This document shows, in pieces, positions 1-37,336 of a stretch of DNA of 37,336 bases. The notes below the pieces were generated by a model. It did not search any database. It was not told the origin of the DNA and worked only from the letters and a program-made list of their open reading frames with translations. Numbering within the stretch: position 1 is the first letter of the stretch; every line of letters begins with the position of its first letter. The translations under genes and the position numbers were made by a program. Origin of the DNA: Candidatus Dormiibacterota bacterium (GTDB lineage: Bacteria; Chloroflexota; Dormibacteria; Aeolococcales; Bog-877). The stretch spans positions 1 through 37,336 of the forward strand of contig JABEUU010000067.1 in the NCBI GenBank assembly GCA_013044295.1, in the 5' to 3' direction.

Positions 1-654
1 CGCCAGCCCCAGCCGCCCCTCACCGATCGCCACCAGAGCACCCACCAAGTTGCGCAGCATTCCGCGCAGGAAGGCGTCCCCCCGAACCTCAACCGCGATC
101 AGGCCGGCCCGCGACTCCAAAGCGGCCATGTCGATGGTGCGCACAGTGGACCCACCCGGCTGCGGACTCCGCCCGAAGGCGGCGAAGTCATGTCTTCCCA
201 CCAGCAGCCGAGCCGCCTCACGCATGGGCTCCATCTCCAAATGAGGACTCACTCGCCAAGCATACTGGCGCCCGACCGGGCTCGGAACCCGGGTGGGGGC
301 CAGCAGGTAGCGATAGGTCCTGCGCCAGGCGCGCCGACGGGGATCGAAGTCGAGCTCGGCCCGATCAGCTTCGAGTACTGTGACATCCGCCGGGAGGTGG
401 GCATTGGTGGCGGCCAGCAACTGCGGCGGAGACCAATTCCGGCTCAGGACGAAGGCCACGACCTGCCCGTGGGCATGGACTCCGGTATCAGTGCGTCCGG
501 CCGCCCGGACCCGCACGCGCTCCCCGGTGGCGGCAGCGAGGGCAAGAACCAAGGCCCCCTCTACCGTGCTGATCCCAGCCTGAGCCTGCCACCCATGGTA
601 AGCCGTCCCGTCATAGGCGACCACCATCCGGTAGCCACTCCCGATCCCAATCAA
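1..654 (-). CDS. truA: tRNA pseudouridine synthase A (3'-truncated by window edge)
   Basis: TruA converts uridines 38-40 of the tRNA anticodon stem to pseudouridine. The visible 218 codons contain the YDGTAYHGWQ N-terminal motif and the catalytic GRTDTGVHA motif, with the catalytic Asp near residue 56. The C-terminal motif region RGDAFLRGMLRNLVG lies close to the window edge. About 30-40 residues are missing beyond position 1. I chose the TTG at 654-652: it overlaps the rplQ stop by 4 nt, has GGAG 8 nt upstream, and leaves a full first beta strand before YDGT. An ATG at 627 is the alternative, but it would leave only four residues before YDG. truA at the end of the alpha operon after rplQ is a common arrangement. 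Confidence 0.93.
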   Translation of the reverse strand, partial: MIGIGSGYRMVVAYDGTAYHGWQAQAGISTVEGALVLALAAATGERVRVRAAGRTDTGVHAHGQVVAFVLSRNWSPPQLLAATNAHLPADVTVLEADRAELDFDPRRRAWRRTYRYLLAPTRVPSPVGRQYAWRVSPHLEMEPMREAARLLVGRHDFAAFGRSPQPGGSTVRTIDMAALESRAGLIAVEVRGDAFLRGMLRNLVGALVAIGEGRLGLA

Positions 655-1004
655 TCGACGAACTCCATGATCACAACCGGCGCCCCGTCACCCTGGCGAG
701 GGCCCTTCCCGATAATCCGGGTGTAGCCCCCGGGGCGGTCCTTGAAGCGCTCGGCGTACTGAGTGAACAGCTTGGCGGCAACATCGGCCCTCGTGACCAC
801 CTCGGCCACCTGCCGGCGTGACTGGAGGTCATCGGTCTTGGCAGTGGTCACCAGCTTCTCAACCCAGCGGCGGATCTCCTTGGCCTTGGCCTCGGTGGTC
901 TCGATCCTGCCGTGCTCGATCAGGGCAGTGGCCAGGTTCTTGGTGAGAGCGATGCGGTGAGCCGAGGTTCGATTCAGCTTGCGGCCGGACTTCATGTGTC
1001 GCAT
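651..1004 (-). CDS. rplQ: 50S ribosomal protein L17
   Basis: L17 is a large-subunit protein near the exit tunnel. The 117-residue product begins MRHMKSGRKLNRTSAHR, the diagnostic N-terminus of the family, and has the normal length of about 115-120 residues. It ends with VVIMEFVD, close to the usual family ending. The gene starts 5 nt after the rpoA stop and its own stop overlaps the proposed truA TTG start, so it sits inside the usual rpoA-rplQ-truA tail of the alpha operon. A second in-frame ATG three codons later is possible, but the first matches the family. Confidence 0.98.
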   Translation of the reverse strand: MRHMKSGRKLNRTSAHRIALTKNLATALIEHGRIETTEAKAKEIRRWVEKLVTTAKTDDLQSRRQVAEVVTRADVAAKLFTQYAERFKDRPGGYTRIIGKGPRQGDGAPVVIMEFVD

Positions 1005-1009
1005 CGGGC

Positions 1010-1981
1010 CTAGCGCTCCCCTGACTGGAAGATCGAGTCGATCTCATCTTCCGGAACGAATCCGCGAGCCACCAGCTTCTGCTTGATCTCGTCCAGAGAC
1101 TTCGAGCCGAAGTTGCGAAGCGCCAGGAGCTCATCCAACCGCATTGCCAGCAGGTCGCCCAACTTGGTGATGTCATTGGCCTTCAGGCAATTCAGCGCGC
1201 GCACACTGAGCTCCAGCTCCTCGACCGGTACATCACTCAGGCGCCCCTTCAGATCAGTGCTGGCCACCGCCGCCTCCGTGGTGGCGCTCAGGCTCTCGCC
1301 GAAGCTGGCAAATAGATTCAGGTGACGGGTGTAGTACTGCGCCGCATGGCTGACCGCCTCCACGGGGGAGATGGTGCCATTGGTCCACACCTCCAGCACC
1401 AGGTTTTCCCAATCGGTGTCCTGGCCAACCCGGGTCTTCTCGACCATGAAGTTGGCCTTCACAACGGGGGTGAAGATCGAGTCGACCGGAATCACCCCGA
1501 TCGGCTGACCCTCCTTCTTATTCCTTTCCGCGGGCGTGTAGCCCCGCCCCATCTCGACTGTGAGATCCATGCGCAGGTTGGCCTGAGCCCCGTCCAGGGT
1601 GCAGATGTACAGGTCGGGATTGGCTATCTCCACGTCCGCGTTGGGGGCGATCTCCGCAGCCGTAACCCGCTTGCCGCCATGCACCTCAAGGCTGAGATGG
1701 GCGCCCTCCGGGTTATGGCAGGTGAGGCTCAGTTGCTTGAGATTGAGCAGAATCTCGCCCACATCCTCCTTGACATGCTTGATGCTGGAGAACTCGTGCG
1801 CCACCCCATCGATGGACACGGCCGTCACCGCCGCTCCGGTGAGCGACGAGAGCAGCACCCGGCGCAGCGAGTTGCCCAGGGTTGTCCCATAACCGGTCTC
1901 CAGCGGTCCGATCTCGAAGCGTCCGTGATCGCGGGAACTGGCGATCTCTCGGACCGTCGGTTGAATCGCAGTCTCTGGCAT
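1010..1981 (-). CDS. rpoA: DNA-directed RNA polymerase subunit alpha
   Basis: The alpha subunit dimerises to nucleate RNA polymerase assembly and contacts UP elements and activators. The 323-residue protein has the N-terminal domain with GYGTTLGNSLRRVLLSSL (about residues 30-50), which binds beta and beta'. A linker leads to a C-terminal domain with the helix-hairpin-helix region LRNFGSKSLDEIKQKL. The ATG at 1981 is preferred over the in-frame TTG at 1990 because the purine-rich AGGA upstream is too close to the TTG. It follows rpsD after 45 nt, as in most alpha operons, which couples polymerase to ribosome synthesis. Confidence 0.98.
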   Translation of the reverse strand: MPETAIQPTVREIASSRDHGRFEIGPLETGYGTTLGNSLRRVLLSSLTGAAVTAVSIDGVAHEFSSIKHVKEDVGEILLNLKQLSLTCHNPEGAHLSLEVHGGKRVTAAEIAPNADVEIANPDLYICTLDGAQANLRMDLTVEMGRGYTPAERNKKEGQPIGVIPVDSIFTPVVKANFMVEKTRVGQDTDWENLVLEVWTNGTISPVEAVSHAAQYYTRHLNLFASFGESLSATTEAAVASTDLKGRLSDVPVEELELSVRALNCLKANDITKLGDLLAMRLDELLALRNFGSKSLDEIKQKLVARGFVPEDEIDSIFQSGER

Positions 1982-2026
1982 GTGAAGCAATTTCCTCGTG
2001 GCTGGTGGGCACAGCTGCCCGGGTGG

Positions 2027-2659
2027 TTAGCGGGAGTAGAACTCGACGATCAACTGCTCGTCGATGCTGGTCTCCATCTCCCCGCGTTCGGGATGCCGGG
2101 TGACGTCGACCCTAAGTTCTTGGGGATACAAGGTGAGCCAACTGGGAACACCCTGCCCGCCACGGAACTCCACGGATCGACGGATGGGCTCCTTCTCTCG
2201 ACTCCGTTCGCGGACCTGGACAATCTGGCCTGCCCGCAACTGATACGAGGGGATGTTGACGGTCCGGCCATCCACCTGAAAATGCCTATGTGAGACCAGC
2301 TGCCGGGCCTCTCGGCGAGACGACGCAAAACCCGCCCGGTAGACCACGTTGTCGAGGCGCTGCTCAAGCATCTGCAGCAGAACGGTGCCCGTGACCCCCT
2401 TCCGGGCCGATGCGGAATCGAAGTAGTTCTGGAATTGGGTCTCCAGGACGCCGTAGATACGCCGACCGCGTTGCTTGGCGCGGAGCTGGATCCCGTACTC
2501 ACTGATCCGCCGCCGCCGGGCCAGGCCGTGTTGCCCCGGAGGGGTGGCGTTGCGCTTGGTGAAGGTACAGCGGTCACCCACGCACTTCTCACCCTTGAGG
2601 AACAGCTTGACGCCCTCACGACGGCAGAGCCGGCATACCGGAGGATGTGGATTTGCCAT
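2027..2659 (-). CDS. rpsD: 30S ribosomal protein S4 (zinc-binding type)
   Basis: S4 is a primary 16S rRNA-binding protein that starts assembly of the 30S body. In many bacteria it also represses its own operon by binding mRNA. The 210-residue product keeps the four cysteines C9, C12, C26 and C31, so it is the zinc-containing (C+) form. The S4 RNA-binding domain is visible around LEQRLDNVVYRAGFASSRRE. The ATG at 2659 gives the family N-terminus; an upstream in-frame extension is open only because of high GC. It lies 10 nt after rpsK and just before rpoA. Confidence 0.98.
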   Translation of the reverse strand: MANPHPPVCRLCRREGVKLFLKGEKCVGDRCTFTKRNATPPGQHGLARRRRISEYGIQLRAKQRGRRIYGVLETQFQNYFDSASARKGVTGTVLLQMLEQRLDNVVYRAGFASSRREARQLVSHRHFQVDGRTVNIPSYQLRAGQIVQVRERSREKEPIRRSVEFRGGQGVPSWLTLYPQELRVDVTRHPERGEMETSIDEQLIVEFYSR

Positions 2660-2669
2660 CTCGGTCCCC

Positions 2670-3065
2670 CTAGACTCGGCGCCGCTTGGGTGGGCGGCAG
2701 CCGTTGTGCGGGATGGGCGTGACGTCAACGATCGAGCTGATCTCCAGCCCGGCGGCCTGGAGCGACCGGATCGCTGCCTCCCGCCCCGACCCTGGACCCT
2801 TGACCAACACCTCGATCGACTTCAAACCATGCTCCATGGCTCGCTTGGCGGCCTGCTCGGCGGTGACCTGAGCGGCGAACGGGGTGCTCTTCCGCGAGCC
2901 CTTGAAGCCCGACGAGCCGGCACTTCCACAGGCGATCACGTTGCCCTGGGGATCGGTGAGAGTCACGATTGTGTTGTTGAAGGTGCTCAGCACGTGGGCG
3001 CGGCCAACGGCAATGTTCTTGCGCTCTCGCCGCCTGGTCCGGACCACCTTCTTTTTCTTCGCCAA
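2670..3065 (-). CDS. rpsK: 30S ribosomal protein S11
   Basis: S11 sits on the 30S platform near the mRNA exit site. The 131-residue product has the conserved core [20 protein letters not shown], the [16 protein letters not shown] segment, and the C-terminal [17 protein letters not shown] tail. The best start is the TTG at 3065. It gives the canonical MAKKKK-like beginning and has GGAG 5 nt upstream; an earlier in-frame TTG at 3098 has no such support. It lies between rpsM and rpsD as in typical alpha operons. Confidence 0.97.
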
Positions 3066-3112
3066 ACCGTCTCCTCGACTAAATGCCCTGCGGCCCAACC
3101 GGGCCGCAAACC

Positions 3113-3499
3113 CTACTTACTAGCTTTCTTCCGCCGCACTCCAACCGTCTTACGCGGTCCCCGGCGAGACCTGGCATTGGTCCTGGTGCGCTGGCCCCGC
3201 ACCGGCAGTCCGCGCCGATGGCGTAGCCCGCGGTAGGTGCCAATCTCCATCAGCCGCTTTATGTTGAGCAAAACCTGCCGCCGAAGGTCCCCCTCGACCC
3301 GGCCCGGCAGCTCCTTGGTGACCACGTCGCGGAGGCGACTGACCTGGGCCTCGCTGAGATCGTTCACCTTGATGCTGGGGTCGATCTGGGCGATGCGGAG
3401 CAGGCGCTGGCTGGTGTGCAGGCCGATGCCGAACACATAGGTCAAGCCAATCTCGATCCGCTTGTCGCGGGGAAGGTCGATTCCGGCAATACGAGCCAT
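3113..3499 (-). CDS. rpsM: 30S ribosomal protein S13
   Basis: S13 is a head protein of the small subunit that contacts P-site tRNA and forms an intersubunit bridge. The 128-residue protein begins [20 protein letters not shown] and includes [20 protein letters not shown], both diagnostic. The basic C-terminal tail that reaches the P site is present ([15 protein letters not shown]). It begins 9 nt after rpmJ, the standard order in this operon. Confidence 0.98.
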
Positions 3500-3508
3500 C
3501 CTGGTCCC

Positions 3509-3622
3509 CTATCCTTGCCGCTGCTTGTGCTTGGGGTTCTCGCAGATGACCCGCACCACCCCGGCACGCCGAATGACCTTGCACTTGTCGCAGATCGTCT
3601 TCACCGAGGCCCGCACCTTCAT
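3509..3622 (-). CDS. rpmJ: 50S ribosomal protein L36 (zinc-binding type)
   Basis: L36 is the smallest ribosomal protein and folds as a zinc ribbon on 23S rRNA. The 37-residue reading frame begins [19 protein letters not shown] and ends NPKHKQRQG. The ligands C11, C14, C27 and H32 are all present, so this is the C+ form. GAGGAG lies 6 nt upstream of the ATG. It sits between infA and rpsM, its usual place. Confidence 0.97.
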
Positions 3623-3649
3623 CGTGAGCTCCTCACCGTTTCAGTCACC

Positions 3650-3874
3650 TCAAACCACTCGCGACAAGATGCGCCCTCGCCCCGGATCGGTGGCCGAGAG
3701 CTCGACCAAAACCCGGTCCCCGGGGAGTAGACGTACGCTTGCCAGACGCGCCCGCCCTGCCGCGTGAGCCACCACCTTGCCCCCGCCCTCCAGTTCGACT
3801 CGAAAGAGCGAGTTCGGCAGAGGCTCAAGGACTCGACCCCGCAACCCGTCGGGATCACTCAAAGTGGAGGGCAC
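3650..3874 (-). CDS. infA: translation initiation factor IF-1
   Basis: IF-1 binds the A site of the 30S subunit and supports IF-2 and IF-3 during initiation. The 74-residue product has a single OB fold: [19 protein letters not shown], then [12 protein letters not shown] and [10 protein letters not shown], each aligning with standard IF-1 segments. The first ten residues ([10 protein letters not shown]) differ from the usual MAKEDVIE-type start and the gene begins with GTG at 3874. It has no obvious Shine-Dalgarno, so the start is the least certain part. It is followed by rpmJ, which supports the assignment. Confidence 0.93.
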
Positions 3875-3905
3875 ACGAAACCCAAGCAGGCTTCGCCCGG
3901 TTCAG

Positions 3906-3935
3906 AGTATAGCCGATTCGGGCAGACGCTGGCAT
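3906..3935 (-). promoter_or_regulatory. candidate promoter upstream of infA
   Basis: On the minus strand a TATACT -10 element (3911-3906) follows an ATGCCA -35-like hexamer (3935-3930) with an 18-nt spacer. Transcription would start near 3899, about 25 nt before the infA GTG. The -35 lies next to the map stop codon. Only four of six -35 bases match TTGACA, so the call rests mainly on the -10, which has the same hexamer as the rpmG and rplJ promoters in this window. Confidence 0.5.
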
Positions 3936-3936
3936 C

Positions 3937-4698
3937 TCAGCCGCCGCCGCCATCGAGGGCAGTCAGCACCTCCGGGCCGGACTCAGTGATGGCGATCGTG
4001 TGCTCGAAGTAGCAGGACCGCTTCCCGTCGGTGGTGACCACGGTCCATCCATCTGACTTGACCGCCGTTGCCGGGGTGCCCTCGTTGACGATGGGCTCGA
4101 TCGCGATGCAGAGACCGGGTCGGATTTCGACCCCTCGGCCGACGCTGCCGTGGTTGGGCACCTCGGGGTCCTCGTGCATGTCCCGGCCGATGCCGTGACC
4201 CGTGTAGCCACGGACGATGGAGAAGCCGTGGGCCTCGACGTGGGCCTGGACGGCATGCCCGACGTCTCCCAGGCGATTCCCGGGCCAAGCGGCCGCAATC
4301 CCCAGTCCGAGCGCCTCTTTGGTCACCTTCAGCAGGAGGCCCGCTTCGGAATCAACCTCCCCGCACGGCACGGTAAGCCCCGCGTCAGCCCACCAGCCCT
4401 GGTAGATCAGACCGCAATCCAAGCTCACCAGGTCGCCGACCTCGATCCGCCGCCCGTTAGGGATCCCGTGCACCACCTCCTGGTTGACCGAAACGCAGAG
4501 ATGTTTCGGGAAGCCGTCGTAGCCGAGGAAGCCTGGGAAGCAATCCCGCTTTCTGATCTCGCGGTTGGCAGCCCGGTCCAAATCCGAGGTGGTGATCCCG
4601 GGTTGCACCATGCGGCCCAGCTCGTCCAGAACCTCGGCCAGCATCCGTCCTGCATGACGCATCAGATCGATTTCCTCAGACCGCTTGAGGGTGATCAC
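3937..4698 (-). CDS. map: methionine aminopeptidase, type I
   Basis: This enzyme removes the initiator methionine from new proteins. The 253-residue protein carries the five metal-ligand regions of the type I family: the paired Asp in SLDCGLIYQGWWADAG, His in GHGIGRDMHEDP, Glu in AIEPIV, and Glu in YFEHTIAI. The substrate-site His lies in CVSVNQEVVHGIPNG. No N-terminal zinc-finger extension is present. It starts at GTG and overlaps the adk stop by 4 nt, the secY-adk-map order found in many spc operons. Confidence 0.97.
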   Translation of the reverse strand: MITLKRSEEIDLMRHAGRMLAEVLDELGRMVQPGITTSDLDRAANREIRKRDCFPGFLGYDGFPKHLCVSVNQEVVHGIPNGRRIEVGDLVSLDCGLIYQGWWADAGLTVPCGEVDSEAGLLLKVTKEALGLGIAAAWPGNRLGDVGHAVQAHVEAHGFSIVRGYTGHGIGRDMHEDPEVPNHGSVGRGVEIRPGLCIAIEPIVNEGTPATAVKSDGWTVVTTDGKRSCYFEHTIAITESGPEVLTALDGGGG

Positions 4699-5276
4699 TG
4701 GAGCAGGCTCAGCAGCTCTCGGCCGACTTCCTCAATGCTGCTGGAACCGTCGATGTGCAGCACCGGGACGTCCCCGGCTAGGTACTCCAACACGGGCTCG
4801 GTCCGCTCCCGATAGACCCGCAACCGCTCCTCGATCACCTCCGGTCGATCGTCCTGGCGTTGCTCCTGGCCCGCGCGTAGCGTGAGCCGAGCCTTGAGGG
4901 CAGACACGGGGACATCCAGTACCAGCACTATGTCAAGCGGCCGGTCCAGGTTGGTCAGCAGCTCCTGCAGCGCCCTGGCTTGGGCCACGGTGCGGGGGAA
5001 GCCGTCGAGCACAAAACCGGCATCGGCTCGACCTTCCTCGAGCCGGTGGCGGATCATGTTGACGATCACCTCGTCGGGCACCAGTTTCCCGGCGGCCATG
5101 TAGCCGGAGGCCATCTGACCAAGCTCAGTTCCCTGGCTGAGGTGCTGGCGAAGCATGTCACCAGGCGCTATGTGATCCAGTTCGTAACGCTCACGGAGCA
5201 ACTCGGCCTGAGTTCCTTTACCCGAGCCCGGAGGCCCGAATAGGACCAGGTTGCGCCGCAGTGCCACCCCTCCCAT
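4695..5276 (-). CDS. adk: adenylate kinase (short-LID form)
   Basis: Adenylate kinase interconverts ATP plus AMP and two ADP. The P-loop GPPGSGKGT is at residues 14-22, the AMP-site motif DGFPRT is present, and the protein is about 193 residues. Between LTLRAG and RVYRERTEPV the LID is reduced to a short loop without zinc cysteines, so this is the short form. The ATG at 5276 is preceded by GGAGG; an upstream in-frame start (5303) and a GTG at 5267 are alternatives. It follows secY after 10 nt and overlaps map. Confidence 0.95.
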   Translation of the reverse strand: MGGVALRRNLVLFGPPGSGKGTQAELLRERYELDHIAPGDMLRQHLSQGTELGQMASGYMAAGKLVPDEVIVNMIRHRLEEGRADAGFVLDGFPRTVAQARALQELLTNLDRPLDIVLVLDVPVSALKARLTLRAGQEQRQDDRPEVIEERLRVYRERTEPVLEYLAGDVPVLHIDGSSSIEEVGRELLSLLQ

Positions 5277-5286
5277 GGCCCCTCCC

Positions 5287-6639
5287 TCACCTAATGAACC
5301 CACGATACTGCCGCATCAGAAGCTGGGTCTCCAACTGCTTCATCGTGTCCAGAGAGACCCCAACCACGATCAGGATGGCGGTACCGCCGAGATACAGGCC
5401 ACCATTCAGCGCCTGACCGGTCAGAGTTGCGGTCAATAGTGGCACCACCACCGTCACCAGCCCCAGGAAGATCGCGCCAGCCAGAGTGATGCGACTCATC
5501 ACCCGGGCCAGATACTGGGCAGTGGCCGCCCCCGGCCGAATTCCCGGTATGTAGGTCGCACTCTTCTTGAGGTTGTCGGCGGCATCCTCTGGATCGAAGG
5601 TGACGGCCGTGTAGAAGAAGGTGAAACCCATGATCAGGGCGAAGTAGAAGACCTCATAGGCCACGTCCACTATCACGTTGGGGCCAAAGGGGTTCCAGTA
5701 GGTATGGAGCCAGGTGGCGAGCTCGCCCATGACCCCGCCAGTCTGCCCGACTGGGGGCAAAAAGAAGTTAGCGAAGATGGTGGGAAAGAACATGATCGAG
5801 ATGGCAAAGATGATGGGGATCACCCCGGCCTGGTTGACCCGCAGTGGCAGGAAGCTGCTGCGGCCCTGATAGACCTGTCGTCCGACCACCCGCTGAGAGG
5901 ATTGGATGGGAATCTTACGGGTCGCCTGTTGGACAAAAATGATCCCCGCCGCCACCACAATCCCGATCACCGCGAATTCAAACAGAGCCAGGGTCTGGGC
6001 ATGGAAGCCGTTCGTGAAGCTGATCACCGTGCCGGGAATCTGGGCCAGGATTCCGGTCATGATGATGATCGACACCCCATTCCCAAGCCCGTACTCGGTG
6101 ATCAGCTCGCCAAACCACATGATCACCACGGTGCCCCCGGTGAGCACGATGATGATCCCCAGGGTCTCCGCGAAGGAGATGTTGGCCGGCAGAATGGACT
6201 GGCCCTGGAAGCTGAAGCTTTCGAAAAGGCGGGTGTAGCCGAAGGCCTGCAGCAGGCCCAGGCCGACAGTCAGGTAGCGAGCGTATTGAGTCAGCCGCCG
6301 CCGCCCAAGGTCCCCCTCCTTGGACATCTCCTTGACCCGAGTCGAGATGACGGTCATCAGTTGCATGATGATGGTGGCGTTGATGTATGGGTTAAGCCCC
6401 AAGGCCACGATCGAAATGCCGGCGTTGCTCCCGGAACTGACCCCGCTCCCAGAGAAGAGGTTGATCAGACCGAGCAGGCTGTTGCTCTTATACAGGTCCG
6501 CCAAGGCGGCGCTGTTGACCCCAGGAATGGTGATCGTTGCCAGCATCCGGAAAACGATGATCAGCCCCAGGGTGATCAGGAGCTTACGGCGAAGCTCCGG
6601 GACATGCATGGCCGCGCGGAGCGCACCGAATAGGTTCAC
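5287..6639 (-). CDS. secY: preprotein translocase subunit SecY
   Basis: SecY forms the protein-conducting channel of the Sec translocon in the cytoplasmic membrane. The 450-residue protein shows about ten hydrophobic segments, an N-terminal helix beginning near LRRKLLITLGLIIVFRMLA, the plug-region IPGVNSAALADL and the loop GIRPGAATAQYLARVMSR before TM10. It starts at GTG and overlaps the rplO stop by 4 nt (GTGA), so the channel is translationally coupled to ribosomal proteins. Its partner SecE is encoded in the same window at 33935-34264; secG is not seen here. Confidence 0.98.
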   Translation of the reverse strand: MNLFGALRAAMHVPELRRKLLITLGLIIVFRMLATITIPGVNSAALADLYKSNSLLGLINLFSGSGVSSGSNAGISIVALGLNPYINATIIMQLMTVISTRVKEMSKEGDLGRRRLTQYARYLTVGLGLLQAFGYTRLFESFSFQGQSILPANISFAETLGIIIVLTGGTVVIMWFGELITEYGLGNGVSIIIMTGILAQIPGTVISFTNGFHAQTLALFEFAVIGIVVAAGIIFVQQATRKIPIQSSQRVVGRQVYQGRSSFLPLRVNQAGVIPIIFAISIMFFPTIFANFFLPPVGQTGGVMGELATWLHTYWNPFGPNVIVDVAYEVFYFALIMGFTFFYTAVTFDPEDAADNLKKSATYIPGIRPGAATAQYLARVMSRITLAGAIFLGLVTVVVPLLTATLTGQALNGGLYLGGTAILIVVGVSLDTMKQLETQLLMRQYRGFIR

Positions 6640-7145
6640 GGCTCGCTAACCTGCCCTCCCTCGGCTGGTCCCGACTCGGCCTGGTCGGCCGACTCCGGCC
6701 CGGCCAGGAGCTCCACAGTCCCGCCGGCGGCCTCGACGGCGGCGACCGCCGCCCGACTCGCGCGGTGAACCCTGATCGTGACCTTGGGAGGTGCCCCTCC
6801 CCCTGCCAGCAGCTTGACCGGGCGGACGGCATGACGCACCACCCCCGCTGCCCGCAGCGCTTCCAAATCCACCACGGTGCCCGGCTCGAAACGGCCGAGC
6901 TTGCCACAGTTGACGACCTGGTACTCGACCCGGAAGCGGTTGTAGAACCCGCGCAGCTTGGGCACCCTCTGAGTGAGCGGCATCTGCCCTCCCTCGAACC
7001 CGCGCGGCAGGCTCCATGAGGTGCGAGCGCCCTGTCCCTTCTGCCCCCGCCCAGCGGTCTTGCCACCGCCAGCTGAGATTCCCCGCCCAACCCGCTTGCG
7101 AGGGCGGCGACTGCCCTTGGCGGGTTGGAGTTCATCCAGCCTCAT
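6636..7145 (-). CDS. rplO: 50S ribosomal protein L15
   Basis: L15 is a late-assembly large-subunit protein that threads into 23S rRNA. The 169-residue protein begins [20 protein letters not shown] and has the glycine-rich GRGISAGGGKTAGRGQKGQG loop typical of the family. It ends in a short acidic low-complexity stretch (EVSEP-type end), making it about 20 residues longer than many homologues. Its ATG overlaps the rpmD stop and its stop overlaps the secY GTG, both by 4 nt. Confidence 0.97.
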   Translation of the reverse strand: MRLDELQPAKGSRRPRKRVGRGISAGGGKTAGRGQKGQGARTSWSLPRGFEGGQMPLTQRVPKLRGFYNRFRVEYQVVNCGKLGRFEPGTVVDLEALRAAGVVRHAVRPVKLLAGGGAPPKVTIRVHRASRAAVAAVEAAGGTVELLAGPESADQAESGPAEGGQVSEP

Positions 7146-7372
7146 CGCGATCCTCCCGAGCGGTTGCGGTCCCTGGAAGCAGTTGCGTCTTCAGCATGGA
7201 CCAGGTGGGCCACCGTCATGACCATCCCCCGGATGGCGGCGGTGTCGTCATGCTCCACGCTCTGGTGAAGCCGCCTCAGGCCGAGCGCCGCGATGGTTCG
7301 CTTCTGGTTCTCCGCGTACCCGATCGCGCTCTTGGTCCAGGTCACTCTCAGTCGGCCGGAGGGCTCACTCAC
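7142..7372 (-). CDS. rpmD: 50S ribosomal protein L30
   Basis: L30 is a small large-subunit protein. From the GTG at 7372 the product is 76 residues: [19 protein letters not shown], then [20 protein letters not shown] and a [15 protein letters not shown] segment, matching the short bacterial L30 fold. A hydrophilic tail of about 15 residues after the core is longer than in most homologues (usually about 60 residues). GGAGG lies 6 nt before the GTG, and the gene overlaps rpsE by 8 nt. The open frame continues upstream but has no support there. Confidence 0.93.
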
Positions 7373-7925
7373 TATCGGCCTCCGCCGCCACCGCTTCGAC
7401 CTGGGACGGCCGCAGACCCAGCTCGTGCATGGTCTTGCCCCGCAGATGAGCCACCGTCTCCGCAGTGCGCAGCTCGCGCAGAGCGGCAATGGTGGCTCGC
7501 ACGGTGTTGATGGGATTATCACTGCCCAAGGACTTGGTCAAAATGTCCTTGATCCCAGCCAACTCCACCACGGCCCTCATGGCCCCACCCGAGATCACTC
7601 CGGTTCCAGGCGAAGCCGGACGCAGCAAAACCCGGGCCGCACCCTCCTTGCGCAGGACGTCGTGGGGAATCGTGCGCCCCACCATGGGCACCCGGATCAT
7701 GTGCTTCTTCGCGTCGTCAACACCTTTGCGAATCGCTTCGGGCACCTCTCCGGCCTTGCCCAGCCCGGCCCCGACACGGCCAGCGCCGTCGCCCACCACC
7801 ACCAGGGCGCTGAAGGAGAAACGGCGGCCTCCCTTCACCACCTTGGCGACCCGGTTCAAGCTCACCACACGCTCGGCAAACTCTCCCCTGGCCTCCCTGT
7901 CTCCACGCGCCATGTTCATGCTCAT
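7365..7925 (-). CDS. rpsE: 30S ribosomal protein S5
   Basis: S5 works with S4 in decoding accuracy and lies near the mRNA entry channel. The protein has the double-stranded RNA-binding-like N-terminal domain ([20 protein letters not shown]) and the [12 protein letters not shown] and [15 protein letters not shown] segments. From the ATG at 7925 it is about 186 residues. Two more ATGs follow at 7919 and 7913, so the exact start is uncertain. It lies 10 nt after rplR and overlaps rpmD. Confidence 0.97.
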
Positions 7926-7935
7926 CAGATACTTC

Positions 7936-8292
7936 TCAGAACTCCAGACCGGCCTCGCGGGCCGCATCAGCTAGGGCTTGGATTCGACCATGGTACAGAT
8001 AGCCACCCCGGTCGAAGACGACCCGCTTGAGGCCGGCCGCTAGGGCCCGCTCCCCCACCACTCGTCCGACCACGGCCGCACTCGCCCGGGTGGCTCCCGT
8101 CACTCCCAACTGGTCCTCAGCCGTGCTGGCCGCCACCAGTGTCCGGCCCTGACTGTCGTCGACCACCTGGGCATAAACGTGACGCAGGCTCCGGTAAACA
8201 CAAAGTCGGGGTCGCTCTGCGGTGCCCCGAACATGCTTACGCACGCGCCGGTGGCGGTGCCGCCGGGCGGCTTCGCGGTCATCAATGCTCAT
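7936..8292 (-). CDS. rplR: 50S ribosomal protein L18
   Basis: L18 binds 5S rRNA together with L5 and L25 and joins it to the large subunit. The 118-residue product has a basic N-terminus ([20 protein letters not shown]) and the conserved [15 protein letters not shown] and [20 protein letters not shown] segments. The ATG at 8292 follows the rplF stop by 1 nt (TGAGATG). An upstream in-frame start at 8316 would lie inside rplF and is less likely. Confidence 0.97.
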
Positions 8293-8293
8293 C

Positions 8294-8842
8294 TCAGCCC
8301 TTGGCCCCCTTGCCACTCTTGCCGGCCTTACGTCGAACTATCTCGCCCCGGTAGCGCACTCCCTTGCCCTTGTACGGCTCGGGCGGACGAGTGGACCTAA
8401 TCCGGGCCGCAAGCTGTCCGACAGACTCTTTGTCGGTCCCGCTGACGGCGATCCGAGTGGGCTCCGGCACCTCCACCTTGATGCCTGCCGCCGGGGTCAT
8501 TCGAATCGGGTGTGAGTACCCCAGAGAAAGCTGCAGATCGGTGCCCTGGAGAGCGGCGCGATAGCCCACTCCTTGCAACTCCAACTCCCGCCGGAACCCG
8601 GTGGTGACGCCGGTGACCATGTTGGCCACCAGGGTCCGACTGAGGCCGTGCAGGGAGCGGTTGGTGGAGGAGTCGGTGGGACGCTCCACCAAAATCTGTG
8701 CCTCCTCCTGGCGCACGCGGATGGGATAGGGCAAGGTGCGACTCAACTCCCCCAGGGGCCCGGAGACGCGCACCGTCTGCCCCTCGATCACGATGGTGAC
8801 CCCAGCGGGCACGGCAATCGGCGATCTGCCAATTCGTGACAT
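8294..8842 (-). CDS. rplF: 50S ribosomal protein L6
   Basis: L6 lies near the GTPase-associated centre where EF-Tu and EF-G bind. The 182-residue product starts [17 protein letters not shown] and has the two-fold repeated L6 domain, ending [22 protein letters not shown], the C-terminal signature. The ATG at 8842 fits the family exactly; an open stretch upstream overlaps rpsH and is ignored. It lies 7 nt after rpsH. Confidence 0.98.
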
Positions 8843-8849
8843 CAGCTGC

Positions 8850-9245
8850 CTACCAAACCTCGGCGATGACTTCACCGCCGACACCCTGCTGACGCGCCTG
8901 ACGGCCCGACATAATGCCCCTTGGCGTCGAGACGATGGCAATGCCCAAGCCGCCCAGCACCCGCGGAATGACCCGGCTGCCACGGTAAACCCGCAGCCCC
9001 GGCCGGCTCACCCGCCGAAGACCGTTGAGAGCCCTACCCTGCTTGGTGGCTCGCTTGAGTTCCAGCCACAGCTGCAGCTGGGGAGCCTCGCCTACGATGC
9101 CGAAGCCAGCGATATAGCCCTCCTCCTGGAGGACCCGCGCAATCTCTGCCTTCAGCTTGCTGGCCGGCATCTCCACCCGCTCGTGGCCAGCCAGATTGGC
9201 GTTGCGCACCCGCGTCAGCATGTCCGCAATCGGATCGCTCAGCAT
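8850..9245 (-). CDS. rpsH: 30S ribosomal protein S8
   Basis: S8 is a primary 16S rRNA-binding protein of the central domain and in some bacteria represses the spc operon. The 131-residue product begins MLSDPIADMLTRVRNAN and contains the RVIPRVLGGLGIAIVSTPRG and MSGRQARQQGVGGEVIAEVW signatures. AGGAG lies 4 nt before the ATG at 9245. An in-frame start 18 codons earlier overlaps rpsZ and lacks family support. Confidence 0.98.
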   Translation of the reverse strand: MLSDPIADMLTRVRNANLAGHERVEMPASKLKAEIARVLQEEGYIAGFGIVGEAPQLQLWLELKRATKQGRALNGLRRVSRPGLRVYRGSRVIPRVLGGLGIAIVSTPRGIMSGRQARQQGVGGEVIAEVW

Positions 9246-9252
9246 CTCGCTC

Positions 9253-9438
9253 CTACCAACTCGACTTCCGCACCCCAGGGATCTCCCCCTGGGAAGCATG
9301 GATTCTAAAGCAGATCCGGCAAAGCCCGAACTTGCGCATATAGCCGCGGGGCCGGCCGCACAGGTTGCAGCGGCTACGCGCCTGGACCGGGAACCTGGGA
9401 GCGCGCCGACTGGCCATAATCTTCGACTTCTTGGCCAC
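9253..9438 (-). CDS. rpsZ: 30S ribosomal protein S14, zinc (type Z) form
   Basis: This is the short zinc-binding S14, which sits in the 30S head. The 61-residue protein has ligands C24, C27, C40 and C43 in [20 protein letters not shown], and ends [11 protein letters not shown] as the family does. It starts with GTG at 9438, with GGAGG 7 nt upstream. It lies between rplE and rpsH, its normal position in the spc operon. Confidence 0.98.
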
Positions 9439-9449
9439 TGCCAGCCCTC

Positions 9450-10001
9450 CTAGCGCCGGAACGGCATGCCCAGGGCAGCCAGCAAACTGCGGCCCTCGGC
9501 ATCCGTCTCAGCGGTGGTCACAATGGTTATCTCGAGCCCGCGCAGCTTGTCGATCTTGTCATAGTCGATCTCCGGGAAGACCAACTGCTCGCGGAGCCCG
9601 AGAGTCAGGTTGCCGTGGCCGTCGAAATGGGCGGCGATGCCACGAAAGTCTCGGATCCGGGGCAGAGCCACGCTGATCAGTCGGTCCAGAAACTCCAGCA
9701 TCCGCTGTCCGCGCAGGGTTACCTTGAGTCCCACCGGCATGCCTTCCCGAAGCTTGAAGGCGGCCACTGACTTCTTGGCCTTGCGGACCGTGGGTTGCTG
9801 GCCGGTGATGAGCCGAAGATCAATGGTGGCAGCGTCGAGGGCCTTCCCGTTCTGGGATGCCTCGCCAACCCCCACATTGACCACGATCTTCTCCAGCCGC
9901 GGCACCTGCATAACGTTGAGGTAACCGAACTCGGTGATCAGCGCGGGCACCACCGTGTCGCGATAGAGCTCCAAAAAGCGTGGGGCTGGGATCACGGTCA
10001 T
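9450..10001 (-). CDS. rplE: 50S ribosomal protein L5
   Basis: L5 binds 5S rRNA and contacts P-site tRNA in the central protuberance. From the ATG at 10001 the product is 183 residues. It has [39 protein letters not shown] and the [20 protein letters not shown] segment, all diagnostic. The ATG overlaps the rplX stop by 4 nt (ATGA). A much longer in-frame opening reaching 10409 runs through rplX and is a high-GC artefact. Confidence 0.98.
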
Positions 10002-10378
10002 GCCCTCGGAGCCCGCAGATAGGCCTCCCCACAGCGCTTGCAGAAGGGCACGTAGTGGTCGCCTTCCAGACGCCGACCCAGGCGAGTTGGCTGGTCGCAG
10101 CGGCTGCAGATCAGCTGCACGTTGCTGTAGCTGAACGGCGCCGGAAAGTCGATGATTCCGCCCTGGAGCGCAGTGGTGCCACCGCGCTGCTCCCCGGAGC
10201 GCTGATGCCGCTTGCGAATGTTGATCCCAGCCACCACGATCCGGCGCTGCGCCGAGAAGGTGCGCTGGACCACCCCGCGCTTGCCGCGCTCCGCTCCCGA
10301 GATCACGACCACGGTGTCGCCCGATCTGATGTCGAGTGAGCGCACATGCGGCCGCCCCTGAGCTTGCTGACGTCCCAT
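9998..10378 (-). CDS. rplX: 50S ribosomal protein L24 (CxxC type)
   Basis: L24 starts large-subunit assembly by binding the 5' end of 23S rRNA. The 126-residue protein has a KOW segment ([20 protein letters not shown]) and the [14 protein letters not shown] strand. Two CxxC pairs (C91/C94 and C113/C116) form a zinc-ribbon-like C-terminus that only some bacterial L24 proteins keep. It begins 2 nt after rplN and overlaps rplE. Confidence 0.96.
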
Positions 10379-10380
10379 GG

Positions 10381-10749
10381 CTAGAGCACCTCCGGAGCCA
10401 GCGAGACAATCTTCATGAAGTTGCGCTCCCGAAGCTCCCGAGCCACCGGGCCAAAGATGCGAGTACCCCGAGGATTGTTCTGAGGATTGATCAGGACCGC
10501 AGCGTTGTCGTCAAAACGGATCCGAGTCCCGTCCGGCCGGCGACACTCCTTGGCGGTCCGAACCACCACCGCCTTGACCACATCTCCCTTTTTGACCCCA
10601 GAGTTGGGTTGGGCCACCTTGACCGCCCCAACGATGATGTCACCCAGCGAGGCATAGCGACGATAGGAACCACCTAGCACCCGAATGCAGAGGATCTCTC
10701 TCGCGCCGCTGTTGTCCGCCACCTTCAGAATCGTCTCCTGTTGAATCAC
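10381..10749 (-). CDS. rplN: 50S ribosomal protein L14
   Basis: L14 lies at the subunit interface and contacts helix 44 of 16S rRNA. The 122-residue product begins [20 protein letters not shown] and ends [18 protein letters not shown], with the conserved [20 protein letters not shown] loop in between. It starts with GTG 3 nt after rpsQ. Length and order are standard for the spc operon. Confidence 0.98.
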
Positions 10750-10752
10750 GAG

Positions 10753-11028
10753 CTACCTCGCCCTCTCGACAATCTCGACCACGCGCCAGCGCTTGGTCCG
10801 GCTCAGCGGCTTGGTCTCCATGATCCTGACCCGGTCCCCCGAGCGGCACTGGTTGGTCTCGTCATGAGCCTGGAAGCGGCGCCGGCGCCGAAGCACCTTA
10901 CGGTACAGGTTGTGGGCCCGGAGGTCTTCCACCTGAACCACCACGGTCTTATCCATCTTGTCGCTCACGACCAGTCCTACGCGCACCTTCCGGCGCGGAC
11001 GCGCTTCAGTCACGACGACCTCAGACAT
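10753..11028 (-). CDS. rpsQ: 30S ribosomal protein S17
   Basis: S17 is a primary 16S rRNA-binding protein with an OB fold. The 91-residue product has [40 protein letters not shown] and [18 protein letters not shown], matching the three conserved blocks. Its ATG overlaps the rpmC stop by 1 nt (TGATG). It closes the S10-type group before rplN. Confidence 0.98.
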
Positions 11029-11252
11029 CAGCTCTCCTCCAACAGATCGGCCAACTGCCGACCTCGGAGAAGGGTTCGGATCCGGGCGATACCCCGCCGG
11101 ATTTCGCGGATCCGCCGGTGCTGCTCGAGCTGGCCGGTCGCCCGTTGCAACCGCAATTGAAGCAGCTCCTGACGCCGCTCCGAGAGGATCTGGGTGAGCC
11201 CAAAGTCATCGAGATCACGCAGCTGCTGCAGTTCATCACGATGCTTGCTCAC
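11028..11252 (-). CDS. rpmC: 50S ribosomal protein L29
   Basis: L29 lies by the exit tunnel and helps dock trigger factor and SRP. The 74-residue, all-helical product has the central [20 protein letters not shown] and [17 protein letters not shown] pattern of the family. The GTG at 11252 overlaps the rplP stop by 4 nt, and the stop overlaps rpsQ by 1 nt. It is slightly longer than the usual 60-70 residues, with short extensions at both ends. Confidence 0.95.
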
Positions 11253-11686
11253 GCCTCTACCTCCGCCGCGGAGGCGGGCTCCTCACGGGCCACAAACCTA
11301 GTCTTCACCGGCAGCTTGTGGGCAGCCAGGCGCATTGCCTCGCGGGCAGTCTCCAATCCAACTCCATCCATTTCGAAAAGTATCCGCCCCGGCAAGATCA
11401 CCGCCACCCAGCCCTCGGGATTTCCCTTGCCGGACCCCATTCGGGTCTCAGCGGGCTTTTTGGTGACCGGCTTGTCCGGGAAGATGCGAATCCAGATCTT
11501 ACCGCCTCGACGGACGTGGCGCGTCATGGCCCGGCGGGCCGCCTCAATTTGGCGGTTCGTCATCCAACAGGGCTCAAGGGCCTGTAGGCCATAGGGGCCG
11601 AAGGCGAGCGACGACCCCCGATAGGCGGCCCCGGTCATCCGGCCGCGGTGCACCTTGCGGTGATGTGGGCGACGTGGGATCAGCAC
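11249..11686 (-). CDS. rplP: 50S ribosomal protein L16
   Basis: L16 organises the A-site region of 23S rRNA. From the GTG at 11686 the product is 145 residues and starts (M)[19 protein letters not shown]. The family blocks [40 protein letters not shown] and [20 protein letters not shown] follow. GGAGG is 6 nt upstream, inside the end of rpsC. The apparent N-terminal extension to 11809 is only frame openness over rpsC. A short acidic tail ([11 protein letters not shown]) is present. Confidence 0.96.
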
Positions 11687-11687
11687 C

Positions 11688-12602
11688 TCAGTCCTCCGCC
11701 TTCTTGGGAGCTGCCTTCCGAGCCGCCCTGGGCTTGGCGTCGCCAGTGGCCACGCTCGGCTTGGCGGCCCGCTTCCGGGGGGCCGGCTTATCCGCGACCG
11801 CTGCCTCAACGGCAGGCACCACCTCCGCGACCGCGGTGGCCAGCGCCGGCTGACCCTCTGACGCAGGCGCTGGCTCGACCGGGATCACCCCCGCCTCGGC
11901 AACTACCGAGATGGCCGGAACGGCCTCGGTAGCCAGCGGTGCCACCTCGACCACCGGGGGCGGTACGGCCTGGGGTGCCGCGAACTCACCCTTGTAGATC
12001 CAGACGGTCACGCCGATCTGACCAAAGGTGGTCTTGGCCTCCGTCTGACCGTAATCGATGTCCGCACGCAGGGTGTGCAGAGGGACTCGACCATCCCGAT
12101 CCCACTCCCGCCGGCTCATGTCGCCGCCTCCCAGCCGACCGGAGACCTGGATCCGCACCCCTTTGGCGCCGGCCCTCATCGCCCGCATCACCGACTGCTT
12201 CACCGCGCGCCGGAAGGCGATGCGCTTCTCAAGTTGATTGGCGACGTTCTCGGCCAGAAGGTGGGCATCGAGCTCGGGCGTCTTGATCTCTTGGATGGTG
12301 ACCCGCACCTTCTTCCCCGAGATCCGCTCCAGATTGTCACGCAGGGCATCCACGGAGGCCCCGCTCCGGCCGATCACAATGCCTGGCTTGGCGGTATGAA
12401 TGATCACGGTCAGCTGGTTGGCCGAGCGCTCGGTCTCGATCCGAGCCACGCTGGCGTTACGCAGGCGGCTCATGATCAAGGCGCGCATGGCAAGGTCTTC
12501 CTGGAGCAGCTTGGTGTACTCCGGACCGCTCGCGTACCAACGGGCCTCCCAGTTGCGGTAGATGCCCAGCCGAAACCCGTTGGGGTGGACCTTGTGTCCC
12601 AT
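11688..12602 (-). CDS. rpsC: 30S ribosomal protein S3 with long Ala/Pro and basic tail
   Basis: S3 lines the mRNA entry channel and has helicase-like activity with S4 and S5. The core (residues 1-207) is normal: [20 protein letters not shown], a KH domain with GRSG at 78-81, [20 protein letters not shown], and [15 protein letters not shown]. Residues 208-304 form an extra 97-residue tail. Its first two thirds are rich in Ala, Val, Pro and Glu. Its last 35 residues are rich in Lys, Arg, Ala and Pro and look like a histone H1 tail. S3 usually ends at about 210-240 residues, so the tail is unusual. It lies 9 nt after rplV. Confidence 0.97.
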
Positions 12603-12611
12603 GTCGCTTAC

Positions 12612-13034
12612 CTACTCCTCTTCATCATCAACGCTGGCGGCGGGGTCGGAGGCCGCCACAGCCGGGCGGGGAGCGCGCGCCCGCTGGCGAGTGGGCCGAT
12701 CCAGGTTGTCCTCGACCACAGCCCGCAGGTGGCAGGTGCGCTTGAAGATCGAGTACGACGACCCTCGCGCTCGGGGCCTGAACCTCTTGATGATAGGGCC
12801 TCCGTCCACATCCACGCGGAGCAGCTGCAGCCGGTCCCGGTCCAGGTTGAAGTTGTTCTCTGCATTGGCGGCCGCCGAGCGCACCACCTTGCCCACGTCG
12901 TCAGCTGCGGCCTGGGTCATGAACGACAGCACCGAGAGCGCCTCGGTAACCGGCATTCCCTGAACCACCTCCGCCACCAGTCTGGCCTTACGAGGGGGCA
13001 CGCGCACCCACTTGGCCGTCGCCTGAACCTGCAT
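12612..13034 (-). CDS. rplV: 50S ribosomal protein L22 with C-terminal extension
   Basis: L22 lines the exit tunnel; its beta-hairpin narrows it. The 140-residue product has the N-terminal core KWVRVPPRKARLVAEVVQG, the conserved SAAANAENNFNLD segment and the hairpin near RFRPRARGSSYSIFKRTCHL. From about residue 112 a tail rich in Arg, Ala and Pro turns sharply acidic (VDDEEE), making it about 25 residues longer than usual. GGAG lies 8 nt before the ATG. It is 16 nt from rpsS. Confidence 0.96.
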   Translation of the reverse strand: MQVQATAKWVRVPPRKARLVAEVVQGMPVTEALSVLSFMTQAAADDVGKVVRSAAANAENNFNLDRDRLQLLRVDVDGGPIIKRFRPRARGSSYSIFKRTCHLRAVVEDNLDRPTRQRARAPRPAVAASDPAASVDDEEE

Positions 13035-13050
13035 TAACTGATCTCCAACG

Positions 13051-13335
13051 CTACTTCAGCGCACTGCTGCGTTCGGTGTGGTGCCCATGGCCCCGGAACT
13101 TCCGGGTGGGCACGAACTCCCCGAGCTTATGTCCAACCATCGCCTCGGTGACGAATACCGGCACGTGCTTGCGCCCATCGTGAACCGCAATCGTGTGGCT
13201 CAACATCTCGGGGAAAATGTCACTCCGGCGAGACCAGGTCCGGATTACCCGCTTCTCCTTGGCCTGGTTCATCTCCAGGACCTTCTTGAGCAGCGGGGCA
13301 TCACAAAACGGCCCCTTCTTGACAGATCTACTCAT
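13051..13335 (-). CDS. rpsS: 30S ribosomal protein S19
   Basis: S19 sits in the 30S head and pairs with S13. The 94-residue product begins [20 protein letters not shown] and contains [20 protein letters not shown] and [20 protein letters not shown], all standard. It starts 3 nt after the rplB stop, whose final codons AGG AGA also provide the ribosome-binding purines. Confidence 0.98.
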
Positions 13336-13338
13336 GAG

Positions 13339-14163
13339 CTACTTACGTCTCCTGCGCACGATCATCCGGTCTGTGCTCTTGTTGTGGCGAGTGCGATGAC
13401 CAAGCGCGGGCTTGCCCCAGGGTGTCTGGGGATGCCCCCCGGGACCGGAACGACCCTCACCCCCACCATGAGGGTGGTCAAACGGGTTCATCGTCGAGCC
13501 CCTGACTGTGGGTCGGAATCCACGCCACCGGTTCTTGCCAGCCTTGCCGATGTTCTCATTGAAGTGGTCAGAGTTGCCCACCTGTCCGATCGTGGCTCGG
13601 CAGCGAACATCAATCAGCCTCACCTCACCTGAGGGCATCCGCATCTGAGCGTAGCTACCCTCGCGCGCCACCAGCTGGGCGCCAACTCCCGCGCTCCGAA
13701 CCAGCTGCCCGCCACGGCCCAACTGGACCTCGATGTTGTGGACAGTCGTTCCCAGCGGAATCCGACTGAGGGGAAGCGCGTTGCCCGGCCGGATTTCGGC
13801 CTTCTCCCCCGCCATGATCAGATCGTCGACCGCCAGACCCTCCGGCGCCAGGATGTAGCGCTTGTCCCCGTCGCGGTAGTGGATCAGCGCGATTCGAGCG
13901 CTCCGGTTGGGGTCGTACTCCACCGCCGCCACCCGCCCCGGCACGTCCACCTTGTCACGCTTGAAGTCGATGATCCGGTAGATGCTCTTGTGGCCACCGC
14001 CGCGATGACGAACGGTGATCTTGCCGGTGGCGTTGCGGCCGGCGTGCTTCTTGAGGGCAACGGTCAGCGACCGCTCCGGACGGCTCTTGGTGACCTCCTC
14101 GAAGGAGCTCACGCTCATGAAGCGGCGACCAGGGGAGGTGGGGCGGTAGCGATTAACCGGCAT
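13339..14163 (-). CDS. rplB: 50S ribosomal protein L2
   Basis: L2 is needed for subunit association and for the peptidyl-transferase centre. The 274-residue product begins [20 protein letters not shown]. It has [20 protein letters not shown] in the OB domain and the highly conserved [17 protein letters not shown] segment that reaches the active site. The ATG at 14163 is 1 nt after the rplW stop. Twelve upstream in-frame codons overlap rplW and do not match the family. Confidence 0.98.
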
Positions 14164-14164
14164 C

Positions 14165-14467
14165 TCAGACTCCCTCGAACAGGTTGGCGATGGTCTCACC
14201 CTTCTGCAGGGTCACGATCGCCTTCTTCCAGTCCCGGCTGCGGCCGACGACCCGACCGCCTCGGCGCATCCGGGTGCGGACCTTACCCTTGACCAGAATC
14301 ACGTTGACACTGCGGGCCTTGACCTTGAAGGCCGACTCTACCGCCTGCTTGATCTCAATCTTGTTAGCGCTGGTGGCTACCCTGAAGACGTAGCGCTGGC
14401 TCGCCATCCCGGCGTAGGACTTCTCGCTGATCACCGGTCGCAGCAAAATCTCCGACGGGTCCTTCAT
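14165..14467 (-). CDS. rplW: 50S ribosomal protein L23
   Basis: L23 forms the docking site for trigger factor and SRP at the tunnel exit. The 100-residue product begins [20 protein letters not shown] and has the [20 protein letters not shown] and [11 protein letters not shown] strands of the family. Its ATG overlaps the rplD stop by 3-4 nt (ATGA), so the two are likely coupled. Confidence 0.98.
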
Positions 14468-15087
14468 CCCAAGTGCTCCCTGACCCGCTCCAGGGCGGCT
14501 TCGGTAAAGATCATGGTGTCGGCGATCAGCACGTCGCGCACGCTCAGGTTGGAGGCCAGGACGACCTTAACCTGGGGAATGTTCCGAGCCGACAGCTCCA
14601 GATTCTCCGAGTGCTCGGACAGCACCAGCAGCACTCGCCTGCCCGCCCCGACCTGCTCAAGGAAGGTGGCCAGCTGGCGAGTCTTGGGCGCAGCGTAGTC
14701 GAAGTCCACGGTGACCTGAATCGTGCCCGCGGCAGCTTGAGCCGATAGGGCAGACCGCAACGCCAGCCGCCGCTGTTTGCGCGGCATTGCCAGCGCATGG
14801 CTGCGAGGAGTGGGCCCGAAGACGGTCCCACCGCCGCGCCAGTGCGGAGCACGAATCGAACCCTGGCGAGCCCGACCCGTTCCCTTTTGCCGATACGGCT
14901 TGCGCCCGCCACCGCTCACCTCGCCTCGCGTCTTGGTGTCGTGGGTGCCCTGTCGAGCGCCCGCCAGCTGCCGAACGACCGCCTGATGGAGGACTGACAT
15001 GTTCACGTCCCCGCCGAAGACTGCCTCGGGCAGCTCGATGGAGCCGGTCTCCGCCCCCTCTGCACCTCGCACCAAAGCCGTGGCCAT
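14464..15087 (-). CDS. rplD: 50S ribosomal protein L4
   Basis: L4 reaches into the exit tunnel next to L22; in E. coli it also represses the S10 operon. The 207-residue product shows [20 protein letters not shown] and the conserved tunnel loop [20 protein letters not shown], followed by the Rossmann-like C-terminal half. The ATG overlaps the rplC stop by 1 nt. No upstream S10-type regulatory leader is apparent because tuf directly precedes rpsJ. Confidence 0.98.
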
Positions 15088-15728
15088 CAGTGCTGTCCCC
15101 TGACCTTGCGAACGCGGGAGCTGGAGTCGAACACAGTCAGCAACCCTCCTGTCGCCCCGGGCACGGCCCCTTTGACCAGCAGCAGGTTGCGTTGAGCATC
15201 GACCCGGAACACCTCCAGGCGTTTGACGGTAACCCGCTCGTCGCCCATGTGGCCGGCCATCTTCAGGCCGCGAAAGGTGCGCGCCGCATCGACAGACCCG
15301 ACCGAACCTGGCTGGCGGATGTTGTGACTGCCGTGGGTCACAGGACCGCGGCCGAAGTTATGCCGCTTATGCTGGCCCGCGAACCCCTTGCCCTTGCTGA
15401 CGCCGGTGATATCAACCCGCTGGCCGGCCTCGAAGGCCGCCACGGTGAGGACATCGCCGACCGTGACGTCACCAATGCCCTTGACTTCCCGGAGGTGACG
15501 CAACGGCTCCAGCCCGGCCACGTCAAAGTGTCCCTTGGCGGGCCGGTTGACGTTTTTACGCTTGGGCTGGAATCCGATCTGGACGGCGTCATATCCATCC
15601 AGCACCGCCGTCTTCACCTGGACCACGGGACACGGGCCTGCCTCGAGGACCGTGACTCCGAAGCAGCGGCCGTCGTCGGCGAAGACCTGAGCCATCCCTA
15701 GCTTGCGGGCGAGCAACGCGCGTCCCAT
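15087..15728 (-). CDS. rplC: 50S ribosomal protein L3
   Basis: L3 is an early-assembly protein with an arm reaching the peptidyl-transferase centre. The 213-residue product starts [20 protein letters not shown] and carries GVSKGKGFAGQHKRHNFGRG and GSVGSVDAARTFRGLKMAGH, the core of the arm. The ATG overlaps the rpsJ stop by 1 nt (TGATG). Length is normal. Confidence 0.98.
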   Translation of the reverse strand: MGRALLARKLGMAQVFADDGRCFGVTVLEAGPCPVVQVKTAVLDGYDAVQIGFQPKRKNVNRPAKGHFDVAGLEPLRHLREVKGIGDVTVGDVLTVAAFEAGQRVDITGVSKGKGFAGQHKRHNFGRGPVTHGSHNIRQPGSVGSVDAARTFRGLKMAGHMGDERVTVKRLEVFRVDAQRNLLLVKGAVPGATGGLLTVFDSSSRVRKVRGQH

Positions 15729-16033
15729 CAGAGTTTGATCTCGATGTTGACACCGCTTGGCAAGTTGAGGTGCATCAGGGCGTCCACAACCTTCGGGTTG
15801 GGGTCCAGAATGTCCACGATCCGCTTGTGGGTACGCATCTCGAATTGCTCTCGCGAGTCCTTGTCAATGAATGGACCCCGGATCACGGTGTATTTGTTGA
15901 TCTCCGTCGGCAATGGCACCGGACCCACCACCTGGGACTGGTTGCGAGCGGCGGTCTCGACGATGCGAGCTGCTGCCTGGTCCAGGACCCGATGGTCGTA
16001 GGCCTTGAGCCGGATCCGAATTCGCTGTGCCAT
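15728..16033 (-). CDS. rpsJ: 30S ribosomal protein S10
   Basis: S10 belongs to the 30S head and, as NusE, joins NusB and NusG in antitermination and in coupling transcription to translation. The 101-residue product begins [20 protein letters not shown] and has [20 protein letters not shown] and [20 protein letters not shown]. It lies 24 nt after tuf without a visible promoter, so the S10 group is probably read from the str promoter. Confidence 0.98.
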
Positions 16034-16057
16034 TTCTCTCTACTTGTTTCCCAGCGC

Positions 16058-17242
16058 CTACTTGTCGATCTTGGTAACGACGCCAGCACCCACCGTGCGC
16101 CCACCCTCACGGATGGCGAAGCGCATGCCTTCCTCGACCGCCACCGGCGTGATCAGCGATACCTTGAGCTCGACGTTGTCACCTGGCATCACTAGCTCCC
16201 GACCCTCGGGAAGGCTCACCTGACCGGTCACGTCCGTGGTCCGAATGTAGAACTGAGGTCGGTAGTTCCCGAAGAAAGCGGTGTGCCGGCCGCCCTCCTC
16301 CTTGGTCAGGACGTAGACCTGGGTCTCGAAATCGGTATGCGGCTTGATGCTGCCCGGCTTGGCCAGCACTTGGCCGCGCTCCACATCCTCGCGCTTGACG
16401 CCTCGGAGCAGGCAGCCACAGTTCATGCCTGCCTCACCCTGGTCCAGCAGCTTGTGGAACATCTCGATACCGGTCACCACCGTCTTGGTGGTGTCCTTGA
16501 TCCCCACGATCTCGACTTGTTCGTTGACCTTGACCACTCCACGGTCGATGCGTCCAGTCACCACTGTGCCCCGACCTTCGATTGAGAACACATCCTCGAT
16601 TGGCATCAGGAAGGGCTGGTCAATGGGCCGCTCGGGGAGCGGGATGTAGGTGTCGACCACGTCCATCAACTGGCGGATCTGGTCCTCGGCGGCCTTGTCG
16701 CCCTCGAGCGCCTTGAGGGCGGACACGCGCACCACGGGAATGTCGTCGCCAGGGAAGTCGTACTTGCTGAGAAGCTCGCGGACCTCCAATTCCACCAGCT
16801 CGAGCAATTCCTCGTCATCGACCATGTCCACCTTGTTCAGGGCTACCACGATGTACGGGACACCCACCTGGCGCGCCAGCACAATGTGCTCGCGGGTCTG
16901 TGGCATGGGCCCGTCAGTGGCAGCCACCACCAGGATCGCCCCGTCCATCTGGGCCGCCCCGGTGATCATGTTCTTGATGTAGTCGGCGTGCCCTGGGCAG
17001 TCCACATGGGCGTAGTGGCGGGTGTCCGTCTCGTACTCGACGTGGGAGACCGCGATGGTTATCCCGCGCGCCTTCTCCTCGGGCGCGTTGTCGATCGAAT
17101 CGAAGGCCCGGAAATCAGCCAGGCCCTTCTCCGAGAGAACCTTGGTGATGGCCGCGGTCAGGGTCGTCTTGCCATGGTCGATATGACCAATGGTTCCCAC
17201 GTTGAGGTGAGGCTTTGTGCTCGAGTACTTCTTCTTTCCCAT
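16058..17242 (-). CDS. tuf: elongation factor Tu
   Basis: EF-Tu delivers aminoacyl-tRNA to the ribosome as a GTPase. The 394-residue protein has G1 GHIDHGKTT near residues 19-27, G3 DCPGHADY, and G4 NKVD, followed by the two beta-barrel domains ending [15 protein letters not shown]. Only one tuf copy is in the window. AGG lies 5 nt upstream of the ATG. It is the last gene of the str group, 49 nt after fusA, with rpsJ following closely. Confidence 0.99.
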
Positions 17243-17291
17243 CTTTACCTGCCCTTCGTCTGTGGCGATCTGCTCTGGCTTGGACTGCTGT

Positions 17292-19409
17292 TCAACTCTT
17301 CCGCTTGGCCGTGATTTCCTCTGCCAGAGACTGCGGCAAGTCCTGGTAGTGGTCGAATTCCATGGTGTAGCTCGCGCGCCCCTGGGTCATGCTCCGCAAC
17401 TGAGTGGCATAACCAAACATGTTGGCCAGCGGCACCTCGGCATGCACCGTCTGCATTCCTCGTCGGCTCTCCATGCCCAGGGTGTGCCCCCGGCGTGAAG
17501 CCAGGTCTCCAATGATATCGCCTAGGTTGGCCTCGGGGACGCCGACATCGACCTTCATGATCGGCTCCAGCAGCACCGGGGCAGCTTTGCGAAGCCCGTC
17601 CTTCATTCCCATCGACCCAGCGATCTGAAAGGCCTGCTCCGAAGAGTCGACATCGTGGTAGGACCCGTCATAGAGGGTCACCTTAACGTCGACCACCGGG
17701 TAGCCCGCCACCACTCCCGACTGGAGGGCGTCGATGCACCCCTTCTCCACTGGCGCGATGTACTCCTTGGGTATTGTGCCCCCCACGATCTTGTTGATGA
17801 ACTCGAAGCCCTTCCCGGTCTCGTTGGGCTCGACCTCAAGCTCGCAATGGCCGTACTGGCCGTGCCCGCCGGTCTGACGGACGAAGCGGCCGGTGCCCTT
17901 AGCCTTGCGGCGAATGGTCTCCCGGTAGGCGACCTGGGGCTTGCCCACATTGGCGTCGACCTTGAATTCACGGAGCAGGCGGTCCACGATCACCTCAAGG
18001 TGGAGCTCTCCCATTCCCGAGATCAGGTTTTGCCCAGTTTCGGGCTCGGTCCGGACCTGGAAGGTGGGGTCCTCCTCGGCCAGCTTCTGAAGGGCGATCC
18101 CCAGCTTGTCCTGATCGGCCTTGGTCTTGGGCTCGATCGCGACCGAGATCACCGGCTCCGGGAACACGATGGACTCCAGCACGATCGGAGCCGCCTCGTC
18201 GGTCAAGGTGTCCCCGGTCGAGGTGTGGCGGAGTCCGATGGCGGCGGCGATGTCACCCGCCAGCACCTGCTCGATCTCCTCCCTCCGGTTGGCATGCATC
18301 TTCAGAATCCGGCCCACCCGCTCGCGGTCCCCATGGCTGGCGTTGTACACGTAGCTACCCGACTTGAGGACGCCGCTGTAGACCCGGAAGAAGGTCAGCT
18401 TCCCGACAAATGGATCGGTCATGATCTTGAAGGCCAGAGCGGAGAAGGGCGCGTCGTCGGAAGCCTCGCGGGTCAGTACGGCCTCGGTCCGAGGATCCTT
18501 GCCCGTAATCGGGGGGCGGTCCAGGGGGCTGGGCAGGAACTCGACGACGGCGTCGAGGAGGGGCTGCACGCCTCGGTTGCGCAGCGCCGCTCCACACAGG
18601 ACCGGGAAGACCTCCGCCTTGACCACGCCACGCCTCAGCGCCGCGCTGAGCTTGGGGGTGTCGATCGGGCCATCGTCCAAGTAGGCCTGCATCAGCTCGT
18701 CGTCGTATTCCGCAGCCACCTCTACCAATTCCTGGCGAGCGGTCCTAACCCGGTCTCGCATCGACTCCGGGATCTCGGTGGTCTCGATGGCGGTGCCAAG
18801 GTCGTCGGTGTACACGATGGCCTGCTCCCGCAGCAGATCGACAACGCCCTCGAATCCGTCCTCGGCTCCGATCGGCAGCTGGACCGGAATGGCCCGCGCC
18901 CCCAGGCGATCTACGATTGAGGCCACCGCGGCGTCGAAGTCCGCTCCGATGCGATCCATCTTGTTGATGAAGCAGATTCGGGGTACGTCGTAGCGGTCAG
19001 CCTGGCGCCACACGGTCTCGGACTGGGGCTCGACCCCGCTGACAGCGTCGAAGACCGCGACGGCACCATCGAGCACCCTAAGGCTACGTTCGACCTCGAC
19101 TGTGAAGTCCACGTGACCCGGGGTATCGATGATATTGATTTGATGACCGTGCCACTCAGCTGCCGTCGCCGCCGACGTGATGGTGATGCCACGCTCCTGC
19201 TCCTGCACCATCCAATCCATGGTGGCCGCGCCTTCGTGGACCTCCCCCATCTTGTGGATGCGCCCCGTGTAGAAGAGCACCCGCTCGGTGGTGGTGGTCT
19301 TGCCAGCGTCGATATGCGCCATGATGCCAATGTTTCGGACCCGCTCCAGGGGAACTCGGCGCCCGTGCGCCAGCGGTCCGCTAGCAGCCATGGTGGATTG
19401 AATGGACAT
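17292..19409 (-). CDS. fusA: elongation factor G
   Basis: EF-G drives translocation and, with RRF, ribosome recycling. The 705-residue protein has G1 [13 protein letters not shown] near residues 31-43, the effector region [12 protein letters not shown]3 DTPGHVDF and G4 NKMD. Domain IV contains the typical [14 protein letters not shown] region, and the protein ends close to EEITAKRKS. The first 20 or so residues ([20 protein letters not shown]) are a little longer than usual; a second ATG at codon 7 is possible. It follows rpsG after 9 nt. Confidence 0.98.
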
Positions 19410-19418
19410 TCAGCTTTC

Positions 19419-19889
19419 TCAATACCGGAAGTGGGAGAAGGCCTTGTTGGACTCCGCCATCTTGTGAGTGTCTTCCTTGCGCTTGACCGCCTGCCCCATC
19501 CCGTTGCTGGCATCCATTAGCTCGGCGGCCAGCTTGTCGGCCATGCTCTTGCCATGGCGCGCGCGGGCGCTGCGGATGATCCAGCGCCGAGCCAGGGCGA
19601 GCCGCCGATCGTGCCTGATCTCGACGGGAACCTGGTAGGTCGCCCCCCCGACACGCTTGGGCTTGACCTCAAGGATCGGCGTCGCATTGCGGATGGCGAC
19701 GTCGAACACCTCCAACGGCTCGCGCCGCTGGCTCTTGGCGATTCGGGCCAGGGAGTCGTAAACGATCTGCTCGGCGGTGCTCCGCTTGCCGTTGAGCATG
19801 ACGCAGTTGATGAACTTGGCCAGCCCCTCACTCCGATAGACGGGGTCAGCCACGATGACTCGGCGGGAAATCCTAGCTCGGCGAGGCAT
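19419..19889 (-). CDS. rpsG: 30S ribosomal protein S7
   Basis: S7 organises the 30S head and in E. coli represses the str operon. From the ATG at 19889 the product is 156 residues, the family standard. It starts MPRRARISRRVIVADPVYRS and contains NCVMLNGKRSTAEQIVYDSL and VGGATYQVPVEIRHDRRLAL. The gene begins 1 nt after the rpsL stop. The longer open frame reaching 20066 runs through rpsL and is not coding. Confidence 0.98.
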   Translation of the reverse strand: MPRRARISRRVIVADPVYRSEGLAKFINCVMLNGKRSTAEQIVYDSLARIAKSQRREPLEVFDVAIRNATPILEVKPKRVGGATYQVPVEIRHDRRLALARRWIIRSARARHGKSMADKLAAELMDASNGMGQAVKRKEDTHKMAESNKAFSHFRY

Positions 19890-19890
19890 A

Positions 19891-20325
19891 TCAGCCCTTC
19901 GCCGGCTTATCGCGCTTGGCCCCGTACTTGCTGCGGCCCTGCTTGCGCGCCTTGGTGCCGGCCGTGTCCAGCGCCCCGCGGATGACGTGGTAGCGAACTC
20001 CGGGAAGGTCCTTGACCCGGCCGCCCCGCACCAGCACCACTGAGTGCTCCTGGAGGTTATGTCCAATCCCGGGGATGTAGGCGGTGACCTCGATCTTGCT
20101 GGTAAGGCGCACCCTGGCCACCTTCCGAAGCGCCGAGTTGGGCTTCTTGGGAGTGGTCGTGAACACCCGCACGCATACTCCCCGCCGCTGAGGCGAACTC
20201 TTGAGAGCGGGCGACTTGGTCTTCTTGATCACCGGGCTGCGACCCTTGCGGACCAGCTGCTGGATGGTAGGCAAACTGAACTTGTCCTTGGAGAACGCTG
20301 GCCGTTCCGGGGCGACGGCCATCAT
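19891..20325 (-). CDS. rpsL: 30S ribosomal protein S12
   Basis: S12 is the decoding-centre protein of the small subunit. The core [39 protein letters not shown] and [19 protein letters not shown] is intact, with Lys at the positions usually mutated in streptomycin resistance, so the sequence looks drug-sensitive. Two starts are credible. The ATG at 20325 lies about 28 nt after the predicted transcription start, has GGAGG 13 nt upstream, and gives 144 residues. A TTG at 20274, with AAGGA 9 nt upstream, gives exactly the canonical (M)PTIQQL N-terminus and 127 residues. The ATG at 20361 lies inside the -10 box and is excluded. Confidence 0.96.
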
Positions 20326-20359
20326 GGACGCAAGCGCCCCTCCGGAGGCGCGGTGGTTC

Positions 20360-20388
20360 ATTCTACAGTCAGCCCAGGACCCTGTCAA
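20360..20388 (-). promoter_or_regulatory. sigma-70-type promoter of the str operon
   Basis: On the minus strand a perfect TTGACA (20388-20383) is separated by 17 nt from TAGAAT (20365-20360), the best consensus match in the window. Transcription would begin near 20353 and leave a short leader with GGAGG before rpsL. This probably drives rpsL-rpsG-fusA-tuf and, by read-through, the S10 and spc groups. I see no gene or other clear element between this promoter and the anti-sigma stop at 20632. Confidence 0.85.
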
Positions 20389-20631
20389 ACTCGCAGGTAG
20401 CGTCGGCGCCCCGGCGCCTTCCCCCGCTTCTCGCTGGAGTTCGATTTGGACCCCGCCTGACGCCTCCCTTCCGCAAGCGCTGGAAGCGGGGTCTTCCATC
20501 TCGTAAGGCCCCTTCCCGGGTTTGGGATTGGATCGCCCGATGACAGGACGTTCAGCGGGCGAGGGCCTGGAGCCGTGGCGCCCAAGTGCCCGTTAACGGC
20601 CCCGGCACGTCGCTGGGGAACCAGGGCACCG

Positions 20632-20862
20632 CTATGGCCCTGCCGGCGCTCGGTCCCCGTCGATCCCTTCAGATCCTCCCGGGCCTAGCTCGCGCTGCCG
20701 CCTGAAGTGGTTGTCGATTGCGACCAGCGCGAGGTACAGGTTGGGACAGGTGGCACATCCGGCCACATGGGCCTCCACCAACGCCACCTGGTCCTCGCCC
20801 AGGTCTCCGTCCAGGAGGTCAGAAGCCAGGTCCCGCGCCTCGGCGCAGCTCAGGGTCCCCAC
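20632..20862 (-). CDS. small zinc-finger anti-sigma factor
   Basis: From the GTG at 20862 the product is 76 residues. The motif C6, then H32-x3-C36-x2-C39 (AHVAGCATC), is the zinc-anti-sigma (ZAS/zf-HC2) signature. It is followed by one helix (NLYLALVAIDNHFRRQ) and a short acidic, Gly-rich tail. There is no membrane segment, so it resembles soluble ZAS proteins such as RsrA rather than membrane-anchored ones. GGAGGGA precedes the GTG, and the gene overlaps the sigma gene by 13 nt, a strong sign of a sigma/anti-sigma pair. A longer in-frame start at 20973 would lie deep in the sigma gene. The inducing signal is not known; redox sensing through the Zn-Cys site is an inference. Confidence 0.8.
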   Translation of the reverse strand: MGTLSCAEARDLASDLLDGDLGEDQVALVEAHVAGCATCPNLYLALVAIDNHFRRQRELGPGGSEGIDGDRAPAGP

Positions 20863-21386
20863 TCGGCTCCCTCCGCCAGGGCAGTCACCAGGGCCTGGCG
20901 CCCCCGGCGCAGATGAGACTTCACCGTCGCCAGTGGCAGACCCGCCAGCTCGGCGATCTCCCGTTCCGTCCATCCCTCGATGTCGTGCAGCACCACGGCT
21001 CGATTCTGCGCCGGCGTGAGCCCGGAGAGGGCGCGTCGCAGCACCCGGGCGTCCTCCAGCGCGACTGCCACCCGCTCCGGGTCCACGGTGTAGGCTGGGT
21101 CCCGCCAGAGGGCCTCCCTCCGCAAGGCGAGATCGCGGTTCTGCGTCGAATTTCGGCGCCGAAGGGTGTCCTGACAGGTGTTGATGCAGATCCGCTGCAC
21201 CCAGGAGCAGGCATCCGCCTCCCCGCGGAACTTCTCCCGCCCTACCAGGGCCTTGATCACGGAGTCCTGCACGGCATCCTCGGCCTCCGCCTGATCGCCC
21301 AGCATCGATGTTGCCAGCCGGACCAGGCGAGCCCGTGCCGGTTCAACGCAGGCCAACAACTCCTCTTCGCTGAGCGGCACCGCCAC
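20850..21386 (-). CDS. ECF-type RNA polymerase sigma factor
   Basis: A 178-residue sigma-70-family protein with only regions 2 and 4. Region 2 (about residues 20-80) contains AEDAVQDSVIKAL and SWVQRICINTCQDTLRRR. Region 4 (about 115-170) contains LTPAQNRAVVLHDIEGWTER and the helix-turn-helix EIAELAGLPLATVKSHLRRG. It would redirect RNA polymerase to a small regulon. The GTG start at 21386 has a weak ribosome site; a GTG two codons later is possible. Its stop overlaps the anti-sigma gene. It lies between rpoC and rpsL, where most bacteria have no gene or an L7Ae-like gene. I cannot assign an ECF subgroup. Confidence 0.9.
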   Translation of the reverse strand: MAVPLSEEELLACVEPARARLVRLATSMLGDQAEAEDAVQDSVIKALVGREKFRGEADACSWVQRICINTCQDTLRRRNSTQNRDLALRREALWRDPAYTVDPERVAVALEDARVLRRALSGLTPAQNRAVVLHDIEGWTEREIAELAGLPLATVKSHLRRGRQALVTALAEGAEWGP

Positions 21387-22637
21387 ATGATCCCGCAGTG
21401 AGAGGCCTCAGCGGATGAGTAGACCGAGCGCGAGCGAACCTGGCCGGCCCAGGGCCGGCAGCTGAGGGCCGCCGTCCGGACCTGGGCTGTGCCACCCCCA
21501 CTGCCATGGGGGTCAGGCGGAACCGGCATCAGTGCCTCCCAGGTGCCCTGACCCCGAGAGGCGCCCGCCACTGGCAGGGCCGCACCCCTGCCGCCATGAC
21601 CGCGCCCACCAGCTGGGCCACCAACCGTGCGCCTCCCATCGGGTCGCGTGCCGAGTTCGCCCGCCGCCAGGATGGCTTCCGGTAAGTGGAAACTTTGACC
21701 ACAATGAAGCTCCGCGCCAGGGGTCTGCCGTATTCCCTAAGCGCAGCCAGGGCGCCCACCGTCGAGGGCCCCCTCACCCCTTTCCACAGTCGATCCGTCT
21801 GCAACGCGATCAGATCGTCGTCGATGCCCGTCGGCGCACGGGAGGGGTCAAGGAGGGGACGGTGCCCATCGGCGCCCGGTTCAAGCGGAAGGTCGACCCA
21901 GTCGCGTCCGGAAGTTCCCGGCTCCGTGCTGCGCTGAACCCAACGGCGGGTCGGGACACCGCCCGGTCGGCGCCGCGGAGGCGAGATCTCAAGCGAGGCT
22001 CGACCGGAGCCGCGTTGGCGATCTGCCCGGCGATGGCCGGGCCGGCAACCACTTCTCGCGGGACGACTTGCTTGCCCGTCCCAGCCGCCACGCTCCTCCC
22101 AAGCCCCTCCCTCCGCCTGAACCGGCTTCGCCGCTCTGGTCGGAAAGAAGACTGGTCCTGCGTGGCCGCTGGCGGTCCAAAATTCGCCCGCTGCGAACTG
22201 GGCCCCTGCTGGCCAGCCGTGATCGCCGGCCCCACTGTGGCATGGCCCCCCTGCCTTCAGCCCAATCCCGCCCTCTGCCGGTTGACAAGCGGGGCCTCGA
22301 TCATCTTCCGAACTAGGTGCGCCACCACTCTGGAGTCCAGTTGGCTGCGCCGGAGCGACTCCTCTCCCCCGATATCGAGCTGGGCCGCCGCACCAACGGG
22401 AGGTCGCCCCCGAAGCGCCAATTCAAGGCCAGGCAGTGACCTCCCTCGGGCGCCTGCGTGGTGGCCCAGCAACGAGCTTCCTGCCAGGTTCCACGCCCAG
22501 CCCCAGGGGCATGATCGGGCGCTGCTGAGGCTCGCTAAAGCAAGCGTGAGTGTTGGCTCCCAGGATCCCCATCATCCGGCCGGCAGACACCAAGATTTGC
22601 TTCACCCAGCGCGCCCGACCACACGGGGAGCGGGATC
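21387..22637 (-). other. 1.25-kb region without a confident gene
   Basis: This gap between the rpoC terminator and the sigma gene is by far the largest in the minus-strand cluster. Open frames exist on both strands but none has a recognisable family, and several are mutually overlapping high-GC artefacts. Visible structure includes inverted repeats at 22025-22042 (7-bp stem), 22060-22082 (6-bp stem), 21494-21513 (7-bp stem) and 21443-21459 (7-bp stem). I found no sequence resembling RNase P RNA, tmRNA, SRP RNA or tRNA. The sigma gene promoter should lie here but no clear element was found. Confidence 0.5.
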
Positions 22638-22670
22638 CAGGTGGCGCCCGCCCGAGGCGGACGCCACCTG
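22638..22670 (-). terminator. hairpin terminator after rpoC
   Basis: Starting 4 nt after the rpoC stop, the minus strand forms a near-perfect stem of about 15 bp. CAGGTGGCG pairs with CGCCACCTG, then a G-T wobble, then CCGCC pairs with GGCGG around a TCG loop. No U-tract follows, as is common for terminators in GC-rich genomes. It marks the end of the rplJL-rpoBC unit. Confidence 0.75.
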
Positions 22671-22674
22671 CTGC

Positions 22675-27036
<4,362 letters not shown>

Positions 27037-27141
27037 GGCTTGTCCGCCTCCTGGCGAATTGGTGGGTGAGGAAGGGTCCGGGGGCGGTCGCCTCGCCGAG
27101 ATCGGCCGCTCCGGTCAAGAGTCTGCGAACTAAGGTCACGC

Positions 27142-30100
27142 CTATCTGCCGATGTCCTCGGCGTCGTCCCGCTCGTCGCGTTCGAGGTTGATTCCCAGTC
27201 CGAGGGGCATGTCTGGCATGTCATCCTCCGCGAAAACGATCTGCTCCTCGTTCTCGGACATGATCTCGACCCCAAGGCCCAGCCCTTGGAGCTCCTTGAC
27301 CAGCACCCGGAACGACTCTGGAATCCCCGCGTCCAGGGTGTTGTCGCCCTTGACGATCGCCTCATAGGCCTTGACCCGGCCGACAATGTCATCCGACTTG
27401 ATGGTCAGGATCTCCTGAAGGATGTGACTGGCCCCGTAGGCCTCAAGCGCCCACACCTCCATCTCGCCAAAGCGCTGTCCACCGAACTGGGCCTTGCCTC
27501 CCAGCGGCTGCTGGGTGACCAAGCTGTAGGGGCCGGTGCTCCGGGCGTGGATCTTGTCCTCCACCAGGTGGTGAAGCTTGAGCATGTAGATCATCCCGAC
27601 CGTGATGGGCTGGTCGAAGGGCTCACCGGTGCGGCCGTCGCGAAGCACGATCTTGCCGTCCCGGGGCAGCCCCGCACGCTCCAACTCATCCTCGATCTCC
27701 GACTCCGAGGCGCCGTCGAATACCGGGGTCGCCACCTTGATGCCCAGGGCCGAGGCCGCCCACCCGAGGTGAGTTTCCAGCACCTGGCCGAGGTTCATTC
27801 GGCTGGGAACGCCCAGTGGGTTCAGGACGATCTCGACTGGCGTTCCGTCTGGCATGAATGGCAGATCCTCGATCGGGAGGATCCTGGCCACCACACCCTT
27901 GTTGCCATGGCGGCCAGCCATCTTGTCACCCTGGCTGATCTTCCGCTTCTGGGCTACGTAGATCCGGATCAGCTCGTTCACGCCGGCCGGTAGTTCGTCC
28001 TTGTTGGTGCGGCTGAAGTGCTTGACGTCGACGACCACGCCCCGCTCTCCGTGGGGAACCCGAAGAGAGCTGTCGCGGACCTCCTTGGCCTTCTCCCCGA
28101 AGATGGCCCGCAGCAGGCGCTCTTCGGCCGACAGCTCGGACTCCCCCTTGGGAGTGGTCTTGCCGACCAGGATGTCGCCCTGCTGCACCTCGGCACCCAC
28201 ATAGATGATGCCGCGCTCGTCGAGGTTGCGGAGACTCTCCTCGCCCACGTTGGGCAGCTCTCTGGACACCTCCTCCGGGCCCAGCTTGGTCTCCCTGACC
28301 TCCACCTCGAACTCCTCGATGTGGATCGAGGTGTACTTGTCCTCGCGCACGACGGACTCGCTGATTAGGATGGCGTCCTCGTAGTTGTAGCCCTCCCAGG
28401 GCATGAAGGCGACCATGACGTTCTGTCCCAGCGCCAGCTCGCCCTTGTCGGTGGCCGGCCCATCGACCAGCACCGTCCCCTTGACCACCCGGTCTCCGGG
28501 ATCGACGATGACCCGCTGGGAGAGACAGGTGCCCTGGTTGCTGCGGACGAACTTGTGGACCCCGTACCAAACGTCGCGCCCCTCCCCGTCGGGATGGAAG
28601 AGGATCCCCAGGCCGCTGTCCTGGCCGCTGCGCACGATCTTGACCCGATCGGAGTCCACCTCCGCCACCGGGACGTTGATGCCAATGACGGTGCCATCGG
28701 CGGGGGCAACGATCAGCTCGCCGCTGTCCTTGGCCGCGTAAAGCTCCATGCCGGTACCCACCACCGGGGAGTCGGTCGCCACCAGGGGCACCGCCTGGCG
28801 CTGCATGTTGGAACCCATCAGCGCTCGGTTGGCGTCGTCGTGCTCCAAGAAGGGGATCATGGCCGTCGCCACCGACACGATCTGCTTGGGCGACACATCG
28901 ACGAAGTCCACATCGGTGACCGGCACATCCTTGAAGGTGTGCCGGGTCCTGGCCGGGGTGTGCTCCACCAGGAAGCTGCCCTCGGCCGTGATGGGAGCGT
29001 TAGCCTGGGCGACCGTGTACTTGTCCTCCTCGTCGGCGGACAGGAAGTAGACCTCATCGGTTACCCAGGGGCGGATCTTGATCTCGGGGATGGAGGCCTG
29101 CGCCAGCTTGGCGACCTCCTTCTGCCCCAGAACCGTCCCCGCCGCTAGCCCAGCCGCCTCCTCGCGGAGCTCCCGACCCAGCACCCGCTCCCTGTCCTGC
29201 TCCATCTCCAAGCTGTGGTAGACGCGCCGCAGGGGGGTTTCGATGAAGCCGAAGTCATTCACCCTGGCAAAGGTCGCCAGGGACCCCATCAGTCCGATGT
29301 TCGGTCCCTCGGGGGTCTCGATCGGGCAGATCCGACCGTAGTGGCTGTGATGAACATCTCGCACGTCGAATCCCGCCCGCTCCCTGGACAGGCCACCCGG
29401 GCCCAGCGCCGACAGCCGCCGCTTATGGGTCAGCTCCGACAGGGGGTTGGTCTGGTCCATGAACTGGGAGAGCTGGCTGGAGCCGAAGAACTCCTTGATC
29501 GCCGCCACCACCGGCCGGGCGTTGATCAGCGAGGCGGCGGTGACCGTGGTCGCGTCGCAGATGGTCATCCGCTCCTTGATGATCCGCTCCATGCGCAAAA
29601 GGCCGGTGCGGAACTGGTTCTGGAGAAGCTCCCCCACCGCCCGCACCCGGCGGTTACCGAGGTGGTCGATGTCGTCGGCCTCTCCGTGGCCGTTGTTGAG
29701 CTCGATCAGACGCCGCAGGATGTTGATGAAGTCCTCGTGAGCAAGGACCCGCAGATCCTTGTCCTCTGCCCGGGCGCGCGCCTCCGACTCGGAGAATCCC
29801 AGCCGCTTGTCCAGCTTGAAGCGCCCCACCCGTCCCAGATCGAAGCGGCGCGGGTTGAAGAACAGTGCCTGCAGGAGGTTGCGCGCGTTCTCCACCGTGG
29901 GCGGATCTCCGGGCCGGATCTTGCGGTAGAGCTCGATCAGGGCCTCGTTGACGTCATGGCTCGGGTCCTTCTCCAAGGTGGCATCGATGTAGCGGTGCTC
30001 GGGGTCGACGTCGACCTCCTGGAAGAACTGCCTGATGTCGTCGTCCCCGGGATATCCCAAGGCCCGGATCAGGGTGGTCGCCTGAAACTTCCGCTTGCGG

Positions 30101-30672
30101 TCGATCTTGGCGGTCAGGATGTCCTTGTTGGAGGTCTCAATCTCGAGCCAGGCGCCCCGGTTGGGAATGAACTTGACCGCGTAGAGAGGCCGCCCGGTGA
30201 CCGGGTGCTCGGCGCCGGCGGTGAAATACACCCCTGGGGAGCGGACCAGCTGGCTGACCACCACCCGCTCGGTGCCGTTGACCAGGAATGTCCCCTCCCC
30301 GGTCATCATCGGGAAGTCGCCCAGGTAAACCTCCGACTCCTTGATCTCACCGGCGCTCTCGCCGGTCTTGATGTGGAGCCGAGTCATGATCCGCAGCGGC
30401 GCGGCAAAGGTCATGTCCCGATTGCGGCACTCCTCCTGGTCGAACTTGGGCTCCCCGAAGCTGTAGTCGAGGAAGCGGAGCTCATAGTTCTTGCCGGTGT
30501 AGTCCGTGATCGGATTGATCTCGTCGAACAGCTCGCGCAGCCCCTTCTCGACGAACCAGCGAAATGAGTTCAGCTGGGTCTCTATGAGGTTGCCCACCTC
30601 GAGCATCTCGGGGATCTTCCCGTAGCTGAGACGGGTGGGCGCAGCAGGCAGGGCAGCACGAATTGGGGGCAT
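27142..30672 (-). CDS. rpoB: DNA-directed RNA polymerase subunit beta
   Basis: The beta subunit forms half of the catalytic cleft. The 1176-residue protein lacks the large insertions of proteobacterial RpoB. The rifampicin region is wild type: [20 protein letters not shown] starts at residue 399, with D406, H416 and S421 at the common resistance positions, so the enzyme should be rifampicin-sensitive. Other landmarks are [32 protein letters not shown] and [21 protein letters not shown] lies 9 nt before the ATG. It ends with a short acidic tail ([11 protein letters not shown]). Confidence 0.99.
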
Positions 30673-30759
30673 GGGCTAAAGTTCTCCAGGCAAGCGCAGA
30701 CATAGGGTGAACTTCACAGTGGCGGAAGCTCAATGCTACCACACTGCGGCGTCACACCT

Positions 30760-30775
30760 GCTGGGGCACCCCAGC
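30760..30775 (-). terminator. hairpin in rplL-rpoB spacer (possible attenuator)
   Basis: GCTGGGG pairs with CCCCAGC around two bases, so probably six pairs with a four-base loop. No U-tract follows on the minus strand. Together with the hairpin at 30787-30809 it fills the 135-nt spacer before rpoB. In E. coli a partial terminator in this spacer sets the ratio of L7/L12 to RNA polymerase; a similar role here is an inference. Confidence 0.4.
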
Positions 30776-30786
30776 CTAGCGGTTCA

Positions 30787-30809
30787 AGGACGGCTCGGGA
30801 GTCCGTCCT
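30787..30809 (-). terminator. hairpin at end of rplL (possible partial terminator)
   Basis: On the minus strand AGGACGG and CCGTCCT form a 7-bp stem with a 9-base loop. The stem includes part of the rplL stop codon, so ribosomes finishing rplL would disturb it. No strong U-tract follows. It is likely a weak or translation-sensitive terminator. Confidence 0.45.
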
Positions 30810-31191
30810 ACTTGATCTCGGCGCTCGCGCCTGCCTCCTGGATCTTCTTGGCGACGGACTCAGCCTCCTCGCGAGTGATCCCTTCCTTGACCGCCTTTGG
30901 GGCACCGTCGACTAGGTCCTTGGCCTCTTTCAGGCCCAGGCCCGTGATCTCCCGCACCGCCTTGATCGCGGCGATCTTCTGATCCCCGGCGGCGGTCAGG
31001 ACGACGGAGAACTCAGTCTGCTCCTCGACCTCGGCCACAGCCCCTGGGCCGGCAGCCACCGCCGCCATCGCGACCGGAGCGGCAGCGGTTATCCCGTACT
31101 TCTCCTCGATCAGCTTCTTGGCGTTGACCAGATCCAGCACGGTCCAGTCCGCCAGCGCTTCCACAAAGTCCTCGACTTTAACCTTGGCCAC
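30808..31191 (-). CDS. rplL: 50S ribosomal protein L7/L12
   Basis: L7/L12 dimers form the flexible stalk that recruits translation GTPases. The 127-residue acidic protein has an N-terminal dimerisation helix region ([20 protein letters not shown]), an Ala-rich hinge around [20 protein letters not shown], and the C-terminal domain with [20 protein letters not shown]. The GTG start at 31191 has GGAGGAG 7 nt upstream, a strong site that fits its multi-copy stoichiometry. It follows rplJ after 70 nt. Confidence 0.98.
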
Positions 31192-31261
31192 TTGCTATCT
31201 CCTCCGCTCACTAACCTTCCAATCCACCGACTTGGTTCGCTTTTGATATGAAGAGGGCTGG

Positions 31262-31810
31262 TCAGGCCGCCTCCGCCTGCTTCGCCTCCAGAAGCCCAAC
31301 AAGGTCCCGGACCGGCGCCTCCAGCAGCCCCGCCAGCTGCGCCATCGGGGCCTCGAGCACGCCCAGAAGCTGAGCCATCAGCACTTCGCGAGAGGGCAGC
31401 TCCGCCAGCTGCCTGACCTCGGCCGCGTTGAGGGCGCGGCCCTCGGCGATGCCACCCCGGACCATGTCGGGGCGGCGGTTGGCCCGCGCGTACTCGATCA
31501 ACAGGCGAGCGGGAGCGCTCAGATCGTCGTAACCAATGGCGAGAGCGGTCGGCCCCACCAGCTGGCCCTGGAGCTCGGCCAGACCGGCCTGCTCGCTGGC
31601 CCGCCTGGCCAGGGTGTTCTTGACCACCACGTAATCGATCCCCGCGCCACGAAGAGCGGCTCGAAGCGTCTCCAGCTGCTCCACGGTCAGACCCCGATAG
31701 TCCGACAGCACGGCGCTGCTCATCCGGCCCAACTTCTCGGCCAGCTCGGCCACGTTGCGCTGCTTCTCCTCGGGAATGCGGGCGGCACCATGCTGCTTCG
31801 CGGCGATCAT
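31262..31810 (-). CDS. rplJ: 50S ribosomal protein L10
   Basis: L10 anchors the L7/L12 dimers to 23S rRNA and usually represses its own mRNA. The 182-residue product has MSSAVLSDYRGLTVEQLETL and VVKNTLARRASEQAGL in its globular domain. The C-terminal helix contains two near repeats, APMAQLAGLLEAPVRDLVGL, as the L7/L12 platform. The ATG at 31810 is chosen over an opening at 31840 because GGAGG lies 9 nt upstream. An L10-type leader and promoter precede it. Confidence 0.97.
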   Translation of the reverse strand: MIAAKQHGAARIPEEKQRNVAELAEKLGRMSSAVLSDYRGLTVEQLETLRAALRGAGIDYVVVKNTLARRASEQAGLAELQGQLVGPTALAIGYDDLSAPARLLIEYARANRRPDMVRGGIAEGRALNAAEVRQLAELPSREVLMAQLLGVLEAPMAQLAGLLEAPVRDLVGLLEAKQAEAA

Positions 31811-31966
31811 CCGTCTCCACCTCCTGCCCCCGGGATCCAAGAGTCAGGCTGGAGCGGAGACCAGGTGGCGTCACCTGCTCCCAACTGGTCACCTGCGCGG
31901 GGTGGGATTTTGAGCACTGCTGCCCCCGCGGTCTCGGGCGCCGGGGAACGCGACTGTTCCAAGCGA
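31811..31966 (-). promoter_or_regulatory. candidate L10-type leader of rplJL
   Basis: About 155 nt separate the predicted transcription start from the rplJ ATG. On the minus strand CGCGGGG (31930-31924) pairs with CCCCGCG (31902-31896), next to an AGACCGC element like those in known L10 leaders. Then GCAGGTGAC occurs twice (31896-31888 and 31878-31870), followed by CCACCTGG (31868-31861). Either copy could pair with CACCTG, giving two exclusive hairpins. L10 autoregulation through its leader is known in many bacteria; identity as that family is inferred from position and these features. Confidence 0.55.
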
Positions 31967-31972
31967 GGGTTG

Positions 31973-31978
31973 AGTATA
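31973..31978 (-). promoter_or_regulatory. candidate -10 element of the rplJL-rpoBC promoter
   Basis: TATACT on the minus strand lies in an otherwise very GC-rich spacer, about 165 nt before rplJ. No good -35 hexamer is found 16-19 nt upstream. A perfect TTGACA at 32034-32029 is too far away (about 50 nt) to pair with it. The hexamer is the same as in the rpmG promoter. Confidence 0.45.
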
Positions 31979-32049
31979 CCGCACGGCGCCCGGAGCCCCG
32001 AGTCCGCAACTGCGACGAGGTCCCCAGGTGTCAACCGCGGCGGGTCGGC

Positions 32050-32082
32050 AGAGAAGAAGCGCCCCGGCGGTCGCCAACCGGG
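32050..32082 (-). terminator. weak terminator after rplA
   Basis: On the minus strand CCCGG (32082-32078) and CCGGG (32067-32063) form a 5-bp stem, with a smaller CGGT/ACCG pairing inside. It is followed by a pyrimidine tract GCTTCTTCTCT (32060-32050). It would separate secE-nusG-rplKA from rplJL. The stem is short, so this is a moderate call. Confidence 0.4.
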
Positions 32083-32125
32083 CAGTCTCCGCCGGCTGCC
32101 CCGCGGCCCATCCGGCTCCCTTCGG

Positions 32126-32836
32126 TCAGGCCACCGACAACCGCGCCGCCGCCGCCGGATCCAGCTTGACGCTGGGGCCGATGGTCGGCGCCAGAAAGCA
32201 GGCGCGCAGATAGGAGCCCTTGGCGGCCGACGGCTTGGCCTTCACGATCGCCTCCATCATGGCGGCCAGGTTTTCGTAGAGAGCGTCGTCCTCGAAGCTC
32301 GTCTTCCCCACCGGAACGTGGATGATGCCGTAGCGATCCACCCGGAACTCGACCCGCCCGGCCTGGACGTCCCGAACGGCCCGCGCGATGTCGAAGGTCA
32401 CCGTGCCGGCCTTCGGATTCGGCATCAGCCCCCGGGGACCCAGGATCTTGCCCAGGCGTCCCACCGACCCCATCATGTCTGGGGTCGCCAGGGCCACGTC
32501 GAAGTCGGTGAATCCTTCCTGGACCTTCTTGACCAGGTCTTCCGCCCCGACGATGTCGGCTCCGGCGTCGCGTGCCTCCCGCTCCTTTTCACCCTGGGCG
32601 AAGACGGCGATCCGGCGATGCTTCCCGGTCCCGTGGGGGAGCACCACGCTGCTGCGGACCATCTGGTCGGCGTGGCGTGGATCCACCCCCAGCCGGACAT
32701 GCAGTTCAACGGTCCCGGCGAAGGTGGAGGCGTTGACCGCCTTGACCAGCCGGATGCCCTCTTTGGGATCGACCAGATCCTTGTCCTCGAGCAGCTTCAA
32801 AGCCGCCTCGTAGCGCTTGCCTCGTCCAGATGTCAC
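32126..32836 (-). CDS. rplA: 50S ribosomal protein L1
   Basis: L1 forms the mobile stalk that moves deacylated tRNA out of the E site and often represses the rplKA mRNA. The 236-residue product starts [20 protein letters not shown] and has the family blocks [40 protein letters not shown] and [20 protein letters not shown]. The GTG at 32836 has GGAGG 9 nt upstream. A 6-bp GC hairpin (32863-32878) lies in the 67-nt spacer after rplK. Confidence 0.98.
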
Positions 32837-32903
32837 TTCGCGAATCCTCCCGTGGTGCTAGCGGCCGCGCGGGCGGCCTCCCACATCCAACTGTCAACTA
32901 ATG

Positions 32904-33332
32904 TCAGGCGGTTACCTTGACTCCCATCGAGCGCGCTGTGCCCTCCACCATCCGGGCGACCGCCTCCTCGTCCACCGCATTCACGTCCGGCAGCTTGGTG
33001 CGAGCGATCTCCAGCGCCTGCTCGTGAGTCAGCTCCCCGGCCTGCTCTCGGGGCGGCTTGGAGGATCCCTTGGGGATCCCTGCGGCGCGCTTGATGAGGT
33101 CCGCCGTGGGAGGCGTCTTGGTGATGAACGTGAAGGTGCGGTCCTCGTAGATGGTGATCTCAGCGGGGATCACCATCCCGGCCTGAGACTCGGTCTGCTC
33201 GTTGTAGGCCCGACAGAACTCCATGATGTTCACCGAGTGCTGCCCCAGGGACGGCCCGATGGGGTATCCCGGGCTGGCCTTGCCGGCCTCGATGGCCAGC
33301 CTCAGTACAACCTTGACCTTTTTTTTACCCAT
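32904..33332 (-). CDS. rplK: 50S ribosomal protein L11
   Basis: L11 binds the GTPase-associated centre of 23S rRNA and is the site of thiostrepton action and of RelA activation. The 142-residue product begins [20 protein letters not shown], then [20 protein letters not shown], and keeps the proline-rich linker region and the C-terminal rRNA-binding domain. AGGAG overlaps the nusG stop, giving tight spacing (11 nt). Length is standard. Confidence 0.98.
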
Positions 33333-33343
33333 TCAAATCACTC

Positions 33344-33904
33344 CTAGCGCAGCCGCTCCACCTGGAGCAGATCCAGCTCCACCGGAGTCTCCCTGCCGAA
33401 CATGTTCACCATCACCTTGAGCTTGCCCTTGTCGGCGTTGATCTCACCGACCTTGCCGTGGAAGTCGGTGAACGGCCCATCCACGACCCTGACCGCGTCT
33501 CCGATCTTGAACTCCACCTGCACCTTGGCCTGGACCTCGTTGCCGATCTGGTGCTGGATGGAGCGCATCTCCGACTCCTGGAGGGGCACCGGACGGGTCC
33601 CCGAGCCCACGAAGCTGGTCACCCCAGGGGTGTTTCGGACCACGTACCAGGACTCGTCCGACATCACCATCCGGACCAGGATGTAGCCAGGGAAGATCCG
33701 CTTGGAGACGTGCCGGCGCTGGCCGTCCTTGATCTCCAGGACGTCCTCGGTGGGCACCAGCACCTCAAAGATCTTGTCGTGCATGTCCATCGACTCGACC
33801 CTCTTGAGGAGGTTGGCCTTGACCTTGTCCTCGTGGCCGGAGTACGCGTGGATAACGTACCAGCTGGCTTGCTCGGTCGCTTCTGCGGTCTTGGCAGCTG
33901 TCAC
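33344..33904 (-). CDS. nusG: transcription termination/antitermination protein NusG
   Basis: NusG binds the beta' clamp and links RNA polymerase to Rho or to the ribosome through S10. The 186-residue protein has the NGN domain (ASWYVIHAYSGHEDKVKANL; FPGYILVRMVMSDESWYVVR) and a C-terminal KOW domain (FKIGDAVRVVDGPFTDFHGK). It starts with GTG at 33904 with GGAG 7 nt upstream. The order secE-nusG-rplK is nearly universal in bacteria. Confidence 0.98.
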   Translation of the reverse strand: MTAAKTAEATEQASWYVIHAYSGHEDKVKANLLKRVESMDMHDKIFEVLVPTEDVLEIKDGQRRHVSKRIFPGYILVRMVMSDESWYVVRNTPGVTSFVGSGTRPVPLQESEMRSIQHQIGNEVQAKVQVEFKIGDAVRVVDGPFTDFHGKVGEINADKGKLKVMVNMFGRETPVELDLLQVERLR

Positions 33905-33934
33905 TGCGGGGCTCCCAGTGAGTTCATCTTGAGT

Positions 33935-34264
33935 TCAAGGCGTCGGCGAGGCCGGCGGGGTTGCGGTCGGGGTCGACGACGGTGCCGCCGAAGGGGCGGC
34001 GGTGGCCGGGGCGGTAGCGCTCGGAGCCGGCGTGACCGCCGGGGTCGGGGTGGTGTAGAGCGGCGCCAGTAGGGCCGTCAGCCCGAAGTCTACGAGACCG
34101 AGGAACGCTCCCAGCAGGACGACCGTCACGATCACGACCCCGGTCATCTGCCGCAGTTCCGGCCAAGTTGGCCAGACCGTCTTCCTGAGTTCGCTCCATA
34201 CCTCTCTTAAGTAGCCTCCGGATTCAGCTCCCTCGGCTGGGGTCTCGCTTACGACGTTGGCCAA
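33935..34264 (-). CDS. secE: preprotein translocase subunit SecE with Pro/Thr/Ala/Ser tail
   Basis: SecE clamps SecY in the membrane. The core is normal for a single-span SecE: amphipathic segment YLREVWSELRKTVWPTWPEL (residues 18-37) and one membrane helix at about 42-66. Residues 71-109 are an added tail made of only five residue types: 12 Pro, 11 Ala, 10 Thr, 5 Ser and 1 Val. In single-span SecE the C-terminus faces outside, so the tail would be extracytoplasmic. The start is TTG at 34264 with GAGGG 7 nt upstream. It follows tRNA-Trp by 33 nt. Confidence 0.96.
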   Translation of the reverse strand: MANVVSETPAEGAESGGYLREVWSELRKTVWPTWPELRQMTGVVIVTVVLLGAFLGLVDFGLTALLAPLYTTPTPAVTPAPSATAPATAAPSAAPSSTPTATPPASPTP

Positions 34265-34297
34265 ATGTGGTCCCTCTCAGCCATTGACTAGGTTCTG

Positions 34298-34370
34298 CAG
34301 GGGCGGCACGGCTCGAACGCGCGACCTGCGGTTTTGGAGACCGCTGCTCTACCAGCTGAGCTACGCCCCT
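34298..34370 (-). tRNA. trnW: tRNA-Trp (anticodon CCA)
   Basis: The minus strand folds into a full cloverleaf. The acceptor stem pairs AGGGGCG with CGCCCCT, and the D arm is GCTC/GAGC. The anticodon stem is GCGGT/ACCGC around the loop CTCCAAA (anticodon CCA), and the T arm has loop TTCGAGC. The discriminator base is G, as expected for tRNA-Trp. The 3' CCA is not encoded. A tRNA-Trp just upstream of secE is a classic bacterial arrangement. It is probably co-transcribed with rpmG and secE and released by RNase processing. Confidence 0.97.
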
Positions 34371-34394
34371 TTGAGCAACAGGCGGACGCCCCCC

Positions 34395-34547
34395 CTACTT
34401 GGTCTCACGGTGGGCGGTGTGACGACGACACCTGCGACAGTACTTGCGCAGCTCCACCCGATCGGGATCGTTGCGCTTGTTCTTCTGGGTGGTGTAGTTA
34501 CGCTCGCGGCACTCGCCGCACTGCAGGGTGATTATGGTGGCAGGCAC
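34395..34547 (-). CDS. rpmG: 50S ribosomal protein L33 (zinc-binding type)
   Basis: L33 is a small protein near the E site. The 50-residue product reads (M)[19 protein letters not shown] and continues to [18 protein letters not shown]. Ligands C10, C13, C37 and C40 identify the zinc-binding (C+) form. It starts with GTG at 34547, with GGAG about 8 nt upstream. It is the first gene of the rpmG-trnW-secE-nusG unit and lies 24 nt upstream of the tRNA. Confidence 0.96.
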
Positions 34548-34563
34548 CGGCGACTCTCCAGAC

Positions 34564-34586
34564 AAAAACGCCTGGCCAAGCCAGGC
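34564..34586 (-). terminator. terminator-like hairpin in the rpmG leader
   Basis: On the minus strand GCCTGGC and GCCAGGC form a 7-bp stem with a TTG loop (34586-34570), followed by G and five T (34568-34564). This has the form of an intrinsic terminator but lies between the predicted rpmG promoter and the rpmG ribosome-binding site, about 6 nt after the predicted transcription start. It could be an attenuator, a 5' stabilising hairpin, or a barrier to read-through from upstream. Confidence 0.6.
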
Positions 34587-34597
34587 TTACCGAAGTC

Positions 34598-34626
34598 AGT
34601 ATAGCCGTCCCCCCGTAGAAGGTCAA
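34598..34626 (-). promoter_or_regulatory. sigma-70-type promoter of rpmG-trnW-secE-nusG
   Basis: On the minus strand TTGACC (34626-34621) and TATACT (34603-34598) are separated by exactly 17 nt. The expected start of transcription is near 34591. It matches consensus at five of six positions in each hexamer. Confidence 0.85.
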
Positions 34627-34753
34627 ACCGAACCTGCCCTGGGATTGGCTCCGGGCGTGGCTCGGACCAACCCTGAGGGTGCCTTCGGAGACCACTCCCA
34701 GGGGCCCAGCCCGGGCCCGGGCGATTCCGGCACCGGGCAGGGACGCCCAGAGC

Positions 34754-34765
34754 CCTATATATAGG
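34754..34765. repeat. AT-rich perfect palindrome in the divergent spacer
   Basis: CCTATATATAGG is a perfect 12-nt palindrome within very GC-rich sequence between the leftward rpmG promoter and the rightward pilus locus. It could hold a -10-like TATATA for the rightward genes or be an operator, but no -35 is found at the correct distance. The rest of 34627-34810 shows no gene. Confidence 0.35.
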
Positions 34766-34810
34766 TGGTGCTGGCCGTCCACCCCACCGTGACACGAACT
34801 GACCACTTCG

Positions 34811-35467
34811 TTGCAGCCTGATCCGGGTAGCGGCACTCGGTGCGACGTTTCTTGGTACGTGATCACTGATGCGGGGATCGGGCGCTTGTGGCTTGCCGGG
34901 ACGGCGTTCGACACCTGGCTCGAGGTCGAGCTCTCGCGTGCCCTGGCCGGCACCGGAACGCGCTCAGCGTGCCTCTCATTCCGACCACTCGCGCGCCGCA
35001 CGCCCTTTGGCTGGCGGCCTCTCCACGGAGCTGAGACCCTGGCCAAGTTCGGCCTGGGGGCGGTGGCCGTGGCCGCGACGGCTGGCGGCCTAAGCCTCGC
35101 CTCCCACCCGGTGGCCCCCAATGGTCCCAGTCCTAGCCCCTCCGTCTCCTCCGGCTTGGCGGGACCGAGGGCGCTCGCAAGCTCTGGGGCTCCGGTCCGC
35201 CACGGCCGCTATCAAGGTGGGCTCTCCGCGATGCGGGTGGCTGCGGCCCGAGGGGCTGAGAAGCGAGTCGGCCACCCCTCACGTTCTGCCGCTCCGCAAG
35301 TGGCGGGCCAGGTCGCGATCGCAGGTCCCGGAAGTGAGTCCGAGGGTGGACGCCCTCGTGCGGGAAGCAGTGCCAGCCGGCTGGGGATGCCCATGCCGGG
35401 CGCCCACGCTCTCGTGCATGGATCGACCAACGGTGCCCAACCAACCCAAAACTCCTCAAAGAGGTGA
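34811..35467 (+). CDS. hypothetical protein with one membrane segment
   Basis: I do not recognise a family. The frame is 218 codons from a TTG with no clear ribosome-binding site, so the true start may be further in. The best coding evidence is a hydrophobic stretch at about residues 79-97 (KFGLGAVAVAATAGGLSLAS) followed by a Pro/Ser-rich, probably extracytoplasmic, region of about 120 residues. The reading frame also uses mostly G or C at third positions there. Its stop lies 7 nt before the next ATG, and the SD of that gene overlaps its last codons, which suggests an operon. It could still be a high-GC chance frame. Confidence 0.4.
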   Translation: MQPDPGSGTRCDVSWYVITDAGIGRLWLAGTAFDTWLEVELSRALAGTGTRSACLSFRPLARRTPFGWRPLHGAETLAKFGLGAVAVAATAGGLSLASHPVAPNGPSPSPSVSSGLAGPRALASSGAPVRHGRYQGGLSAMRVAAARGAEKRVGHPSRSAAPQVAGQVAIAGPGSESEGGRPRAGSSASRLGMPMPGAHALVHGSTNGAQPTQNSSKR

Positions 35468-35474
35468 TCCAACC

Positions 35475-36560
35475 ATGAGATTCCATTCCAGTCAGGGGCA
35501 ACGCGGGCAGGTGGCGGTGCTGTTCGCGCTGGCGGCTGTGGCCCTGGTGGCTATCGTCGGTCTGGCCTTGGACGCCGGACAGGCATTCGTGAGTCAGCGA
35601 GCTCTCCAGGGCGGCTCAGACACAGCAGCGCAGTCCGGGGCGACAATGTTAGCAGTGGACTACAGCAACTGTGTGGCCACCGCCGGGACTGCCAACCCAG
35701 CAAGCGGCGACGGGACATACAGTCAGACGACCATTGCTGCTGACGTCACGCAGTTAGCGCTATACGCAGCCGCGGCTCAGGGTCGGGCCACATCCCCCCC
35801 GGGGGTTTCCTTCGTCAACTACACCGGGGGCGGGGTTGAGATCAACTCATCTCCGACGCCATTTTGCACGGTTGGTTCGTGGACAGGGCCGTCAGGCATC
35901 GAAGTCAGCACTAGCGACACGCATCCTACAAGTATGCTTGGAGTCGTTGGGATCAACTCAGCGACCGAAACGGCGCACGCAATAGCGCTGATCGGGACCC
36001 CGACCAGTACCACTGACGGGGCTCCTTTCGGCGTGTGGTACCAGTCGTGCCCTTCAACTGACCTCAAGGCCGGGGAGGCCGTCACTCTTTTGAGCCCAAC
36101 GTGGGACTCAACTACATGCGGCAACGTGGACACTCGAAACTCTTTCAAAGGTTATTTCAAGCTGCCTGGACCTATAACGTTGGGTAGCTCAGGGTGTATC
36201 CAAACCGGGACCGGATCGGGCGGAGCAATCGGCACGGATCCGAACCCGCCAGCATCCCCCAACTCTGTTTATGTGCCAATGATCACCAAAGTCTACTCAT
36301 TTGGGGACACCATTCCCGAGAACGGTCTTGGCTCCAACTGCCCATCGATTTCGGTGAAAGGTACATTCGACTTGCTGTACTCGGGGTTCGCTTATGTGAA
36401 GGTCAACCCGACTAGTTCAAGCTCGACAATCACCGGAGTGGTTCAGGGAGTTGCTTCGTTCACGACCGGTCTTCAAGTGTGCGCGGTACGCGACACGAGT
36501 TGCTCTTCGGGATCGTCTTCTGCGAGTTCCGAGCCCGCCGTTCCCTACATCTGGCAGTGA
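35475..36560 (+). CDS. Tad/TadG-like pilus-assembly protein
   Basis: The first 55 residues match the N-terminal Tad domain of TadG-like proteins: RGQVAVLFALAAVALVAIVG forms a membrane helix (about residues 10-34), followed by DAGQAFVSQRALQGGSDTAA and a small hydrophobic run. The remaining 300 residues of the 361-residue protein are Ser/Thr/Gly-rich with scattered cysteines and probably lie outside the membrane. The ATG at 35475 has a strong site, AGAGGTGATCC, just upstream. Base composition is visibly less GC-rich than in the ribosomal genes. Tad proteins act in Flp-type pilus assembly, adhesion or related secretion; the exact role here is inferred. It precedes two TadE-like genes. Confidence 0.8.
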   Translation: MRFHSSQGQRGQVAVLFALAAVALVAIVGLALDAGQAFVSQRALQGGSDTAAQSGATMLAVDYSNCVATAGTANPASGDGTYSQTTIAADVTQLALYAAAAQGRATSPPGVSFVNYTGGGVEINSSPTPFCTVGSWTGPSGIEVSTSDTHPTSMLGVVGINSATETAHAIALIGTPTSTTDGAPFGVWYQSCPSTDLKAGEAVTLLSPTWDSTTCGNVDTRNSFKGYFKLPGPITLGSSGCIQTGTGSGGAIGTDPNPPASPNSVYVPMITKVYSFGDTIPENGLGSNCPSISVKGTFDLLYSGFAYVKVNPTSSSSTITGVVQGVASFTTGLQVCAVRDTSCSSGSSSASSEPAVPYIWQ

Positions 36561-36564
36561 TGTC

Positions 36565-36963
36565 GTGACCAGACAACGCGGCCAGAGCCTGGTGGAGTTC
36601 GCCTTGGTCCTTCCTCTCTTGCTGTTCCTGCTGGCCGGAGGCACTGACCTAGCGCGCGCCTACTTCGTGGGTATTCAGGTCGCTGACGGGGCACGGCAGG
36701 CGGCTCTATATGCCTCGGAGAACGGGGCCACTTACACCTACGCACAACTGAAGGAAATCGCCAAGAACAACGCTAGCGGTGGCGGCATTCTGGGGTGTCC
36801 AGCGGCCAGTGTTTCAGTCACCGCTGGGAGCAGCACTGGCAGTTCGACGCTTTACGACCAGCCGGTCACAGTAGTCTGCGAGCTTCCCATGCTCACCCCG
36901 CTCATTCCATCTCCCGTGGCCATAAGGGCAACCGCGAAAGTCCTGATAGTGCCGGGCTCGTGA
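36565..36963 (+). CDS. TadE-like pseudopilin
   Basis: The 132-residue product starts (M)TRQRGQSLVEFALVLPLLLF and continues LLAGGTDLARAYFVGIQVAD. This is the TadE signature: a Gly before a hydrophobic helix with Glu at position +5 relative to it, then the conserved Arg-Ala-Ala-type helix. TadE-like proteins are processed by a prepilin peptidase and help assemble Flp pili. The GTG at 36565 lies 4 nt after the preceding gene and has no strong SD, so it may depend on coupled translation. Its stop overlaps the next ATG by 1 nt. Confidence 0.8.
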   Translation: MTRQRGQSLVEFALVLPLLLFLLAGGTDLARAYFVGIQVADGARQAALYASENGATYTYAQLKEIAKNNASGGGILGCPAASVSVTAGSSTGSSTLYDQPVTVVCELPMLTPLIPSPVAIRATAKVLIVPGS

Positions 36964-37336
36964 TGATCACGAGGCATCGCCTGGACTCATCCCGCTGGAC
37001 CGCCCGAGGTGACCGGCCTCGTGGTCCGGGCCGCCAACAGACGGGAGCCACCATGGTGGAGTTCGCCCTGATCGCACCGATCTTCTTTGCGCTTGTCTTT
37101 GGCATCTTCAGTGTGGCCACCTATGTTCTGGAGGTCCAGGTGGCTAATCAGTCGGCTCAAGCCGCGGCACGATGGGGCGTAGCGGCCCAGAATTTTGTGG
37201 TCCCACCCGGAGGTACGGCTCCCGCGCCCCAGTGCCCGGCTGCGCCTCCTCCCCCCGGGCTGATAGCGGCCGCCCAAGCGGCCGCAGGGCCGTTTGCCGA
37301 CTCCATCAACTCATCTACGGTGCAGGACTTGGCGGC
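36963..37336 (+). CDS. second TadE-like pseudopilin (3'-truncated by window edge)
   Basis: From the ATG at 36963 about 124 codons are visible. GRQQTGATMVEFALIAPIFF and ALVFGIFSVATYVLEVQVAN form the TadE N-terminal motif and helix. An unusually long basic leader of about 25 residues (MITRHRLDSSRWTARGDRPR) precedes the Gly-containing processing site. A Pro-rich patch (PPGGTAPAPQCPAAPPPPG) follows later. The ATG overlaps the previous stop (TGATG), showing operon coupling. The gene runs off the right edge. Confidence 0.78.
   Translation, partial: MITRHRLDSSRWTARGDRPRGPGRQQTGATMVEFALIAPIFFALVFGIFSVATYVLEVQVANQSAQAAARWGVAAQNFVVPPGGTAPAPQCPAAPPPPGLIAAAQAAAGPFADSINSSTVQDLA

Follow-up and report, generated by a model that had tools for sequence, protein, structure and literature searches.

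An ECF sigma factor gene and the gene of a soluble zinc anti-sigma factor (ZAS) lie between rpoC and rpsL in the window, the whole analyzed stretch of 37,336 nucleotides, which is the complete contig C6 of a draft genome of Candidatus Dormiibacterota (2.3 Mb, 226 contigs, 91% complete). RpoB of this genome is 64% identical to that of a Ktedonobacter-labeled genome over nearly its full length and 63% identical to that of a Dehalococcoidia chromosome over most of its length; matches in Actinobacteria and other phyla were covered in a more fragmentary way, which points to Chloroflexota. The conserved zinc motif of the anti-sigma factor and a predicted promoter shared with relatives point to a cytoplasmic thiol- or oxidation-responsive switch with a very small regulon, whose target would have been split off to another contig (C11) in this species; we put the probability of this reading at roughly 0.7. 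On balance, if by a small measure, we also favor the broader view that the pair belongs to a Chloroflexota ECF subgroup forming a three-gene stress circuit with about one promoter per genome, which in the window lineage would be split and non-autoregulated, with a single target in trans.

The sigma factor and its putative zinc anti-sigma factor

The sigma gene product has the ECF (group IV) build with regions 2 and 4 only. It matched the Pfam domains Sigma70_r4_2 (1.4e-15) and Sigma70_r2 (5e-13), both above the curated cut-offs, and the NCBIfam model TIGR02937 for sigma70-ECF with 83 bits (cut-off 42.9), and is a bona fide ECF sigma factor; among the 25 best NCBIfam matches listed, it reached no equivalog cut-off. 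The ZAS gene product matched zf-HC2 (5e-9, above the curated cut-off) and combines an Hx3Cx2C motif with small size and linkage to a sigma gene. Codon-position GC values were gene-like for both reading frames (0.75/0.50/0.83 for sigma and 0.78/0.49/0.79 for ZAS) and not gene-like for most other open reading frames in the interval between rpoC and the sigma gene. The coordinates of both genes given in an earlier note on this DNA (Table 1), the 13-nt overlap of their reading frames, the 76 residues of the ZAS, its C6/H32/C36/C39 motif, and the lack of a membrane segment (maximum 19-residue mean hydropathy of 1.45) were all confirmed.

Table 1. Positions of the features discussed (window numbering unless contig C11 is named).
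Feature	Position	Strand	Remarks
rpsL (S12)	19891-20271	minus	conserved downstream neighbor of the pair in the family
str leader 5' of rpsL	20272-20359	minus	9 genomes aligned, mean column identity 89%, 1- and 2-nt indels
str promoter TTGACA-N17-TAGAAT	20360-20388	minus	housekeeping type; 11/12 consensus positions; shuffles average 0.0
Soluble zinc anti-sigma (ZAS) gene	20632-20862	minus	76 aa; GTG start; CHCC motif C6-H32-C36-C39
ECF sigma gene	20850-21386	minus	178 aa; GTG start; third codon (GTG) is an alternative start
rpoC-sigma spacer, 1.29 kb	21387-22674	minus	apparently non-coding
GC-rich hairpin directly after rpoC	22638-22670	minus	fold z = -3.5; possible terminator; no T run
rpoC	22675-27036	minus	upstream neighbor of the pair in the window only
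tRNA gene	34298-34370	minus	sole Rfam match in the window
Motif TGCATCC-N16-CGTC	C11, 36499-36525	minus	exact copy
YgaP-like membrane gene	C11, about 36248-36460		minus-strand motif upstream; Pfam 1.2e-7

The classification of the ZAS as a soluble zinc anti-sigma factor of the RsrA type, also made in the earlier note, stood up: in all 15 ZAS proteins the ligands and their spacing are invariant (Cys-x25-His-x3-Cys-x2-Cys, 26/4/3), the spacing is that of RsrA, and there is no further cysteine. The zinc ligands of RsrA are Cys11, His37, Cys41, and Cys44, and its N-terminal cysteine is needed for sigma release upon oxidation (PMC4960319); the ZAS keeps an equivalent of this release cysteine. SigR-RsrA from Streptomyces and SigH-RshA from mycobacteria and corynebacteria likewise consist of an ECF sigma gene followed by the gene of a soluble CHCC anti-sigma factor. 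The NCBIfam RsrA model aligned to residues 5-43 of the window ZAS; since the score with the RsrA equivalog TIGR03988 was 25 bits and the cut-off is 62.5, the protein was not filed as RsrA, although an RsrA-like mode of working is still compatible with this result. It is also shorter than RsrA, which has 105 residues and seven cysteines, whereas the three cysteines of the ZAS are all ligands. The predicted ZAS structure had medium confidence. None of its fold matches was significant, although several of those listed are anti-sigma domains (RsiW, ChrR, RskA, and RslA); a PDB profile search with the ZAS gave no significant match. SigE-ChrR and SigW-RsiW share the zinc anti-sigma fold, but ChrR and RsiW are HHCC types, in contrast to the CHCC type of the window ZAS. 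RsiW is membrane-bound, and ChrR has an additional C-terminal domain.

CHCC zinc motifs may be structural, as the zinc motif of RsiW can be, and the signal could accordingly be something other than thiol oxidation, such as the zinc level, proteolysis, or the state of the membrane sensed via the YgaP-like protein described below. The membrane nature of this constant partner and the intermixing of zinc and non-zinc types in the anti-sigma tree (PMC7406223) speak for a structural zinc site; we nevertheless regard it as unlikely, given a motif that is CHCC and not HHCC, a releasing cysteine that is invariant in the 15 proteins, and the enrichment of zinc motifs among soluble anti-sigma domains, which is consistent with redox sensing (PMC7406223). 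An RsrA-like thiol switch is proposed because the CHCC motif with RsrA spacing is invariant and because redox and iron-stress genes neighbor the module in some relatives.

Gene order around the pair and its flanking elements

Close orthologs of the sigma factor (59-65% identity, clade support 96/93) were found in 10 of the 110 genomes of the class, namely in eight genomes of one family (the window genome, its congener G003, and six species of genus g5) and in two of another (G057 and G107). Sigma matches in named genomes were distant (≤39% identity over most of the sigma factor), and the module described below is absent there. In all eight genomes of the family with the sigma gene the pair lies directly 5' of rpsL, and the order sigma-ZAS-rpsL-rpsG-fusA-tuf recurs in the seven besides the window; in G057 the pair is located away from rpsL. 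Neither rpoB nor rpoC was found in the examined 8-11 kb upstream of the pair in these seven other genomes. Judging from translations, apparent genes for an aldehyde dehydrogenase, an aminotransferase, and a PucR-type regulator are among the upstream genes in the genomes for which open reading frames were listed (G007, G012, G013, and G003). Of the order rpoC-sigma-ZAS-rpsL sought in relatives, the rpsL side was thus recovered in eight family genomes and the rpoC side in the window alone: judged by gene order, rpsL adjacency is a family trait and rpoC adjacency a peculiarity of the window species.

The pair is missing from this locus in two of three congeners, G001 and G002, a finding that the earlier note had named as contradicting its proposal. 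G001 keeps rpoC and rpsL 1.5 kb apart and lacks the sigma gene, and the pair is absent upstream of rpsL in G002 and in the family member G014; most genomes are drafts, and these three absences may partly reflect incompleteness. The pair is apparently dispensable within the genus. In the tree, the sigma factors of the window and G003 cluster with those of the G057/G107 family, with support of only 88/82 and long branches; the window copy may have been inherited vertically or acquired by horizontal transfer.

The spacer between rpoC and the sigma gene gave no Pfam match, contains no clearly gene-like open reading frame, and no promoter was recognized in these 1.29 kb. As for the rpoC terminator placed here by the earlier note, a strong GC hairpin (z = -3.5) does follow the gene; it has no T run, and the terminator scan was silent because this run is absent. 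The str promoter claimed downstream of the pair was borne out: an alignment of the rpsL upstream regions of 12 family genomes revealed a common TTTGACA-N17-TAGAAT (TAGACT in G008) with a leader after it, and the promoter is kept in 11 of the 12 whether or not the pair is present. By this conservation, the str promoter is real and independent of the sigma-ZAS pair. The leader, which spans the roughly 90 nt from this promoter to the rpsL start codon TTG, contains the inverted repeat GCGCCTCCGGAGGGGCGC. It resembles an RNA leader and perhaps serves ribosomal-protein feedback; in the Rfam scan of the window, which returned the tRNA only, there was no match at this leader.

The earlier note suggested that the position of the pair could link sigma expression to the supply of RNA polymerase and ribosomes. 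Such coupling would work by read-through, with rpoBC transcripts extending into the sigma gene or those of the sigma operon into rpsL-rpsG-fusA-tuf. The genes are co-directional, the pair directly precedes rpsL in eight family genomes, and read-through into the sigma gene is possible because no promoter was recognized in the spacer and the hairpin lacks a T run. We consider such coupling improbable, as only the window has the pair next to rpoC, rpsL possesses a promoter of its own that is conserved with or without the pair, and G001, G002, and G014 manage without the pair at the locus. In addition, the motif associated with this sigma subfamily sits before sigma or membrane-protein genes and not before rpsL, and nothing similar to it was found upstream of the window rpsL. 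The link to supply is therefore unsupported, and the position near rpoC and rpsL is best described as local positional history of the lineage.

A module with a YgaP-like membrane protein and a common putative promoter motif

In four families of the phylum, the sigma gene and the gene of the CHCC anti-sigma factor form a module with a gene for a YgaP-like membrane protein of ~70 residues (PF11127), and the motif TGCATCC-N16-CGTC(TAA) lies 5' of the first gene. The membrane protein corresponds to the transmembrane domain of E. coli YgaP (PF11127, formerly DUF2892) as a stand-alone member without the rhodanese domain, and as constant partner it distinguishes the module from SigR-RsrA and SigH-RshA. 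In the g5 genomes, G057, and G107, its gene is located immediately 5' of the sigma gene. The motif was spotted by eye in alignments of the upstream regions: that of G057 is poorly alignable with the others yet has TGCATCC-N16-CGTCTAA in common with them. Among seven genomes with the motif before the YgaP-like gene (G007, G010, G012, G013, G015, G017, and G057), it was perfect in five and had one mismatch in two. In a distant family, G303 and G366 carry a sigma factor with about 43% identity; here the genes run sigma-ZAS-YgaP, and the motif before sigma is perfect. In a fourth family with the order YgaP-sigma-ZAS, TGTATCC-N16-CGTC was present upstream in three genomes (L219, L224, and L228) and a degenerate copy in L218; no clear copy was found upstream of the module in G107.

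With two short elements, fixed spacing, and CGTC at the -10 position, the putative motif is of the ECF promoter type in shape. The promoter that an ECF sigma factor recognizes is a distinct one and in most cases belongs to its own operon. A generic ECF promoter pattern (GGAA...CGT) gave nothing upstream of the operons of relatives. The SigR and SigH promoters, which are of the GGAAT/GTT type, differ from TGCATCC-N16-CGTC. The published -35 element CCATCC of SigK-RskA (ECF19, M. tuberculosis) resembles TGCATCC; RskA is membrane-bound and is not known to have a zinc motif, and the SigK -10 element differs from that of the module. The match of the window sigma factor to the NCBIfam SigK model was weak (56.5, cut-off 226).

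Exact copies of TGCATCC-N16-CGTC numbered 1-6 sites per genome in those 11 of 12 genomes that have any. A wider regulon was considered and rejected, the non-module sites common to several genomes looking like conserved coding sequence. The longer pattern TGCATCCTTTT-N12-CGTC gave 12 matches in 400 genomes of the phylum versus one for the reversed control; seven of the 12 were unrelated, with no sigma, ZAS, or YgaP match nearby. This longer pattern is also conserved at about position 1501 of L282, L283, and L284, from three genomes of one genus in family f15. The gene that follows it there has zinc-ribbon-like motifs, looks like a PP2C phosphatase, and is seemingly unrelated to the sigma module.

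Genes for a Dps-like ferritin and a Fur-family protein lie beside the module in G007 and G010, and genes for thioredoxin and a DUF302 protein in G057. The full order in G057 (L119, 9999-13463) is thioredoxin, DUF302, YgaP-like, sigma, ZAS, methyltransferase, and PIG-L deacetylase. The G057 cluster suggests a thiol or sulfur theme. The literature search retrieved no paper tying DUF2892 or YgaP to an ECF sigma factor, and none naming the ECF subgroup of the module; the main ECF classification paper was outside this search, and the subgroup may already be numbered in the current classification.

At the window sigma locus both the YgaP-like gene and TGCATCC-N16-CGTC were sought in the rpoC-sigma spacer and are absent, whereas most relatives have both there. 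In the whole 2.3-Mb genome the exact motif occurs once, on C11, where an intact gene for a YgaP-like protein starts with ATG 65 nt further downstream; the chance of a copy at such a position is about 1e-4 (estimated with a stretch of 150 nt for each of two such genes and counting both strands). The same split was observed in G003, with a HIT gene upstream of the membrane gene in both genomes, and is therefore older than the divergence of the two species. In G003 (contigs C244 and C177, loci L126 and L238), an in-frame TAG interrupts the sigma ortholog and also the motif-bearing YgaP-like gene, and the ZAS frame looks disrupted; the TAG codons could mean that a single functional unit has decayed as a whole, or they could stem from errors in the assembly. 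That the window pair is likewise a decaying relic of the split would fit the loss of motif and membrane gene from its locus, the TAG codons in G003, and the absence of the pair in G001 and G002, but is doubtful in view of intact reading frames for sigma, ZAS, and the C11 membrane protein, retention of every zinc ligand and of most positions conserved in the sigma factor, and a conserved target promoter.

Proposed function and implications

For the thiol switch that we favor, the following sequence of events is suggested by analogy to RsrA. The ZAS would hold the sigma factor inactive as long as C6, H32, C36, and C39 bind zinc; upon oxidation, C6 would pair with C36 or C39, zinc would be expelled, and the sigma factor set free. 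The free sigma factor would then guide the polymerase to promoters with TGCATCC-N16-CGTC. In relatives, the motif upstream of the sigma/ZAS/YgaP-like operon itself would result in autoregulation. In the window species, the sigma factor would act in trans on the YgaP-like gene of C11, the sole exact promoter copy, and sigma and ZAS, lacking a motif of their own, probably depend on basal transcription, via read-through or an unrecognized promoter. The YgaP-like membrane protein may have a role in thiol or sulfur stress.

Few ECF sigma factors of the phylum have been studied. Of the ECF sigma factors in the phylum, 72% are linked to such anti-sigma domains (PMC7406223). Here, sequence analysis supplies a so far uncharacterized sigma/anti-sigma family with a predicted promoter, a single predicted target gene, and a likely trigger. 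The case also illustrates that a striking gene position beside core genes can reflect local history. The split can serve as a natural experiment on the consequences of separating an otherwise autoregulated sigma factor from its promoter, and the predicted target would provide a first regulatory clue for stand-alone YgaP-like (DUF2892) membrane proteins.

Follow-up and report, generated by a model that had tools for sequence, protein, structure and literature searches.

The SecE protein encoded in a 37,336-nucleotide stretch of DNA from a Candidatus Dormiibacterota bacterium (the whole stretch is referred to here as the window) ends in a long extension composed of proline, threonine, alanine, serine and a single valine. 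Comparison with related genomes demonstrates that this tail is real and lineage-specific, being carried by most members of one order of Dormibacteria. SecE belongs to the core of the translocon, and every SecE gene that we read outside this order either ends near the membrane helix or enters a second hydrophobic stretch. The appearance of a free, predicted outer tail on SecE, with none on SecG, throughout most of an order amounts to a natural experiment on the insertion of a translocon subunit, and the tailed protein is also a candidate for a glycosylated translocon.

The open reading frame at 33935-34264 is SecE by sequence criteria, from which SecY binding and a role in translocation are predicted. 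The translated frame scored 69.4 bits against PF00584 (cut-off 22.7) and 51.8 bits against TIGR00964 (cut-off 27.55), both above the respective cut-off, and the profile of its core matched 13 solved SecE sequences. The neighborhood is also that of a secE gene, with nusG and then rplK (L11), both identified by Pfam, lying directly 3' of the frame; beyond rplK there are two reading frames that, recognized by inspection and not by a family search, we take to be rplA and rplJ. The coordinates of the locus are collected in Table 1. Further along the window (35121-37336, plus strand), three consecutive reading frames match Tad/TadE pilus-assembly families (PF13400 once and PF07811 twice).

Table 1 Features of the secE locus in the window
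Feature	Position	Strand	Evidence or detail
secE	33935..34264	(-)	ORF, 109 aa, TTG start, TGA stop; PF00584, TIGR00964, solved SecE chains by profile
TGA stop of secE	33935-33937	(-)	
P/T/A/S tail of SecE, residues 71-109	33938..34054	(-)	composition; coil in model; similar tail in 36/39 SecE genes of the order
SecE membrane helix, about residues 42-63	34076..34141	(-)	hydropathy maximum; helix 34-70 in model
SecE first helix, residues 15-30	34175..34222	(-)	model; cytoplasmic side inferred from SecE homology
nusG, directly downstream of secE	33344..33904	(-)	ORF; PF02357; TIGR00922
tRNA-Trp, upstream of secE	34297..34370	(-)	
rpmG (ribosomal protein L33), upstream of secE	34395..34565	(-)	ORF; PF00471

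Analysis of the tail composition agreed with the initial annotation, which had described residues 71-109 as containing only proline, alanine, threonine, serine and one valine; a recount of these 39 residues gave P12, A11, T10, S5 and V1. The position proposed for the tail, 33935-34051, was approximately right, but it takes in the stop codon and omits the first threonine codon, and the corrected span is the one listed in Table 1. The second base is C in 37 of the 39 tail codons while the third bases are mixed (G 18, C 15, T 4, A 2), so the tail-coding DNA is not a simple repeat. Among 20,000 random GC-matched peptides of 39 residues, the mean number of P/A/T/S residues was 14 and the maximum 26, with none reaching 36. 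Translation of the window in six frames gave 8 stretches with at least 36 such residues out of 74,440 stretches of this length, and the six that were listed are all registers of the SecE tail. An AlphaFold2 model of the protein placed helices at residues 15-30 and 34-70 and coil at 71-109, as would be expected from the earlier claim that the tail directly follows the single membrane helix, and this order of helices fits a SecE-type architecture. The mean pLDDT of the model was 80.4, falling to 59-73 in those blocks where most of the tail lies, and the pTM was 0.38; the hydropathy maximum lies at about residues 42-62. Foldseek returned no PDB matches for the model. The best reading of these results is that the tail is disordered and almost free of charge. 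SecE adopts an N-in, C-out topology. Because the homologues have their C-terminus outside, the tail is probably extracytoplasmic and would stand at the exit of the SecYEG channel.

To compare SecE proteins across genomes, tail length was counted onward from the last residue of the conserved SecE core (residue 63 in the window protein). Of 61 relatives, 50 gave a PF00584 match, as did 293 of 301 genomes sampled from the phylum, and a profile built from tailed SecE matched 96 of 110 genomes of the class. Within the order, which consists of families f1 and f2, 11 of 50 genomes had no SecE match and hence lie outside the tail count. In the 39 remaining genes a P/T/S/A tail was present in 36, with a length of 33-58 residues (median 48); 25 of these tails extend at least 45 residues past the core and 11 fall below 45. 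The three short genes of the order continue for only 14, 21 and 21 residues. None of the 53 SecE genes read from the sister families of the same class, f3 and f4, possesses such a tail (8-26 residues past the core); this count covers 53 of the 57 genomes with a SecE match, leaving out G353, G359, G342 and G297. The same was found for all 63 genes from the rest of the phylum, a sample of the 293 phylum genomes with SecE, and for all 36 genes on other contigs that were scanned (8-14 residues). The outside total is therefore 0 of 152 (53 class, 63 phylum and 36 contig genes), in which the contig genes may partly overlap the class and phylum sets.

These counts bear out the expectation that bacterial SecE usually ends shortly after its helix, since 148 of the 152 outside genes end 7-26 residues past the core and the other four at 36-37. 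These four (L302, L310, L314 and L322), from other families of the phylum, continue into an apparent second hydrophobic helix that would return the C-terminus to the inside. One phylum member, G159, has two SecE matches in one genome. The comparison of C-termini across Dormibacteria and Chloroflexota, proposed in the initial annotation, thus confines the tail to one order among the genes read. Relatives that stop near residue 70, which the annotation had named as a reason for doubt, do exist, but among those read only outside the order and in one three-genome clade inside it. The annotation's other reason for doubt, a frameshift, can be excluded, since a comparable tail is present in frame in 35 further genomes of the order. 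We found no point in favor of a frameshift or assembly error in the contig, and the probability of such an error is negligible.

A tree built from NusG (50 loci), L11 (47) and the SecE core elaborated on the history of the tail. The three short-tailed genes form one clade inside f2 (support 0.983), and therefore most simply represent one loss. Families f1 (support 0.999) and f2 (0.924) were each recovered, and the two were not recovered together; because the split competing with their union has a support of 0.017, one gain and two gains of the tail are both compatible with the tree. Tails of different genera are not alignable residue by residue, and their sequence and length vary freely. Their make-up is nevertheless uniform in kind: over 1427 residues from 36 genes, T accounts for 23.5, A for 22.5, P for 20.1, S for 17.7 and V for 6.2 percent, with 24 charged residues (one of them acidic), no cysteine and no aromatic residue. 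In four ungapped sets of close relatives, tail codons displayed 27 changes at positions 1 and 2 against 31 at position 3, where neutrality predicts 2:1 (p=0.0013), and core codons displayed 6 against 41. The same codon-position test restricted to the six closest genomes was not significant (p=0.14); in these genomes dN/dS was 0.395 for the tail and 0.036 for the core. Composition, and not sequence, is held loosely under weak purifying selection.

The free variation between genera, the elevated dN/dS of the tail relative to the core and the loss in one clade would also suit a functionless tail, a harmless and drifting read-on from which charged and hydrophobic residues are excluded only because they harm insertion. 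However, the composition has been kept across the divergence of two families, which is not expected of a neutral extension, the codon-position test departs from neutrality, and the tail is retained in 36 of the 39 genes; we consider a functionless tail unlikely. Selection might instead act on the DNA or RNA, for example on a C-rich Rho-loading stretch ahead of nusG, with the peptide as a by-product. The tail-coding strand is indeed 55% C and 26% G, whereas C makes up 28-31% of four neighboring genes and of the remaining part of secE. Its fourfold third bases, however, show no preference for C (551 C and 470 G in tails, 503 C and 402 G in cores), so that the C excess stems from the amino acids, and codon position 3 is the one that changes most. 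Such an RNA element is very improbable.

A general habit of translocon subunits can be rejected: none of the 49 SecG genes read, 40 of which belong to the order, has a tail, and SecG ends 2-9 residues past its matched core. SecG matches were obtained in 57 of the 61 relatives; none was found in the window's own genome (G000), whose assembly is 91% complete, and the gene may simply be missing from it. A general habit of the proteome was likewise rejected: a sample of G000 comprising the window and 20 contig stretches (226,481 bases) contains 2071 stop-to-stop reading frames, of which 2 have such a C-terminal tail. The second of these contains no hydrophobic stretch and looks spurious, leaving SecE as the only one with a tail behind a hydrophobic stretch. 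Scanning the whole genome with a pattern yielded no exact matches outside secE and contig C181, and with up to two mismatches it gave runs on C6, C41, C64, C74, C107, C122, C161, C181 and C225; the pattern is also sensitive to C at other codon positions and, being symmetrical, has a built-in control that carries no information. Contigs C161, C181 and C225 were then read, leaving out C41, C64, C74, C107 and C122 (1-2 mismatches). The minus strand of C181 encodes an ice-binding-like protein (L353, PF11999) whose Pro/Thr stalk leads into a hydrophobic C-terminal segment that has a basic end, and this protein resembles a wall-anchored surface protein. C161 encodes a protein with one helix and then a P/T-type linker, which has no Pfam match, and the adjoining gene encodes a glucosaminidase-domain protein (PF01832) with a similar linker. 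No such run was seen on reading C225. In the cases read, the composition of the SecE tail is that of putative outer linkers, whose carriers look exported. The resemblance to linkers noted at the outset therefore holds for the stalks and linkers of three exported-looking proteins of the same genome. The term wall-spanning linker fits the SecE tail poorly, since no sequence follows it and it joins nothing. In a tail-less sister family, a reading frame of G050 (L188, contig C9, 11300-12388, plus strand) contains a long ASPSASPSA-type repeat; runs of this type thus occur in that family, though not on SecE.

Single-helix SecE is normally tail-anchored, with a helix that leaves the ribosome only once translation has ended. 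According to PMC11589881, co-translational insertion of a helix requires about 45 residues behind it, YidC can serve short C-out tails whose hydrophilicity is low, E. coli C-tails fail once their summed cost exceeds about 5-6, and YidC is cited as necessary for E. coli SecE. Addition of a 102-residue TolR domain made tail-anchored models dependent on SRP and Sec, and YidC mattered little for them with or without this domain (PMC6794478). Streptomyces coelicolor SecE is described as behaving as tail-anchored in PMC3087755, and for plastid SECE1 and SECE2 the tails given in PMC6857650 are no longer than 30 residues. With 39 residues after its predicted helix, the window SecE exceeds the limit of about 30 and falls outside the tail-anchored class as so delimited. 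The summed hydrophilicity cost was 24-55 for the tails and 2.2-15.5 (median 9.8) in f3 and f4; this sum is crude and serves as a relative measure only, and it does not separate the insertion routes cleanly because the median of the tail-less families already exceeds the published limit. YidC is encoded in 60 of the 61 relatives. Loss of YidC was therefore rejected as the cause of the tail, and a change of route was not forced by it.

We consider the best explanation, with about an even chance of being correct, to be that a disordered outer tail moved SecE from the tail-anchored class to SRP- and Sec-dependent insertion. The SecE of this order would have gained an unstructured C-terminal tail standing outside at the SecYEG exit. 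With the tail, the SecE helix could emerge, or nearly so, during ongoing translation, and a long hydrophilic segment would have to cross the membrane; taken together, these two conditions suggest that insertion of SecE should depend on SRP and on a SecYEG channel already in place instead of YidC or an unassisted route. Once outside, the tail would work in the manner of the Pro/Thr-rich stalks on the exported-looking proteins of the genome, as a disordered spacer or bristle, and it may be O-mannosylated by the encoded PMT-type enzyme while leaving the channel. The route switch is favored by tail lengths of 33-58 residues past the core, which lie near the 45-residue threshold given in PMC11589881. 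Against it, the window SecE has only 39 residues from the end of the helix (residue 70), 11 of the 36 tails remain below 45 even by the longer measure, the TolR addition in PMC6794478 is far longer than the SecE tail, and nearly all relatives retain YidC. The clade that lives without the tail also counts against this explanation. A more elaborate form, in which SecE is made only by a pre-existing translocon, its mannosylated tail passes through SecYEG so that assembly is autocatalytic, and the bristle assists or guards emerging chains, is speculative and decidedly unlikely.

Alternatively, the tail might chiefly be a platform for glycosylation. As an O-mannosylated, mucin-like bristle positioned where chains leave the channel, it would hold these chains or keep wall polymers at a distance, and the insertion route would be a side effect. 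All 15 serine and threonine residues of the tail have a proline within two residues, and PMC12331936 reports that the Mycobacterium tuberculosis PMT prefers Pro-rich Ser/Thr sites and describes it as acting on Sec-translocated chains. G000 encodes a protein with matches to PF02366 (63.1 bits) and PF16192 (43.9 bits), both above the cut-off; against the NCBI PMT equivalog the same protein scored 109.8 with a cut-off of 800. PF02366 is unspecific, with matches in 8 of 14 controls, while PF16192 matches only one of the 14, Corynebacterium glutamicum. PF16192 matches were found in 57 of the 61 relatives, comprising 46 of 50 in the order and 11 of 11 in f3 and f4. This last count speaks against a glycosylation platform, as these families have no tail; so does G018, a genome 98% complete with a tailed SecE and no PF16192 match. 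The short-tailed G019 has two strong PF16192 matches. PMT as the cause of the tail was rejected: because PMT-type genes are equally common in the tail-less relatives, PMT permits the tail and does not explain it. Glycosylation of the tail is possible, given the encoded PMT-type protein, and its role as a platform is a tentative proposal of lesser probability than the change of insertion route.

A literature search, with titles and opening abstracts of the matches listed and few subscription journals covered, returned no report of such a SecE tail. From its sequence, the protein appears to be a known SecE to which a lineage-specific and apparently new tail has been added. It shares with the single-helix bacterial SecE of the Bacillus subtilis and S. 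coelicolor type the same core, one membrane helix and a place upstream of nusG; while those proteins end near the helix, the window SecE adds 39 P/T/A/S residues. Like tail-anchored proteins, including plastid SECE1 and SECE2, it has one helix, no visible signal sequence and an N-terminal part placed inside, but in 36 of the 39 genes of the order the tail runs 33-58 residues beyond the core and so falls outside the definition of at most 30 residues given in PMC6857650. With bacterial O-mannosyltransferase substrates, as described in PMC12331936, it shares serine and threonine near proline and an expected exit through the Sec channel, which makes the tail a candidate by sequence, although PMT-type genes do not track it. 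The Pro/Thr/Ser/Ala stalks of exported bacterial proteins have the same composition as the SecE tail; those stalks join or raise a domain or an anchor, whereas the SecE tail ends free and its carrier is a subunit of the translocon.
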